Shown: in pieces, positions 1 to 64,000 of the stretch | Position numbering within the stretch: position 1 is the first letter of the stretch | Layout of the letters: each line of letters starts with the position of its first letter | Source: Oscillatoriaceae cyanobacterium M7585_C2015_266 | GTDB taxonomy: Bacteria; Cyanobacteriota; Cyanobacteriia; Cyanobacteriales; Oscillatoriaceae | Reading direction: 5' to 3' | Length of the DNA stretch: 64,000 nt | Assembly: GCA_015295835.1 (NCBI GenBank) | Contig: DVEG01000020.1 | Location: 62,001 to 126,000, forward strand | Made by a program: the position numbers and the translations under genes | The notes under the pieces: generated by a model | Seen by the model: only the letters and a program-made list of their open reading frames with translations | What the model was told of the DNA's origin: nothing | The model's database searches: none

Positions 1-288
1 AATAGCGTGCAAGGGCTACAAGTTAATTTAGCTGCTTTATGCAGCTCTTACTGGGGGCAAACTATTACCGTTACCGGCTTGCTGACAGGGCAGGATTTGC
101 TAGAAGGTTTGCAGGGAAAAGATTTGGGAGATGCAATTCTTTTGCCTTCTGTGATGCTTAAACACGGAGAATTGTTATTTTTGGATGATATGAGTGTTGC
201 AGAAGTTGCTGCGCAATTGAAAAAGCCAATTTTACCTGTTACTGGAGTTGAGGAATTAATCATGACTTGTTTGAAGACAAGTTTTTAA
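1..288 (+). CDS. DUF512-family protein, C-terminal part (5' end outside window)
   Basis: The reading frame is open from the first base, so only the last 95 codons are present; a GTG at base 7 need not be a start. The fragment has the sequence typical of the C-terminal DUF512 region of the cyanobacterial proteins named putative FeS-containing oxidoreductases: a VTGLLTGQDLL segment, then a GD-ILLPSVMLKHGE block and FLDDM. The full-length family has an N-terminal PDZ-like part and a radical-SAM-like region, which would lie upstream of the window. Function is not established. The 3' end overlaps the converging nucleotidyltransferase gene by 33 bases. Confidence 0.8.
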   Translation, partial: NSVQGLQVNLAALCSSYWGQTITVTGLLTGQDLLEGLQGKDLGDAILLPSVMLKHGELLFLDDMSVAEVAAQLKKPILPVTGVEELIMTCLKTSF

Positions 289-750
289 ATCTTTGATGTC
301 TTCATTTCTTCCTAATAATTCTTTATAACGAATGATGTCTTCTAAAGGCTGAACCCAGACGGAAATTCCGAAAAAATTTTTTTTAATTGCTTTATTTAAG
401 TCTGTATCTAACTTTACTCGCCTGCCATCTGCTGTAAAGATGAAAGCATCCTCAACTTGATTGATTTCAATTTCGACGTCATTCACTCGCAGGGTTAGTA
501 GCATTAAGTCAAATTCATTGTCTACAAATCTAGCAAGCGGGCGAATTATATTCGGCATAAATAAAGAGGCTACTTGGTTTATATCTTTTTGGGATACTTC
601 TATATCGATATCGTGCAGGGGCCATTTAGAACCGTAAATGTTGCCAGCTAAACCGCCTGTTATATGATATGCAATTTTGTGTTTTTTTAGGGTAGAGATA
701 ACAAATTTTAATGCATTTAGTTGATTTTCAGAAATAATTTCGGGTATCAT
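256..750 (-). CDS. Nucleotidyltransferase-fold protein (AbiEii/MNT-like)
   Basis: This 164-residue protein carries the pol-beta-type nucleotidyltransferase signature near residues 32-52: a TGGLAGNIYG segment followed by the acidic DIDIEV triad, which would bind the metal ion. A third acidic residue is plausible in the VEIEINQ segment. Such small stand-alone transferases often belong to toxin-antitoxin or RNA-modifying systems. No partner (HEPN or AbiEi-like) lies next to it, so its role is open. It starts at ATG and converges with the DUF512 gene, overlapping it by 33 bases at the 3' end. Confidence 0.65.
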   Translation of the reverse strand: MIPEIISENQLNALKFVISTLKKHKIAYHITGGLAGNIYGSKWPLHDIDIEVSQKDINQVASLFMPNIIRPLARFVDNEFDLMLLTLRVNDVEIEINQVEDAFIFTADGRRVKLDTDLNKAIKKNFFGISVWVQPLEDIIRYKELLGRNEDIKDLKTCLQTSHD

Positions 751-949
751 TCGGATAAGCTAAAATAGATAGCACAGATAACCTTTTAACGGAGAAGTAT
801 CGATGAATTGCTATTTTATGGCGATCGCTTTTACTGTAGCCTTGATTTTAGCTCAAGGGAGTTCACAAATCAAGTCTGGGGAAACAGGCGCCCAAACTAA
901 TTCTTCCATTCTGGTGAGGGGCATGAAGGGCATTCGGCGCATCTTCCTT

Positions 950-1170
950 GGCAGTATTAATTATGTTTTCTTTGCAGGATGCTAAGACAAATAAACCCGT
1001 AACCGATTTGCAGCCTTATCTTAGAGAAAAGGGGCATTTAGTTACCCAGGCGCTACTGCAGGCGAAGTACATTTTATGACTCAATTTCCCCAACCGGGTA
1101 AATATAAACTTTGGAGGCAATTTCAACGCGGCAGATTTTAACTGCTGATTTTTGGGTTGATGTTCTATAA
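950..1170 (+). pseudogene. Remnant of a YtkA/FixH-like periplasmic protein gene
   Basis: No intact frame is present, but pieces of one protein appear in order in different frames. DAKTNKPVTDLQPYL and EKGHLVT (about 978-1045) are in one frame, GEVHFMTQFPQPGKYKLW (about 1063-1116) in another, and TADFWVDVL followed by a stop (1141-1170) in a third. I recognise this pattern as the C-terminal beta-sandwich of secreted hypothetical proteins whose sequence usually continues HLVI, then a VHFMTQFPQPGKYKLWGQF-type block, then TADFWV. At least two frameshifts and a deletion are needed to explain it. The short frame at 803-985 could be debris of the same gene's N-terminus. Confidence 0.6.
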
Positions 1171-1215
1171 AAATTATTAATTTTTCAAAGCAGCAAGTAA
1201 ATTTTTGTAAAAACT

Positions 1216-1231
1216 CTCCAGTAAACTGGAG
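1216..1231. repeat. Short perfect inverted repeat
   Basis: CTCCAG and CTGGAG are separated by four bases. They lie in the non-coding stretch between the decayed gene and the TolC-family gene. It may be a hairpin in the leader of the downstream gene; no T-run follows. Apart from this and the remnant, I see nothing in 986-1453. Confidence 0.4.
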
Positions 1232-1453
1232 GGCAAAGCCAGAAAATCAGGGTGTATGATTATATCACGTAAAGAGCGAGCGCTCTCGAAGGGGAGCGGA
1301 ATCAAGAAAAGATAATGACAACAGATAGGGTGCGGAAGTAGTTGACTGCGAAGCAAACCGCCCTAATTGCAGTTTTTAATTATTGCTATCCTGCATAAAA
1401 GGGTAAGTCCGCAGTTGGAACTGTCTAACGAGTGCAGACTGAAACAAAAACGT

Positions 1454-3022
1454 ATGCCAAAATATCGTCACCTGATAGCTGGCAGCATAGGAATCGCGAT
1501 CGCCTTAGGCAATCTCGAAGCCACTGCCTCTGCCTCTAAACAACTCAAAATTCAAAACCAAATTGCCCAAACAGCACCATCTTTGCCAATGGTAAGCGAG
1601 CGCCCTGACAGATGCCCAATTGTGGAATATACGCCGCCCCAATTTCCGCCGCAGCCTCCTTTTAGCCAGCCCAGCACAACACCCGAATACCTCAACCCCG
1701 AACCCAATCCCCTGCGGCGAGCCAACAAGCCAGAGGATGTCGCCATCATAGGCACCCAGCCCATTACCCTACAGCAAGCCCTAGACTTAGCACTGCGCAA
1801 CAATCCAGATTTAATCGAAGCTGACTTAACACTAGAACGAGCACAAGCTGCCCTAAGAGAAGCCAGAGCAGCATACTTCCCCACCTTAACCCTCAGAGGT
1901 GATCTCATCCGCAACGATTCTGCACAGGCAGATTTTCAAAACGAACAACGACAGCAACAAGGTCTTCCTTTAACTGACAGCACTTCCACCAGCTTAAGTA
2001 GCACCCTAGAACTAAATTATCCCATCTACACCGCCGGACGACGCTCAGCAGCCATAGAGGCGGCAGAAAAACAGGTGCGGTTGAGCGAGTTAGAAGTCGA
2101 ACGGCTCACAGAGCAAATCCGTCTGGATGTCTACAATGCCTACTATGACGTGCAAACCGCCGACGAGCAAGTGAGAATTTCCCAGAAAGCAGTAGAAAAC
2201 GCCAGACAGAGCCTAAGAGATGCTAAAGCATTAGAAAGAGCCGGAGTAGGAACCTGCTTTGACGTACTGCGGGCACAGGTACAGTTAGGCAATGAGATTC
2301 AAAATCTTACCCAAGCGCTGCGGGATCAGCGCGTCAGTCGCCGTCAGTTAGCGCAGTTATTGAACATTTCCGAGCAGTTTGACATTGCCGCTGCCGAACC
2401 GGTAGAAATCGCAGGTTTTTGGAATCTCTCCTTAGAAGAAAGTATCGTGTTGGCGCTGAAAAATCGTGCCGAATTGGAACAGCAGCTTGTGCAGCGGGAA
2501 TTGCGACAACAGCAGCGGCGGCTTGCTAGGGCCGAACAAGGGCCGCAAGTAAATTTGTTTGCTCAATATAACGTAATCGAAGGGTTTAACGACAACCTCG
2601 GTAGCGGTGACGGTTTTGCAGTAGGAGCACGCTTGCAGTGGGAATTGTTTAACGGAGGAGCAACTCGCGCTCGCGCCGAAAGGGAAACCGCCAATATTGC
2701 GAGCGAAGAAACTCGCTTTACCAATCAGAGCAATCTGGTTCGCCAGCAAGTAGAGCGGGCATTTTACGATTTGCGAGCAAATTTTGAAAATATTCAAACC
2801 GCTTCTGTGGAAGTTGAACGCGCCACCGAATCCCTACGTCTTGCCCGCTTGCGGTTCCAAGCTGGTGTGGGCACCCAAACCGATGTCATTAATGCTGAAA
2901 CCGAACTTACTCGGGCTGAAGGCAACCGTCTACGGGCGATCGTCGGCTACAATCGTGCTTTAGCAAATATGCAGCGCTCTGTAAGTAATCTTCCTCGCCC
3001 CACTGCCGCCCTTTCTCCTTAA
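1454..3022 (+). CDS. TolC-family outer-membrane efflux protein
   Basis: The 522-residue protein has a basic N-terminus and a hydrophobic signal segment (about residues 3-27), then a proline-rich linker and two TolC/OEP repeats. The first repeat opens with QPITLQQALDLALRNNPDL and the second with SLEESIVLALKNRAEL, as expected of the duplicated family; each continues into long helices with many Glu/Arg/Gln. It should form a trimeric outer-membrane duct for export with an inner-membrane translocator. I prefer the ATG at 1454 because it opens directly into a signal peptide; an in-frame TTG at 1367 would add 29 residues. No membrane-fusion partner is adjacent. Confidence 0.88.
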   Translation: MPKYRHLIAGSIGIAIALGNLEATASASKQLKIQNQIAQTAPSLPMVSERPDRCPIVEYTPPQFPPQPPFSQPSTTPEYLNPEPNPLRRANKPEDVAIIGTQPITLQQALDLALRNNPDLIEADLTLERAQAALREARAAYFPTLTLRGDLIRNDSAQADFQNEQRQQQGLPLTDSTSTSLSSTLELNYPIYTAGRRSAAIEAAEKQVRLSELEVERLTEQIRLDVYNAYYDVQTADEQVRISQKAVENARQSLRDAKALERAGVGTCFDVLRAQVQLGNEIQNLTQALRDQRVSRRQLAQLLNISEQFDIAAAEPVEIAGFWNLSLEESIVLALKNRAELEQQLVQRELRQQQRRLARAEQGPQVNLFAQYNVIEGFNDNLGSGDGFAVGARLQWELFNGGATRARAERETANIASEETRFTNQSNLVRQQVERAFYDLRANFENIQTASVEVERATESLRLARLRFQAGVGTQTDVINAETELTRAEGNRLRAIVGYNRALANMQRSVSNLPRPTAALSP

Positions 3023-3129
3023 GTATTACCCATTTGTGGCAAAGCCGTGGAGCAGCGGTGCGTCCTACCATAGAATTTATAGGCTGTTGATAAAAGAAAT
3101 GTGCGGAGCCTCTCCGCAGGAGAATTGCT

Positions 3130-4452
3130 ATGGGGATGACCCTCACCGAAAAAATATTAGCCCGTGCATCCAATCGCTCTACGGTTACGCCGGGGGAAAA
3201 TATCTGGATCAACGTTGATGTGCTAATGACCCACGATGTTTGTGGCCCTGGCACTATCGGCGTGTTTAAACGCGAATTCGGCGCCAATGCTAAAGTCTGG
3301 GATCCTGAAAAAATTGTTATTATTCCCGATCACTATATCTTTACTGCCGACGAGCGAGCAAATCGTAACGTCGATATCCTGCGCGAATTTGCTTTAGAGC
3401 AGAATATCAAGTATTTTTACGATATTACAGATCGCTCTAACTTTAAAGCTAACCCAGATTACAAGGGCGTTTGTCATATTGCCCTCGCACAAGAAGGTCA
3501 TACTCGCCCCGGCGAAGTCCTTTTCGGCACTGACTCCCACACCTGTAACGCGGGGGCTTTTGGCGAATTCGCTACCGGCATTGGTAATACAGACGCTGCC
3601 TTTATTATGGGCACCGGTAAGCTGCTGGTGAAGGTTCCCGCTACTATGCATTTTATCCTCGATGGCGAATTGCCGGATTATCTGCTGGCGAAAGATTTAA
3701 TTTTGCAAATCATTGGTGATATCGGCGTATCGGGTGCTAACTACCGAACAATGGAGTTTTCCGGTGAGGCGATCGCTCCTATGTCAATGGAAGAGCGGAT
3801 GACTCTCTGCAATATGGTGATCGAAGCCGGCGGTAAAAATGGCACTATTGCCCCAGACGAAACTACTTTTGAATATGTCCGCGCCCGCACTGACAAGCCA
3901 TTTGAGCCTGTTTACACCGATGCCGATGCCAAATTCCACTCCGTATGGCACTACGATGTCTCCAAATTAGAGCCTGTCGTCGCTAAACCGCACTCTCCTG
4001 ACAATCGCGCTCTAGCACGAGAATGTAAAGATGTCAAAATCGATCGCGTCTATATTGGCTCTTGCACTGGCGGCAAAACTACGGATTTTCTCAATGCCGC
4101 TCGTATTCTCAAAGGCAATCAAGTCAAAGTACCGACTTATCTAGTGCCTGCTACTCAGAAAGTCTACGAAGATTTGTTTACAGTCAAATATGACGGTCAA
4201 ACTCTGGCGGAAATTTTCCTTGCCGCTGGTTGCATCGAACCTGCCCCTCCCTCCTGCGCCGCTTGTTTAGGCGGGCCCAAGGATACTTTTGGGCGGCTGA
4301 ATGAACCAGAAATCTGCATTTCTACTACTAACCGTAATTTTCCAGGTCGCATGGGGAATAAAGAAGCGGGTATTTATCTTGCCTCGCCCTATACAGCAGC
4401 AGCATCAGCAATTACCGGCTTTATTACTGACCCTCGCGAGTTTTTAGCTTAA
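3130..4452 (+). CDS. leuC: 3-isopropylmalate dehydratase large subunit (LeuC, aconitase family)
   Basis: This is an aconitase-family [4Fe-4S] hydro-lyase large subunit of 440 residues. The cluster ligands are visible as Cys312 (SCTGGK) and Cys376/Cys379 (SCAACLGG). The substrate-loop motifs GTDSHTCN and MGNKEAG are also present. The sequence is of the shorter archaeal/homoaconitase-like LeuC class, not the 467-residue bacterial form. The expected reaction is isomerisation of 2- to 3-isopropylmalate in leucine synthesis together with a LeuD small subunit. No leuD is adjacent, so the exact substrate is inferred. ATG starts at 3130 and 3136 are both possible. A hairpin terminator follows. Confidence 0.85.
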   Translation: MGMTLTEKILARASNRSTVTPGENIWINVDVLMTHDVCGPGTIGVFKREFGANAKVWDPEKIVIIPDHYIFTADERANRNVDILREFALEQNIKYFYDITDRSNFKANPDYKGVCHIALAQEGHTRPGEVLFGTDSHTCNAGAFGEFATGIGNTDAAFIMGTGKLLVKVPATMHFILDGELPDYLLAKDLILQIIGDIGVSGANYRTMEFSGEAIAPMSMEERMTLCNMVIEAGGKNGTIAPDETTFEYVRARTDKPFEPVYTDADAKFHSVWHYDVSKLEPVVAKPHSPDNRALARECKDVKIDRVYIGSCTGGKTTDFLNAARILKGNQVKVPTYLVPATQKVYEDLFTVKYDGQTLAEIFLAAGCIEPAPPSCAACLGGPKDTFGRLNEPEICISTTNRNFPGRMGNKEAGIYLASPYTAAASAITGFITDPREFLA

Positions 4453-4460
4453 TTCTGTTT

Positions 4461-4488
4461 GGGTGCGCGTGCTGCGTGCCCTTTTTTT
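4461..4488 (+). terminator. Rho-independent terminator after leuC
   Basis: GGGTGCGC and GCGTGCCC pair as an 8-bp stem (two G-U wobbles) around a five-base loop, followed directly by seven Ts. It sits just after the leuC stop and overlaps the 3' end of the converging CYTH gene. Confidence 0.7.
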
Positions 4489-4951
4489 ACCATTGACTGA
4501 AAGGATGTTGAGCTAAATTGGCGTTGAAATATCGCGGATCTTGCGAAACTTCTTCCCCTATCCACTCTGGTAGTTCGAGGATTTGATTTTCGTCTGTTAG
4601 TTCTACTTCCGCAATTATTAAGCCTTGATTTTCTCCTGCAAATTCGTCAATTTCCCAGGTGACTTCGCCTATTTTAATTTTATAGCGGGTTTTTTCAATC
4701 AGGGGGCGTTCGCACAGCTTATCGAGCATTTCTTGTGCATCTTCAACAGGTATTGGGTATTCAAACTCTGCTCTAGAATTGCCCTGATTTTTCCCTTTGA
4801 TAGTAAGATAACCTTTATCCCCAACAACCCGCACACGAACCGTTGTTTTACTGGTAGTACGGATATAACCTTGGCGATATAGCGTGCCCGTTGCCAGCGC
4901 TCGCCATTTATCGCCTTTCACTAAAAATTTGCGTTCTATTTCTGTGGCCAT
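4487..4951 (-). CDS. CYTH-domain protein (triphosphate tunnel metalloenzyme)
   Basis: The 154-residue protein begins with the EIERKFLV signature (residues 4-11), which supplies the ExExK motif of CYTH/TTM enzymes. It continues with alternating charged strands (VRVRVVGDKGYLTIKGK, RAEFEYPI) that form the eight-stranded tunnel. Bacterial single-domain members hydrolyse inorganic triphosphate or other triphosphates in a metal-dependent way; this one is most likely a triphosphatase. The length is normal. The gene converges with leuC and is probably monocistronic. Confidence 0.88.
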   Translation of the reverse strand: MATEIERKFLVKGDKWRALATGTLYRQGYIRTTSKTTVRVRVVGDKGYLTIKGKNQGNSRAEFEYPIPVEDAQEMLDKLCERPLIEKTRYKIKIGEVTWEIDEFAGENQGLIIAEVELTDENQILELPEWIGEEVSQDPRYFNANLAQHPFSQW

Positions 4952-5113
4952 TTCTGCTTTTAGTGGTTTTGCTGCTATTTTTTGTTATATTTTTTTAATA
5001 AAAGTTTTTGCTATTTTTGAATGGCGAAATAGCGAGCGCATTTTATTATATAATATAACTTTAGTTATTAGTATAGCTCTGGCAGGGTAGTGATAATATA
5101 TTACCATATAAAT

Positions 5114-5149
5114 TGCCAAAATGAGTAAAATTGATCACTAATTTTGGCA
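5114..5149. repeat. 9-bp inverted repeat (TGCCAAAAT / ATTTTGGCA)
   Basis: The two perfect 9-base arms are separated by 18 bases, between the CYTH and Crp-family genes. The spacing could suit a dimeric regulator spanning two helical turns, or a hairpin. Confidence 0.45.
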
Positions 5150-5318
5150 TAAGGAGTGTATTATCCCAAAACTGATGCTGTGCATACAGTAAAAATCAGG
5201 TAGGAATTACCCCTACAAAAATTTTACCTCCGTAAATGCATATATAAAAATGTAAAAGCGCAATTAAAAATATGTCTGAATTTTTCCTACAGTCTAGTCT
5301 AGCAATCATATCATGTAA

Positions 5319-5358
5319 ACTACCAATACCAACTGCTATACAGTATGTTATTGGTAGT
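5319..5358. repeat. 10-bp inverted repeat (ACTACCAATA / TATTGGTAGT)
   Basis: The perfect arms at 5319-5328 and 5349-5358 have a 20-base spacer. This is the second inverted repeat in the Crp-family leader. Confidence 0.45.
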
Positions 5359-5408
5359 AAACGAAAGGGGAAGCAATAACTTGCTACTTTTGGCAACAGC
5401 CATTCCCT

Positions 5409-5422
5409 GGAGTCTAGACTCC
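5409..5422. promoter_or_regulatory. 14-bp perfect palindrome 30 bases before the Crp-family start
   Basis: GGAGTCTAGACTCC is its own reverse complement and ends 30 bases before the ATG at 5453. A 14-bp perfect palindrome at this position is a strong candidate operator for a dimeric repressor, possibly autoregulation. It does not match the CRP consensus (TGTGA-N6-TCACA), so the binder is unknown. Confidence 0.5.
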
Positions 5423-5452
5423 TTAATCTACCTGTTAGCTTGACGAGCCTTC

Positions 5453-6136
5453 ATGCAAACCGAAGCGTTTAGTGAGCTTTTCCCCCTTTTCAGTGCCGCC
5501 AATCCAGAAACCCTGGAATGGCTACTTTCAGTTGCCACCGAACACGAGTACCCCGCCAATAGAGCCGTGTTGATGGAGGATGCCTGGGGAAACGCAGTTT
5601 ACTTTTTGATTTCCGGTTGGGTAAAAGTCCGACGCCTTGCCGGGGATAAAGTGGTGACGCTGGCTATTTTAGGTAAAGGCGATTTCTTTGGAGAAATGGC
5701 AATACTCGACGAATCTCCCCGCTCCACTGACGTAATTGCCCTCTCGCCGGTACATTTGCTTAGCGTTTCTGCCCAGAGATTTATCCAAACCCTTTTCAAA
5801 GACGCGCAGTTACACCATCGAATGCTACAGCTAATGGTAAGACGTCTGCGTCAGACTAACTTTCGTTTTCAACTGCGTAACCGCCCCCCTGCAGTCAAGC
5901 TAGCCAATACTCTAGTCGCCCTGGCGGAAAACTATGGTGAGAAAACAGAAAAAGCGATACAAATCTATAATATTCCCCTTAAAGACTTAGCCGACGTCAC
6001 AGATATCAGCACTGAAGAAGTAACCAAAATCATGGCCAAGCTAGTTGAAAAAGGCTGGGTGAAAATAGATTCTCAGCGTCAGGCAATATATCTGATCAAT
6101 ATGAAACAATTGACACATCTTGCTGGCCATGCCTAA
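5453..6136 (+). CDS. Crp/Fnr-family transcriptional regulator
   Basis: The 227-residue protein has an N-terminal cyclic-nucleotide-binding fold (about residues 10-125) and a C-terminal winged helix (about 145-220). The phosphate-binding cassette reads FFGEMAILDESPRST, with the Glu and Arg that contact cAMP in true CRPs, so a cyclic-nucleotide ligand is plausible. The recognition helix lies around DVTDISTEEVTKIMAKL. It lacks NtcA-specific features and resembles the cyanobacterial SyCRP1 type. The gene stands alone behind an upstream region rich in palindromes. Confidence 0.85.
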   Translation: MQTEAFSELFPLFSAANPETLEWLLSVATEHEYPANRAVLMEDAWGNAVYFLISGWVKVRRLAGDKVVTLAILGKGDFFGEMAILDESPRSTDVIALSPVHLLSVSAQRFIQTLFKDAQLHHRMLQLMVRRLRQTNFRFQLRNRPPAVKLANTLVALAENYGEKTEKAIQIYNIPLKDLADVTDISTEEVTKIMAKLVEKGWVKIDSQRQAIYLINMKQLTHLAGHA

Positions 6137-6243
6137 AGAGGTATAAAAGAGTTAATTTGCAAAAAGCTATGTAAAACATATCGTTGGTTGTAAGCGCTCG
6201 CCCTTTTTTATCAACAACCTCAAATCTAAAACCAAAAATCAGC

Positions 6244-8031
6244 ATGACAGAAGCAACCCAAGTTCGCCTGACAAAATTACCTCAAACAGCACCAACCATA
6301 GACTATAAAGTGGCCATGCCTCAGCCAGAATCGCACCTATTTGAAGTGACGCTGCGGGTGCAAAACTGGCAAAAACCAGTGCTAGACTTAAAAATGCCCG
6401 TGTGGACTCCCGGCTCCTATCTAGTACGAGAATATTCTAGAAACCTGCAAAATTTTTCAGCCTACACCCTAGACGAGGAAAACTTAAGCTGGCGCAAACA
6501 AAGCAAAAATCACTGGCAAATCCAAACCCCAGATATTTCTGATATTATCGTTCGCTACCGCATCTATGCTAACGAGCTAAGCGTACGCACAAATCATCTC
6601 GACTCGACTCACGGCTATTTCAATGGGGCGGCACTATTTTTTTACCTGCCAGGATTTGAACAGCAACCCTATCGCGTCACAATCACCCCACCGCGCCCCA
6701 ATTGGCAAGTGACAACACCTTTAAGTGCCGTAAGCGGGCAGGCGAATACTTTTTTAGCGCCGGATTACGATACACTGGTGGATAGCCCATTTGAAATTGG
6801 CACGCATCGGCTATATTACTTTGAGGTGTTGGGAAAAATCCACGAGTTAGCAGTGTGGGGGCAGGGCAATCTCCAACCGGAAAAAGCGCTCGCCGATTTC
6901 GAGAAAATCATCCAAGCAGAAGCCGACATTTTCGACGGGCTGCCTTACGAGCGCTATGTTTTCTTACTACACCTGTCTGCTCAAGGATTTGGCGGCTTAG
7001 AACACAAAAATTCCTGTAGCCTCAACTACCCTCGCTTAGGATTTCGCGCCAAAGACAAATATTACAACTTCATGCGACTGGTAGCGCATGAATTTTTTCA
7101 CCTCTGGAATGTCAAGCGCATTCGTCCCAAAGCCTTAGAAGTATATAATTATGAAAGCGAAAACTACACACCTTCGCTGTGGTTTTCTGAGGGAACAACA
7201 AGTTACTATGATTCCTTGATTCCCCTGCGGGCGGGTATCTACGATGCTAAGACATATCTAGAAAATCTAAGTAAAGATATTACGCGGTTTCTTACGACTC
7301 CAGGGCGATTGGTGCAGTCACTGAGCGAGTCGAGTTTCGATGCGTGGATAAAACTTTATCGCCCAGATAGCAATAGTGGCAATTCTCAAATATCTTATTA
7401 TTTGAAAGGAGAATTAGTATCGCTATTACTAGATTTGCTGATTCGAGCCCGCCACAACAATCAGCGCTCGCTCGACGATGTCATGCGCCTGATGTGGCTA
7501 CAATTTGGTCAACCCGAAATCGGGTTTACACCAGAACAGTTACAGACAGTGATCGAATCAGTAGCTGGAGTAAAACTTGACGATTTCTTCCAACGGTTTA
7601 TAGATGGTACTGAGGAACTGCCTTTTGACGAATATTTAGAGCCTTTTGGGTTGCAATTGCAAGCAAATGGAAAGGATGACAATGTGCCTTACTTAGGCTT
7701 AACTGCTAAAGCAGAAAATGGTAAAGAATTAATCAAATTTGTTGAAAGTGATTCGCCAGCGCAAATAGCCGGTATCGATGCCGATGACGAATTACTGGCA
7801 ATAGATGGTATCCGGGTGACGGCAGAGCAATTGAATGAGCGCCTTAAAGATTATCAAGCAGGCGACACCATCACGGTGAGCGTTTTCCATCAAGAAGAAT
7901 TGCGCTCGCTTCCCGTCACTCTTGCTCCTCCCCGCCCTAACAGTTACCAGTTAGTGCCGCTCAAGCATCCAACCCCCATACAGGAGAGAAACTTTGCCGG
8001 CTGGTTGGGAGTACCCCTCTCAAAATTATAG
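6244..8031 (+). CDS. M61-family metallopeptidase with PDZ domain
   Basis: The 595-residue cytoplasmic-looking protein belongs to peptidase family M61 (glycyl aminopeptidase type). It has an N-terminal beta domain, a zinc-binding HEFFH motif at residues 282-286, and the downstream conserved WFSEGTTSYY segment supplying the third ligand. A C-terminal PDZ domain (about 490-570) contains the AENGKELIKFVESDSPAQIAG and DELLAIDG motifs. I chose the ATG at 6244; the TTG at 6184 would add an unconserved-looking leader. A 10-bp hairpin follows the stop and separates it from nadA. Confidence 0.88.
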   Translation: MTEATQVRLTKLPQTAPTIDYKVAMPQPESHLFEVTLRVQNWQKPVLDLKMPVWTPGSYLVREYSRNLQNFSAYTLDEENLSWRKQSKNHWQIQTPDISDIIVRYRIYANELSVRTNHLDSTHGYFNGAALFFYLPGFEQQPYRVTITPPRPNWQVTTPLSAVSGQANTFLAPDYDTLVDSPFEIGTHRLYYFEVLGKIHELAVWGQGNLQPEKALADFEKIIQAEADIFDGLPYERYVFLLHLSAQGFGGLEHKNSCSLNYPRLGFRAKDKYYNFMRLVAHEFFHLWNVKRIRPKALEVYNYESENYTPSLWFSEGTTSYYDSLIPLRAGIYDAKTYLENLSKDITRFLTTPGRLVQSLSESSFDAWIKLYRPDSNSGNSQISYYLKGELVSLLLDLLIRARHNNQRSLDDVMRLMWLQFGQPEIGFTPEQLQTVIESVAGVKLDDFFQRFIDGTEELPFDEYLEPFGLQLQANGKDDNVPYLGLTAKAENGKELIKFVESDSPAQIAGIDADDELLAIDGIRVTAEQLNERLKDYQAGDTITVSVFHQEELRSLPVTLAPPRPNSYQLVPLKHPTPIQERNFAGWLGVPLSKL

Positions 8032-8043
8032 TCAGAGATTGAG

Positions 8044-8075
8044 GCTGGTTAATAATTAATACCGTATTAACCAGC
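8044..8075. terminator. Bidirectional terminator hairpin between convergent genes
   Basis: GCTGGTTAAT (8044-8053) and ATTAACCAGC (8066-8075) pair perfectly over 10 bp around a 12-base loop. It lies between the stops of the M61 peptidase and nadA. There is no long T-run, so termination is inferred from position. Confidence 0.55.
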
Positions 8076-8097
8076 AGTTAATCCCCTCGCCTAATAC

Positions 8098-9066
8098 CTA
8101 GCTCATTTCCAGCATCCGCTGTATTGGTTTAAGGGCAGCGAGACGGATTTCTTCCGGAAGAGTAATTTCTGGAGTACGATTTTTCATAGCCAGATAAACC
8201 TTTTCCAGCGTGTTTAAGCGCATGTGCGGACATTCATTGCAAGCGCAACTGTTTGTAGGCGGTGCTGGAATAAACCGCTTGTGGGGAGCCAGCTTTTGCA
8301 TTTGGTGAATAATACCCGGTTCAGTAGCGACTATAAAAGCTTTAGCGTTGCTAAACTGAACGTATTTAAGCAGGGCGGAAGTAGAGCCGATATAGCAAGC
8401 GTGGCGCAGCACAGAAGGTTCGCACTCTGGATGAGCTATCACCTCTGCATCTGGATTTTCGATTTTTAGCTGTACTATTTTCTTTTCGGAAAAATTTTCA
8501 TGAACCATACAACTGCCCTGCCACAGTATCAAATCCCTGCCGGTTTGCTCCATAACGTAGCGCCCCAGATTTTTATCAGGAGCAAAAATAATCGGCTGGT
8601 TTGCAGGAATTTGGCTGACGATTTTAACAGCATTAGAGCTGGTACAGATGATATCGCTCATCGCCTTAATAGCAGCAGAGCAATTTATGTAGGAAACTAC
8701 TATATGTCCAGGATGGGCAGCCTTGAAGGCAGCAAAGGCGTCTGGTGGGCAACTGTCTGCCAGGGAACAGCCAGCTTGCAAGTCTGGTAATAGTACTAAC
8801 TTGTCAGGATTAAGGATTTTTGCAGTTTCCGCCATGAAGTGAACGCCTGCAAAAACAATTACATCCGCGCTGGTGCTGGCAGCTTGGCGAGAAAGTTCTA
8901 GGGAATCGCCAATGTAGTCGGCAATATCTTGAATGTCGGGTTCTTGGTAGTAGTGAGCAAGAATGACGGCATTTAGCTCCTTTTTAAGAGAGGCGAGCGC
9001 CTCAAATAAATCCTGCGGTAAAGCCGCATTTTGGTTGCGTCGTGGCAGGAGTGCATTTGTAAACAC
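8098..9066 (-). CDS. nadA: Quinolinate synthase A
   Basis: NadA condenses iminoaspartate (from NadB) with dihydroxyacetone phosphate to quinolinate, the first step toward NAD. The 322-residue protein has the family motifs [29 protein letters not shown] and the [4Fe-4S] cysteine segments (GCSLADSC around residue 100, SCACNEC near 276). It starts with GTG at 9066. Its divergent neighbour is the metallophosphoesterase gene; no nadB or nadC is nearby. Confidence 0.95.
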
Positions 9067-9196
9067 GGTTAAAACTTATCTCAATAAATATCAACTCTGC
9101 ATGTAACCAGTAATTATAGTAGTTTTTACCAAAAATTGTCGGCACAAAAGGGCCATTATTTCTTATCCTGAATAAAAAAGCAGCAAGAAAACAGGC

Positions 9197-10171
9197 ATGA
9201 CGAGCAGTGGCAACGAGCAGAAAAATTTGATCAAAATCGCCGTGGTGGGAGATGTCCACGAGCAGTGGGAAGAGGCAGACGGCATAGCACTCAAACACTT
9301 AGGCATAGATTTAGTACTATTTGTGGGGGATTTTGGCAACGAATCAGTACCAGTGGTGCGAGCGATCGCAGCCCTTGACATTCCTAAAGCAGTAGTATTC
9401 GGTAACCACGACGCCTGGTACACCGCCACCGACTGGGGGCGCAAAAAATGCCCCTACAACCGCGAGCAAGAAGACAGAGTACAGGAGCAGATCGATTTGC
9501 TGGGAGCCGCCCACGTCGGTTACGGAAAGCTAGACTTTCCAGAACTGGGTTTAACCGTGGTGGGCAGTCGCCCTTTTACTTGGGGCGGCTCGGATTGGAA
9601 ATATGGCGATTTCTATTACAGCCGCTTCGGAATATCCAATTTTGAAGCATCCGCTGAACGCATTCTCAACGCAGCTCGCCGCGCCGCCTGCGAAACAGTG
9701 ATTTTTTTGGGCCACAACGGACCGAAGGGTTTAGGAGAATTGCCAGAAGATCCCTGTGGCAGAGACTGGAATCCTTTAGGAGGAGATTTTGGCGATCCCG
9801 ATTTCGCCGCCGCGATCGCTGGCGCACGGGCACTCGGTAAAAAAATTCCCCTCGTCACCTTTGGACACATGCATCACCGCCTACGCCATACTCAGCAGCG
9901 ATTGCGTCGAGCTATTCACGTCAGCCCAGAAGGCACAGTTTACTTAAATGCCGCTTGCGTACCCCGCATCGTCAAAACAGAAACAGACTGTCAGCGCAAT
10001 TTTTCAATTGTCTCCCTAAAAGACAGTACTGTCTGCCAAATTTCTCTTATCTGGATCGATGCCCAATTTAAGATCGCTTCCGAACAGGTGCTTTATGCTC
10101 TTGGCAGCCCCAGGGGGAAATTTCACTTGCAGGCATTCGCCGATTTTCAGCGCTCGCAATTCAGCAGATAA
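9197..10171 (+). CDS. Metallophosphoesterase (cyanobacterial TIGR04168-like)
   Basis: The calcineurin-like phosphoesterase motifs appear in order: GDVHEQW near residue 14, GDFGNE near 48, GNHDAW near 76, the FLGHNGP segment, and GHMHHR near residue 223. The 324-residue length and the overall sequence match a family common to cyanobacteria and plastids. The substrate is unknown; a phosphoester hydrolase using two metal ions is all the sequence supports. The start is ATG at 9197. A tRNA-Ser gene follows 32 bases after the stop. Confidence 0.85.
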   Translation: MTSSGNEQKNLIKIAVVGDVHEQWEEADGIALKHLGIDLVLFVGDFGNESVPVVRAIAALDIPKAVVFGNHDAWYTATDWGRKKCPYNREQEDRVQEQIDLLGAAHVGYGKLDFPELGLTVVGSRPFTWGGSDWKYGDFYYSRFGISNFEASAERILNAARRAACETVIFLGHNGPKGLGELPEDPCGRDWNPLGGDFGDPDFAAAIAGARALGKKIPLVTFGHMHHRLRHTQQRLRRAIHVSPEGTVYLNAACVPRIVKTETDCQRNFSIVSLKDSTVCQISLIWIDAQFKIASEQVLYALGSPRGKFHLQAFADFQRSQFSR

Positions 10172-10203
10172 CACAAAATCGGTTATTATAATCCTATCCC
10201 TCT

Positions 10204-10291
10204 GGAGAGGTGGCAGAGTTGGTCGATTGCGTCTGACTTGAAATCAGATGAGCCTGTAAGGGTTCCGGGGGTTCGAATCCCTCCCTCTCCG
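10204..10291 (+). tRNA. tRNA-Ser (anticodon UGA)
   Basis: An 88-base class-II tRNA. The acceptor arms GGAGAGG (10204-10210) and CCTCTCC (10284-10290) pair fully, with discriminator G at 10291. The anticodon TGA lies at 10239-10241 in the loop CTTGAAA. The long variable arm and GGTTCGAATCC T-arm are present. CCA is not encoded. Confidence 0.97.
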
Positions 10292-10399
10292 TTCCCTACC
10301 CAAGGTAAATGAACACTTTTCACTTGTGCCATTTACCCGATTTTCAGCAATTTGAAAACGGCTATGTTTAAGGATAGTAACAAAAACTAAAATCTAGTA

Positions 10400-10428
10400 T
10401 TGACAGAGGCAAACAAAAACGTTATAAT
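10400..10428 (+). promoter_or_regulatory. Consensus sigma-70 promoter without an adjacent gene
   Basis: TTGACA (10400-10405) and TATAAT (10423-10428) match the consensus exactly with the ideal 17-base spacer. The next coding start (invertase) is 432 bases downstream, so the transcript either has a very long leader or is a non-coding RNA. Confidence 0.7.
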
Positions 10429-10449
10429 TAATACCTGTATTAAATACAA

Positions 10450-10474
10450 AAGCTGTTCCCATCTTTGACAGCTT
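10450..10474 (+). ncRNA. Possible structured small RNA or leader hairpin
   Basis: AAGCTGT (10450-10456) pairs with ACAGCTT (10468-10474) around an 11-base loop. It begins roughly 15 bases after the start point expected from the promoter at 10400. Only the 5' hairpin can be delimited; no clear terminator defines a 3' end, and I cannot assign it to a known RNA family. Confidence 0.3.
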
Positions 10475-10860
10475 AAGCAGAACCGGGTGCTATTTTGGCG
10501 GCATATTTTGTCGCTATTAACTCAGTATTGTCAAATCCCCTTTCCTGCAACTAGCAGACAAATAAGAAAATATGGGGAACAAAAAATAGGATTTCGTGAA
10601 AAATCCAGTTTCTTGGTTTCAGGAAGTACTGGAAGTCAAGTTTTTTGTAAAATACCCACTTAACCTATACCAAAAAACGTCAAGAAGGAAGTGCTTTGAC
10701 GGAGATGGTGAAACGCAGTGATTGGCGATTCGAGGTATAAAAGCGCTTGAACCAAAGAATTGCTATTTTGTTATTGCTATCTCGTCTAGAGGGAGAAAAT
10801 TCGATAAAAAACTCGCAAATAAGTCAAGAAAATAATCTGTTTGAATACTAGAAATAAGCG

Positions 10861-12243
10861 ATGGAAAATTCCATAGTTGAAGAGGCATGGCAAGCGCTGG
10901 AAAAAGCAATCATATATTATTATGATCGTCCGATAGGGACATTAGCAGCAAGGGATCCAAATTTAGAAGCCCTCAATTACGATCAGTGTTTTATCCGGGA
11001 TTTTGTATCATCAGCACTGGTTTTCCTGATTAAAGGGCAACCAGAAATTGTCCGCAACTTTTTGATAGAAACTCTGCGGATGCAGATAAAAGAAAGGCAA
11101 CTAGACTTTCTTGAACCAGGAAGAGGGTTGATGCCAGCAAGCTTTAAAGTAATAGTAGAAAATGACTATCAATATTTGCAGCCAGATTTTGGCGATCGCG
11201 CCATTGGAAGAGTAACCCCCGTAGACTCCTGTCTATGGTGGATTATGATTTTGCGCGCCTATGTAAAAGCAACTGGCGACATAGAACTCGCCCACCAAGA
11301 CGAATTTCAAAGAGGAATCCGGCTAATTTTAGAACTCTGCCTAGTAGCTAGATTTGATATCTACCCAACCCTATTGGTTCCCGATGGCGCTTCCATGATT
11401 GATCGCCGCATGGGAACAAACGGACATCCTCTAGAAATCCAATCTCTATTTTACGCCGCGTTGCGTGCCGCTAACGAACTTTTGCTCGATAATAAAGTCA
11501 ATCAATTTATCATTCAGGGAGTAAAAAATCGACTGGGACCCCTCACAGAACATATTCGCAAACATTATTGGCTAGATATGGAGCGTTTAAATGATATCTA
11601 TCACTACAAAGGTGAAGAATATGGAGAACACGCTCTCAATCAGTTTAATATCTATTCTGACTCAATTCCCTATGCGTGGTTGACTGAATGGCTGCCAGAA
11701 AGAGGCGGTTATCTGGCGGGCAATCTTGGCCCTTCACAGTTGGATTGTCGCTTTTTTACTGTAGGTAACTTGATGGCAATTATCTCTTCCTTGGCAAGCC
11801 CTCGCCAATCCCAAGCCATTATGGAACTTATCGAACAGCGCTTTGATGATCTTATCGGTTACATGCCTATGAAAATTTGTTTTCCAGCTCTAGAAGACAG
11901 AGACTGGAAACTCGTAACCGGCTGCGATCCGAAAAATAGACCCTGGTCATACCACAATGGCGGCAATTGGCCAGTATTAATTTGGATGTTGGCAGCAGCT
12001 TCTCTGAAAACTGGGCGAATAGAATTAATATCTCACGCAATTGAAATTGCAAAAAGACGATTGAGTGCTGATCGGTGGGCTGAATATTACGATGGCAAAA
12101 ACGGTAGACTTGTCGGCAAAGAAGCAAGAAAATATCAAACCTGGACGATCGCAGGCTTTTTATTGGCGCAAGAACTGCTAGCTAATCCTGAGCATTTGAA
12201 ATTAATCAGTTTCGAGCCAGATGAAATCACAAATAGAGCATGA
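10861..12243 (+). CDS. Alkaline/neutral invertase (GH100)
   Basis: This enzyme hydrolyses sucrose to glucose and fructose in the cytoplasm, at neutral to alkaline pH. The 460 residues cover the whole (alpha/alpha)6 barrel of GH100. Conserved blocks are [13 protein letters not shown] (residues 39-51), [10 protein letters not shown] (118-127), MIDRRMG (179-185, whose Asp is the likely catalytic acid) and [11 protein letters not shown] near 360. The length matches the cyanobacterial Inv enzymes. It starts at ATG, has a roughly 570-base upstream gap, and appears monocistronic. No sucrose synthesis gene is nearby. Confidence 0.93.
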
Positions 12244-12450
12244 AAGTGTTCGTAAAAACTTATTAGAATAGGTTGGTAGAGGGAAGTAATACGGGGGTAA
12301 AAAGCAGCTCAAAAACTTGGCAAGAGGGAAAATGTTAAGAAAACATTCCCATAAATGAGTGAGAAAGTAAAAAAAATCTATAGATACAACAGCTGTGAGA
12401 TACTTTAATAATGATATTTTGGCAGTAGTGTTTGCAGGTAATCCCTAGTT

Positions 12451-13188
12451 GTGAAGTTATTTGTCTACCATACCCCCGAACTGACGCCAACAGATAGCGT
12501 GCCCGATTGCGCGATCGCTATCGATGTACTCCGCGCCACATCGACAATAGCCACAGCTTTGGCAGCAGGAGCCGAAGCCGTGCAAGTCTTCAGTGATATG
12601 GATAAATTAATGTATGTCAGCGAACAGTGGCCACATGAAAAACGCCTGCGAGCAGGCGAACGAGGTGGAGCGAAAGTAGCCGGATGTGACTTAGGCAACT
12701 CCCCCCTCGACTGCACCCCCGAACTCGTGCAAGGAAAACGGCTATTCATCAGTACCACCAATGGTACTCGTTCCCTACAGCGAGTGCAAAACGCTGCTTC
12801 GGTTTTGGCAGGAGCATTCATCAACCGCAAAGCAGTAGTGGAATATATTTTAGCTAAACAACCAGAAACAGTTTGGATTGTAGGTTCGGGTTGGGAAGGC
12901 AGTTTTTCTCTAGAAGATACTGCTTGTGCTGGCGCGATCGCTCATAGCCTCCAGAGCGCTACAGGCACGCCCCTCGACGAATTCGCTGGTAATGATGAAG
13001 TCATCGCTGCCAGTGCCCTTTACCTACAGTGGAAAGATGAGCTTTTACAGCTGATGCACCACGCCAGTCACGGCAAACGCCTGCTGCGCCTCAACTGTCA
13101 CGAAGACTTAAAATATTGTGTCCAAACCGATATTCTCGATGTGCTACCTATCCAGAAAGAATTAGGGGTGTTTGTCAAAAATGGGTGA
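12451..13188 (+). CDS. comB: 2-phosphosulfolactate phosphatase family protein (ComB)
   Basis: The 245-residue protein has the ComB signature: [19 protein letters not shown] (residues 23-41), ERGG near 68, [10 protein letters not shown] near 98 and AGAFINR. In methanogens this fold dephosphorylates 2-phosphosulfolactate on the way to coenzyme M. Cyanobacteria do not make coenzyme M, so the physiological substrate here is unknown. The start is GTG at 12451. It converges with the LpxB-related gene, with only one base between the stop codons. Confidence 0.88.
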
Positions 13189-13189
13189 G

Positions 13190-14506
13190 CTATTCCCCAC
13201 TCCCCAATCGCTGCATCAAACAGGCAGCAATGCGGCGGGCAGCACCGGGAAAACCCATGCGCCGCTGCCCATTTTCTTCAATCAGGTGTAGCAAATCGGG
13301 ATCACGTAGCAACTGCTGCACAATAGCGGCTATTTGCTGTGGCTGCTGCACTAAAATCAAAGATGGCCCAAGCAAACGGCTCTGGGCTTCCGCAAAGGCA
13401 GGGGTAAACTGGGGACCTGATCCTGGTATGGCAAGCGCTGGTTTGCCCAAACCGATAAACTGTTCTGTAGCTGTACCCGCCATGGCGAGCGCTATGTCAC
13501 CTGCTTGCAAGCATTCAGCAAAAGCGTGCTGCGTCAGAATTAGGGTGCTATTTCCTAAAATAAAGGTTTTTGCCGTTGACTCGTTGAGGAGTTTTGCCGG
13601 TAGGTTTTGAAAAAAAATAGTCTCTTTGATGAGTAGATTATTTGTATTTTGCTGCCAGCCGTAAAATTGTAACCCTGAGCAAAATTCGCTCAAGCTTAAA
13701 CTAGGAGCGAGCGCGGCAAGAAATATCAGCTTACGCTCAGCAAATGTTTCACACAAGCCTGCTACGGCTTGTAAAATTTTCTGCCAATTTCTATAAGCTT
13801 CTGGCGCTCTCGAACCGGGGAGAAGGGTAACAACCATAGAACGCTGCCTTTCCCTCCATTCCCTATCCGGCTCGTAAAAAATTGCCTCTGGCTTTTCTAC
13901 CTCCAACTCATCCATCATCGGATTTCCCAAATCTAATACTGGAATCGAAAATTTTTGTAAAACCTGCGCTGTCAGCGAATCTCTGGGAAAAACTGCTTTG
14001 CATCTGTTTCTACTCATCAACCAGCGTTCCCAAGGTAAATATACTGAGCCAGACCATCCCTCTAAACGCTCCCACAGCGATCGCCTCGGCAGCATTCCAG
14101 CTTCATCCCGTATATAGTATTCTGATTTCGCAGTTCCCACAAAAGCATAAACAGCACCACTCATCCAGGCAAATAACAAAGGTACGATATCTCCCACGGC
14201 TAAAATTGCCCCGCCCTTTTTTGCCCAAGCACGAACGGCTTTTAACTGGCTAAAAGTCAATTGCAACAAACCATCTTTTAAGTCTCGCAATAATTGTTTA
14301 CCATCCATGTATATAAAACCGCCAGATGGCATTTTTTTAACCTTGCCAATAATAGATACCCCCTCTAGCTGGGCATAGGCTTCTCCCTCCCCCACAAGAG
14401 GCAAGGCTGCCAATTCCGGCGGATTGGGTAGGCGTTGTAATTCCCGCAAGATGCGAACTGCGATAATGTCCTCTCCGTGACCATTGCTTAGGCAAAGTAG
14501 TTTCAA
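13190..14506 (-). CDS. Lipid-A-disaccharide synthase-related glycosyltransferase (TIGR03492-like)
   Basis: The 438-residue protein resembles LpxB in overall fold. It has an SNGHGED motif at residues 7-13, a central AVGDIVPLLFAWMSG segment, and the C-terminal nucleotide-sugar site (LAMAGTATEQFIGLGKPALAIPGSGPQFTPAFAEAQ region). It belongs to the cyanobacterial LpxB-like family, distinct from true LpxB. The donor and acceptor are not known; a role in lipid or cell-surface glycosylation is inference. The start is ATG. The tmRNA gene lies upstream on the other strand. Confidence 0.8.
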   Translation of the reverse strand: MKLLCLSNGHGEDIIAVRILRELQRLPNPPELAALPLVGEGEAYAQLEGVSIIGKVKKMPSGGFIYMDGKQLLRDLKDGLLQLTFSQLKAVRAWAKKGGAILAVGDIVPLLFAWMSGAVYAFVGTAKSEYYIRDEAGMLPRRSLWERLEGWSGSVYLPWERWLMSRNRCKAVFPRDSLTAQVLQKFSIPVLDLGNPMMDELEVEKPEAIFYEPDREWRERQRSMVVTLLPGSRAPEAYRNWQKILQAVAGLCETFAERKLIFLAALAPSLSLSEFCSGLQFYGWQQNTNNLLIKETIFFQNLPAKLLNESTAKTFILGNSTLILTQHAFAECLQAGDIALAMAGTATEQFIGLGKPALAIPGSGPQFTPAFAEAQSRLLGPSLILVQQPQQIAAIVQQLLRDPDLLHLIEENGQRRMGFPGAARRIAACLMQRLGSGE

Positions 14507-14663
14507 GTTTTAATCTCCCAGAAAAATTTAGTACACTCCCTCAAGATTAACCGAGGCAACGGTTGCAGACTGCATCGATAGCTAGTAGAATCTTTTTCTG
14601 CTAGGTTCGGTTTACCGTATAAAATAATTCGTTTATTACTACCGAAAACGGCCTGAAATTCTC

Positions 14664-14690
14664 CTGACAGGTAAAAAAATTTACTATAAT
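14664..14690 (+). promoter_or_regulatory. Putative tmRNA promoter
   Basis: A perfect TATAAT (14685-14690) lies 19 bases before the mature tmRNA 5' end, preceded by CTGACA (14664-14669) with a short 15-base spacer. The -10 element is convincing; the -35 assignment is weak. Confidence 0.45.
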
Positions 14691-14709
14691 CAAAATAGAA
14701 ATGACACAC

Positions 14710-15096
14710 GGGGCTTCAACGGTTTCGATGTGTCGGCGAAAGCTGATCCATGATCCAGGCCGAGAGTGAGTCTTCTCTCGTAAATACCAGGCTCGAAAGA
14801 AAGTAAAGGCGAACAACATCGTTCCTTTTGCTCGTAAGGCTGCCACTGTTGCTGCCTAATAACCTCTAATCAGGTTCGAGCGTCTGTAGGCTGACTCCGT
14901 TAAAGTCTGCAGACATAACCCCAACGGATGCTCTAGCAAGATTCCTTTGGTTGCTTGCTAGCTAAGACTTAACCAAAGAATCCTATCATCCGGGATAATG
15001 GATGATTCCCGCTCTGAGGGTAAGAAGAGCTAAGCCTGTGAATGAGTGGAAGGTGAATACCCGGCGCAGACATGGGTTCGACTCCCATAAGCTCCA
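14710..15096 (+). ncRNA. ssrA: Transfer-messenger RNA
   Basis: This is a one-piece tmRNA. The 5' end GGGGCTTCAACGG and the 3' end AAGCTCCA form the acceptor stem, with a GGTTCGACTCC T-arm just before it. The resume codon begins at 14809, and the tag reads ANNIVPFARKAATVAA with TAA at 14857-14859. The usual cyanobacterial tag ends very similarly (KxAxVAA), supporting the call. It rescues stalled ribosomes and tags the nascent chains for proteolysis. CCA is not encoded. A gene fragment on the minus strand abuts the 3' end. Confidence 0.97.
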
Positions 15097-15325
15097 TAAT
15101 TCTACTTGTTCCAGGGCTTCTTGAAAACTCCGGTAAGCATTTTCTAAAGCTTTTTGTTTTTCGGAGAAATTAATTTCAGGCAAATCAGGGTAGTGGAGAG
15201 TACTTTGTCTAATTCCAACGCTTGCACTACCTTGCCTAAAAATTCATCATCTTTAGCTTCTTTATTCATCATCTTTAGCTTCTTTAGCTTCCCCCCTGGC
15301 ACACCAGCACCCACCCCTAATCTAC
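15097..15325 (-). pseudogene. Truncated, frameshifted gene remnant abutting the tmRNA 3' end
   Basis: Read on the minus strand, a coding-like sequence AKDDEFLGKVVQALELDKVLS shifts frame near 15195. It continues as DLPEINFSEKQKALENAYRSF and QEALEQVEL, then runs straight into the antisense of the tmRNA 3' end at 15096. The N-terminal side includes a short tandem repeat. I do not recognise the family with certainty; it looks like a small helical protein. The C-terminus appears lost exactly at the tmRNA boundary. Confidence 0.5.
15242..15285. repeat. 22-bp tandem duplication
   Basis: A 22-base unit beginning ATTCATCATCTTTAGC occurs twice without mismatch (15242-15263 and 15264-15285), followed by a partial third copy (AGCTTC). 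It lies in the remnant downstream of tmRNA. A duplication of this kind fits replication slippage in non-functional DNA. I see nothing further up to 15561 except AT-rich sequence. Confidence 0.8.
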
Positions 15326-15561
15326 TATTTCTCGATGACGATTGAGGATATCGTTTTTCCCCATTGATAGATATCTCCCAAACCGTAGCGACACTAATCA
15401 GCTTTTTTAATCTAATACAACGGGCTGCAGGCGCATTTTACTTTATCTTAGTACAAAATTTTATTGTAGTTTGTATTTTCTTTGGCAGGCAGTGAAACGC
15501 ATAAAATTTACTCTTAAAACTATTGACAAAAAGGAAATTTTATGTTTTAAAAAAAAGGGGT

Positions 15562-17355
15562 TTAGCGTTTGACCTTAAAATAGGTTTTGAAGATTTCGTG
15601 AGCGATGGGGGCAGCAGCGACGCCGCCATAGCCGGCATTTTCGACGACGACTGCGATCGCAATTTGCGGCTCTTTGGCTGGCCCATAGGCGATATACAGA
15701 GCATTTGAAGTTTGTCCCAGCACTTCAGCGGTGCCAGTTTTGCCTGCCGTTAGTGGGATAGAGCCATCATTGAGCAGTTGAGCCGTACCTTTTTCAACCA
15801 CAGCCACCAAACCCCTACGAATAGTTTCGATAGTAGAAAACTTAATACCAGTAGGTTCTGGTTTCGTTGCCGGAGTATTAGTTTGCGAAGCCAGTAGATG
15901 AGGCTTTACACGGTAGCCGCCATTAGCGATCGCCGCCGTCATCACTGCCAATTCCAAAGGACTTGCCAAAACCAGACCCTGACCGATAGACATACTCACC
16001 GTATCACCGGCATACCAAGGTTCCCCGTAAAGTTTTTCTTTCTCCTGCGGGGTAGGCAGCGAACCATACTGCCCACCTTCCAGCCCCAAGAGATTTAAAT
16101 CAGTTGTTTTGCCAATTCCCAACTTTTGACCCCATTTAGCAATTTCTTCCGGCCCCACTTCCAAGCCGATTTGGTAAAAGAAAGTATTGCTACTATAAGC
16201 AAAAGCATCCTCAAACCCGATCACCCCATAACTGCCACTGTGTTCATGAAAACTAATTCCGCCGACAGTGATCGAAGAATAAGTAGCCAACAGAGAATCA
16301 GGAGAAAACTTACCCGATTCCATACCAGCAACAGCCGTCACCACCTTGAAAGTGCTGCCTGGAGGATAGCCTTGCAGAGCGCGATTGAGAAATGGCTTAT
16401 CCTTTCGCTGCAACTCTTCCCATTCCGAAGATTTAACTTGCCGGGTGAACAGATTCGGGTCAAAAGACGGCCCGCTAGCCATGGCCAGCACCGCACCAGT
16501 TTTAACATCTAATACAACCACTGCTCCTCGTCGTTGATTGAGAGCTTTCTCAGCACTTTTTTGGAGCTCGAGGTCGAGGGTCAACTGTACTGTATGTCCG
16601 GCGGTAGGGGGTTTAATGCCCAATTCTCGCAACTCTTCCCCACTTGCATTCACCTCTATTAAGCGAGAACCCCATACCCCTTGCAGTTGATTGTTAGCCA
16701 GGCGTTCCACTCCCATTTGACCAACAATCATTCCCATAGGATAGTCTGGATTAGCTTTCAAATCATCTTCAGTAGCCTCTCCGATATATCCTAAGACGTG
16801 GCTGCCGATATTGCCGTTAGGATAATAGCGATTAGCTTCTGGGCGAATTTCTACCCCCTGCAATTCCTCTGCTTTTTCTCCAAGTACAACAAACTCTTCA
16901 GCCTTGAGTTCACCCTTAATTTTCACCGGCATTCCTGAGTCGAAGCCGACTTGTTGTAGTTTTTTCATAATGCTTTCTGCCGGGATATTCAGTACCTGTG
17001 CGAGTTTCTGTGCTGTTATTGACCATTTTTCTTTTGGCTGTTCTTTCGGCCACAGGTATACAGAACGAGACAGGCGATTGGCTGCCAAGAGTTTGCCATT
17101 GCGATCTAAGATATTGCCGCGTTCTGAACGCATTGGTACTAGGCGGATGCGGTTGTTTTCTGCTCGTTGTCGGTGGTATTCGCCTTGGATAAGCTGCAAG
17201 TTGATGAGGCGGAAAACGTACAAGCTCATAAAGCTACTGACGATCGCCATAAGCACGAATCCTTGAACTGTTCGGCTGCGGCGAATTTCTGCGTCTCGCA
17301 GCTTATTGCCGTTAAATCCCCGTATTCCCGAATCAAAAAAAAGTCCGCTTGCCAT
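15562..17355 (-). CDS. mrdA: Penicillin-binding protein 2, peptidoglycan transpeptidase
   Basis: PBP2 cross-links peptidoglycan during lateral elongation as partner of RodA. There is one N-terminal transmembrane helix (about residues 33-55), a dimerisation/pedestal domain, and a transpeptidase domain. Counting from the upstream TTG at 17358, the active-site motifs are STFK (Ser335), SSN (389-391) and KTGTAE (540-545); from the preferred ATG at 17355 subtract one. The size is normal (597 residues). thiD lies upstream on the same strand with only 37 bases between. No rodA or mreBCD is adjacent. Confidence 0.93.
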   Translation of the reverse strand: MASGLFFDSGIRGFNGNKLRDAEIRRSRTVQGFVLMAIVSSFMSLYVFRLINLQLIQGEYHRQRAENNRIRLVPMRSERGNILDRNGKLLAANRLSRSVYLWPKEQPKEKWSITAQKLAQVLNIPAESIMKKLQQVGFDSGMPVKIKGELKAEEFVVLGEKAEELQGVEIRPEANRYYPNGNIGSHVLGYIGEATEDDLKANPDYPMGMIVGQMGVERLANNQLQGVWGSRLIEVNASGEELRELGIKPPTAGHTVQLTLDLELQKSAEKALNQRRGAVVVLDVKTGAVLAMASGPSFDPNLFTRQVKSSEWEELQRKDKPFLNRALQGYPPGSTFKVVTAVAGMESGKFSPDSLLATYSSITVGGISFHEHSGSYGVIGFEDAFAYSSNTFFYQIGLEVGPEEIAKWGQKLGIGKTTDLNLLGLEGGQYGSLPTPQEKEKLYGEPWYAGDTVSMSIGQGLVLASPLELAVMTAAIANGGYRVKPHLLASQTNTPATKPEPTGIKFSTIETIRRGLVAVVEKGTAQLLNDGSIPLTAGKTGTAEVLGQTSNALYIAYGPAKEPQIAIAVVVENAGYGGVAAAPIAHEIFKTYFKVKR

Positions 17356-17392
17356 CAAAGAATCCGCAAAAGTACTGCCACTATAGAATACC

Positions 17393-18247
17393 TTAGGAAA
17401 TTGCAGTTGCCATACTACAAGTGGCAGTTATAGAATTATTGAACGGAAAAAAATGTCCCACTGGCCCTGTGCCTTGACCAATTGACAGGGCGTGTTTTAG
17501 GGTACCGGTGACATATTCTTTAGCTTGTTTGACTGCCAACAGCGGCGCTACACCCCGTGCCAGATTAGCTGCGATCGCTGCCGATAGAGTGCAACCGCTG
17601 CCGTGAGTGTTATTAGTTTCAACCTTAGTTGTTTTCAAGGTTTCCCAATTATTCCCATCGAACCAGACATCGACGCCTTTTAAATTGCCGCTCATGCTTC
17701 CGCCTTTTACGAGGGTAGCGGCAGCTCCTAGGGAGCAGATGCGTGCGGCGGCAGCGCGCATATCATCCAGGGTGTGGATTTCTAATCCGCTTAATAATTG
17801 AGCTTCATATCGATTGGGGGTAGCGATCGCTGCTTTTGGCAGCAAAACTTCTCGCAGAGTTATTATAGCATCGTTATCAATTAATTGTGCGCCGGTTCGC
17901 GACACCATTACTGGATCGACTACTAAATTTGCCAGTTTCAAATTTTCTACCTGCTCTGCCACAGCGACTATAATTTCTTTATTCAGCAACATACCAGTTT
18001 TGGTAGCGTAAGCCCCAATATCTTTTACAACTGCCTCTATTTGGGCTACTACTGCTGCTGCTGGTAGGGCATCTACTCGTGTTACTCCCAGAGTATTTTG
18101 GGAGGTGATGCAGGTTATAGCACTGGTGCCATGAACGCAATGGAAGGCAAATGTTTTTAAATCTGCCTGTATTCCTGCGCCGCCGCCGCTATCGGAACCT
18201 GCGATCGTCAATGCTACTGGCACTGGAGCTATATCGGTTGCTGTCAT
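17393..18247 (-). CDS. thiD: Hydroxymethylpyrimidine/phosphomethylpyrimidine kinase
   Basis: ThiD phosphorylates HMP and HMP-phosphate to the pyrophosphate for thiamine synthesis. The ribokinase-fold protein has the substrate motif [18 protein letters not shown] (residues 16-33), DPVMVSRTG near 123, the ATP/anion-hole motif [14 protein letters not shown] (about 217-230), and [10 protein letters not shown]. It is somewhat longer at the C-terminus than typical (284 versus about 265 residues). The ATG at 18247 is well placed. It may be co-transcribed with mrdA; no TPP riboswitch is visible upstream. Confidence 0.94.
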
Positions 18248-18440
18248 AGGCTGAAGTTTTTTCTTTTGAAATTAATATCATTTATTTTATTTAAAATAAA
18301 CCTTCTCCTGCCTTGTTAATTTATGATGCTTATGATGCGAGCGCCTCTTTTTTTTACTTACCCAATATTTTACTTACAAAAACACTTAAATGTTTTTTTC
18401 CTCTTGAATAAAGCCAACTAAAAGTAGGAAACCCAACCTC

Positions 18441-18465
18441 CCCGGCAGCTTTATTGCTCCGGGGT
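18441..18465. terminator. GC-rich hairpin downstream of ftsZ
   Basis: CCCCGG (18441-18446) pairs with CCGGGG (18460-18465), extended inside by AGC/GCT past one bulged C. It lies about 60 bases past the ftsZ stop on the minus strand and lacks a T-run, so its terminator role is positional inference. Confidence 0.45.
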
Positions 18466-18526
18466 ATACCTGTTGCCATACAGAGATTTTAGATTGTCAT
18501 TGCAATCCAAAATCTACAAATCCACC

Positions 18527-19804
18527 TTATCTTGGAGGACGACGTTTTTGGAGAAAGTCGGGAATATCCAAGCCACTTCGTGGTTGTGGTTTTTGCGGCT
18601 CAACAGCAGGGGGAGGCGGTGTCGAGGGTCTATTTATAGTAGGTCGTTGGGGGATAACAGCCTTTTGAGACGGCAGGCTGGGAGTAGTTTCGCCACTAAA
18701 TCCAGTTGCGATCACAGTAATTCGGATTTCGCCTTGGATGCGCTCGTCGATCACCGCTCCGAAAATAATATTTGCATTCGGGTCAACAGCTTCATAAATA
18801 ATATCTGCTGCTGCGCTGACCTCGTGTAAAGTCATATCAGGGCCGCCAGTAATATTAAACACGACCCCTTTTGCCCCTTCGATAGAAGACTCCAGCAGCG
18901 GCGAGGAAATAGCCGTCATAGCCGCTTCCCGTGCTCGTGACTTGCCAGAGCCAATACCGATTCCCATCAAAGCCGAGCCTGCATCTGCCATTACTGCGCG
19001 CACATCGGCAAAGTCAACATTAACTAACCCTGGAATAGTGATGATATCCGAGATGCCCTGCACGCCCTGACGCAGGATGTCATCAGCTATGCGAAAGGCT
19101 TCTTGTACAGGAGTTTGTTCGGAAATCACCGAAAGCAATTTATCATTAGGGATGACTATCAGAGTATCGACACGACTCTGGAGCGCGGCGATGCCTTCTT
19201 CAGCTTGGTTGGAACGGCGTCGACCTTCGAAGGTAAAAGGGCGTGTGACGACGCCGACGGTGAGAGCTCCGAGTTCTTTAGCGACTTCAGCAACAATGGG
19301 GGCTGCGCCCGTCCCGGTGCCGCCGCCCATGCCTGCAGTGATAAAAACCAGGTCGCTATTAGCGAGTGCATTAGCAATTTCGTCACGGGATTCTTCCGCT
19401 GCTTTTTGGCCAATAGCGGGATGCCCACCAGCTCCCAAGCCGCGTGTTAGCTTTTGTCCGATTTGTAGGCGTTTGGGAGCGCTCGACTGAGCGAGAGATT
19501 GGGCATCGGTGTTGATTGACCAGAATTCAACGCCGGTGACATCGCTGGCAATCATGCGATTGATGGCATTGCCGCCACCGCCGCCGATGCCAACGACTTT
19601 AATTTTGGCTACGCTGCTGGGTACTATGTCAGGCATTTTTGTTTCTTCCGCATTCACGCCTTTTCCCTCGCGAGATGGTTTGCCCAAATATAACCCAGCG
19701 TTGCCATAGGGGTTGGAGTTGTCCGTTGCAAACGGAAAACCGATTTGTGCTTGGGAATTGGGGCTGTCATTGCTTAGCCCTTGATTATTATTATTAATTA
19801 TCAT
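18527..19804 (-). CDS. ftsZ: Cell division GTPase FtsZ
   Basis: FtsZ polymerises with GTP into the division ring. The tubulin signature [10 protein letters not shown] is present, together with the N-terminal [15 protein letters not shown] loop and the T7-loop [11 protein letters not shown] segment that supplies the catalytic Asp. The C-terminus ends in [10 protein letters not shown], the conserved partner-binding tail, after a proline-rich linker. The variable N-terminal extension (about 50 residues) is typical of cyanobacteria. I chose ATG at 19804 (425 residues); an in-frame TTG at 19849 is possible. ftsQ lies just upstream on the same strand, the usual cyanobacterial order. Confidence 0.96.
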
Positions 19805-19974
19805 TGCAGAAGTGGGACGGGGTATAAACAACTCTTCAACTCTAGGCAACTGAAGTTAAATATAGGCTATGTCGTTTATAAAACCAAGCATAGTGATCGA
19901 TAGGGAGTTAGTGGGGCAAGAGACTAGGGCTGCGCAGCAAGAGTAATTGCCGTGCTTGTCTAAAACTATCAAGA

Positions 19975-20808
19975 TTAGGAACCCTTTAGTTTTGTTTTTT
20001 CGGCTGGGGACACCAGTTTTATGGCTGGTGATGCGGGATTTTTCAGATCTATGTAAGCAATCTGGCTAGACTGAAGGCGTTGGGGTAAATTTCGCATCTT
20101 GTCTAAGACGGTTAATTGCTCAACACATTTGGAAATATCCGACCCCAAATGCACGGTTCCCAGTTCGGTTTTTAGGATTAAATTGCTTGGATCTTGCATG
20201 TCAATTTCAAACACTTTTACTGCTGAGCGACTTACGGCTCGATACACTTGTGGCCAATATTGCCGATATTCTTCGGGATTGCCGAGCGCTCTGAGGGTGG
20301 GTAGTTGTACTGTTTGTTCCAAGGAGGTATAGCTTTCTAGGGGTGCCCAGGAGCCGTTTTCGTCTAGTACCCCTAGTTTCGCGCCGGCGGCAGTTGCATT
20401 TGTCGCGTTTCTTTGTGCGATCGCCACTGGATGTCTTTCTTTGATTTGCACTGTTAATCCTGGTGGAAACAAGTGCCGGGTGACGCTGGCTTTGGCTATC
20501 GGGCCAACTTTTTCTAATTTTTTAGCCATTTCTTGTGGTTGCAATCGCAATAGCGACTGCGGATATGATAATGACAGTAGCCCTCGAATTGTCTTTTCTG
20601 AAAGAAATTGGTTACCTTCAATAACAACTTGCTCCGGTTGGCTAATCACCCACCCTGGGCGGGTACTCACCCACAGTAAGCCGCACGCCATACTGCTGAC
20701 TGCAAAAGTTTGCCAAACTGTCTGTAGTACTTTTTGCCGTCGCGCTTGCCGTAACTGTTTGCGTCTACGGTCTAATTCTGTTTGAGAGACTGATGCTATG
20801 CTAGTCAT
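19975..20808 (-). CDS. ftsQ: Cell division protein FtsQ
   Basis: FtsQ/DivIB links the divisome across the membrane. The protein has a basic cytoplasmic N-terminus, one transmembrane helix (about residues 32-50) and then a POTRA domain (QVVIEGNQFLSEKTIRGLLSLSYPQSLLRL). The FtsQ beta domain is in the C-terminal half. The ATG at 20808 gives 277 residues; a TTG at 20820 would add four. It precedes ftsZ by 170 bases on the same strand. Confidence 0.88.
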   Translation of the reverse strand: MTSIASVSQTELDRRRKQLRQARRQKVLQTVWQTFAVSSMACGLLWVSTRPGWVISQPEQVVIEGNQFLSEKTIRGLLSLSYPQSLLRLQPQEMAKKLEKVGPIAKASVTRHLFPPGLTVQIKERHPVAIAQRNATNATAAGAKLGVLDENGSWAPLESYTSLEQTVQLPTLRALGNPEEYRQYWPQVYRAVSRSAVKVFEIDMQDPSNLILKTELGTVHLGSDISKCVEQLTVLDKMRNLPQRLQSSQIAYIDLKNPASPAIKLVSPAEKTKLKGS

Positions 20809-21370
20809 GCTAACTCTCAATTGCCTGAAAGCTGAATATTAATAACTAAATTTAAATTTCTATATAAGTGGCTTTCGCATGGCAGTTTTTTCAATCCGCA
20901 TACCTCCTATAGTTTTTATCTCTGCTGTGAAAAATTTTTCTTTCTCTATTCATACCTATAAGCCAATGGCAGCGAAATTCCTGTTAACATGAGGAGTTGA
21001 GCCGTTTTCCTTGTCGAGGGGAAATTTTCTCAAACCGGCTCCTGCTTGCAGTTGCCCTTGAAACTGGATAGGATACTCTTCGCATGGGTGGGGGCGCCGT
21101 TGGCTTGTTTTTCGGGTTCAGATGGCACGGCTGCTTTTGACTGTGTTTAAGGGGGGATGTTTCTATTTTATAAGCGAACGCTTTGATTTACTGCACTGAT
21201 AAATAAAAATATCCTCGCTTTACAGGAGAGTGACAAGGTAGATTAGTGGTTATAAAAATTGATTTAGAAAAGTGGCCGAGCATGAGGGGTTGGGGCAATC
21301 AGTCGGGAGGAAGCGCTCGCCGCCTATACTGGGCTAATAAACTAGGTTACAAGTATGAGAGAAGGTTTTG
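20809..21370. other. Intergenic region between ftsQ and the P-loop ATPase
   Basis: About 560 bases separating divergent genes. I translated both strands around 21000-21180, the most GC-rich part, and found no coherent protein. I see no RNA structure or repeat I can name. Promoters for both flanking genes must lie here. Confidence 0.5.
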
Positions 21371-22744
21371 ATGACTCCGGATTTGCCGAGATTTTTTAGA
21401 GCCTGTAACCCCAGCATGACCCTCAACTGCGGGAATGAAGAAGATAGAAAATATTATATTGATTTTTCCAGTGTGCGAGGGAGCAACATCATTCGGGAAT
21501 TAGGCAGAACGATCACTCTATTGGCGGGAGACGATCCCAGTTGTCAACTGTTTACCGGGCATATCGGCTGTGGCAAGTCTACGGAGCTGTTTCGACTGAA
21601 AGCTGAGCTAGAAGAAAAAGGATTTCACGTTGTCTATTTTGAGTCTAGTAAAGACTTGGATATGGCAGACGTGGATATTACCGATATATTGCTAGCGATC
21701 GCCCGCCAAGTAAGTGAAAGTTTAGAAAAAATTAAAGTCTACACTCAGCCCCGAGGCTTCAGTGCTTTACTTAAAGGTGCAGCAGAAATTTTACAAAGTC
21801 CAATTCAGCTCGAAGGTGAAGCAGGAATTCCTGGTTTAGGCAGCATCACGGTTGGCGAAGGAGAATTGGGAATTTCCCTTACCGGCGGCATCGGCAAAAT
21901 AACTGCCAAAACCAAAGACAGCCCCAAACTCCGCTCGCAGTTGCGGCAATATTTAGAACCCCGTACTAATACGATTCTCGAAGCCATCAATAAAGAATTA
22001 CTTATTCCTGCCAGCGAGCAACTCAAGCGTATAGGCAAGAAAGGGCTAGTGGTAATTGTCGATAATCTTGATCGTATCGATAGTACCCCAAAAGGAGCAG
22101 GTCGTACTCAACCAGAATATCTATTTGTTGAGCGCGGTGAACAACTTACCAAACTTCACTGTCATGTTATTTACACGATTCCTCTTGCTTTAATTTTTTC
22201 TAATGAGCTTGGGCGTCTTACAAGTCGTTTTGGCGTGAAGCCAAAAGTATTGCCAATGGTGCCGGTACGAGAGCGAGATGGGCGCTATTGTGTTAAAGGT
22301 ATGGCGTTGCTTAGGCAAATGGTACTTGCGAGAGCTTTTCCTGATTTATCTCCGCAACAGCGTTTGCAAGAAATTGAGCAAGTGTTTGATTCTGTTGAAA
22401 CTTTAGACAGGCTCTGTCAAGTAAGCGGCGGGCATGTTCGCAATTTGCTGGGATTGTTATATAGCTGTTTACAGCAGGAAGATCCACCATTGTCGCGCAA
22501 TTGTGTAGAAAATGTGATTCGGGAATATCGTGATGATTTAATTGCTGCGCTCGCAGATGATGAATGGGAATTACTTTTTCAAGCCTTGCAGCAGCAAAGC
22601 GTCATTGGCGATGAAAACTATCAAATTCTCTTGCGGAGCATGTTTCTTTTTGAATACCGTGACGAGAATGGGCGCTGGTTTTGGATTAATCCTGCCCTTG
22701 CCGAAGCCGAAAAGTTCAAATCTTGGCAGTTGCAAAAGGCTTGA
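21371..22744 (+). CDS. P-loop ATPase of unknown function
   Basis: The 457-residue protein has Walker A GHIGCGKST at residues 63-71 and Walker B LVVIVDNLDR, with its first Asp at about 231, so it should bind and hydrolyse ATP. Between them is a glycine-rich insertion (about residues 140-175) rich in LGSITVGEGELGISLTGG-type sequence. The C-terminal third is helical, resembling the lid and winged-helix parts of AAA/STAND ATPases. I recognise it only as a cyanobacterial orphan ATPase; no partner gene is next to it. The ATG at 21371 immediately follows a TTG. Confidence 0.75.
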   Translation: MTPDLPRFFRACNPSMTLNCGNEEDRKYYIDFSSVRGSNIIRELGRTITLLAGDDPSCQLFTGHIGCGKSTELFRLKAELEEKGFHVVYFESSKDLDMADVDITDILLAIARQVSESLEKIKVYTQPRGFSALLKGAAEILQSPIQLEGEAGIPGLGSITVGEGELGISLTGGIGKITAKTKDSPKLRSQLRQYLEPRTNTILEAINKELLIPASEQLKRIGKKGLVVIVDNLDRIDSTPKGAGRTQPEYLFVERGEQLTKLHCHVIYTIPLALIFSNELGRLTSRFGVKPKVLPMVPVRERDGRYCVKGMALLRQMVLARAFPDLSPQQRLQEIEQVFDSVETLDRLCQVSGGHVRNLLGLLYSCLQQEDPPLSRNCVENVIREYRDDLIAALADDEWELLFQALQQQSVIGDENYQILLRSMFLFEYRDENGRWFWINPALAEAEKFKSWQLQKA

Positions 22745-22767
22745 ATAATATATATATTATAAAAAAC

Positions 22768-22793
22768 AGAGACGCAGTTTTGGCTGCGTCTCT
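22768..22793. terminator. Bidirectional terminator hairpin
   Basis: AGAGACGCAG and CTGCGTCTCT pair perfectly over 10 bp around a six-base loop, between the converging ATPase and GH15 genes. Six As precede the stem, which gives a T-run on the minus strand. Confidence 0.7.
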
Positions 22794-22813
22794 ACGAATA
22801 AATAGAAGAGAAT

Positions 22814-25800
22814 TTAAGCAGCGATCGCCTCTTGTCCAAACTCGCTCAAATAACGGAAAGACTTCATAAAATAGCCAGCAGCTTCACTGGGAGATAAATT
22901 GTAGAAAATTCGCCAAGCAGCTGTTTTAAAATCATCATATTTATCCTGTTTATCAGGATAGCGTTCTAAGAAAGAAATCCGCACTGCCTGAGCAATAAGA
23001 ATTTCCAAAACAATATATTCCTCGATTTGCAGACTTTGATTGCGTTCGACGAGAGCAGCCAATTCAGCAAGTGCTTCAATATTTAACTGACGGTATTCAG
23101 GATCAAGTTTGCTCAAAAGGTGATCCACCTTAAGAGCGAAATTCTTTTCTCCCTGAGTCATATCAGCCAGAATCAGATCGCTATCCAAACGGTTGCGGCG
23201 CTCTAATTTATCGCCGATTACTAATCCCTTGCAGTGTTTAAGCAAATTCCAAACCCGGTAGAAAAATCCGTCGGGAACCCGCCCGCGAGAGCCTTCGACT
23301 TGGCGGTGACGATACCAACTTTCTTCTGGCAGAGGCAAGGGATCATTTTCTAGAGGCATCACCACCCAATCGATATCTTGTTCACGCTGTCTGACATGCA
23401 TAGATTCTTGCTGACGCAAGCGCTGATTCATACCTTCATATCCAGTTAAAACTTGCCGCAAGCGAGTTTTGACTTCAAACGGGCTTATATGCATTAAATG
23501 TTCATAAGCCAGATCGAGAGTAACACCCATTTCATAAGCAAGTTCGCTAGTAATAAGCAAAATAAGATAGCCGACACGCAGGGTTAACAGATTGTGAAAG
23601 AGTTCGGGTTCAGCTTTAATTAACAAACCCAGATAAATGAGAATTTCTTGACTGAGGGAGCGATCGCGGATATCCTCACGACAGAATTGGCAAATTTTAT
23701 CCATAATTTCCTCGTGAGACATAGGGTGAGCGATAAGCGAACCCTCACTAAAAGAATGACCTACGACAATTTGCTTCTGACGAGCCAAAATTTCTGTGAC
23801 GGCATCTGACAGCCCGACATCTACCTTTTTCAACAGCCCTGCCGCTGCGCGTGCTACTGCCCACATTGGTTCACCGTTACTTTCCTGAATGCGGCAAGCT
23901 TTAAAATACACCTCTTCTAATAAATCTGCCACCGTCACTGGTTGCGAACTTCCTGCGATTCCGGTATTGAAATCGAGTCCTTTCAAATTAGTTAAAGTGC
24001 GCAGTAGCTCGATTTGCTGGTAAAGATTTTCCGAGGTTCGCAAACTTTCAATTAGCAAATCGATATTAGTTTCGCACTCAAGCAGAAATTCTTGTGTGTG
24101 GCTGAGTGGCCAATTTTTCTCAGGATGGAAGGGCAAATAATAGCAAGCGGGTGCGGCATCTTTAACAGGGGAATGGGAAAAGTTGAAATCTTTCAAGAAG
24201 TCAATTCGTTCGGTGCTCACATTCACCATCCACTGATTTAGATGTACCAGTTTCACTGGTACTCCGTTACACTCACCGGATTTAAACTCTTGGATTAAAT
24301 CGAGTAAGACGCCGGGGGCAGAGTTTAACATACTCTTAGTAATTAGGAGGGTAACGATTGGATTGCCTTCTTCTCTCCAGTGGCGGTGAATGTAAGCCAA
24401 TTCTGTTTTGATTTGGGCGACGAGGAAATGGTAGTCTAGTGTCAGGTAGAATTCGTGCAAGTCTAAGAATGAGGGCAGGAAGACGAGGAGTTTTTCTCCG
24501 ATGCGAAAGATTCTGGAAGTGGTTAAACTACGGAGACGACGTATAGGTCTACCGGTGAGTCGAAGTTTATCATTGCGTCCGATTTGGTGGTAAATTGCCG
24601 ACAAGTCGCAAGCTTGACGTACTTCAATAGGCCATACTTGTTTGGGGGTTTGGGTGACGATTGCTTCAGCGTTCAATCGTCGCTGCAATTCTTCATCTTC
24701 TGCAAGCAGGGCAATTTGTACCAGTGGGTTATATTTTTGACCAATGCGTTTATGGCGTCCCAAAGGGTCGATTTCATCGGTTGAAATCAGCCCTTCTTGA
24801 ATCATTTTTCCAAGATAGTATAATGACTGTGCCCATACGAGGGGGATATTTTCATTAGGCAGACGCTCTTGGCTATGGGGGTGTCGTTTTTCGGCTTCTA
24901 CTTTATCGGCGGGAACGTAATACAATTCTGGTAGGAGGTGGATGCCGTCGCGTTCTACTAGCAGTTGGTCTAAGCACTGTTGGTAGTATTGAACTTGTTG
25001 CGGGTTTTTGTTAAATAGACCATCTAGGACTAAGTAGGTGAAGAATAAGGGCCACTCGCATTCTATGTTTTCAAATTGTTTGAGTTCGCCTGGGTGATAG
25101 TGGAGGCGGTTAGTATCTTCGAGAACGGTTTGATGGCCATCGCGTAAGAAGCGTTTGCAGCCGTAGCGCCCTTTAAGTTTTTCGACGATTTCGTGACGGG
25201 TGCGATCGATGAGTTCGCGGCTTTCGACTGCAAAGGCGGGGAATCCGATAGCGCTGAGGAGGGCGGCGTCGATTTCTTTGGAGGCGGATTCTCTGGGTAG
25301 GAGGGATTCGAGGGTCATGCGGGAGCGAGCGATTTCGTCTGGCAAGACGTAGATGACGGTGGAACCTGTGCCGCCGCGCTCGCCGTATAAATCTAGTCCA
25401 TTCATTGCTTCGAGGGCTGCTTTTGCCATCGCCACTGAACTGGCGTTTAATTCTGGAGAGCCGCTGTTTGTTTTGTTGCCTCGTTCCCAGATGCCATAAT
25501 CCGGGGTGCGGTAAGTCCGCCCTATGTAATAGACTAGATTTTGAATGAAGTTGACTTCATCGACGCTGTAAATTATATGCAACCCAGATGCTGTCATTTG
25601 AGCCAGCATCAGCAGGAATAGGGAAGTGGCATCTAATTGTAAATGGCCCCATTCGTGATCTCCTACTACGACATTTCCTGTGTAGGTGTCGTATTTTGCG
25701 TGCAGGCAGTCGAAGCGTGATTGGGTATGTTTGAATTTTTCTACTTTATCTGCTTGCCGCATCATGCAGAACATCAGCCCTCGCATCAGTTTGATGACGC

Positions 25801-26050
25801 TGTGTTCTAGCTCGAAGGTGCGAATGTGTTTTTCGTTGAATTTTCGATAAGCGATCGCTAGCCCCCAGACGGCTAAAATACTGTATACGTTGTCTCGCAC
25901 CCAGGCATGGGTATAGTCGCCGTGGGCATTGATAGCGGTAGAAGCTGGTAGTAAGCCTGTTACCGGGTTTTGACGAGAGAGAATAACTGCTGATATCTGG
26001 TTGTAGTAATGATCCAAACGGGCTTGCAGGTGGGCGTCTTTTGTGGACAT
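22814..26050 (-). CDS. GH15 / phosphorylase-kinase alpha-like protein
   Basis: A 1078-residue protein whose N-terminal half is an (alpha/alpha)6 barrel of the glucoamylase GH15 type. Recognisable blocks are HAWVRDNVYSILAVW (about residues 48-62), GDHEWGHLQLDATSLFL and IWERGNKTNSGSPELNASSV; the Trp-Glu pair in the last is where GH15 enzymes carry a catalytic acid. The C-terminal half resembles the regulatory part of phosphorylase b kinase alpha/beta subunits. Whether it hydrolyses glucan or acts as a regulator cannot be decided from sequence. There is no signal peptide, so it is cytosolic. The gene is monocistronic. Confidence 0.88.
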   Translation of the reverse strand: MSTKDAHLQARLDHYYNQISAVILSRQNPVTGLLPASTAINAHGDYTHAWVRDNVYSILAVWGLAIAYRKFNEKHIRTFELEHSVIKLMRGLMFCMMRQADKVEKFKHTQSRFDCLHAKYDTYTGNVVVGDHEWGHLQLDATSLFLLMLAQMTASGLHIIYSVDEVNFIQNLVYYIGRTYRTPDYGIWERGNKTNSGSPELNASSVAMAKAALEAMNGLDLYGERGGTGSTVIYVLPDEIARSRMTLESLLPRESASKEIDAALLSAIGFPAFAVESRELIDRTRHEIVEKLKGRYGCKRFLRDGHQTVLEDTNRLHYHPGELKQFENIECEWPLFFTYLVLDGLFNKNPQQVQYYQQCLDQLLVERDGIHLLPELYYVPADKVEAEKRHPHSQERLPNENIPLVWAQSLYYLGKMIQEGLISTDEIDPLGRHKRIGQKYNPLVQIALLAEDEELQRRLNAEAIVTQTPKQVWPIEVRQACDLSAIYHQIGRNDKLRLTGRPIRRLRSLTTSRIFRIGEKLLVFLPSFLDLHEFYLTLDYHFLVAQIKTELAYIHRHWREEGNPIVTLLITKSMLNSAPGVLLDLIQEFKSGECNGVPVKLVHLNQWMVNVSTERIDFLKDFNFSHSPVKDAAPACYYLPFHPEKNWPLSHTQEFLLECETNIDLLIESLRTSENLYQQIELLRTLTNLKGLDFNTGIAGSSQPVTVADLLEEVYFKACRIQESNGEPMWAVARAAAGLLKKVDVGLSDAVTEILARQKQIVVGHSFSEGSLIAHPMSHEEIMDKICQFCREDIRDRSLSQEILIYLGLLIKAEPELFHNLLTLRVGYLILLITSELAYEMGVTLDLAYEHLMHISPFEVKTRLRQVLTGYEGMNQRLRQQESMHVRQREQDIDWVVMPLENDPLPLPEESWYRHRQVEGSRGRVPDGFFYRVWNLLKHCKGLVIGDKLERRNRLDSDLILADMTQGEKNFALKVDHLLSKLDPEYRQLNIEALAELAALVERNQSLQIEEYIVLEILIAQAVRISFLERYPDKQDKYDDFKTAAWRIFYNLSPSEAAGYFMKSFRYLSEFGQEAIAA

Positions 26051-26262
26051 ATTTTTGACCGACAGTCTGCGGATTTTAGTTTGAGAACAATGTAGGATCT
26101 CCTATTTACTCTCGGCAAGAAAGGCGCTCGCCTTTCGGAAAGCAACCGTTTGCCACCTGTATATTTATACTGCCTGCTTTTTAGCCAGCTTCTTTTGGGC
26201 TTTCATAGACACTCCTGCTATTTTTAACATATGGATATAAACTTTATTTAATCATAAATTAA

Positions 26263-26286
26263 TATTACAAATCGTCATTTGTAATA
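26263..26286. promoter_or_regulatory. 10-bp inverted repeat upstream of the WecG-type gene
   Basis: TATTACAAAT and ATTTGTAATA are perfect arms around a 4-base centre, ending 54 bases before the ATG at 26341. The symmetry fits an operator or a leader hairpin. Confidence 0.45.
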
Positions 26287-26340
26287 CTAAAAAGAGAATT
26301 ATTTGCTTTGAAAAAAAACAAAAAAATAAAATAAACAAAT

Positions 26341-27114
26341 ATGGTACAAGCACGAGAACAATTTTCAGTAATGGGGCTGCCAGTTCACTTAATGGATAAC
26401 TATTGTAACTGGTTAAGCGAGCGCCTCAAACAAGGGCTAGGGAGTCACGTAGTAACACTAAATGCCGAAATGACTATGCAAGCGAAAGAAAATCCCGCAT
26501 TAGCAACCGTCATACGTCAGGCAGAGCTAGTGATTCCAGACGGTGCAGGAATAGTTTTTTATTTATGGTTGCACGGAATAAAAGCACGGCGTTGCCCAGG
26601 AATTGAACTCTCGGAGTCTCTTTTGTGGAAAGCAAGCAAAATTTTTTTTGACAGCAGCCATCACTTTAGTAGCAATTTAGAAAAAGACACCTGCTCGATA
26701 TTTTTTTATGGCGGGGCACCAGGAGTTGCACAGACAGCAGCAGAAATATGGCAGAAACGGGTGCCTAAATTAAACATTGTTGGCACACAACACGGTTACA
26801 TTTCCGCAGAAGAAGAAAAGCAACTGTGTCAAAAGCTACAGCAATTGCAGCCGCGTTTGATTTTAGTAGGATTAGGGGTGCCACGTCAAGAACTTTGGAT
26901 AGCTAAAAACCGACATCTCTGCCCCCAGGCAACTTGGATTGGCGTTGGCGGCAGTTTTGATATTTGGGCAGGAAAGAAACAGCGCGCCCCGGTTTGGATG
27001 CAGAAACTGAATATAGAATGGCTTTACCGACTGTATCAAGAACCTTGGCGCTGGCGGCGGATGCTAGTTTTACCGAAGTTTGCGTGGCAAGCCTTATTTA
27101 GTCAAAAGGGCTGA
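26341..27114 (+). CDS. WecG/TagA/CpsF-family glycosyltransferase
   Basis: A 257-residue GT26 enzyme. Family motifs are HVVTLNAEMTMQAKENP (residues 36-52, usually TxNxExxxxA), PDGAGIVFYLWLHG, and VGLGVPRQELWIAKN (about 180-194). The enzyme transfers a sugar such as ManNAc to an undecaprenyl-linked intermediate during surface polysaccharide synthesis; its exact substrate is inferred only by family. The C-terminal membrane-proximal WLYRLYQEPWRWRRM segment is typical. It converges with the ABC ATPase gene, four bases apart. Confidence 0.92.
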   Translation: MVQAREQFSVMGLPVHLMDNYCNWLSERLKQGLGSHVVTLNAEMTMQAKENPALATVIRQAELVIPDGAGIVFYLWLHGIKARRCPGIELSESLLWKASKIFFDSSHHFSSNLEKDTCSIFFYGGAPGVAQTAAEIWQKRVPKLNIVGTQHGYISAEEEKQLCQKLQQLQPRLILVGLGVPRQELWIAKNRHLCPQATWIGVGGSFDIWAGKKQRAPVWMQKLNIEWLYRLYQEPWRWRRMLVLPKFAWQALFSQKG

Positions 27115-27118
27115 TTAT

Positions 27119-29050
27119 TTAGTTTTCCACAGAGCGTGTTTGGCGTGCTATTTGCTGCTGCTGAATTCGTTCTAAACTGCCGGAGGGGATAGCGGCAATT
27201 AGCTGACGGGTATAATCTTTTTGGGGTTGACGATAAATCGTCTGAGCGGAGCCAATTTCCTCAATTTTACCTTTGTTCATGACGATAATGCGATCGCTCA
27301 TAAACTCCACCACACTTAAATCATGGGAAATAAAAATATAAGTGAGATTAAACTCACTTTGCACTTCTTTTAGCAGGTTAAGTACTTGTGCCTGCACCGA
27401 GACATCCAAAGCTGAAACTGACTCATCACAGATAATAAACTTAGGATTAAGAGCCAGAGAACGAGCGATACAGATACGCTGACGTTGCCCACCAGAGAAC
27501 TCGTGGGGATAGCGGTTCATCCAGGCGGGATCGATCCCTACTCGCTCCAACAGATATGCAGCTCGCTCGCGACGGTTGCGATCGCTTTTACCCACGGCAT
27601 GAATTTGCAAAGGCTCCATCACCGCTTCCCCTATTTTCATTCGCGGGTTGAGAGAGCCAAACGGATCTTGAAAAATAATCTGCATCTCCCGTCGCAGAAG
27701 GCGCAGCGATTCTCCTTTCAGACTCAGTATATCTCGCCCCTCAAATAACACTTCACCGCCCATAGGTTCAATCAAGCGTAGCAAGGTTCTCGCCAAAGTA
27801 GTCTTGCCGCAGCCCGACTCTCCCACTAAACCAAGAGTTTCACCCGGATAAACTTCAAACGAAACTCCATTCACCGCCATCACATAGCGTTTGATTTCGC
27901 CAAACATTCCCCGCACCGGAAAGCCTACTTGCAAATTACGCACTGATAACAGAGGTTGCTGCTGTAGCAGATTTTCCAAGCGTTGCTGAGACTCTGCTTC
28001 ACTCACCTCAATCCACTGTGGTTGCGTGAGTCTATCTTTTTCCCGAATTTCTAACTCTCCATTTGGGGTTTCTATAACTTCCATGAAATCTGAAATAGTA
28101 GGCAAAAAACGCAACTGTTTGTTGAGACAAGGGCGGCATGCTAACAAACCTTTTGTGTAGGGGTGCTGGGGATTAGAAAATATTTGCAATACAGAGCCGG
28201 ATTCGACGATTTTGCCTCTGTACATCACTGCTACCGAGTCAGCGATTTCTGCAATCACACCGAGATCGTGAGTGATGAAGATGAGGGACATTTTACGGCG
28301 AGCGCGTAGTTCCCGTAGTAAGTCTAGAATAGTCGCCTGCACCGTTACATCAACAGCAGTGGTGGGTTCGTCGGCAATCAGCAACACTGGATTACTGGAA
28401 ATAGCCATTGCGATCATTACTCGCTGGATTTGCCCCCCTGACAGTTGGTGGGGATAACGAGCTAGCATTGCTTGTTTTTGGGCGTTGATATACTGTATAA
28501 TTTCGTGATCGCTTTCAAAAAAAGCCGCTTCTGAACCCGACAGCCCCTTAGATTCCAAATAATACCTTTTCATCTCTTCATCGCTAGGCAGCAGTTTCAC
28601 CTCTTGCAGCAGTGCCGCTGCCTGTCGGCGTGCCTCCGCTTTAGATACATTTTGGTGCAGTTGAATTGTTTCAGTTAATTGAAAACCAATGCTATAAACC
28701 GGGTTTAGTGCCGACATCGGCTCTTGAAAAATCATCGCTATCTTACTGCCCCGGTATCGCTGCATTTCTTCGGCTTTAAGGTTAACAAGATTCACGGGAG
28801 GTTGTATTTGCCCCGAAACCCCCACGTCTCGAAACCAAATTTCCCCCCCGACTATTTTGCCCGCTGGAGTCGGCAGCAAACCCATAATCGCTAGGGAGGT
28901 AACGGATTTGCCTGAGCCGGATTCTCCCACTATTCCTAGGGTTTGCCCTTGCTTGACTTCAAAGGAAATATTGTCAACGGCTATCTGGAGTTTTTCGTCG
29001 GTTTGGAATTGAACTTTTAGGTTGCGAACTTCTAAAACTGTTTCCGTCAT
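27119..29050 (-). CDS. ABC transporter, two fused ATPase domains (dipeptide/oligopeptide type)
   Basis: The 643-residue protein is a tandem fusion of DppD-like and DppF-like ATPases. Domain 1 has Walker A GESGSGKS and signature LSGGQIQRV; domain 2 has GESGCGKT and FSGGQRQRI, with Walker B/ADEPT and CDESVS motifs. The RPCLNK segment after domain 1 is the Cys-containing C-terminal extension of this family. It would power uptake of peptides or a similar solute with permeases encoded elsewhere, since none are adjacent. I chose the ATG at 29050; the TTG at 29065 adds five residues. Confidence 0.93.
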
Positions 29051-29407
29051 CGAGGGTGAGCACAAATTTTAAGTGGATTTTAACCAAATTTTATTTTTTA
29101 AACCATTTACCCTGTTGGCCATGGGCCAAACTGACCCGCTCGCGCTCTCACTTTTATTATTTTGCAGGTTTACTGCTTTCTTGGTAGAAATCACGCACAA
29201 TGGTAATAGGTTGATATTTTATATCACTCTATTCTATAGGGAGTAGGGTAAGGATTGCCTTCGGGCAGTCTTCGCTAGATGGAAAAACATCCGGGAGCTA
29301 TTCTCCCTGATACAGAAATTAAGTTTTCTAGAGCCACTACCTTCATTTTTTCAAAAACTTAATATATAAATTATTTTTTTAATTAATTTTTACAAGAGAG
29401 GAAAATT
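29051..29407. other. Intergenic region between divergent genes
   Basis: About 350 bases, mostly AT-rich. A 15-base dyad TTGGCC-ATG-GGCCAA lies at 29115-29129, about 65 bases before the ABC ATPase start, and may be a regulatory site. I see no gene or RNA. Confidence 0.45.
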
Positions 29408-30073
29408 ATGAAAAACGAAAAATTAAACCTACTAGAATTAGCAAGAGAAGGAAACGAATGTGCGATCGCTGCTATTATCAATCGTTGGCTAAAACCAAAA
29501 GGAATTACGACAAAAGCTAAAAAAGAAGAGAAAAAATTAGAATTGAACTTAGAAGCAGAGAAAGTTCCAAATTTAAAAGTTTTGATTTTATTTATACGCA
29601 AAGTATTTGAAACTCTAGAGATTAACAATATTGAAAAAGTGCAAATATTTTTATATTTGACGGGAGAAAGTTCTCCCGTCTGGCAAGAAGAATTTGAAAT
29701 TCTACCGCAGTCTGTAAAAATAGCGGCAGCTTCTGAAACTGCAAGCCCAGCAATGACAGTTGCTGAAAGTGTAGAAACTGCCGAGAGGTTACTACCCGTA
29801 GAGGAAACAGCAACACAGGAGGAAACGACGACGACGGATATGAAAAGCAGCCTTGTCGAAAAAGATTCCGAAGTGATGGCTTTCCCATGGCAATCAACAT
29901 CAGAAAGTAAGGCGCCCACGGATTGGCTAGATAAAAGAATGGGGAAAGCACTCGTGATCCTATGTATTTATTTGATATCATTAGTAATTCTAGGGAGCCA
30001 ATATATGCGCCAACGCTTAGCACCAACACCAAACACGCCAAAACCAACAGTTTCTAATGCTCCCGGCAGGTAA
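29408..30073 (+). CDS. Membrane-anchored protein of unknown function, paralogue A
   Basis: The 221-residue protein has an N-terminal domain of about 95 residues (NLLELAREGNECAIAAIINR, then KPKGITTKAK, then TGESSPVWQEEFEIL). This domain is clearly related to that of the next gene. An acidic, Thr/Glu-rich linker follows, and a single transmembrane helix near residues 180-200 (ALVILCIYLISLVILGSQY) with a short proline-rich tail. A good Shine-Dalgarno (AGAGAGG) precedes the ATG. Codon use is more A-rich than in the paralogue. The function is unknown. The orientation suggests a cytosolic N-domain tethered to a membrane. Confidence 0.75.
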   Translation: MKNEKLNLLELAREGNECAIAAIINRWLKPKGITTKAKKEEKKLELNLEAEKVPNLKVLILFIRKVFETLEINNIEKVQIFLYLTGESSPVWQEEFEILPQSVKIAAASETASPAMTVAESVETAERLLPVEETATQEETTTTDMKSSLVEKDSEVMAFPWQSTSESKAPTDWLDKRMGKALVILCIYLISLVILGSQYMRQRLAPTPNTPKPTVSNAPGR

Positions 30074-30492
30074 ACAGCGAGCGCACGCAGAAAGATTAAC
30101 ATGTGAAGATTAAGATGTGCCTGCCAGTGGTTAACAAAAGATATAAAAGCATCGCCCCTTGCAAACGGGTATATTGTCGGAGATGGAAATCAGGAACTTG
30201 GGAAAATGAACCCAAAACCGGAATATATTTGTTAAAAAGAAAAACCCAGTTTTTTAAAAAATCGGGTTTCTCGGTGGCAGCAACGCCTTGGGCAGGCTAT
30301 TCTAATTTTGAAAGTTTGCAGGCAAGCAGCGCGCTTTCCCTGAAACAAACGTGCCAGGATTAACCGGGCTGTTTTACCGCAACTTTCATCTCGACGCCCT
30401 GCCTGGTAGGTAAAGTACTAACCTTTCCTACTAATTAGGTAAATTATCACAGTAAAAAACTATTAGCTTTTGAGAGCCTAAACTTGCCAGCC
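30074..30492. other. Intergenic region between the two paralogues
   Basis: About 420 bases. It contains a hairpin of the AAACCC/GGGTTT family at 30242-30269 (AAACCC, 16-base spacer, GGGTTT). The open frame at 30103-30363 has an improbable composition and no homology I recognise, so I leave it out. Confidence 0.5.
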
Positions 30493-31467
30493 ATGTCATC
30501 AGCAAAACCTAATCCTCTCGAACTTGCCAAACAAGGCGATCCTACTGCGATAGCCGCTCTGCTCAATCGCTCTCTTCAAAGTAAAGGCATTACTGCCAAA
30601 GCTAACCAAGAAGATGGCTATCTGCACCTTACCCTAGAGTCAGCCCAAGTGCCTAATCAACAAGCCTTGGTAAGTTTCATCCATCAGGGAATGATGAAAT
30701 TGCAAAGTGAAGCGATTCACACGGTGATGATTGAGGCATATAAGACTGGTGAAAGGCTTCCGGCTTGGAGCCAAGAGCTACAGTTAGAAACTGGCTCTCT
30801 GTTTCAGAAAGAGGAGATGCCACCAGAAGAGGAGACAGCGTCTGAGGAGTATGAGCCAGAGGAAGAGGAAATCGAAGAAGAAAACGAATACTCTGAGGAA
30901 AGCGAGGAGCTAGAAGAAGCTGAGGAAAATCAGCCGGTTAAGGAAAAGCGCAAGAGTAAATTAGTACCGATTTTGGCAGGTGTGGTACTCCTGTTGGTTG
31001 CAGCAGTGGTGGCGTTTGTAGTTTTCAAACCGCAGATTCTGGCGATGTTTTCTGGTGAAGAGCCTAAACCTACGGCAAAGACGGTAGGCTCGCAGGCAAC
31101 GCCTGAAAAGCCTCCTACAACTGCGGCTAATACGAGTAAGCCTGTAGCCACTGGCAAAAAATCAGGGGCAGAATCATCACCAGCAGCAGCGACGCCAGCT
31201 CCAACAGCGACGGCAACTAAGCCGGTAGCAGCCCCGTCTAACCCTTGGCGGGATGCAGTTAATAAAGCAATGAATGCAGCTATGCTGACGCAAAGTGCTA
31301 AATCTTCAGAAGAATGGGAGAAAGTGGCAAAAGAGTGGCAAGCTGCAATTGATTTGATGAAAAAAGTGCCGCAGTCTAGTCCGAATTATGAACAAGCTCA
31401 GCAAAAAATTGTGGAGTATCAGAGGAACTTAGAATATGCTCAGAGAAATGCTACGACTGGTTATTAG
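30493..31467 (+). CDS. Membrane-anchored protein of unknown function, paralogue B
   Basis: The 324-residue protein shares the N-terminal domain of the preceding gene (NPLELAKQGDPTAIAALLNR, SKGITAKANQ, TGERLPAWSQELQLE). This is followed by a strongly acidic segment (about residues 112-150, mostly Glu), a basic stop (KEKRKSKL) and one transmembrane helix (about 157-178). Beyond it lie an Ala/Thr/Pro-rich linker and a C-terminal helical region (about 250-320) that paralogue A lacks. I chose ATG at 30493 over TTG at 30484. It is a cyanobacterial family without known function as far as I can tell. Confidence 0.78.
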   Translation: MSSAKPNPLELAKQGDPTAIAALLNRSLQSKGITAKANQEDGYLHLTLESAQVPNQQALVSFIHQGMMKLQSEAIHTVMIEAYKTGERLPAWSQELQLETGSLFQKEEMPPEEETASEEYEPEEEEIEEENEYSEESEELEEAEENQPVKEKRKSKLVPILAGVVLLLVAAVVAFVVFKPQILAMFSGEEPKPTAKTVGSQATPEKPPTTAANTSKPVATGKKSGAESSPAAATPAPTATATKPVAAPSNPWRDAVNKAMNAAMLTQSAKSSEEWEKVAKEWQAAIDLMKKVPQSSPNYEQAQQKIVEYQRNLEYAQRNATTGY

Positions 31468-31469
31468 TT

Positions 31470-32573
31470 TTATCTGTGAGTTTTTTGTGCTCGCCAAACT
31501 ATCTGCAATTCGTCGAGCAATCGAGTTTCTTCTTTGAAATCGCGCAAATTGCGAGCCAGAGCGATCGCTCGTCGGTAAAATTCTTCTGCAACGGGGTAAT
31601 CTTCTAAGAGCTTATAAAATTGAGCAATAGAGCGTAGTGATATTAACTCTTGGCGGGGGTTTTTTATTTTTTGAGCTAGTTCTAAGCGTTCGTTGAGGAG
31701 AGCTGCTGCGCGGAAATAGCGCCCTACAGAGGTATGAGCGGCAACTAATCCATCGATAGCGCGGAAGTGGTTGCGGAAATCTACATTTTTTCTAGCTAGT
31801 ATGAGGGCGATACCGTAATTAGCGATCGCTTCATTATAATTATCCACTGCTCTATAGGCATCTCCCAAATTGTTTAAAGTATTCGCCTCGCCGATAGGAT
31901 CTTCCACTCTACGTCGCCATGTCAAAGCTGCTTCATATTTTTTTATTGCCTGATTATAATCTTTTTTTGCTGCTGCTACTAATCCTAAATTGCTAAGAGA
32001 AAGTCCTTGCCCTTCTATACTATTAACACTGCGGGCGAGTTCGTAAGCTTCTTCGAATACTTTTCTTGCTTCGTCGAAAGCTTCTCGCTGTATTAGAATT
32101 GTACCGACATTATTTAAGCCGTAAATTTCGCCTAAAATATCTTTATTGTCGCGTGCGATCGCTAATCTACGCCGCAGAGCATCTTCTGCCAAATCATAAC
32201 GTCTTAAAGCGGCATAAGCGATGCCGATAAAATCATAAGTCAGCCCTTCGGATTTAGTATCGCCGATGCGGTGATAAATTTCCAGTGCCTGCTTCCAGTA
32301 TTCAATTGCTTTATCCAAATTTCTGAGACGCTCTTGCTGGCTGCCCAAACGCAATAATAAATCTGCTTGCTCTCGTGCTTCTTTCGGGATGACATTGTCG
32401 CCGTGAATGTTAAATTGCTCGTCTAGATTGCGAGGGCTAGCGATTCCTGGTAGGCTTAGTATTGCTAGCAGTGCCAACCCCAGCAGCAATGGTAATTTTT
32501 TAGTTCTTTTTCTGAAAGCGCTCGGGGGGTAAATGGAGTTATCCCCTCTTGTCAATCGACTACACCTACGCAT
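31470..32573 (-). CDS. TPR-repeat protein with N-terminal signal or anchor
   Basis: The 367-residue protein has a basic start, a hydrophobic segment at about residues 27-45 (LPLLLGLALLAILSLPG), and then about seven tetratricopeptide repeats of the extended Fis1/NB-ARC type with GLxxNNLG motifs. It is probably exported to the periplasm or anchored there as a protein-protein scaffold. It follows the sigma-like gene by 40 bases on the same strand, so the two may be co-transcribed. The 3' end lies two bases from the stop of the converging paralogue B. Confidence 0.82.
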   Translation of the reverse strand: MRRCSRLTRGDNSIYPPSAFRKRTKKLPLLLGLALLAILSLPGIASPRNLDEQFNIHGDNVIPKEAREQADLLLRLGSQQERLRNLDKAIEYWKQALEIYHRIGDTKSEGLTYDFIGIAYAALRRYDLAEDALRRRLAIARDNKDILGEIYGLNNVGTILIQREAFDEARKVFEEAYELARSVNSIEGQGLSLSNLGLVAAAKKDYNQAIKKYEAALTWRRRVEDPIGEANTLNNLGDAYRAVDNYNEAIANYGIALILARKNVDFRNHFRAIDGLVAAHTSVGRYFRAAALLNERLELAQKIKNPRQELISLRSIAQFYKLLEDYPVAEEFYRRAIALARNLRDFKEETRLLDELQIVWRAQKTHR

Positions 32574-32613
32574 ATGCTTTTCAGATTTTTTATAATTCTT
32601 AAAACTGAGACTA

Positions 32614-33282
32614 TTACACTATATCTATTGCTGAATCCGACAATTTTTCTTGCGTCGGATTTGCTCCCATATAGATGACGCGAATATCTTCTGGCAATTG
32701 TTCTTCTAAGAGTCGATATCCTTGTTTTAGTAGCTCTTTGACTTCAGCCGGAGGAATTTCCTCACCTTCTGCTTGCAAATAGGCGGCAATTCGCGTTTCG
32801 CTCCAGTGGAAAGTTTCAGCCATTACAACTACGAAACGCAGCAGTGGCGGTAACAAATCGAGCCCTTGTTGGAGGTAACACCATAGGGGCGGGGGAGCGG
32901 CTTGCAAGGAGTAATGAATCGACTCTACTGGCGGCAATTCTATTTGGTTAATGCAAAGGGAAGTCATGTTAATTAGCCAGCTTTGCAAAGTTAAACCTGA
33001 GCCGCTATTGCCGTTGTGTCGCCCCTGACGCAAATCGAGATCCCGCAGGTTATAGAATATGTGTCGCCACGACTGAGCAAATAGGTAGTCAGCCTGTACG
33101 GGTGATTTTGCCGAGTGAGAAATTAAGGTATAAACTATTGGACTATAGCGACAGAATATTGCCGTGAAATATTTGCCGTGTTCGGGATAGCGTTGAAATA
33201 AGGTTAGAAGTTCGCGATCGCTATAGTGGAATAGCGACTTGACAAGGGGGTGATTACTTTCTGGAAAGTTAGGCAGTTGCAC
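32614..33282 (-). CDS. Sigma-70-family (ECF-like) sigma factor, atypical
   Basis: The 222-residue protein has a region 2-like N-terminal part (YSPIVYTLISHSAKSPVQADYLFAQSWRHIFYNL, about residues 46-80), typical of a divergent cyanobacterial ECF-type family. Its C-terminal helix-turn-helix (FHWSETRIAAYLQAEGEEIPPAEVKELLKQGYRLLEEQL) would be region 4. The sequence is more divergent than housekeeping or SigF factors, so the assignment is tentative. The start is GTG. The TPR gene follows 40 bases downstream and might encode a partner; no anti-sigma factor is recognisable. Confidence 0.65.
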   Translation of the reverse strand: MQLPNFPESNHPLVKSLFHYSDRELLTLFQRYPEHGKYFTAIFCRYSPIVYTLISHSAKSPVQADYLFAQSWRHIFYNLRDLDLRQGRHNGNSGSGLTLQSWLINMTSLCINQIELPPVESIHYSLQAAPPPLWCYLQQGLDLLPPLLRFVVVMAETFHWSETRIAAYLQAEGEEIPPAEVKELLKQGYRLLEEQLPEDIRVIYMGANPTQEKLSDSAIDIV

Positions 33283-33522
33283 GGTTTTTTTTGCTGCTGC
33301 TTGCAGGAATTTCTTGTAATTTGTTATTCTACTGGTTTCTTTGGCGCGCGGCCAAATTTATTATACTTTTGTCTAGATTAGAGCGATCGCATGCAAGAAT
33401 TGCTATGCTTGTAGATAGAATCATTATTATATTATACTAATGAATAACCGAACTGCAGTTATAACTTGTAACTAGGCTATCGGTTGATAAATTGTAAGTG
33501 GGTTATTCATCCGGATAGGTTC

Positions 33523-34098
33523 ATGTTTCTAACACATAGTGTTCCTCCTAGTTTGAGTTCCCTTCTGCCCTCTTTACCCCTGGACAGCTTATTTTCCACT
33601 CAGGGGATTATGGTGATGCTTTTAGCTGCCTATGCGGGAGCCATGTGGATGTTTCTCACCAGTGCCCCCAAAGTTTATACCATCATGGTGTCGGATTTAG
33701 AGATAGCTCGGCAGCTCTATGAAGGGTTACTAGATTTACCAGTGGCGGAAGTGCCATTACATTATTATTACAATTATGAGCAAACCCTAGGTGCCGCCAG
33801 TGTCGAGCCGCTCTACATGTCCAGTTTGGCCAATGGGCCAACAAAGCGAGTGGAAGCGGCGGACGGGTTGTGGTATCAGCTCAAGAAAAATACGCAATTA
33901 CACGTCATTTCTGGGGCGAGTCTGGGTCAAAAAAATCGCCAGCGTCACGTTTGTTTTGATCGTGAGTGTCTGGAGCAAGTGTTGATGAGAGTACAGACAC
34001 GGGGAGTAAAGTACAAAATTCGTCGGGAAAAACCACTGAATTTTTTAGTCAAGGATATAGAGGGGAGGATAATAGAGATGACGGAAGTGTCGAATTAG
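33523..34098 (+). CDS. Glyoxalase/VOC-fold protein with N-terminal membrane segment
   Basis: The protein from ATG 33523 (191 residues) has a hydrophobic helix at about residues 30-46 (MVMLLAAYAGAMWMF). It is followed by a VOC-like fold: VYTIMVSDLEIARQLYEGLLDLPVAE is the usual opening strand-helix, RHVCFDRECLEQVL the second unit, and FLVKDIEGRIIEM the closing strand. The metal ligands are not obvious, so no enzymatic role can be claimed. The upstream TTG at 33484 would extend it by 13 residues. It converges with the LysR gene. Confidence 0.65.
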   Translation: MFLTHSVPPSLSSLLPSLPLDSLFSTQGIMVMLLAAYAGAMWMFLTSAPKVYTIMVSDLEIARQLYEGLLDLPVAEVPLHYYYNYEQTLGAASVEPLYMSSLANGPTKRVEAADGLWYQLKKNTQLHVISGASLGQKNRQRHVCFDRECLEQVLMRVQTRGVKYKIRREKPLNFLVKDIEGRIIEMTEVSN

Positions 34099-34172
34099 CA
34101 GCTATTCTGATGTCAAGTAGTGGGATAGGAAAACAAGGGCAAGGGGCACAGGCGCGCCCCTGATATTGTGAT

Positions 34173-35102
34173 TTATTCAGCCAGTTTAATAGCAGCTGTT
34201 TCTTCTGCAACCCGCTTTCCTTCATCGAGTAAATATTCAAGAAATGTGCGCGCGACAACGGAGAGCTGTTTGCCGTTGGGGTAGATAACGTACCAGTGGC
34301 GGCGAATGGGAAAGCCTTCGACATTGAGAATGATTAACTTGCTGGTTGCCCCTTCCAGTGCCAAAACGTGACGAGATAAGACGGAGATGCCCAATCCGCC
34401 AGCGATCGCTTGCTTGATTGCCTCATTACTACCGAGTTCCAATCGCACTTTAAGTTTGATTCCCTGTTCCTCGAACATTTTCTGCACAGCTCCGCGAGTT
34501 CCCGATCCTGGTTCTCGCATTATGAAAGGTTCCTCAGCAATACGGGAAAGGGGAATATTTTTTTCGCCGGCGAGGGGATGATTCCAAACAGCCATCACTT
34601 CCAAGGGATTTTCCAGAAAAGGTTTGCAAGTGATGTCGTAATCGGTTGGCGGCTGGGAGAGAATGTAGAGGTCATCGCAATTATTGTTGAGGCGTTCTAT
34701 TAATTGTTCGTGGTTGGTTACTTGCAGGGAGATATCAATGCCAGGGTAGCGCTGGCAAAAGGGGCCTAATATCCGGGGTACGAAATATTTAGCGGTTGTT
34801 ACTACTGCTAGCCGCAGTTGTCCCTGTTTCAACCCTTTCATATTGGCCACGGTCATTTCAAATTGAGACAGGCGATCGAAAATATCTCGGCAAGTAGATA
34901 ATAGTTCGCGACCTGCATCCGTGAGATAGAGGCGCTTGCCCACCTGCTCGAACAGGGGCATACCGACAGCCTTTGTCAACTGTTTCACCTGCATAGATAC
35001 TGTCGGTTGTGTGAGAAACAATTCTTCCGCCGCGCGAGTAAAGCTGCCGTGACGAGCAGCCGCCTCGAAAACCTTTAATTGGTGAAGCGTTGCGTGCTTC
35101 AA
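34173..35102 (-). CDS. cmpR: LysR-family regulator, CmpR-like
   Basis: The 309-residue LysR protein has an N-terminal helix-turn-helix (GSFTRAAEELFLTQPTVSMQVKQL, about residues 19-42) and a C-terminal effector-binding domain. Motifs close to CmpR of other cyanobacteria are LKQGQLRLAVVTTAKYFVPRILGPFCQRYPG and GSNEAIKQAIAGGLGISVLSRHVL. In those organisms CmpR activates bicarbonate-transport genes under low carbon. Here it lies beside the ccm cluster. The start is TTG at 35102, preceded by GGAG eight bases away; no in-frame ATG is available upstream. Confidence 0.85.
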   Translation of the reverse strand: MKHATLHQLKVFEAAARHGSFTRAAEELFLTQPTVSMQVKQLTKAVGMPLFEQVGKRLYLTDAGRELLSTCRDIFDRLSQFEMTVANMKGLKQGQLRLAVVTTAKYFVPRILGPFCQRYPGIDISLQVTNHEQLIERLNNNCDDLYILSQPPTDYDITCKPFLENPLEVMAVWNHPLAGEKNIPLSRIAEEPFIMREPGSGTRGAVQKMFEEQGIKLKVRLELGSNEAIKQAIAGGLGISVLSRHVLALEGATSKLIILNVEGFPIRRHWYVIYPNGKQLSVVARTFLEYLLDEGKRVAEETAAIKLAE

Positions 35103-35583
35103 GGGACATACTCCTAGTGCTATTTATAGAATATTTATATCATAAGTATAGTTAAGCGCTGTTTTCACTTATGATTTTTTAGGTTATTATCAAATCAATA
35201 TAAGAAGCGTAAGTCCCCTTCCAATCTTGCGTTGCACAGTTGAGATGGCTTGTTGGTTGAGCTGTTCCGGCTATTCTGTTCTTATTGATCTCCTGTAGGA
35301 GTAAGAGGCAGATGGTACCAACTTTATCATTATCTCACCGTGCAACGCTTTTTCTTATTTTGGGTGAATTTTTCTACTCTTATACTGTAAATCCCTACTG
35401 CTTACCGGTTGGGCGTCGATCCCTGCATTGCGACTCTCTTAAAATACTTTTAAATCTCCTGTGTATAGTAGAAATTTGTTTTAGATTATTTATAGAAGCA
35501 ATACAAATAGGTTGTGACGAGAACAGCGCTTCTCGACGCTTTTGAGTACTGCTGTAAGTAATTTATTCTGAAAGTTAAATCAA
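35103..35583. other. Intergenic region upstream of the CmpR-like gene
   Basis: About 480 bases. The prominent feature is a 9-bp inverted repeat (35139-35175), listed separately. The frame at 35285-35545 does not look like protein. The stretch separates the regulator from the divergent small gene at 35584 and should hold both promoters. Confidence 0.5.
35139..35175. promoter_or_regulatory. Candidate LysR-type operator
   Basis: ATCATAAGT (35139-35147) and ACTTATGAT (35167-35175) are perfect arms, 19 bases apart, about 40-70 bases upstream of the CmpR-like start. The arms overlap T-N11-A patterns and TTA/TAA half-sites of the kind CmpR-type regulators bind. Autoregulation and control of the divergent gene are inference. 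Confidence 0.5.
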
Positions 35584-35877
35584 ATGGATAGTTCAAATGA
35601 TAGGGACGTATTAGTTGCTGAATTTTGGCGTGAATGTTCGATACGTCGCACTTGTACATTGTTAGAAAAACAGCGGCAACTATTACGGGAAGATATTTAC
35701 GATTTGGTAGCTCATATTGCTCTTTTGGTTTTACCTATGGAGTTTCCAACTTATAAGAGTGAACAGTACAAAGAGATTCTGATAGAGGCGTTGGAACGCC
35801 TGGGGGATGATGCTTTTACCAAATTAGTTTTAGACGTTGTTCGCAAGGAAAAGTGGCCTCAATTGCCGCCGTTGTGA
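35584..35877 (+). CDS. Small conserved-looking protein of unknown function
   Basis: The 97-residue protein starts at ATG and has a helical composition: ECSIRRTCTLLEKQRQLL, then EDIYDLVAHIALLVLPMEFPTYKSEQ, then ALERLGDDAFTKLVLDVVRKEKWPQLPPL. It has no transmembrane helix and no motif I can name. It lies between the CmpR-like regulator and ccmO, divergent from the regulator and converging with ccmO (5 bases apart). The position invites a role in carbon concentration, but that is only positional. Confidence 0.65.
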   Translation: MDSSNDRDVLVAEFWRECSIRRTCTLLEKQRQLLREDIYDLVAHIALLVLPMEFPTYKSEQYKEILIEALERLGDDAFTKLVLDVVRKEKWPQLPPL

Positions 35878-35882
35878 ATGTA

Positions 35883-36713
35883 TTACAGAAGCTCCTGTCG
35901 ATTTGGCAATTGCTTGAAATCCGGCAGCTCTATGAGTTCTTTTTCAGATTTGGAATTAGTAGGCAATTGTTTCAAATCCGGGAGCTTGATTAGTTCGGGT
36001 TCGGCTTGTTTTTCCTTGACGCTTAAAGGCATGAGTACGGGTTGACGCTGTTCGCTCCAGCAGCTTGCCAGCGGTAAAGTTCTTTCTAAATCTTCTAAAG
36101 GTCGAGGGATAACCATTAAGGTGCTGAATTCTCCAATCCGTTCGGCTTCGTACATACCTGCTTCCACGGCAACAGCGACATCAGCCACTGAGCCTCGAAT
36201 AATGGCTGTACACAAGCCGTCTCCAATCGTTTCGTAGGCGGCTAGCTGGACGTCGGCGGCTTTGAGCATGGCGTCGGCTGCTCCTACCATTGCGGGGAAT
36301 CCCCTGGTTTCTAGCAAGCCGACAGCTTGATTGCTGAAGGGAGAGGGACTATGGCCTTGGGCTAGTTCGCATAAGCGACTGCCGATGGGGAAGATGGCGT
36401 CTAGGTTAGGCAGAGGGCGAGGAATGACGAGCTTTGAAACTAATTGACCAAACTGTTCGGCAGTGTCTGCTCCTGCTTCGACAGCAATGCGGACGTCGGC
36501 GATTTTGCCTCGCACGATCGCGGTACAGTAACCGCTGCCGATTTTTTCGTATCCGACTAAGGTTACGCCTGCTGACTTGAGCATCATGTCAGCGGTGCCG
36601 ACGAGCGCCGGGAAGCTGCGGGTGGAAACTAAACCGAGAGCGGTTTCCCTGAGCGGATCTATCGGCCTGGGTTCTGGATAGGAAGCAGGCCGTTGCTTTT
36701 TTAATTCCATCAT
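35883..36713 (-). CDS. ccmO: Carboxysome shell protein CcmO (tandem BMC domains)
   Basis: CcmO is a structural shell protein of the beta-carboxysome. The 276-residue chain has two BMC domains (about residues 24-112 and 128-215), each with the ALGLVSTRSFPALVGTAD and AVGLLETRGFPAMVGAAD signatures, giving a pseudohexameric trimer. A C-terminal tail (about 222-276) contains the near-duplicate motifs ELIKLPDLKQLP (240-251) and ELIELPDFKQLP (259-270), which is unusual. It is the last gene of the ccm operon, 250 bases after ccmN. Start ATG; a second ATG follows immediately. Confidence 0.93.
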   Translation of the reverse strand: MMELKKQRPASYPEPRPIDPLRETALGLVSTRSFPALVGTADMMLKSAGVTLVGYEKIGSGYCTAIVRGKIADVRIAVEAGADTAEQFGQLVSKLVIPRPLPNLDAIFPIGSRLCELAQGHSPSPFSNQAVGLLETRGFPAMVGAADAMLKAADVQLAAYETIGDGLCTAIIRGSVADVAVAVEAGMYEAERIGEFSTLMVIPRPLEDLERTLPLASCWSEQRQPVLMPLSVKEKQAEPELIKLPDLKQLPTNSKSEKELIELPDFKQLPNRQELL

Positions 36714-36963
36714 TTTTTATTTTCTTCAATAATAGCGATCGATAGCTATTTAGTGATTTTGTATCCTCTTTAGTTTGTGGCCTTTGGGTAATTTACCCGT
36801 ATGCTTTATAATATAGCATTTTGTTTTTTTATAAAAAAAATCCCCAAACAAGTGCAAATTAATCTAAAATAATCTAATTTTATTCTTAATAAGATTGTGG
36901 TTTTGGGCAAAACTCTATTTTTAGGCTGAGGAAATATATTAAATTATCATTTAAGTTCTCACT

Positions 36964-37611
36964 TTAACCTTGTCCATTTTGGCCTGCACTTCTAAAATAT
37001 TGACCGTTGGGGAACAAAGTAAGCATCAGCCGATTCAAATGACGCTGACTATAGGCGATAGTTTGAAAAGAGACGGATGATTGCTGCGATTGCTGGAGGG
37101 AGTTTTCGTCAGCTTTAGGGGTATTTGGCGGTTCCTCTGGGGGAGCGGTTGGGGAAGGAGGTTCTGTGCTTGCGCCTGCCACTGACTCTGCTTCCTCAGC
37201 CCAGAGTTCCGAGGTGCTTGCCTCAGTTGATGCTGCAGAAGAAGCAGTTTGAGTGACTTGACGGCTAGTATCGCCGACGAGAGAAGCGGGGCTGACTACT
37301 TGCTGCGGAGCTATGTCGCTATTGATAATTGTTGTTACGGCTCCCACACAGGCATTAGCTCCGATTTTGGCTTTACCAACAATCAACACCCCTGCTCCCA
37401 GGATGGCGCCGGCTTCTACCGTCAAAGTGCCATTACGAGCGTGGAGAATTGCTCCCATGCCAATGCAAACCCCGGCAGAGATGACGATACGACTACCGGG
37501 ATCGGCATGGAGGATTACTCCAGGAGCGATCGCCGCAGACTTGTCAATGGTCACGTCGCCACTCACATAATACTGAGAGAGCTCAACCGAGCGCAGTAGC
37601 GGCATAAGCAT
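36964..37611 (-). CDS. ccmN: Carboxysome assembly protein CcmN
   Basis: CcmN links the CcmM-Rubisco core to the shell. The 215-residue protein has N-terminal left-handed beta-helix hexapeptide repeats (about residues 15-110, isoleucine/valine-rich with SAAIAPGVILHADPGS). A Pro/Ser/Glu-rich linker (about 110-178) follows. The C-terminal amphipathic encapsulation peptide at about 186-205 (YSQRHLNRLMLTLFPNGQ) matches the family's shell-targeting segment. It starts at ATG 147 bases after ccmM in the same operon. Confidence 0.93.
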   Translation of the reverse strand: MLMPLLRSVELSQYYVSGDVTIDKSAAIAPGVILHADPGSRIVISAGVCIGMGAILHARNGTLTVEAGAILGAGVLIVGKAKIGANACVGAVTTIINSDIAPQQVVSPASLVGDTSRQVTQTASSAASTEASTSELWAEEAESVAGASTEPPSPTAPPEEPPNTPKADENSLQQSQQSSVSFQTIAYSQRHLNRLMLTLFPNGQYFRSAGQNGQG

Positions 37612-37758
37612 GGGAAGTCGTACCTTTCTTGAATAGTCGAGAGTGGGTTATTCTTTGCCTGGGGCGAGAAATTAGTTGCCAGAACTTGACTTATTTATTA
37701 CGAGCCCGGCAACTGGCAACAACCCACCCCCGACAAGAGACAATTCCCGATAGTACTA

Positions 37759-39396
37759 TTAGCGACGTGCAGCAGCTGTTGGGCGCTGGATAATAGTTTC
37801 CAGAACGCGACGCTTAGCTTTAGGATCGATACCGATTAAGCGGACATATTCCCCGGCATGTTCTTGCAAACAAGCTTTGAGAGCGGCGAGTACTTCACTT
37901 TCTACCTTGCTATCGATAGGAGTGCAACTTTTCCAAGAAGAAGTTTGGAAGCGGCGCTCGTCGGCATGTTCCGTACCGATGCGATATCCGCGCTCTAGGA
38001 GTTGGCGAACCTGCTCGACAACTTCCTTACTCAAGCCCTGGACATCAGAGTTGCTAGTGCTTGCTGACGAGCTGCTAGTAGAAGCAGAGGAGCTTGCCTT
38101 AGAAGAGGGGGTAGCAATCACTTTGCCATTTGGACGCTGGATGATAGTTTCTAGAACCCGGCGTTTAGCTTTGGGGTCGATGCCGATTAAGCGGACATAT
38201 TCGCCTTCATGTTCGGCGAGACAAGCTTCCAGGGCGGCTAATACTTGATCTTCTTGCTTGGCATCGATAGGAGCGCAGCTTTTCCAAGAAGAAGTTTGGA
38301 AGCGGCGCTCATCGGCGTGTTCGGTACCGATACGATAGCCTTGTGCCAGAAGCTGACGCACTTGTTCAACCACATCGCTGCTGAGGCGGGTGCCGGAGGG
38401 GGAGCTGCTGGTAGTGGAGCTGCTAGTGGCAACTTTGCTGGCGGATTCGACGACTTTGCCGTCGGGACGCTGGATAATTGTTTCCAGTACGCGGCGCTTG
38501 GCTTTGGGGTCGATACCGATGAGGCGGACGTATTCGCCCTGATGTTCGGCGAGGAATGCTTCCAGAGCTGCGATCGCTTCTGATTCTTGCTTTGCCTGAA
38601 TTGACGCCCCACTTTTCCAAGAAGACGTTTGGAAGCGACGCTCGTCGGCATATTCAGTACCGATGCGGTAGCCTTGAGCTAGCAACTGGCGCACCTGTTC
38701 TCTGATTGAGGTATTCAAGCTTGCGTTGCTTGTGGCCGAGTTGCCGTAGCCATTAGCACTGTTTTTGTTGCTCAATTCATCCCGCAAAGGAGCAATACAT
38801 GCGACATCTTGAAAGCAGCGATAGCCTGCTCTGAGGGCGTCATTGATGCCGACTACGTGGCGGGAGAATTTCAGGTCTGCTTCTTGGACATCTGGCAGAC
38901 GATCTGCTTGCTGTTGGTTGGTAATAATTGCCCCAGAGGGAACGTACTTACCTGGGGGTATTTCTACATCTTGAATCAAGACGTGCATCATTACGATGCA
39001 ACCTTTGCCGACGCGGGCGTTAAACACTGTGGAGCGGAAGCCGATAAAGCAGTCGTCCCCGACGTAAGCTGGCCCGTGAATTAAGGCCATGTGAGCAATG
39101 GAAGTATTTTTTCCGATCCACACTGAGTAGCGTTGCTGGTCGTCTCCGATTACTCGGCCTTCTTCTAGACCGTGAATGACGACGCCATCTTGGACGTTGG
39201 TGTTTTCGCCTATGTAGAAAGGTGTACCTTCATCGGCTCTGATTGATGTTCCGGGAGCAATCAGAACGTTAGGGCCGATTCTTACATCTCCTATAATTTG
39301 AGAAAAAGAATGCACGAATGCCGTCTCGTGAATTTTTGGCTCAGCCAAATCTCTCGACCACGGTGTTGGGGGAGCCGCCAGGCTGCTGGCTACCAT
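37759..39396 (-). CDS. ccmM: Carboxysome scaffold CcmM (gamma-carbonic anhydrase plus three SSUL modules)
   Basis: CcmM condenses Rubisco in the beta-carboxysome. The 545 residues comprise an N-terminal gamma-carbonic anhydrase domain (1-205) and three Rubisco-small-subunit-like (SSUL) modules at 232-311, 343-422 and 459-538. Linkers between the modules are Ser/Thr/Ala-rich. The zinc ligands are His75, His102 and His107, and the structural cysteine pair is Cys194/Cys200, so an active enzyme is plausible. SSUL2 (Cys374/Cys392) and SSUL3 (Cys491/Cys509) have the redox cysteine pair; SSUL1 has Gly263 and Phe281 instead. I chose ATG 39396 because AAGGAGG lies just upstream; TTG 39426 adds ten residues. 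A short CcmM35-like form from internal initiation is expected in this family. Confidence 0.95.
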
Positions 39397-39635
39397 AATC
39401 TTAGTTCCTCCTTCCTTAAAAAGCAACCGCCTCGCTGTCTTTTAAGTTATAACAAAAGTGATAATTTCATTACAAAAATGGAAGCCCTGTGCTTTTTTTG
39501 CTCACTTTGCTTTTGCCTTCTGTTGCCCTTTGAAACTGACTCAAACTTACTGAAGTCGGAGGCTTTCATTCAGGCTAAGCTAAGTATTATTTGTTCTTTT
39601 TTTTTCTCGCACCACTGAACGCTGACAGCTAATGG

Positions 39636-39938
39636 TTAACGATACTGATCCTTTTTGCTGTAAAGCAGGCGATTGTCAACACTCACCGTGTCGATAATCG
39701 CCACTACCAAAGCATCGAGGGGACGATTTTCGCTACCTTGAGTCTGACGGGCGGCACTGCCGCGAGTCACGAGAACCCACTCGTCTATCCCCGCTCCTAC
39801 TATATCTGCTGCCACTTCGTATTGCGACAAAGGGCGCCCTTCCTCATCTAAAAGTTGCAATAGCAGGAACTTTGCTCCTTTCAGACTAGGATCTTTTTGG
39901 GTACTGACCACTGTGCCGCGAACTTTGGCAATTTGCAT
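39636..39938 (-). CDS. ccmL: Carboxysome vertex protein CcmL
   Basis: CcmL is a pentamer (EutN/CcmL family) that caps the twelve vertices of the icosahedral shell. The 100-residue chain opens with IAKVRGTVVSTQKDPSLKGAKFLLLQ, has the AADIVGAGIDEWVLVTRGSAAR core, and ends with ALVVAIIDTVSVDN, all diagnostic. It starts at ATG 39938, eight bases after the ccmK1 stop, so the two are translationally linked in the operon. Confidence 0.95.
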   Translation of the reverse strand: MQIAKVRGTVVSTQKDPSLKGAKFLLLQLLDEEGRPLSQYEVAADIVGAGIDEWVLVTRGSAARQTQGSENRPLDALVVAIIDTVSVDNRLLYSKKDQYR

Positions 39939-39946
39939 TTATTGTG

Positions 39947-40288
39947 TTAAGGTCTGTTGAGAGGACGGATAGCGTTTGTGCTTTCCCGGAACTGTTCGAC
40001 AGCTTCGGTGTAGCGGATAGGCAGGACGTACTCTAAGTTTTCGTGGGGGCGAGCAATTATGTGGGTTGAGAGAACTTGCCCGCCGTTGACTCGTTTTACG
40101 TTATCGATGCCTGCGGCGACGGAAGCTTGCACTTCCGAGACGTCGCCCCGCACAATCACGGTGACGCGACCGCTGCCGATTTTTTCATATCCCACCAGGG
40201 TGACGCGAGCGGCTTTGACCATTGCGTCGGCTGCTTCCACAACGGCTGGAAAGCCGAGTGTTTCGATCATTCCTACTGCAATTGACAT
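39947..40288 (-). CDS. ccmK1: Carboxysome shell protein CcmK (copy 2 of the operon, CcmK1-like)
   Basis: CcmK hexamers tile the shell facets. The 113-residue protein is a single BMC domain with the pore loop [21 protein letters not shown], and it is almost identical to the upstream copy over the first 100 residues. It differs by a longer C-terminal tail ([12 protein letters not shown]). I chose the ATG at 40288, preceded by AGAAG; the longer open frame would add ten unlikely residues. The CcmK1/CcmK2 naming is by operon order and tail length, so interchange is possible. Confidence 0.93.
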
Positions 40289-40483
40289 TTGTTCTTCTTC
40301 TAAAAACAAGGTTGGCACACAAAATCTGTCCGAGAATCGCCGCTTGCTTCCTGCTGGGGAAGCGCAGGCAATCCAAGCGCTACCTGCAACAAGCGAGCGC
40401 GGTGATTTTCAGACTTCCCCTCACAGTAGAGGGCTGTAAAAAGGGTGGTTATAGTCAACTAGATGCGGATAGGATAGGCGCCT

Positions 40484-40795
40484 CTAGTAAGTCCGGAACT
40501 GTTCAACTGCTTCGGTGTAACGAATCGGCAGAACGTACTCTAAGTTTTCGTGAGGACGAGCAATGATATGGGTGGATAGAACTTCTCCTCCATTCACTCG
40601 CTTTGCCGATTCAACGCCAGCGGCAACGGAAGCTTGTACTTCGGAAACATCTCCCCGTACGATCACAGTCACGCGACCGCTGCCAATTTTTTCGTAACCG
40701 ACTAGGGTGACGCGGGCCGCTTTGACCATCGCATCGGCGGCTTCCACAACAGCCGGAAAGCCTTTGGTTTCAATCATTCCAACTGCGATTGGCAT
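40484..40795 (-). CDS. ccmK2: Carboxysome shell protein CcmK (first copy, CcmK2-like)
   Basis: The 103-residue BMC-domain protein has [20 protein letters not shown] at its start and the pore motif [14 protein letters not shown]. As the first gene of the operon it is likely the most highly expressed shell protein. A strong Shine-Dalgarno (AGGAG) lies before the ATG at 40795. Its near-duplicate lies 195 bases downstream; the pair arose by tandem duplication. Confidence 0.95.
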
Positions 40796-41078
40796 TCTTC
40801 TATCTCCTGTAGGATAAGCGTAATCAACTGCACCGACCAGTAAGTCCCTGGAAATATTTGACGGAAATGGCCAGTATGTAGGCTAGATAAAAATCTATAG
40901 CGTTACTAAATTTAAGAATATGCAAGGTTGGCTCCCTTGACAATATAAAACATTATGATTTAATTAAATTATAGTAATTAATAAAATTTAACAATTATAA
41001 TAGTGACTCCTTCATCGCCGTCTAGGGATTGGTTCAACCATTTGGACGAGTGAATAGTGTTTTAGTTGATTTTGCACT

Positions 41079-41096
41079 GGAGGGTAGTGGCCCTCC
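41079..41096. repeat. Short GC-rich hairpin
   Basis: GGAGGG and CCCTCC are separated by TAGTGG in an otherwise AT-rich region between ccmK2 and ndhF. It could attenuate or terminate a leader transcript; there is no T-run. Confidence 0.4.
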
Positions 41097-41244
41097 GGAA
41101 ACATCGAGCTTAGAGGTAAAGTGAAATCAATTAAGTAAATGGCAGGTTAAACTAAACTAAACGAAAGTTAAAAAATATTCTTCTTATCCAAAATTTAGGC
41201 GATATCTTTAGAATCGCCGCAAGGATGCCATTTAATTTTAAAAA

Positions 41245-41280
41245 ATAACAATAGTTATAACAATAGTTATAACATAAGTT
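41245..41280. promoter_or_regulatory. Three tandem 12-bp repeats upstream of ndhF
   Basis: ATAACAATAGTT occurs twice in a row (41245-41268), followed by the variant ATAACATAAGTT (41269-41280). The units form overlapping dyads (GTTATAAC is itself palindromic). Iterated short sites with helical-turn spacing upstream of a CO2-responsive operon suggest cooperative binding of a regulator. Confidence 0.5.
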
Positions 41281-41433
41281 AAAAAACCAAGTTAGCAAAA
41301 TTAAAATTTTATTTAACTTAATTTAATTAATATTATTTTATTTAAAATTAAACAGTTATATACGGACTGATTGCGATCAGCTTTTACTCCACACTCCACA
41401 GTTAATTAAGTAAATTCAAAGGTAATCAAATAG

Positions 41434-43266
41434 ATGAATCAATTCCTCTTCGAGACGATTTGGTGCATACCCCTGTACGGGTTAGTGGGAGCGATTTTGA
41501 CCCTACCGTGGTCAATGGGAATTGTACGCCGCACAGGGCCGCGACCTGCGGCATATTTAAATATATTCATGACCTTATTGGCATTTATACACGGCTGGTT
41601 TGTCTTCAGACTCACCTGGAACCAAGAGCCTCAAGAGTTAATAATCCACTGGCTGAGAGTAGCAGATGTAGATTTATCGCTGGCTCTAGATATATCGTCG
41701 GTGAGTACCGGGGCGGTAGAGCTAGTGACAGGGTTGAGCTTGCTAGCGCAAGTGTTCGCCGTTGGCTACATGGAGAAAGACTGGGGGCTGGCTCGATTCT
41801 TTGCCCTGATGGGATTTTTTGAAGGGGCAATGAGCGGGCTGGCTATAAGTAACTCCCTGTTTCTAAGTTATGCTCTTCTGGAGATGCTCACCCTTTCTAC
41901 TTATTTATTAGTAGGATTCTGGTATGCCCAGCCCTTGGTGGTGACGGCAGCACGAGACGCGTTTCTGACAAAGCGGGTGGGAGATGTATTGCTGCTAATG
42001 GGAGTAGTGGCTCTGGCTGCGCTCGCAGGCAGTTTAAATTTTAACGATCTATATAACTGGGCAGAGACAGCTTCTCTATCGCCTACTGTAGCAACACTGC
42101 TGGGCTTGGCTCTGATTGCCGGTCCCACCGGCAAATGCGCCCAATTCCCGCTGCACCTGTGGCTGGACGAAGCAATGGAAGGGCCGAATCCGGCGTCGAT
42201 TTTGCGAAATTCGGTAGTGGTGGCAACAGGAGCTTACGTTCTGATTAAATTGCAGCCGATTTTAGTGCTGTCGCCAGTTGCTCAGAAAGTGCTGATTGTT
42301 ATCGGAACGATAACAGCGAGCGGGGCTTCGCTGGTGACACTTGCTCAGATTGACATTAAGCGAGCACTTTCTCACTCCACAAGCGCCTATTTAGGATTAG
42401 TATTTATCGCCGTGGGGATGCAGTGGACGAATTTCGCTGGCGTGCTGCTGTTCACTCACGCGATCGCAAAAGCCCTCCTATTTATGAGCGTTGGCTGCGT
42501 AATTTCCACCACCAACAACCAAAACCTAACGGAAATGGGCGGATTGTGGTCACGAATGCCCGCCACTACAGCCGCGTTTTTAGTTGGTTCAGCTGGATTA
42601 GTAGGGCTGCTGCCCTTAGGGGGTTTCTGGGCTTTCCGAGAAGGAATTGACGTTTTCTGGATCAGCCATCCCTGGGTTGTGGGCGTCTTGCTCACAGTTA
42701 ACTGCTTAACAGCTTTAAACTTAACCCGTGTCTTCCGACTGGTATTTTTAGGAAAACCGCAGCCGAAAACGCGCCGCGCTCCAGAAGTGCCTTGGCTAAT
42801 GGCAGTGCCGATGGTGTCGCTGATGGTAGTGACGCTGTTGGTGCCAGTGATGATGCTGCGCTTGCAAATTCTCCCGGATTTGTCATATCTAAACATCCCG
42901 GCTGTAGTGGTACTGGTTTTATCGGGGTTGACTGGCGTTATCGTTGGAGCTTTAATTCCTTTGCAGAGAACTTGGTCTCGACCGATTCAAATTCCTCTAA
43001 GATTTTTGCAAGACTTTCTGGCTTATGATTTTTACATTGATCGCCTGTACCGGTTGACTGTGGTGTTTGCCGTTGATTGCCTTTCCCGTCTGACGGCTTG
43101 GTTTGATCGCTATATTGTAGACGGTGCGGTGAACTTAGTAGCACTGAGTGCGATTTTCGGCGGCGAAGGTTTGAAATACAATGTCTCCGGGCAATCTCAG
43201 TTTTACGTTCTCACTATTGTTATATGCTTATTTATGTTAGTAATGCTAATCACAAAGCAATTTTAG
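41434..43266 (+). CDS. ndhF4: NDH-1 subunit NdhF, CO2-uptake type (NdhF4-like)
   Basis: NdhF is the antiporter-like proton-pumping subunit of the thylakoid NADPH/ferredoxin-plastoquinone oxidoreductase. At 610 residues it is at the short end, with about 14 transmembrane helices and the conserved segments GPTGKCAQFPLHLWLDEAMEGPNPASILRNS and FTHAIAKALLF. It heads an operon with ndhD and a CO2 hydration protein, which marks it as an NDH-1MS/MS' subunit. The small Cup protein and missing cupS favour the constitutive NdhF4 type. ATG at 41434. Confidence 0.85.
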   Translation: MNQFLFETIWCIPLYGLVGAILTLPWSMGIVRRTGPRPAAYLNIFMTLLAFIHGWFVFRLTWNQEPQELIIHWLRVADVDLSLALDISSVSTGAVELVTGLSLLAQVFAVGYMEKDWGLARFFALMGFFEGAMSGLAISNSLFLSYALLEMLTLSTYLLVGFWYAQPLVVTAARDAFLTKRVGDVLLLMGVVALAALAGSLNFNDLYNWAETASLSPTVATLLGLALIAGPTGKCAQFPLHLWLDEAMEGPNPASILRNSVVVATGAYVLIKLQPILVLSPVAQKVLIVIGTITASGASLVTLAQIDIKRALSHSTSAYLGLVFIAVGMQWTNFAGVLLFTHAIAKALLFMSVGCVISTTNNQNLTEMGGLWSRMPATTAAFLVGSAGLVGLLPLGGFWAFREGIDVFWISHPWVVGVLLTVNCLTALNLTRVFRLVFLGKPQPKTRRAPEVPWLMAVPMVSLMVVTLLVPVMMLRLQILPDLSYLNIPAVVVLVLSGLTGVIVGALIPLQRTWSRPIQIPLRFLQDFLAYDFYIDRLYRLTVVFAVDCLSRLTAWFDRYIVDGAVNLVALSAIFGGEGLKYNVSGQSQFYVLTIVICLFMLVMLITKQF

Positions 43267-43418
43267 TGAGTAAAAGTGTTAAGTAAGTAAGAAAAGTTAA
43301 GTTTAAGTGAGGAGAGGGGTGTGCCCGCGCACCTATACAGCACCTCCAACGTAAGCACTCACCACTGATCATTTTTCTGATGGAAATATCCCCTAATAAT
43401 AAGGAGTAAGAAAGTTTG

Positions 43419-44906
43419 ATGCTGAGTGCCTTAATTTGGGTGCCGATATTAGCAGCAGCTATATTCGGCTTTTGGCCACGAATGATGCCGCCAGCGCCAG
43501 CACGACAGGTGGCATTGGCGATCGCAGGCAGTCTTTTCATCTACACGCTGGTGCTGGCAAGTCAGTTCAATCCGCAAGCTATTGGAATGCAGTTTCAAGA
43601 AAGCCTACCCTGGATCAAAAACATAGGCTTAACTTATCGCCTAGGATTAGACGGGCTTTCTTTGCCCCTAGTAATTCTAAATAGCTTACTAACTCTAATT
43701 GCCATCTACAGCACCGAAGAATCCATCCATCGACTAAGATTTTACTATTCTTTACTGTTTTTATTAACTGCTGGGGTGGCTGGTGCCTTCCTAGCTCAAG
43801 ACTTGCTACTGTTTTTCCTATTTTACGAACTGGAAATAATCCCCCTATACTTCCTAATTGCAATTTGGGGCGGGCAGCGGCGAGGCTACGCAGCAACTAA
43901 ATTTCTCCTATATACCGCAGTTTCGGGGATTTTAGTACTGGCGTCTTTCTTGGGGTTGGTTTGGGCAACAAATACAGAAAATTTTGCCTATCAGCCGCAA
44001 CTGGCGAGCGCTCTACCCCTGGAAACTCAACTCCTGCTGCTAGCAGGAATTCTAATTGCCTTTGCCATTAAAATTCCTCTGGTTCCTTTTCACACTTGGC
44101 TGCCAGACGCACACGTCGAAGCTTCAACACCAATTTCGGTGCTGCTGGCTGGCGTGCTATTGAAGCTAGGAACCTATGGCTTGCTGCGTTTCGGATTAGG
44201 CTTATTCCCGCAAGCTTGGGCTGAGTTATCGCCTTGGCTGGCTGGCTGGGCAGTTGTAAGCGTGTTGTACGGTTCGCTGACAGCTATTACCCAAACCGAT
44301 ATGAAAAAAATGGTCGCCTTTTCTTCTGTCGGGCATATGGGCTACATCCTGTTAGCAGCAGCAGCAGCAACCCCAGTTAGCTTGTCAGGAGCGATTTTGC
44401 AAATGATCTCCCACGGGTTAATTTCGGCACTTTTATTCTTACTGGTGGGAGTAGTTTACAAAAAAACAGGCAGTCGCGATTTAAATGTCGTCAGAGGTTT
44501 GCTCAATCCAGAACGTGGGCTGCCAATGATTGGCAGTTTGATGATTTTGGGAGTTATGGCAAGTGCCGGCATCCCTGGTATGATGGGGTTTATTGCAGAA
44601 TTTTTGATATTTCGCGGCAGCTTCCCAGTTTTTCCAGTGCCAACTCTGCTGTGTATGGTTGGCACTGGTTTGACTTCGGTTTATTTCTTGCTGTTGACTA
44701 ACCGCGCTTTTTTCGGGCGACTGTCGGAACGATTTGTTAATTTGCCACCACTACAGTGGCGCGAGCGCACTCCGGCAATTTTGCTCGCAATCTTGATTGT
44801 GCTCTTGGGTATTCAGCCTAACTGGATACTGTACTGGAGCGAAAGTAGCACTACAGCGATACTGGAAAACAGTAGCGCGCTCGCCAGAGCAGCCTTAAAT
44901 TTTTAA
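43419..44906 (+). CDS. ndhD4: NDH-1 subunit NdhD, CO2-uptake type (NdhD4-like)
   Basis: NdhD is the second antiporter-like subunit. The 495-residue, strongly hydrophobic protein has the typical core IPLVPFHTWLPDAHVEASTPISVLLAGVLLKLGTYGLLR and the conserved Lys/His/Glu proton path (FYELEIIPLYF, DMKKMVAFSSVGHMG). It pumps protons coupled to electron transfer that drives CO2 hydration. The ATG at 43419 is preceded by AAGGAG; a TTG directly before it makes the frame look one codon longer. It is 152 bases after ndhF. Confidence 0.88.
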   Translation: MLSALIWVPILAAAIFGFWPRMMPPAPARQVALAIAGSLFIYTLVLASQFNPQAIGMQFQESLPWIKNIGLTYRLGLDGLSLPLVILNSLLTLIAIYSTEESIHRLRFYYSLLFLLTAGVAGAFLAQDLLLFFLFYELEIIPLYFLIAIWGGQRRGYAATKFLLYTAVSGILVLASFLGLVWATNTENFAYQPQLASALPLETQLLLLAGILIAFAIKIPLVPFHTWLPDAHVEASTPISVLLAGVLLKLGTYGLLRFGLGLFPQAWAELSPWLAGWAVVSVLYGSLTAITQTDMKKMVAFSSVGHMGYILLAAAAATPVSLSGAILQMISHGLISALLFLLVGVVYKKTGSRDLNVVRGLLNPERGLPMIGSLMILGVMASAGIPGMMGFIAEFLIFRGSFPVFPVPTLLCMVGTGLTSVYFLLLTNRAFFGRLSERFVNLPPLQWRERTPAILLAILIVLLGIQPNWILYWSESSTTAILENSSALARAALNF

Positions 44907-45016
44907 TTAATTTTATTTTAGATTTTCTGTAGGCAATAAAATCTAAAATATAAAACTACTTGTTTTCAGGCTAATATTTCGCCCATATCCTAAATTAATT
45001 AACCAGTCAATTAAAT

Positions 45017-46174
45017 ATGACAACCACAACTTTAAAACCCTCAATTCATCCCTTATCCAAGTATATCGAACGCCTGGAAGCAGGAGAAGCTTTGCTTACT
45101 GATTCGCCAGAAAATGTCAAAGAAGTCGTCGGAATTCTCAAAAGCTACGGCATAGTTTTAGATGCTTACTCCCGCAATCTCACCTACATTGCCGAACATC
45201 AGTTTTTAGAATTATTCCCCTTTTTCAAATATTTTGACGGCGAAATCAATTTCAAAAAATTACTCAAACACTGGTGGCATGATCGGATTAATTTTGAATA
45301 TGCAGAATATTGCATGAGAACAATGCTATGGCATGGAGGCGGCGGCTTGGATAAATTTTTAGATTCCCCTGAATTCTATCATCTAGCTGAAAAAGCTATC
45401 CAAGCCAAATTTAAAGGAAACCCACTCATGTTATGGCTGCATCGACTGTTTCCAGAGTTTTTACCAGAACAAATTCGCATGTTTGCTTACTACAGCGGAT
45501 TGGGGCAATTCTGGCGAGTAATGTGCAATATATTTCTCACCCTGTCTGCTCGCTATGACGCAGGAGAAATTAAAAGAATTCCTGAAGTTGTAGAACACAT
45601 CAAAAATGGTTTGGTTGCAGCAGCAAATAAACCAATTACTTATTCGGTAAAAATAAAAAACGAGATGTACGAGATCCTGCCTAAATCTGCAGGGTTGACA
45701 TTTCTGATGGATACGGCAGTACCCTATGTAGAAGCAGTTTTCTTCCGGGGAACGGCATTTTTCGGTACTGTTTCTTACAATGCACAAGCACAACAAATTC
45801 CCGTTGAGCAGGCAGATTTTACCTATGGAGCACTATATGCCGATCCGCTGCCGATTGGCGGTGCAGGAATTCCGCCGACGCAATTAATGCAGGATATGCG
45901 CCATTTTCTGCCAGATTACCTGCACGAAATTTATCGCAATAGTTGTCGAGGCGAGGATGACTTGCGGGTACAAATTTGCGAGTCTTTTCAAAAGGCAATG
46001 TTTTGTGTGACAACGGCAGCAATTATCGGATTAGCACCTTATCCAATGGATACTAAAAATCCGAAGGAGCAAGAAGCAAATCGCGTTTATTTGGAAGGTT
46101 GGATGGATAGGTTTTTGACGTCTAGGTTGCAGGAAATAAATAAACCAACGGATAGGAGCTGTCACTTGTTTTAA
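45017..46174 (+). CDS. cupB: CO2 hydration protein (CupB/ChpX-like)
   Basis: Cup proteins are peripheral NDH-1 subunits thought to hydrate CO2 to bicarbonate in a carbonic-anhydrase-like reaction driven by electron flow. The 385-residue protein has the family's GILKSYGIVLDAYSRNLTYIAEHQFLELFPFFKYF start and the ADPLPIGGAGIPPTQLMQDMRHFLPDY segment. The length near 380 fits CupB better than the longer CupA. It ends the operon, and there is no cupS, which also favours CupB. It is soluble, with no transmembrane helix. Confidence 0.85.
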   Translation: MTTTTLKPSIHPLSKYIERLEAGEALLTDSPENVKEVVGILKSYGIVLDAYSRNLTYIAEHQFLELFPFFKYFDGEINFKKLLKHWWHDRINFEYAEYCMRTMLWHGGGGLDKFLDSPEFYHLAEKAIQAKFKGNPLMLWLHRLFPEFLPEQIRMFAYYSGLGQFWRVMCNIFLTLSARYDAGEIKRIPEVVEHIKNGLVAAANKPITYSVKIKNEMYEILPKSAGLTFLMDTAVPYVEAVFFRGTAFFGTVSYNAQAQQIPVEQADFTYGALYADPLPIGGAGIPPTQLMQDMRHFLPDYLHEIYRNSCRGEDDLRVQICESFQKAMFCVTTAAIIGLAPYPMDTKNPKEQEANRVYLEGWMDRFLTSRLQEINKPTDRSCHLF

Positions 46175-46414
46175 AAGCTAAAATCGTGCATTTCTGTGCT
46201 AAGTATTGAGCGCGAGCGCATACTATTTTACTCGGTTTTAGCAGTCTCAAAGGTGACTAATTTTTTACCTCGTTAAGCGTTTCTAAATATTCACGTTTGT
46301 GCGTCAGATAATAGTGGAGCAATAATTTTCATAATATCCGCGCTCATCCAGTAGTTTTAATTTGGACAATCGCGAGCTCGTGCGCTCGCCTCTGCTGTTT
46401 TCAATTGTATATCC
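46175..46414. other. Non-coding stretch after cupB
   Basis: About 240 bases between cupB and the purU pseudogene. On the minus strand a short protein-like tail (HYYLTHKREYLETLNEVKN then stop) can be read, which may be the debris of another gene; I cannot identify it. No terminator with a T-run is obvious. Confidence 0.4.
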
Positions 46415-46943
46415 TTATTCTTGTTCCATAATCGATCCTGCATCAATTTCAGCTGTAACAGCATTTGCGCCAATAATTTTTACTCCTCGTTCGTAAACAC
46501 GCTCATAAGGATTAGCTCCTGCAAAAGCAGGTAAAAAAGAGTGATGCTTGAAAAGCTGCATATTTCATATCCGGATGATTGCTAATAATTAGGGGTGCAG
46601 CGATTTCCTTAGAGCGCTGACGCCAAATCAGATCGAGAAGACAGTGATCCTGACGACTAACCCAAATAGCGATACGGGGCACAGTATCGGAAAAGTGCAA
46701 TTGCCAGTTTGCTTGTATGGATGAGGGAGGCTATTTCTGCAAAGGCGGGGGCACTCGCTTCGCGGGGCAAGTTGAATCCTTTCAATTACCATTCAAGTCG
46801 ACTGAGAAACAATCCTGCTGCAAAATCCGTATGGTGCTCAGCGTGAATGATATTGCCGTTGTGAGAGAAAATAAAGTTGGCGAGTTGGGCCACCAATGGC
46901 GAGCAGGTTAGGAGACGAGCAGAGTTGCAGTAGGGCTGGTCAT
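46415..46943 (-). pseudogene. purU: purU (formyltetrahydrofolate deformylase), decayed
   Basis: Read on the minus strand from an ATG at 46943, the translation matches PurU piece by piece. MTSPTATLLVS is followed by an in-frame stop, then LANFIFSHNGNIIHAEHHTDFAAGLFLSRLEW and another stop, then GFNLPREASAPAFAEIASLIHT. A frameshift then leads to [39 protein letters not shown]. About 60 residues are missing before [27 protein letters not shown] and [14 protein letters not shown]. Normal PurU is about 284 residues; this copy is broken by stops, frameshifts and deletions. An intact copy elsewhere is likely. Confidence 0.88.
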
Positions 46944-47121
46944 GTTGATTGTAGATTTTAGACTTGAAAGTGTAGAGTTTAGACTTGTTTTATTAAAAAA
47001 AAGAATATGAAGTGACTGCACCCATGGAAAAAAGGGCTTTTTGCCCAGGCGATTTTAGTCTATCAAAATTTAGTACAATATTTACACTATTTTGCCAACT
47101 TATTTCCTGCACCAGGTTTTT
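46944..47121. other. Short gap between purU remnant and small membrane protein
   Basis: GGGC/GCCC around a T-rich loop near 47029-47047 forms a small hairpin. Otherwise the stretch is AT-rich, and I see no gene. Confidence 0.35.
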
Positions 47122-47334
47122 ATGAATAGTAATACTGGATTCATTTTGAAAATATTAATTATCTCGTTTGCTGTTTCTGTAGCGATTAAATATGGTGGCC
47201 CAACTCTCTCTATTCCTGCCACGAACGTCTCTGCTGTCATAGGAGTATTTTTTCCTACTATTGTCATAGCGATCGCCTTATTAGGGAGAGCGAGGCGACA
47301 ACAAAAAGGTGAAGCCAACACTAAACAATCTTAA
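47122..47334 (+). CDS. Small two-helix membrane protein
   Basis: The 70-residue protein (ATG 47122) has two hydrophobic segments (about residues 5-20 and 34-54) and a basic, hydrophilic C-terminus. It lies 15 bases before the AI-2E-family permease gene and is probably translated with it; a GGAG near 47336 serves that gene. I do not recognise a family. The TTG at 47092 would lengthen it by ten residues. Confidence 0.6.
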   Translation: MNSNTGFILKILIISFAVSVAIKYGGPTLSIPATNVSAVIGVFFPTIVIAIALLGRARRQQKGEANTKQS

Positions 47335-47349
47335 AGGAGACCCTACCCC

Positions 47350-48525
47350 GTGACACTCAGTCATTGGCTCGGCTTATTATTATTTGCCATTTCCCTATAC
47401 ATACTCTGGCAAATTCGTCAAGTATTGTTATTGGTATTTGCTGCCATAGTGCTAGCTACTGCTCTCAATCGGCTAGCCCGAAAGCTACAGCGAATTCGCA
47501 TCAAAAATTATAGCATCAATCGACCTTTAGCGGTGATGCTTTCAATTTTCTTTTTATTAGCCTTGTTGGTTGGCTTTTTCTGGCTGATTGTACCACCCTT
47601 CGCAGTGGAATTTCAACAATTAACTAAACTCTTGCCGCTCGCATTTAAACGAGTCAATTACTGGTTACAGAATTTCAGTCAGTTAATTCCCCCTGCATTA
47701 GCGCAGTACCTACCAACAGACATAGTAGACGTTTTCTGGGAACAACTACAGCCATTAGTCGAACAACTGCCAGGCAAAACAGTTTCCTTTTTCTTCGTTC
47801 AACTAGGGGTTTTCCTACAGTTGTTACTGGTATTGGTTTTGACATTCATGATGTTAGCACAACCCACCTCTTATCGCAAGGCATTTGTGCGGCTATTTCC
47901 TTCATTTTATAGGCGGCGAGTAGAAAAGATTCTTGATCTCTGCGAGGAGTCACTGGGGCGGTGGATTGTTGGCGCACTGATCAGCATGAGTGTGGTGGCA
48001 CTACTGAGCGTGATTGGGCTATCAATTTTGCGGGTGCGACTGGCACTAGCTCAAGGAGTTTTAGCAGGAATCCTCAATTTAATTCCTAATATTGGCCCTA
48101 CTATCAGTGTCGTATTGCCGATGGCGATTTCGTTGCTAGATGTTGATACTCCTTGGAAACCGCTTTTAGTTTTGCTTCTTTACTTTTTAATTCAGCAGTT
48201 TGAAAGTAACTTTCTTACACCCTATGTTATGGCGCAACAAGTGTCACTGCTGCCAGCGATAACTTTATTAGCACAGATATTTTTTGCTTCATTTTTTGGA
48301 TTTTTAGGGTTATTGCTAGCACTTCCCCTTACCGTTGTCGGTCAAGTGTGGTTGCAGGAAGTTTTATTAAAAGATGTTTTAGATAAATGGCAGGCAGATA
48401 CCTCGGAGGAAGATTACTCTATGATTGCAAAAAGAGAAACTATTGAGGGACAAGGGAGTATAGCAGCAGAGCATATACCAAGTCAAGATTATCCAACAGA
48501 AACAGAGAATGTGGATAATCTATAG
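47350..48525 (+). CDS. AI-2E/PerM-family transporter
   Basis: The 391-residue protein has about eight transmembrane segments, with the central soluble helical region LNRLARKLQRIRI and the family block LAQGVLAGILNLIPNIGPTISVVLPMAI. Family members have been proposed as autoinducer-2 exporters or sodium/proton antiporters; a cyanobacterial substrate is not known. The start is GTG at 47350, preceded by AAAGGAGA. A cytosolic acidic tail follows residue 345. It may be co-transcribed with the small protein before it. Confidence 0.88.
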   Translation: MTLSHWLGLLLFAISLYILWQIRQVLLLVFAAIVLATALNRLARKLQRIRIKNYSINRPLAVMLSIFFLLALLVGFFWLIVPPFAVEFQQLTKLLPLAFKRVNYWLQNFSQLIPPALAQYLPTDIVDVFWEQLQPLVEQLPGKTVSFFFVQLGVFLQLLLVLVLTFMMLAQPTSYRKAFVRLFPSFYRRRVEKILDLCEESLGRWIVGALISMSVVALLSVIGLSILRVRLALAQGVLAGILNLIPNIGPTISVVLPMAISLLDVDTPWKPLLVLLLYFLIQQFESNFLTPYVMAQQVSLLPAITLLAQIFFASFFGFLGLLLALPLTVVGQVWLQEVLLKDVLDKWQADTSEEDYSMIAKRETIEGQGSIAAEHIPSQDYPTETENVDNL

Positions 48526-48673
48526 ACTATTTTGTAGTAATGCAAAGCTTTTGCGAGCAGTTTCGCTTCGCGAGCAGGGCGGATAGAAGAGAAAGCAGGG
48601 ACTCGTAGCTGACTCAATATTAGCCAATGGGGGAAACTGGTGCTAGAGCTCAATTAAAACCCAGAAACTCTTC

Positions 48674-49858
48674 ATGCGAACGATTAGCGAAATAAACGAG
48701 AAAATTCTTCAAAAGAGAGTCGTGGTGCGGACGGTAGAAGAATTGAAAGCCCTGGTTGCGGAAGTGGGGGTAACCCAGGCAGCCAAGGAAATCGACGTGA
48801 TTACCACTGGCACCTTCGAGCCGATGGAATCTTCAGGAGCGATCATCAACTTAGGCCACACTGATCCGCCGATAAAAATTCGCCGCTGCTGGTTGGATGG
48901 CGTCTTAGCTTATTCGGGATTTGGAGCAGTGGACTTGTATATTGGCGCCACCCAAGTCAGCGAAGCTTTAGAGGGGGAAGAAGCGCGGGAAAACAAAGGC
49001 GGCGGGCACGTGATCGAAAATTTGATCGCAGGCAAACCAGTACACTTAAGAGCGCTCGGACAGGTGACAGATTGCTATCCGCGCTCATCGTTTGAGACAA
49101 CCATCACCCGCGACACGATCAACCAGTTTTACCTGTACAATCCGCGCAATCTTTATCAGAATTTCATCGTCGGGGTGAATGGTGGCGATCGCACTTTATT
49201 TACCTACCTTGGTCCCTTACAGCCTCGCCTAGGCAATGCCGTTTACTCAAACCCTGGTGCCATTTCTCCCCTGTTGAATGACCCTGACTTGCAACTGATC
49301 GGGATTGGCACCCGCATTTTTCTTGGTGGCGGCATTGGATACGTCGCCTGGGAAGGCACCCAACATTTCCCCTTGCAAAAGCGCCTACCCAATCACACCC
49401 CCATAGGGCCAGCTGCCACCTTAGCCTTAATTGGCGATGCCAAGCAGATGCAACCCCGTTGGGTGCGCGGATGCTACTTTAAAAACTACGGACCTTCCTT
49501 AATGCTTGGCGTGGGCGTGCCCCTACCCGTTCTGTGCGAAGACGTCGTCGCCAAATGCGCTGTTCAAGACCAAGAAATTGTCGCGCCGATTATAGATTTC
49601 TCTATACCTCGTCGCGTTCGTCCCACCTTTGGTCTTGTGAGCTACGCCCAGCTCAAAAGCGGTCGCATCACTATTAACGGTAAATCCGTGCGAGTTGCGC
49701 CTTTAGCCAGCATTTTCTTGTCACGTCAAGTGGCATTGGAATTGAAACAATGGATTGAAGCTGGCAAATTTACCCTCAGCGAACCGGTTGCTCCTATTCC
49801 GATGGATCGAACCTTTATGCCGCAAGACTTTCGAGGTGCCCAGATTGAACTTGAATAG
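48674..49858 (+). CDS. DUF39 homocysteine-biosynthesis-type protein
   Basis: The 394-residue protein has the DUF39 fold, with the motif RRCWLDGVLAYSGFGAVDLYIGATQ (about residues 74-98), whose cysteine is thought to carry sulfur. Other conserved stretches are GGGIGYVAWEGTQHF and LGVGVPLPVLCEDV. In methanogens and some bacteria DUF39 proteins help convert aspartate semialdehyde plus sulfide to homocysteine, usually with a CBS-domain or ferredoxin partner. No partner is adjacent here, so the role in this organism is inferred. ATG at 48674. It converges with the next gene. Confidence 0.85.
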   Translation: MRTISEINEKILQKRVVVRTVEELKALVAEVGVTQAAKEIDVITTGTFEPMESSGAIINLGHTDPPIKIRRCWLDGVLAYSGFGAVDLYIGATQVSEALEGEEARENKGGGHVIENLIAGKPVHLRALGQVTDCYPRSSFETTITRDTINQFYLYNPRNLYQNFIVGVNGGDRTLFTYLGPLQPRLGNAVYSNPGAISPLLNDPDLQLIGIGTRIFLGGGIGYVAWEGTQHFPLQKRLPNHTPIGPAATLALIGDAKQMQPRWVRGCYFKNYGPSLMLGVGVPLPVLCEDVVAKCAVQDQEIVAPIIDFSIPRRVRPTFGLVSYAQLKSGRITINGKSVRVAPLASIFLSRQVALELKQWIEAGKFTLSEPVAPIPMDRTFMPQDFRGAQIELE

Positions 49859-49866
49859 CTAGCCTG

Positions 49867-50931
49867 CTAACTGCCTCCTTGAGGAGGATTATGGGGCGGA
49901 CGGCGTTTGACAATCGGTTTGGCGACAGATTCCTTGCGCGCCGGGGGAGGGCTTCCGTTTTTTTGGGGGCCTTTTCGGGGCTGTTTTGAGCTGCGATGCT
50001 GCTTGCCAGCTCCGCCACGCCGAGATTTGAACGACTTTTTCGTTGGTTTTTTCTTCCCAGGCAGGGGGCCGATATCTTTGCCGTTTTGAATAACGAGGGT
50101 ATTTGCTTGCCGCATAACATCTAATTCCCAGAAGTGCCCCACTGCTTTGGCTTGCAAAGTTCCCTTGAGTTTTAATTTGAAAAACTTCGGCTTCTCGTTG
50201 GGCTTGCGAGCAGCCTGCCGGATCTTGACGATCAAATATTCTTGCTCTTGGGATTGAAAGATCACTTCGCCGCGAATAGAAAAATAGCCATCGACAATTG
50301 GGGCAGATAATTCGGTCCTGGAGACATTTTTAGCTTCGGCAGGTGCGAGGGTTTCTGGCTCCCACACTCCGACAATTTGAGTGTGCAAGGTGCCATCCTT
50401 CTGACGGGTGCGTGGATATGTCACCCACAGGTGTTCTTTTTCTAAATCTAGGTGTTTTTTTACCAAACTCATGATCCTACCCAACAGCACCGCATCAATC
50501 ACCGTCCCGTCTGTAGTCAGCAGGATGCCCTGAGTGAATTGATTGGCTGAGGCAATATAGCGACCCCGTACTAGCCCAATGGCTCGGTATTGCATCGGCT
50601 CAGAGGGGGCTGGAATTGGTCCCAATCGGTATTCTGCTCTAGGTTCGGATTGTTGTTGGCAGCTGCCCTCCGCGTTTGCTGCTGCTTGCGTTTTCTCCCC
50701 GCTCTCCTGATTTGCTTGTGGGTGTGGGATTTGGGAGGGGGAGGAAATTTCATCGCTGCTTGGGTTAGTCGGATTTTCAGCGGAGCTTAACGTCATCTCG
50801 GAATCGCTGCTTGCAACCGAATCGGCTGGAGGTGGAGACGTGTGTGAATTGCTTGCCTGCTGACGAGGCTGGGAAGAGCCAGATGCATTAGATTCAGGTG
50901 ATTGAGGGAACTGCTCAGGAGAAATACTCAT
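49867..50931 (-). CDS. Cyanobacterial protein of unknown function with basic C-terminal tail
   Basis: The 354-residue protein has three parts. The N-terminus is a low-complexity Ser/Pro/Gln/Glu-rich region. A central folded domain (about 105-285) includes PMQYRAIGLVRGRY, GTVIDAVLLGRIMSLVKKHLDLEKEHLWVTYPR and FSIRGEVIFQSQEQEYLIVKIRQ. The C-terminal tail is very basic (KKKPTKKSFKSRRGG onward) and could bind RNA or DNA. I know of no function. The ATG at 50931 is preceded by AAGGA; a GTG at 50955 adds eight residues. Confidence 0.75.
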   Translation of the reverse strand: MSISPEQFPQSPESNASGSSQPRQQASNSHTSPPPADSVASSDSEMTLSSAENPTNPSSDEISSPSQIPHPQANQESGEKTQAAANAEGSCQQQSEPRAEYRLGPIPAPSEPMQYRAIGLVRGRYIASANQFTQGILLTTDGTVIDAVLLGRIMSLVKKHLDLEKEHLWVTYPRTRQKDGTLHTQIVGVWEPETLAPAEAKNVSRTELSAPIVDGYFSIRGEVIFQSQEQEYLIVKIRQAARKPNEKPKFFKLKLKGTLQAKAVGHFWELDVMRQANTLVIQNGKDIGPLPGKKKPTKKSFKSRRGGAGKQHRSSKQPRKGPQKNGSPPPARKESVAKPIVKRRPPHNPPQGGS

Positions 50932-51253
50932 AAAACGTCCTTGCGGCAAAGACACATTCCCAACACTTTTGATGTCGGGATCTGCTCGTTGTCTGGTTTG
51001 AAATGCCTGCTGGTGACAGGGTTGCTCCGCGAACTTGCAGCATTATCATAATTAAAAAACAAGCTTGCGGTAAGATCCTGCTTTCAGGCAAAAAGATATT
51101 GGCATCAGTCAGCTTATTTTACTGAATGCAAGGATTGCACGGTGGCATCAGCAAGATTTCTCTTACTTCTGCAGTCAAAAATACTCCCTTTTGAAGGGTT
51201 TTTCCGCAACTGGGCTAAGAAACTTTTTGCTATCGGCCATCGAATAAGCAAAA
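50932..51253. other. Intergenic region
   Basis: About 320 bases between divergent genes. I see no gene, RNA or repeat; only promoters are expected. Confidence 0.4.
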
Positions 51254-52222
51254 GTGGTAAATAATGTAAGTAGAGTTCAAAGCAGATGCGTGTCTGAAAA
51301 ATCTGGTCGCTGGATAATTCGTGTGGTGATGGTTATAGCACTCACGACTTTTGTGGGGTTTTCTCTCCTTCCCTTATTAAACAATGTTATCAAGGCTAAT
51401 CAAATGCCGTCTGAGGCTACTTCTACTCCTTCTCAAGGAGCTCAGTCATCGCAGCAGCCGGATTTGGAAGCGCAGGCACGGGGTTATGAACTTGTTTTGC
51501 AACGGGAGCCGGATAATCAGGCGGCACTTAAGGGTTTGCTGGAAGTGCGTTTACAAGCGCTCGCTCAGAAAAAAGGTGATGTGCAAGATGTGATTCCACC
51601 TTTGGAAAAATTAGTCAAGCTCAATCCTGAAGAGCCTCGCTATGGGGTTTTGCTTGCTCAGGCTAAGCAGTATATCGGCGAGCGCGAGGGTGCTGCCCAA
51701 ATTTATCGGCAGATTCTTATTTCTAAACCGGGTAATATCGAAGCGCTACAAGGTTTGGCAAGCCTGCTGATTCAGCAAAATCGCCCTACTGCGGCGATTG
51801 GGTTGCTGCAAGATACTATCAAGACGGCGAATACAGTTAATCAGGCAGCTCCCGGCAGCATCGATGTTCCGGCTGTACAGTTGATTCTCGGAGATGTCTA
51901 CGCTCAACAAAAACGTTATGACGAGGCACTCGCTGTCTTTGACGAAATTATCAAAAATAATAAAGATGATTTTCGTCCAGTTCTAGCTAAGGCTTTGGTT
52001 TTGAAAATGCAGGGTAAAACTGAAGACGCTAGAGCGATTTTTGCTAAGGCAATTAATCTCGCTCCAGCGCAGTACAAAGATCAAATCCAGCAACTGGCTG
52101 CGGGAGCACCCACACCTGCACCTTCTCCAGCTAATATTCCATCATTAACTGAGGAGCCTGCAAATATGACTCCCGCTCCCGCTCCTGCAACCTCTTCTCC
52201 CCTCCCCAAATCTGTAAATTAG
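51254..52222 (+). CDS. Membrane-anchored TPR protein
   Basis: The 322-residue protein has a basic N-terminus, a hydrophobic anchor at about residues 22-42 (IIRVVMVIALTTFVGFSLLPL), then four or five TPR units (residues 70-270), and a long Pro/Ala-rich tail. TPR motifs include AALKGLLEVRL, EALQGLASLLIQ and RPVLAKALVLKMQGK. It is a scaffold, probably facing the lumen or periplasm; similar TPR proteins in cyanobacteria help assemble thylakoid complexes, but that is not shown here. The start is GTG. It overlaps the stop of the converging GDT1 gene by four bases. Confidence 0.82.
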   Translation: MVNNVSRVQSRCVSEKSGRWIIRVVMVIALTTFVGFSLLPLLNNVIKANQMPSEATSTPSQGAQSSQQPDLEAQARGYELVLQREPDNQAALKGLLEVRLQALAQKKGDVQDVIPPLEKLVKLNPEEPRYGVLLAQAKQYIGEREGAAQIYRQILISKPGNIEALQGLASLLIQQNRPTAAIGLLQDTIKTANTVNQAAPGSIDVPAVQLILGDVYAQQKRYDEALAVFDEIIKNNKDDFRPVLAKALVLKMQGKTEDARAIFAKAINLAPAQYKDQIQQLAAGAPTPAPSPANIPSLTEEPANMTPAPAPATSSPLPKSVN

Positions 52223-52896
52223 AGGGAATGTGGAGATTTGGGAACCCCTTCAAAAGCGGCGACGATACCAAAAATCAAAAATAGGCAACCGCCGAGAGTT
52301 GTCATCATCCGCTCGGAAATCCGGTTGGCTATAAGTTTACCACCAATTACTGCGAGCGCTGCACAAATGCTGTGCCCCAAAACTGCTCCTAGTGCAACCC
52401 CTGCTGGATTGTTCGCTGCGGCTAAAGTAATGGTTGCTATTTGAGTGCGATCGCCCCACTCCGCCAGAAACGTCAGTGTAAAAGCTTGCAGCATAACTGC
52501 CATCTGCGAAGATTGCAGCCCCAAGGCGCTGACAAACCCCATTGTTTTCCCCGACGCAGGCAAATTCAAACTGGCTTGCTCAACTACTTCAGCCGCTTCC
52601 TCCGCCTCATTCCCCTCTGACTTAGCTGGCATCTTCGCCGCGTCATACAGCAGCTTTACTCCGAACCCCAAAAATAAACCAACTTCAGCATGATGAATAT
52701 ATTCTGCCGGCAGTAACGAAGCCACTTTACCCATCAATACCGATAGTATCGTCATCGCTGCTAAGGCTGCAATCACGCCTATAAATACTAATCTTCGGGA
52801 ATGGCGCGTTGCCAAAATCACAGCAATAAAAAACGTCTTGTCGCCTAATTCTGAAACTGTAATCAGCAATAATCCAGCAGTAAAAGCAGCTAACAC
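52219..52896 (-). CDS. GDT1/TMEM165 (UPF0016) cation transporter, likely manganese exporter
   Basis: The 225-residue membrane protein (from GTG 52896, with GAGGAG nine bases upstream) has two UPF0016 repeats with the diagnostic motifs SELGDKT and AEWGDRT, six to seven helices in all and a central acidic loop (GNEAEEAAEVVEQ). Plant and cyanobacterial members move Mn2+ or Ca2+ out of the cytoplasm. The leader carries a yybP-ykoY riboswitch, which supports manganese. The earlier TTG at 52953 would add 19 residues of poor quality. Confidence 0.9.
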   Translation of the reverse strand: MLAAFTAGLLLITVSELGDKTFFIAVILATRHSRRLVFIGVIAALAAMTILSVLMGKVASLLPAEYIHHAEVGLFLGFGVKLLYDAAKMPAKSEGNEAEEAAEVVEQASLNLPASGKTMGFVSALGLQSSQMAVMLQAFTLTFLAEWGDRTQIATITLAAANNPAGVALGAVLGHSICAALAVIGGKLIANRISERMMTTLGGCLFLIFGIVAAFEGVPKSPHSL

Positions 52897-52988
52897 TTCT
52901 TCAAACTCCTCAGTACAATTTACCTCTCTGAGTGAGCTTGATGAAGGCAGCAAGACTCCACCAAGCTCACATCAGATGTGAACTTAGT

Positions 52989-53141
52989 GAAGGTCTCGCT
53001 CCCAAGTGTTCGCTCTTGCAAGCCCAGCAGTAATTTTCTACCAGACTGAGGGTCAAAAACTTGTCACCTGAACCAGGCTACTCGCCAGTATGTTGACTCA
53101 GGTGTACTGGCCTTATTGACAGCCAGCAGCTACTCCCCTTC
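52989..53141 (-). promoter_or_regulatory. yybP-ykoY manganese riboswitch
   Basis: On the minus strand the leader of the GDT1-family gene opens with GGGGAGTAGC (53140 down to about 53131) and includes the conserved TCAACATACTGGCG segment and a GACAAG near the centre. It ends with GCGAGACCTTC (about 52999 to 52989), the characteristic first and last blocks of this riboswitch. Mn2+ binding generally allows expression of efflux genes. The distance to the coding start is about 90 bases. Confidence 0.88.
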
Positions 53142-53237
53142 AAACACCGTCATTGTACATCTATTTCCTGATAAAAGCAAGCACTTGACAAAAATATTTT
53201 TAAATTTATGTTTAAATTTTATTTTAAATATAACAAA

Positions 53238-53271
53238 AATAAACCCGGCTTATTTGATAACCGAGTTTATT
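53238..53271. terminator. Hairpin after the flavoprotein gene
   Basis: AATAAACCCGG (53238-53248) and CCGAGTTTATT (53261-53271) form an 11-bp stem with one mismatch. On the minus strand it lies about 40 bases past the sdhA stop, so it probably ends that transcript. It belongs to a family of AAACC-GG hairpins seen three times in the window. Confidence 0.6.
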
Positions 53272-53308
53272 TATCATGTTAAGTTATGTTGATTTTTGAC
53301 GGTATATG

Positions 53309-55036
53309 TTAATATTTCCGCTCTTGGGGCTGAAAGCGGGTAATTGTCACAGGACGATATTGCAAATCAATCCCTGTAGGCGAATAATAAGCAAAAGTAT
53401 GCTTGAGAAAATTTGCGTCATCGCGCTCTGGATAGTCTTCGCGGAAATGAGCGCCGCGACTTTCCTTGCGGTTGAGGGCTGAAGTAAGAATTATTTCCCC
53501 TACTATCATCAAGCTGCGCAACTCTAGAGCTTCGATAATTTCCGTATTCCACACATTTCCCTTATCATAGAGGTAGATATCAGTATATTTTTTCTGCAAC
53601 TTTTCTAACTCTTTCAATCCTTGGCGCATCAATTCTTCTGTACGAAAGACACCGCAGTATTCTGTCATGCAGTCTTGGTAGGCTTGACGAATTTCTGCGA
53701 TGCGGTATTTACCTTTAAGATCGCAAAGGGCTTGGATTTGTTCAAAAGCAGCAGTGTAATAATACTGCTCATTTACTTCCGGCAGTTTGCGATTTTGAAC
53801 ATAGCGAGCGATCGCAGCCCCCGTAATTTTCCCATACACCACACACTCTAGCAAAGAATTGCTTCCCAGCCGATTTGCCCCGTGTACCGACACACAAGCC
53901 GCTTCCCCTGCCGCAAAAAAACCCTCCACCAATCCATCTGGCCCACTTCGCACTTGGCCATCAGTATTTACCGGGATGCCCCCCATAGAATAGTGCACGG
54001 TGGGGCGCACTGGTATCGGTTGGTGAACCGCATCGATACCGAGCAGACGATGCGCTTCTTCCCAACAGAAAGGAATGCGGCTGAGAATTTTCTCTCGCCC
54101 CATGTGACGTAAGTCAAGGTAAACAAATGGCCCTCCGGCACTACCATCAGGGTGGATGCCCCGCCCAGCGCGGATTTCCTGAGCGATCGCTCTGGAAGTA
54201 ATATCGCGGGGTGCTAATTCCAGGCGGCTAGGGGCATACTTAGCCATAAAGCGATCGCCATCACTATTAATCAAATACGCCCCTTCACCCCGTACAGCTT
54301 CAGAAATCAATACCCCCACCGGATACAGCCCCGTCGGGTGAAACTGCACAAACTCCATATCTTCCAAAGGCACCCCTGCCAGAGCCGCCATTGCCAACCC
54401 ATCTCCAGTCGAGGCGAAATCATTCGAAGTAGTATTATAAACCCGCCCGTATCCCCCCGTAGCAAACATCACCGCCTTAGCGCGGACAACTTCTATTTTC
54501 CCATCCAGAATCCGGTACATCACCACACCCTTTGCCGTACCGTCTTCCAGAATCAACCGCATGACATACCATTCATCATAGATTTTCACACCGTAGCGAC
54601 GCAGATTATTTACCAACTCGTGCAGAATAGCGTGACCTGTTTTATCAGCAGCGTAACAGGTACGATTGTGGGAGTGCCCCCCAAACGCTCGTTGAGCAAT
54701 TCGCCCATCGGGTAAGCGGGAGAAAAGTACCCCCATGTGTTCCAAGTCGATAACGACATCAGGCGCTTCTTTTGCAAGTATTTCTACCGCATCCTGATCC
54801 GCTAGGTAATCAGAACCTTTTACCGTATCGAAGGCGTGGGCTTCCCAACTATCCTCAGAATCTACATTTTTCAGTGTTGCGGCAATTCCTCCCTGCGCCG
54901 CTACCGAATGCGAGCGAATTGGGTGGGTTTTCGCTACCACAGCCACGTTTAATTTTGGATCGATGCGGGCAATCTCTACAGCAGCGCGGCAGCCAGCTAA
55001 GCCACCGCCAACAATAATTACGTCGTGTTCTAACAT
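53309..55036 (-). CDS. sdhA: Succinate dehydrogenase/fumarate reductase flavoprotein subunit
   Basis: The 575-residue protein has the FAD Rossmann motif DVIIVGGGLAGCRAAVEIAR (residues 5-24), the flavinylation-loop sequence HSVAAQGGIAATL around 43-55, and the active-site segment HPTGLYPVGVLISEAVRGEGAYL with its catalytic Arg later. It oxidises succinate with an iron-sulfur partner at the membrane. The partner sdhB is not adjacent, as is common in cyanobacteria. I chose the ATG at 55036; the upstream TTG-type frame adds 17 residues. Confidence 0.93.
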   Translation of the reverse strand: MLEHDVIIVGGGLAGCRAAVEIARIDPKLNVAVVAKTHPIRSHSVAAQGGIAATLKNVDSEDSWEAHAFDTVKGSDYLADQDAVEILAKEAPDVVIDLEHMGVLFSRLPDGRIAQRAFGGHSHNRTCYAADKTGHAILHELVNNLRRYGVKIYDEWYVMRLILEDGTAKGVVMYRILDGKIEVVRAKAVMFATGGYGRVYNTTSNDFASTGDGLAMAALAGVPLEDMEFVQFHPTGLYPVGVLISEAVRGEGAYLINSDGDRFMAKYAPSRLELAPRDITSRAIAQEIRAGRGIHPDGSAGGPFVYLDLRHMGREKILSRIPFCWEEAHRLLGIDAVHQPIPVRPTVHYSMGGIPVNTDGQVRSGPDGLVEGFFAAGEAACVSVHGANRLGSNSLLECVVYGKITGAAIARYVQNRKLPEVNEQYYYTAAFEQIQALCDLKGKYRIAEIRQAYQDCMTEYCGVFRTEELMRQGLKELEKLQKKYTDIYLYDKGNVWNTEIIEALELRSLMIVGEIILTSALNRKESRGAHFREDYPERDDANFLKHTFAYYSPTGIDLQYRPVTITRFQPQERKY

Positions 55037-55082
55037 AATAGTCTGGTTTTTAGCTAGAATTCTTACCCTTTTTATCCTGACG

Positions 55083-55110
55083 CACAAAAAAACTCCCTGC
55101 CTAGCAGGGA
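55083..55110 (-). terminator. Rho-independent terminator
   Basis: Minus-strand TCCCTGC-TAG-GCAGGGA (55094-55110) is followed by G and a run of seven Ts. It ends transcription of the 55190-55495 gene before sdhA. Confidence 0.85.
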
Positions 55111-55189
55111 AATTTTAAATAAAAAGCGCAAGCCTTTCTCTTGAGTATCAGTCAAATCTTTTTTCCCTTTCTCACTACCACCCTCTCTT

Positions 55190-55495
55190 TTACGTCACCT
55201 GAGCGGTTTTCTGGCTTGGTACGTTGTTTACCGGCTTAGAGTTTTCTGCGGTTTCTATAGGCGCAAACTCGATGTGGTTTAGTAGAGTGGTGACGAAGGC
55301 AAACAGCAGGAAGGGTAAGGATAAAACGAGTACAAGCCCGACGGTTGCTAGGGCGTAGATTTGGCGAGCGCTGCTCCACAAGGCAAGTGCTGAGGCTAGG
55401 CTAACGAAGATGACGATTAGCCAAACGATGATTTGCCCGTAGATATCTCCAAAGGTGAGGGTGCAGACTAAGCGATATCTTTTGAATTCATTCAT
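55190..55495 (-). CDS. Small membrane protein of unknown function
   Basis: The 101-residue protein has two transmembrane helices (about residues 20-38 and 48-72) and hydrophilic ends; the C-terminus is polar (ENSKPVNNVPSQKTAQVT). ATG start at 55495. It is followed by a clear terminator, so it is transcribed alone upstream of sdhA. I do not recognise a family. Confidence 0.65.
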   Translation of the reverse strand: MNEFKRYRLVCTLTFGDIYGQIIVWLIVIFVSLASALALWSSARQIYALATVGLVLVLSLPFLLFAFVTTLLNHIEFAPIETAENSKPVNNVPSQKTAQVT

Positions 55496-55944
55496 GGCAT
55501 ACCTCGAAATATTGCTTTTAAAAAAGTTGTATAGTATGGCTCAATATTCTAAAAATTTTTGCAACATGACTTTACAATCTGCCTGGGTTGGTGGCTCCTT
55601 CGTCGGCGCTGTGGCTGGCAAGTCGAGATAGGCAGTATTTTTTCCTATTCCCGCTTCCTTTGCTGTTGGGCAAGAATTTTTATTCACTATATAGCTTTGA
55701 TTGAATTTGGTTGATTTTATAATCTTATTTTAAGATTTACTAGGAGGTGTTTCAGATAGAATAGGGAAATGAGCTTTGGCAAGGGGAAAGAAAATTTCAT
55801 AATATTATTTTAAGATTGAGTAGCGGTGGATTGAGATAAACTGAAAAAAAAAGAAGCTTTTTGCAGGTCATATGCTAATAAATAGGAAGATTTAATTCAA
55901 AGCTAAACTCCACTAAAAAGTCTGAAAGTTAGGGGATAAAGAAC
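55496..55944. other. Intergenic region with a diverged direct repeat
   Basis: About 450 bases; the main feature is the pair of 42-base copies at 55719 and 55799. A short frame near 55536-55630 is not credible. Promoters for the flanking divergent genes lie here. Confidence 0.45.
55719..55840. repeat. Imperfect 42-bp direct repeat, period 80
   Basis: The copies at 55719-55760 and 55799-55840 share ATAAT-TTATTTTAAGATT, followed by a similar TAG-GGTG and AGATA segment. The spacing of exactly 80 bases is close to whole helical turns, so paired regulator sites upstream of the TPR gene are possible. Confidence 0.55.
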
Positions 55945-56559
55945 ATGTTGCCGTTATTAAAGAAAGTGAGTGGAATTGCTTTAAAATTATGGAATGGGTG
56001 CAAAATTTGGCGGTGTTCTGAGCAGGCGAGGGAGGAAAAGGCAGGGAGAAATCACTTCCCTAGTAGAGAAGCGGCAGAATGCGCCATCAAAAAAGCAAAC
56101 TTGAGAGAGAATGAGTATGAGGCTTGGAATCAGGAAGGAAACAGATTGTTGTTGAATAGACGCTATGAAGAAGCGCTCGCAGCATTCGAGAAGGCGCTAC
56201 AGTTAAAACCGAATTGCTCTTATGCGTGGCAATTGCGGGGTGACGCACTGCGGCAGACAAAACGCTATGCCGAAGCGCTCGCTTCTTATGATAAAGCTAT
56301 AGAATTTAGCGCTACCCCCATTTCGCGCTACCAAGCCCTAAATGCCAGAGGAGCGCTGTTATTAGAGCTAGAAAACTACGAAGATGCGCTTGCTGCCTAC
56401 GATAACGCCCTGGCAATTTGCCCGAATGGTATGGCAGCACCTCACATTCTAGAAATGAAAGGCATTGCTTTGTCGAGATTAAGACGGTATGACGAAGCCG
56501 CAGTTTTATTTGATACAGCCTATGCCAAAGCTTTAGAAGTCTGTGCGAAAACTTTATGA
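55945..56559 (+). CDS. TPR-repeat protein
   Basis: The 204-residue protein contains about four tetratricopeptide repeats (residues 55-190), of the form AWNQEGNRLLLNRRYEEALAAFEKALQLKPN, then AWQLRGDALRQTKRYAEALASYDKAI. No signal peptide or membrane segment is obvious. It is probably an adaptor. The N-terminal about 50 residues are basic and variable. AGGGGA precedes the ATG. It converges with chlH. Confidence 0.82.
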   Translation: MLPLLKKVSGIALKLWNGCKIWRCSEQAREEKAGRNHFPSREAAECAIKKANLRENEYEAWNQEGNRLLLNRRYEEALAAFEKALQLKPNCSYAWQLRGDALRQTKRYAEALASYDKAIEFSATPISRYQALNARGALLLELENYEDALAAYDNALAICPNGMAAPHILEMKGIALSRLRRYDEAAVLFDTAYAKALEVCAKTL

Positions 56560-56627
56560 ACTTTCTTAAAATCTTGTAACACAACGCCAAGAATACATAG
56601 GTATAAATATGTATTGATTAAAAGTGC

Positions 56628-56652
56628 AGCCCCACCCTGTGAGAGTGAGGCT
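56628..56652. terminator. Hairpin between the convergent TPR and chlH genes
   Basis: AGCC-CAC and GTG-GGCT pair with single mismatches, just past the chlH stop (minus strand) and about 70 bases past the TPR stop. No T-run, so the role is inferred from position. Confidence 0.4.
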
Positions 56653-56664
56653 TCATATAAGCGA

Positions 56665-59600
56665 CTATTCTATTCCTTCAATCCGATCTTCAACTTCCTG
56701 ATACAATTGACGCAAGAGTTCGATATTCTCTTCACTCGTTTGCCAATATCCGCGCCCATTAGCTTCTAACAAAGTTGCCACCATTTTGCGGAACGAATTA
56801 GGATTAAGGTTCATCAGCCGCTGCCGCATCGCCTCATCCTTCATAAAAGTTTCATTCGTTTCCTCATACACCCAATTATCGACTGCGTCAGCAGTTGCGC
56901 TCCATCCCATAGTATTTACGAGACGCTTAGAAAGCTCGCGCACGCCTTCGTAACCGTGAGACAGCATTCCCTCATACCATTTAGGGTTAAGAAGCTTAGT
57001 GCGCGCGTCTAAACGCACAGTTTCTGACAGAGTACGAATTTGGGCATTTGCGGTAGTAGTATCTGCCATATACGCTGCTGGCATTTTGCCGTCATTGCGG
57101 AGAGAGGCAATTACCTTTGTAGGATCGGAATCATAATAGTGGGATACGTCCGTGAGACTGATTTCTGAAGAGTCGAGATTTTGGAAAGTCACTTCAGCAG
57201 TTTTCAGAGTTGACTCAAATATTTGACGTGATTGTTCAAAAGTGCCGGGATTATCGGAGGAAAAGGCAAAAGACTTGCGCGTCAGATACATTTCCTGCAA
57301 CTGAGATTCGTTTTCCCAGGTGCCATTTTCTACCGCTAAATTGATATTAGAAGAATAGGAACCAGATGCATTTGAGAAGACACGAGTGGCGGCTTGTCGC
57401 AGACTAATTCCCATTTCCTCAGTTTGCTTAAGGGCGTGCTTGCGGACAAAATTCATTTCTAGGGGTTCATCAGCTTCGGCTGCCATTTTTACGGCTTTAT
57501 CCAACAGGAGCATCTGATTGATAAACAAGTCGCGGAAGACGCCGGAGCAGTTGATGACTACGTCAATACGAGGGCGCCCTAATTCTTCTAGGGGAATGAG
57601 TTCTAATTTGTTGACTCGCCCCAAGGCGTCGGGGAGGGGTTTGACTCCCAGCATCCACATGATTTGGGCGAGGGATTCGCCATAGGTTTTGATATTGTCG
57701 GTTCCCCAGAGTACGCAGGCGATCGTTTCTGGGTATTTACCGTTATTTTCGGCTAGCTGTCGGGCTAGTAGGCGATCGACTACTATTTTAGCGGATTTAA
57801 CTGCGGCAGCGGTGGGGATGGATTGGGGATCGAGGGCGTGTATATTTTTGCCGGTGGGTAGTACATTTGGGTTACGGATGGGATCGCCACCAGGTCCTGG
57901 TAGAATATATTCGCCTTCGAGAGCTCGCAGCATAGCGCCGAGTTCATTGTCGGCACAGATTTGTTGTAGGCAGAATTCCAGGTACTGGAAGAGGGGTTTT
58001 ATTTGTTCTGAGTCTACTTTTTTGTACCCGGCTTGGTGTATGGCTTCTAGCCAAGGTTCTTTTTTGCCCATGTTAAAGAAATTGAGCTTAGAGACGAGGG
58101 AGACTCGCCCGGAGGCGTCAGTTTGTTCTTTGACAAGGGCGGTAACAGCGGCGCGGGTTGTCATTGTTATATTTTGCAGGAGTTGAACTTCGGAAAGAAT
58201 ACCTTTGTCGCTGTTTTGGTAGATTTCCTCGATGTCGCGCCCGATGCTGTTGGCGATGATGCGTGGTAGGGAGAGGATGCCTTCTTCTTCGCGATCAAAA
58301 GAGGCGATATTGACGAGAGTAGCGATCGCTTCTTCTGCGGTTGGTGGTTTACCAATCACGTGCAAACCACATGGCAGCAAGCGTGATTCTATTTCCATCA
58401 GCTTGCGGTAGACAATGCCGATGATATTATCCCGCTCCTGAGGGTTCATCTCAGCGGCATCTTTATCCGGCAGAGCGATATCTTTATCAAGATTCACCAT
58501 CCGGCACTTATCCATGATAGTGTTAACAATTTGCACGCCGCGCCCGGAATCCTTAAGACTTTGATAGGAGCCTATCAGCTCGCTCAATTCTTGCAATCCT
58601 TTGTACAATCCAGCATTTTCAGCCGGTGGAGTTAAGTAGCTGATAGTTTCGGCGTAGCTACGGCGTTTAGCGATTGTTGCTTCAGAAGGATTATTTGCTG
58701 CGTAGTAGTACAGATTAGGAATTTTGCCAATCAGGCTATCGGGATAGCATTCTCCAGACATGCCGATTTGTTTACCCGGCATGAATTCTAGTGAACCGTG
58801 GGTGCCGAAGTGTAAGACTGCATCTGCGCCCCAGACGTGTTCTAAATAGGTGTAGTAAGCGGCAAAGCCGTGGTGGGGGCTAGCGGAACGGCTGAAAAGC
58901 AAGCGCATTGGATCGCCTTCGTAGCCGAAAGTGGGCTGTACGCCGATAAAGATATTGCCGAAATGTTTTCCGTAGATGAGTAAATTTTGCCCATCGCTGT
59001 TGAGGTTTCCTGGTGGGGGTCCCCAGTTTTCTTCTATGCGGGTAGAGTACGGAGTAAGTTTTTCGTACTCTTCTACAGACATGCGGTAGGCGATGTTCAG
59101 TTCGGGGCTGCTGTATTGGGCTTGAGGATCGTGGATTATTTCCTGCATTAGGGCTGTGGCTGATTCTGGCAGGTTTTGCACGTCGTAGCCATTGTTTTTC
59201 AGGGCTTCCATGACTTTATAGATGGAGCCGAATACGTCGAGATAGGCTGCGGTGCCGACGTTGCCTTTATCTGGCGGGAAGCTGAATATGGTTATGGCTA
59301 TTTTCTTTTCTAGTTTGGGTTTCCGACGCAGGTTGGCCCACTTGAGGGCGCGTGTGGCTATGGCTTCGATGCGATCTTGGAGAGCGATCGCTTTACCTGT
59401 GACTCCATCTCGCCCTGACATGATTATCGGTTCGATCGCTCCGTCGAGTTCGGGTATAGCTATCTGCAAGGCTACTTGAATCGGGTGTAGCCCTAAATCG
59501 CTATCTTGCCATTCTTCGGTGGTTTGGAACACCAAGGGCAGGGCTACCATGTAGGGACGATTCAACCGTTTTAGAGATTCGATCGCTTTAGGATGGTCTT

Positions 59601-60660
59601 GTCGAGCTGGGCCACCTACGAGGGCAAATCCTGTGAGAGATACTACGGCATCCACTAAGGGCAAGGGCGTGACCCCTTTAGGTCCTACATCCCAGAAGTA
59701 CGCATCCACTGGTTTAGAAAAGTCTAATCCGCCTGCAAATACGGGAATCGGGCGTGCTCCCTGGGCTTCCAATTCTTGCACCATTGCCACATAGTGGGCG
59801 TCGTCACCAGTGACTAGGTGGGTGCGTTGTAATATTAATCCTATGCAGGGGGCAAGAGGATCTTTTAAATCGTTGGCAATATCTTTGCGTTTGTTATACC
59901 AGTTGAGGTATTCTTTGACATCTTCAAACATTTTCGGTGCCAAGGGGTGCCAGATGCCCATATCTGGGTAGATAACTGGTTCTTTGTATGCAAACGATAT
60001 TCCCCCGGCGCGCTCGCCCTTAAGGACGTATTTATCAACTAGCATTAATAAGAAGTTTTCCAGGTTTTCGGCAGAACCCCCTAGCCAATACTGGAAACTG
60101 AGCATGAAGTTACGAGCGTCCTGAGCTTTGTCGAGCGGCAGGTATTTCAGGACTTTGGGTAATGTTTGCAGGAGCTTGAGCATCCCGTCTTGAAAGGAGC
60201 CGCTGGATTTTTCCTTGCGCTTGCGCATAAATTGCGCTATTGCACTTTTCGATTGACCCAGTTGAGCCATCGAGAAGCTTCCCATTTTGTTGAGGCGCAT
60301 GACTTGGGGCATGGAAGGGAAGACGACAGCAACGTCGAGTTTGTCGCGATGCGGCTCCACTGCTGCCACTACTTTTTCTGCTAAGTCTTCAATGAAAATA
60401 AGTGACGCGATGAATATATTTGCTTTGGCTACATCGCGTTTAAATGCCTCGTAGTTTTCGGGATCGCGCAGTTCTTCGATCAGATAGCCGTCGATTTCGA
60501 TGGCCACATTTGGATTGTTTTGGTTGATTGAGCGAACGGCTGCCGATAAGGCACTCTGATACTGGGCTTCTAGCACGACATAGACCACCTTGATTAGCGA
60601 TCGCCCGTTCAGGTTATCGGGCTCTATATGTCTTATGGTGGGCTTGACGTGAGTGAACAT
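56665..60660 (-). CDS. chlH: Magnesium chelatase subunit H
   Basis: ChlH binds protoporphyrin IX and, with ChlI and ChlD, inserts Mg2+ for chlorophyll synthesis. The 1331-residue chain from ATG 60660 is the standard length and begins [20 protein letters not shown]. Characteristic blocks include [25 protein letters not shown] and [19 protein letters not shown]; the C-terminal part ends with the [18 protein letters not shown] segment. An upstream in-frame start would add 15 residues. chlI and chlD are not nearby. A roughly 320-base gap precedes it. Confidence 0.96.
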
Positions 60661-60982
60661 GCTTCTTTGGCTCCTTGATGATGCGTGTTCTCTTCTCTGG
60701 CGCACTCTTCATGTCGCATATGAGTGTTTTTACCAGAAAATGTCTTCTTTCTGAGGCTTTTTGGCTTATTTGCAACAATTCGATAAAATATTTGCAACTT
60801 TTTTATATAAAAATTAATTAATTTTTATTAAAACTTGCTTTTTATATTACTTAAGTGATAAAATTTAGAAAATAAAAACTTATTAAAAGAAATATAAGCC
60901 AAAGACCCGGTTTTAAATTCTTTTTAACCGGGTTTCTTAAAAGATTTTTTTGAAACGTGAGAAAAATTATCCGGCGCCAAAA
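60661..60982. other. Intergenic region with terminator-like hairpin
   Basis: About 320 AT-rich bases. ACCCGGTT (60905-60912) pairs with AACCGGGT (60926-60933); on the minus strand this lies about 50 bases past the ankyrin gene stop and probably ends it. The chlH promoter should lie nearer 60670-60800. Confidence 0.5.
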
Positions 60983-61468
60983 TCAAAGCTGAGACTGGCG
61001 ATCGCGTGCCTGTTTAAGCAACTCCATTACATCTTTCTGACCTTCATTAGAAGCCCAAATAAAAGCCGTCCAACTATTATTATCCCTCGCTTTCAAATCA
61101 GCCCCGGCATCGAGCAAAGTTTGAACCACTTGCACATGGCCCTTAGCAGCAGCACTCATCAGAGCAGTCAAGCCAAAATTTGTTTTAGCATTCACATCCG
61201 CTCCTGCCTCTAACAAAGATTTCACAATCTCCAGGTGACCAGCACCTGCAGCACCCATCAAGGCAGTCCATCCATCGGCATCAGCGGCATTAACATCAGC
61301 TCCAGCAGCTATCAGCGCCTGTACAATGCCAACGTGCCCAGCTTCAGCAGCAGCAGTTAAAGCACTCAAGCCCTCCGCATCTGAAGCATTTAAGTCTGCA
61401 CCAGCCTCGATCGCCGCTTGTACAGCAGCAGCGTCACCGTTCTTCGCCGCTTGGACCAAATCAATCAC
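60983..61468 (-). CDS. Ankyrin-repeat protein
   Basis: The 161-residue protein is almost wholly made of four or five ankyrin repeats (33-residue units such as GLSALTAAAEAGHVGIVQALIAAGADVNAADAD and GWTALMGAAGAGHLEIVKSLLEAGADVNAKT). It is an intracellular protein-binding module. No signal peptide. Starts with GTG at 61468. The repeats are very regular, implying recent duplication within the gene. The target protein is unknown. Confidence 0.93.
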   Translation of the reverse strand: MIDLVQAAKNGDAAAVQAAIEAGADLNASDAEGLSALTAAAEAGHVGIVQALIAAGADVNAADADGWTALMGAAGAGHLEIVKSLLEAGADVNAKTNFGLTALMSAAAKGHVQVVQTLLDAGADLKARDNNSWTAFIWASNEGQKDVMELLKQARDRQSQL

Positions 61469-61796
61469 AACCCTACACCCTCCTAAAAATTCCGCATTAG
61501 TTTAATAAATCCATGCCGACAATCTATTGTCGCCTAAAAGTGATCTGTATATACGCCCTGCGCGTCTAGTCAAATGGGAACTTTCTTACTCAGTTGAACG
61601 ATCTGAAATCAATATAGAAAAAACAAACCGAGAAAATGTTATGGGTGCAGCCCCCTTGATATTTTTATAGTCTGCAATTCTATGGAATTGCTTATTCACT
61701 GCACCTGTGGTACTTTTCCACAGACAGCAGAGGTAACAACTCAAGCTGTTCGATACAGCCACTCTCTATTGGGAAACTTTCTAAAAGAGTTTATTT
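61469..61796. other. Intergenic region with nested dyads
   Basis: About 330 bases. It contains nested inverted repeats at 61644-61705 (listed separately), a 6-bp dyad CTGTGG/CCACAG at 61705-61723, and one DnaA-box-like TTTTCCACA at 61714-61722. The rest shows nothing recognisable. Confidence 0.5.
61644..61705. repeat. Nested stem-loop
   Basis: The outer arms GGTGCAG (61644-61650) and CTGCACC (61699-61705) enclose an inner perfect dyad GCAATTC (61674-61680) / GAATTGC (61685-61691). It lies about 90 bases before the putative barrel-protein gene and could be a structured leader RNA or a decayed element end. Confidence 0.5.
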
Positions 61797-63968
61797 ATGA
61801 ATCTGGTGCATTTATCATGTTCTGTTTTTTTCTGTCTGTTTTTTTTGTATAAATCTGCCCTGGCGGAAGAAAAAATTTTTTTATATAAAAATCAAAAAAA
61901 TATATTATATAATAATCCTAAAAGTAGCTTAAAAATTTTTTCAAAGTTGGAAAATTTGTCGGAGGGGAAATTAACTGAGAATTTGACGAAGAGCGCCATT
62001 GATAAAGAAGCTGTTTCCCTGCAAAAATATCGCCAATCAATGCCATCTACTTCTGCTTACGATCTGCGCGCGATCGCTCCATACAATCCAGATCATACTA
62101 ATAAGATATCAGATTTTACCAAACTGCCAGAACTCTCTCAAACCGATTCCCTAGGCGCTACGACCCGCACAGCTCAAATCAATAACCAGAATCTCCCCTC
62201 CACCCAACCTCCCAGACTGCCAGGAGTACGCGGAGATATTTTAAGAAGTCGTGCCACCATCCTCACAACTGCACATCAACTTCAGCAAGACGAAGTTCTG
62301 ACATTTCTACGCTACCGTCAAGCCTTACCATCCGGTACAGCAGCAGAAATTGGGCTAACAGGTCAACCGACTTTTGGATTTAGTTGGGGCGTCACTGACA
62401 ACTTAGAATTAACATTAGACGCCCAGACAATTGACAATTCAGGTCCCGTGGAACAGGGAGACTTCCGGGCACAAAGAACCACCGCAACGGGAAGCGGCAA
62501 CTTTTTTCAAGAATTCACCTTACAGGGAAAACAGCGAATTTGGCAAAATTCCTCAGGCTCTCAAGCCCTCAGCGGAGTCTTTGCCCTTTCCAGAGGGGTA
62601 CGCTCCTATCGGTTTTCTGATAAAAATTCCGTTCCCCTGTCTGAGGGAGATAATAAACAGGAAATTATACCGTCGCTAGAATTTCCTTTTACCTACAGCA
62701 ACGATGGGGGATTTCAGTTTACCCTTTCTCCAAAATTAATTTTCTTACCAGAAGACAATGCTTTGTATTTTCGCCGCCCTCCAGTTGACAAACCAGGTTC
62801 TTTTGGTACGATGATGGGTTTGGCAGCGGGAGTGAGTTTTTCTCCCAATTATAAATTAGTACTGTGGGGAGATGTGTTTTTCCCTTTTTTCGGTAGGAAT
62901 ACGATTGAGCGCCGTACTGGGCTTCCCGCTAGCTCACCGACTTTTAATGCAGGGATTCGCTATCTGATTAATCCCCGTCTCTCTGCGGATTTCTTTATTT
63001 CTAATGCTCTGGGTAATACAGGGGCGCTTTCTGCGATCGCTGATAAAGAATTTGTTTCCTTGGGCGGCTCTTTGACTTATATTCCCAGCTTTACTGCTGC
63101 CAATCGCAAGTATCCTAAAAATTTCCAAGCAACTCTACAACCGCCTCCTCATACTCCTGCTGGTTTTGCCTTTTTTGACGGCGGTACTATACCAAATCAA
63201 CAGTTACTTTCCACAATTCAAGGCAGCAGTCAAGGTATCCTCACTGCTTTGCGCTATGGATTGCTCGATGACTTTGAAGTTAATATTTTTCTGGATGCGA
63301 TTTCAGGAAAAGAAGACGAATCGGAATTAGGTATTGGAACTAAGATTCGTTTTTTGCATCAAGCTGATGGTGATCCTTTGACATTAAGTGCTTTGTTTAC
63401 CGTAGCTCGTTCAAATAATGTATTGGTGAATTTTCTCAGTGAGAATCGCAACGAATTTAAACAGCGGAAATTGAAAAAGCGGGGGTTTGCCTTAAGCAAC
63501 GAAGTCTGTTCTTTTGATGGGGGTGTTAGTGGAAATGATGGCGAATGTCTGATTGTGACAATTTCTACCCCCATACACTATCAGTTTAAAAATGGAATTG
63601 CTCTTTGGCTGACTCCGACGCTGGGATTCGTGCAGCGTAATGGTTTGGAAATTGGAGGCTTTAATTTAGGAGCTGCGATTCCTTTGTGGGAAAATCTTAA
63701 TTTGATTGCTGAGGCGGGTTGGGATATGACAGGCAAGGGCAATGCAATTGTGGGAAGCGATCGCGAAACGATTATACCTTGGAGTTTAGGTTTTCGCTGG
63801 AATATTTCCTCATTTTTTGGTATTATATCTCCTAAAGAAACTCCAGGGCTGCAAGTCGAGGCTTATGTTACTAATCGCGTTGGCTCAACTCCGTTTCACA
63901 ATATGCGGGTAAGAGCTGATAATGATTTAGCAGTGGGTGTGGGTTTGTTGTTTCCCATTCAATTTTAA
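61797..63968 (+). CDS. Large putative outer-membrane beta-barrel protein
   Basis: The 723-residue protein has an N-terminal signal peptide (MNLVHLSCSVFFCLFFLYKSALA, cleavage probably after Ala-23), a polar, low-complexity N-terminal third, and a C-terminal half of alternating hydrophobic strands (about residues 190-723), ending in the aromatic-terminated FPIQF motif common to barrel proteins. I recognise no named family beyond this. ATG at 61797. It may be a cyanobacterial surface or porin-like protein; its function is unknown. Only 32 bases follow before the window ends. Confidence 0.7.
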   Translation: MNLVHLSCSVFFCLFFLYKSALAEEKIFLYKNQKNILYNNPKSSLKIFSKLENLSEGKLTENLTKSAIDKEAVSLQKYRQSMPSTSAYDLRAIAPYNPDHTNKISDFTKLPELSQTDSLGATTRTAQINNQNLPSTQPPRLPGVRGDILRSRATILTTAHQLQQDEVLTFLRYRQALPSGTAAEIGLTGQPTFGFSWGVTDNLELTLDAQTIDNSGPVEQGDFRAQRTTATGSGNFFQEFTLQGKQRIWQNSSGSQALSGVFALSRGVRSYRFSDKNSVPLSEGDNKQEIIPSLEFPFTYSNDGGFQFTLSPKLIFLPEDNALYFRRPPVDKPGSFGTMMGLAAGVSFSPNYKLVLWGDVFFPFFGRNTIERRTGLPASSPTFNAGIRYLINPRLSADFFISNALGNTGALSAIADKEFVSLGGSLTYIPSFTAANRKYPKNFQATLQPPPHTPAGFAFFDGGTIPNQQLLSTIQGSSQGILTALRYGLLDDFEVNIFLDAISGKEDESELGIGTKIRFLHQADGDPLTLSALFTVARSNNVLVNFLSENRNEFKQRKLKKRGFALSNEVCSFDGGVSGNDGECLIVTISTPIHYQFKNGIALWLTPTLGFVQRNGLEIGGFNLGAAIPLWENLNLIAEAGWDMTGKGNAIVGSDRETIIPWSLGFRWNISSFFGIISPKETPGLQVEAYVTNRVGSTPFHNMRVRADNDLAVGVGLLFPIQF

Positions 63969-64000
63969 AAAGTTAATAATGTGCAGGGTTATATGGTATA

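Follow-up and report, generated by a model that had tools for sequence, protein, structure and literature searches.

An exact consensus sigma-70 promoter upstream of a cyanobacterial GH100 invertase gene and its predicted long leader

In cyanobacteria, TTGACA and TATAAT hexamers are recognised by the group 1 sigma factors, and promoters of this kind are known as type 1 (SigA) promoters (PMC2758279). The median mRNA leader in Synechocystis measures 52–54 nt (PMC5386190). Small RNAs that double as the 5′ end of an mRNA, termed actuatons, have been described in Synechocystis 6803 and 6714, e.g. CsiR1–slr1214 and Yfr2b/c, and cyanobacterial small RNAs undergo fast evolutionary turnover (PMC5386190). 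The locus described here has in common with these actuatons a strong distal promoter, a long intergenic stretch and a sense gene with no obvious promoter of its own; whereas a discrete, abundant small RNA is produced in the Synechocystis examples, the present locus holds a candidate from sequence only, with a weak terminator.

The window analysed is a stretch of 64,000 nucleotides from an Oscillatoriaceae cyanobacterium. On its + strand, an exact −35 box (TTGACA, 10400–10405) and an exact −10 box (TATAAT, 10423–10428) are separated by a 17-base spacer and match 12 of 12 consensus positions, bearing out the exact TTGACA-17-TATAAT pair of the original prediction at 10400–10428. As in type 1 promoters, both hexamers stand at the optimal 17-base spacing; in contrast to these promoters, the site is a perfect Escherichia coli consensus, a form hardly used in many genomes of the order, and its activity is predicted. 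This is the single exact pair in the window at spacers of 15–19 bases, and dinucleotide shuffles of the window gave a mean of 0.11 exact pairs, with one or more in 10 of 100 shuffles. The + strand of 10293–10860 was also scanned for paired −35 and −10 hexamers with a threshold of ≥9 of 12. The promoter was the sole site at or above this threshold, and a type 2 (−35-less) promoter closer to the invertase is possible. A repeat or mobile element as the bearer of the promoter was rejected, the 10293–10860 sequence being single copy in its genome.

Upstream of the promoter, a calcineurin-like metallophosphoesterase gene (9197–10171, +; Pfam PF00149, 1.3e-12) is followed by tRNA-Ser (UGA) at 10203–10292 (+), called by ARAGORN and Rfam (RF00005). 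Downstream lies a gene for a GH100 alkaline/neutral invertase (10861–12243, +; Pfam PF12899, 4.7e-221). The ATG of the invertase (10861) follows the −10 box by 432 bases, and the tRNA ends (10292) 108 bases 5′ of the −35 box, so the earlier statement that no gene lies within 430 bases is true downstream only. An 8-bp inverted repeat, GGTAAATG...CATTTACC then CGATTTTC (10304–10337, +), was read directly from the sequence and went unscored by the terminator scans; it is a possible 3′ end signal of tRNA-Ser. No strong terminator was found between tRNA-Ser and the invertase.

An ortholog of the metallophosphoesterase was present in 57 of 60 relatives; of 30 such loci retrieved, 27 also had tRNA-Ser (UGA) next to it. 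This gene pair (window 9197–10292; loci L118–L146) is kept across the order, whereas almost every genus has a different sequence 3′ of the tRNA. This genome has no second GH100 invertase above the family cut-off. Among the seven other genomes of the family, four had none and the remaining three a more distant copy (~60% identity for two of them), with orthologs elsewhere in the order reaching 76% identity.

Based on these features, we read the site as a functional SigA (type 1) promoter from which the GH100 invertase would be transcribed with a ~425-nt leader, a reading to which we assign a probability of about 0.6. RNA polymerase with SigA would start at ~10433–10437, and transcription would run on through the intergenic space to the invertase at 10861; the mRNA would thereby carry an untranslated leader of ~425 nt, predicted at 10436–10860 (+) from distance only. 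A repressor might bind the palindrome that overlies the start site. The original prediction had offered either a small RNA or a long invertase leader, and the leader is the better supported of the two because the promoter is the sole site scoring ≥9 of 12, because no strong terminator intervenes and because other exact promoters of the genome are found 360–560 bases ahead of genes. The exact pair against 0.11 expected, the enrichment across the genome and the mostly intergenic location of the copies also count for the leader. Counting against it are the length of ~425 nt, far above the Synechocystis median of 52–54 nt, the lack of promoter and leader before every other invertase examined, and a weak hairpin–T6 element at 10612–10646, which could stop transcription before the invertase.

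Exact pairs were counted genome-wide (3.98 Mb in 35 contigs). At spacers of 16–18 bases, 28 exact pairs were found against 3 matches to a reversed control, and at spacer 17 there were 19 against 1; from the former ratio, about nine-tenths of the exact pairs in the genome are above chance. An approximate ORF call places some 20 of these 28 pairs between genes, although about four-fifths of the window is coding. A chance match, or a decayed promoter that is scarcely transcribed if at all, would agree with the ~3 exact matches per genome expected from the reversed control and with the absence of the site at corresponding places in relatives. We nonetheless regard this as improbable given the 28 pairs against 3 and a site that falls in the one-fifth of the sequence that is intergenic and AT-rich, ahead of a correctly oriented gene. 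With exact sigma-70 pairs at about nine times their chance frequency, a simple pattern search could list strong start sites in this genome.

Among 60 genomes of the order, the number of exact pairs at spacer 17 ranged from 0 to 94, with a handful in most. Within the family, three members had 1 or 2, and counts of 92 and 94 came from two complete genomes of another of its genera. The pair had been called rare in cyanobacteria; this is fair for many of the order's genomes, though neither for this one (28 against 3) nor for the sister genus (92 and 94). The two genomes of that genus, G001 and G004, carry 92–94 exact TTGACA-17-TATAAT pairs, and a third genus belonging to this family has 1–2. In G001, an identical promoter recurs every 279 bases (e.g. 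G001:C11:78910–79775), four times on contig C11 and twice on C12, in a tandem-array-like arrangement.

The distance to the invertase could be compared with that behind other exact promoters of the genome, at least four of which are intergenic and lie 360–560 bases ahead of a gene. With the nearest downstream sense ORF of ≥80 amino acids as end point, the distances were 363 (acyl-CoA synthetase-like), 395 (PilT-like), 406 (helix-turn-helix protein) and 560 bases (metE), the four gene functions being named from translations and not by family search. Gaps of 363–560 bases make the 432-base distance here not unusual, and the best reading is that a ~425-nt leader is long relative to Synechocystis but fits the other exact promoters of the genome. 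One long leader of the genome is demonstrably of the riboswitch type: at the metE locus (L108, G000:C22:3893–6920), a cobalamin riboswitch (1273–1417; RF00174, 66.3 bits) sits between the exact promoter (1501–1528; both on the − strand) and the gene for a MetE-like methionine synthase, 560 bases downstream. The two loci are alike in having an exact promoter several hundred bases 5′ of a gene (560 there, 432 here); they differ in that the metE leader contains a known conserved aptamer, whereas the invertase leader matches nothing.

The metE precedent, together with leader folding somewhat better than that of its own shuffles (z of −2.3 for 425 nt and −2.5 for the first 100 nt), would suit control of the invertase by a new riboswitch or attenuator. 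However, equal folding was seen in 12% of ordinary windows of the sequence at 425 nt and in 6% at 100 nt. Riboswitch aptamers are conserved, and no homologous leader was found before any other invertase compared; we consider such an element most improbable.

The 7-bp hairpin foreseen just downstream of the promoter is present at 10450–10474 (+; AAGCTGT-11-ACAGCTT), with no T run after it. Its description as the only structure was incorrect, as a palindrome at 10428–10443 and further predicted stems, including one at 10612–10640 followed by T6, accompany it. This last element, CTTGGTTTCAGGAAGTACTGGAAGTCAAG then TTTTTT (10612–10646, +; T6 at 10641–10646; −9.2 kcal/mol), is weakly terminator-like and is the best candidate for the 3′ end of a small RNA. 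Hairpins as good before at least five Ts occurred in 13 of 284 windows (top 5%), some of them inside genes, and 3 of 25 shuffles contained one at least as good. A second hairpin at 10723–10765 is stronger, with a poorer T run, and its like is commoner still (41 of 284 windows). Between A5 (10599–10603) and T6 (10641–10646), within 10589–10646 of the window, the stems are terminator-like on both strands. The palindrome, the terminator-like hairpin and the overall folding of the leader are all unexceptional relative to background.

An Rfam scan of 10293–10870, one of the checks proposed with the original prediction, matched no known small RNA, riboswitch or leader family: nothing reached the gathering score, and there were chance-level matches only at E values up to 10. 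A small protein gene was considered and rejected, since neither a 58-amino acid ORF (10487–10663) nor a 41-amino acid ORF (10596–10721) had a Pfam match; the former had no convincing relative in 60 genomes.

The leader at 10436–10860 may contain a discrete small RNA, and the main rival to a simple invertase leader is a lineage-specific small RNA of ~210 nt (10435–10646) or longer with partial read-through into the invertase, i.e. an actuaton. The strong promoter combined with the hairpin–T6 element, equalled in just 13 of 284 windows, would suit this arrangement, but the terminator stem is weak, being matched in 3 of 25 shuffles and elsewhere in the window. Likewise, the invertase has no other obvious promoter in the ≥9 of 12 scan, and Synechocystis has known fusions of small RNAs to 5′ UTRs, which are evolutionarily labile (PMC5386190); against this, leader folding is within the ordinary range, Rfam gave no match and the sequence is unconserved in 293 genomes of the order. 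On balance we find an actuaton doubtful. With no Rfam match, no conservation, a weak terminator-like hairpin and ordinary folding, a separate small RNA is without positive support. The finding is an ordinary one, and nothing demonstrates a new regulatory RNA.

The perfect 7-2-7 palindrome TTAATACCTGTATTAA (10428–10443, +) is centred on the predicted start at 10433–10437. When the surrounding 100 bases were shuffled, a dyad this good arose 4.75% of the time, and the palindrome has a single exact copy in the genome. An operator regulon was rejected because near copies numbered 34 per strand against 52 for a control pattern. That the palindrome is the operator of a local repressor is, from sequence, an unsupported possibility. 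A composite arrangement, in which a lineage-specific regulatory small RNA of ~210 nt is also the leader of the sucrose-cleaving invertase and is switched by a repressor through the start-site palindrome, appears very unlikely.

Conservation of the intergenic sequence in relatives, another check proposed with the original prediction, was examined in 293 genomes of the order, and no syntenic or conserved match was found. The test has little power here, because the tRNA–invertase junction looks specific to the species and the species is the sole member of its genus among the genomes compared. This, together with the fast turnover of cyanobacterial small RNAs (PMC5386190), means that non-conservation leaves a small RNA unrefuted. 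The junction and the promoter were absent from every other genome examined. Other GH100 invertases compared had no alignable leader and no tRNA-Ser upstream, and the other invertase loci fetched had no consensus promoter within 1 kb upstream. A conserved non-coding element was rejected, as intergenic matches in relatives were just 21–60 bases long and scattered along the query; none of the loci of these matches that were compared was near an invertase. The −10/palindrome region had a 22-base match ~870 bases 5′ of a G041 invertase (L009); this match lacks a −35 box and was judged to be chance.

If the invertase leader is real, it would add one more long 5′ UTR, possibly one actuaton, in a lineage of cyanobacteria that lacks transcript data, and would provide a test case for invertase control. 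Further along the window, a tmRNA gene with the tag peptide ANNIVPFARKAATVAA was called by both ARAGORN and Rfam at 14710–15096 and is ordinary.
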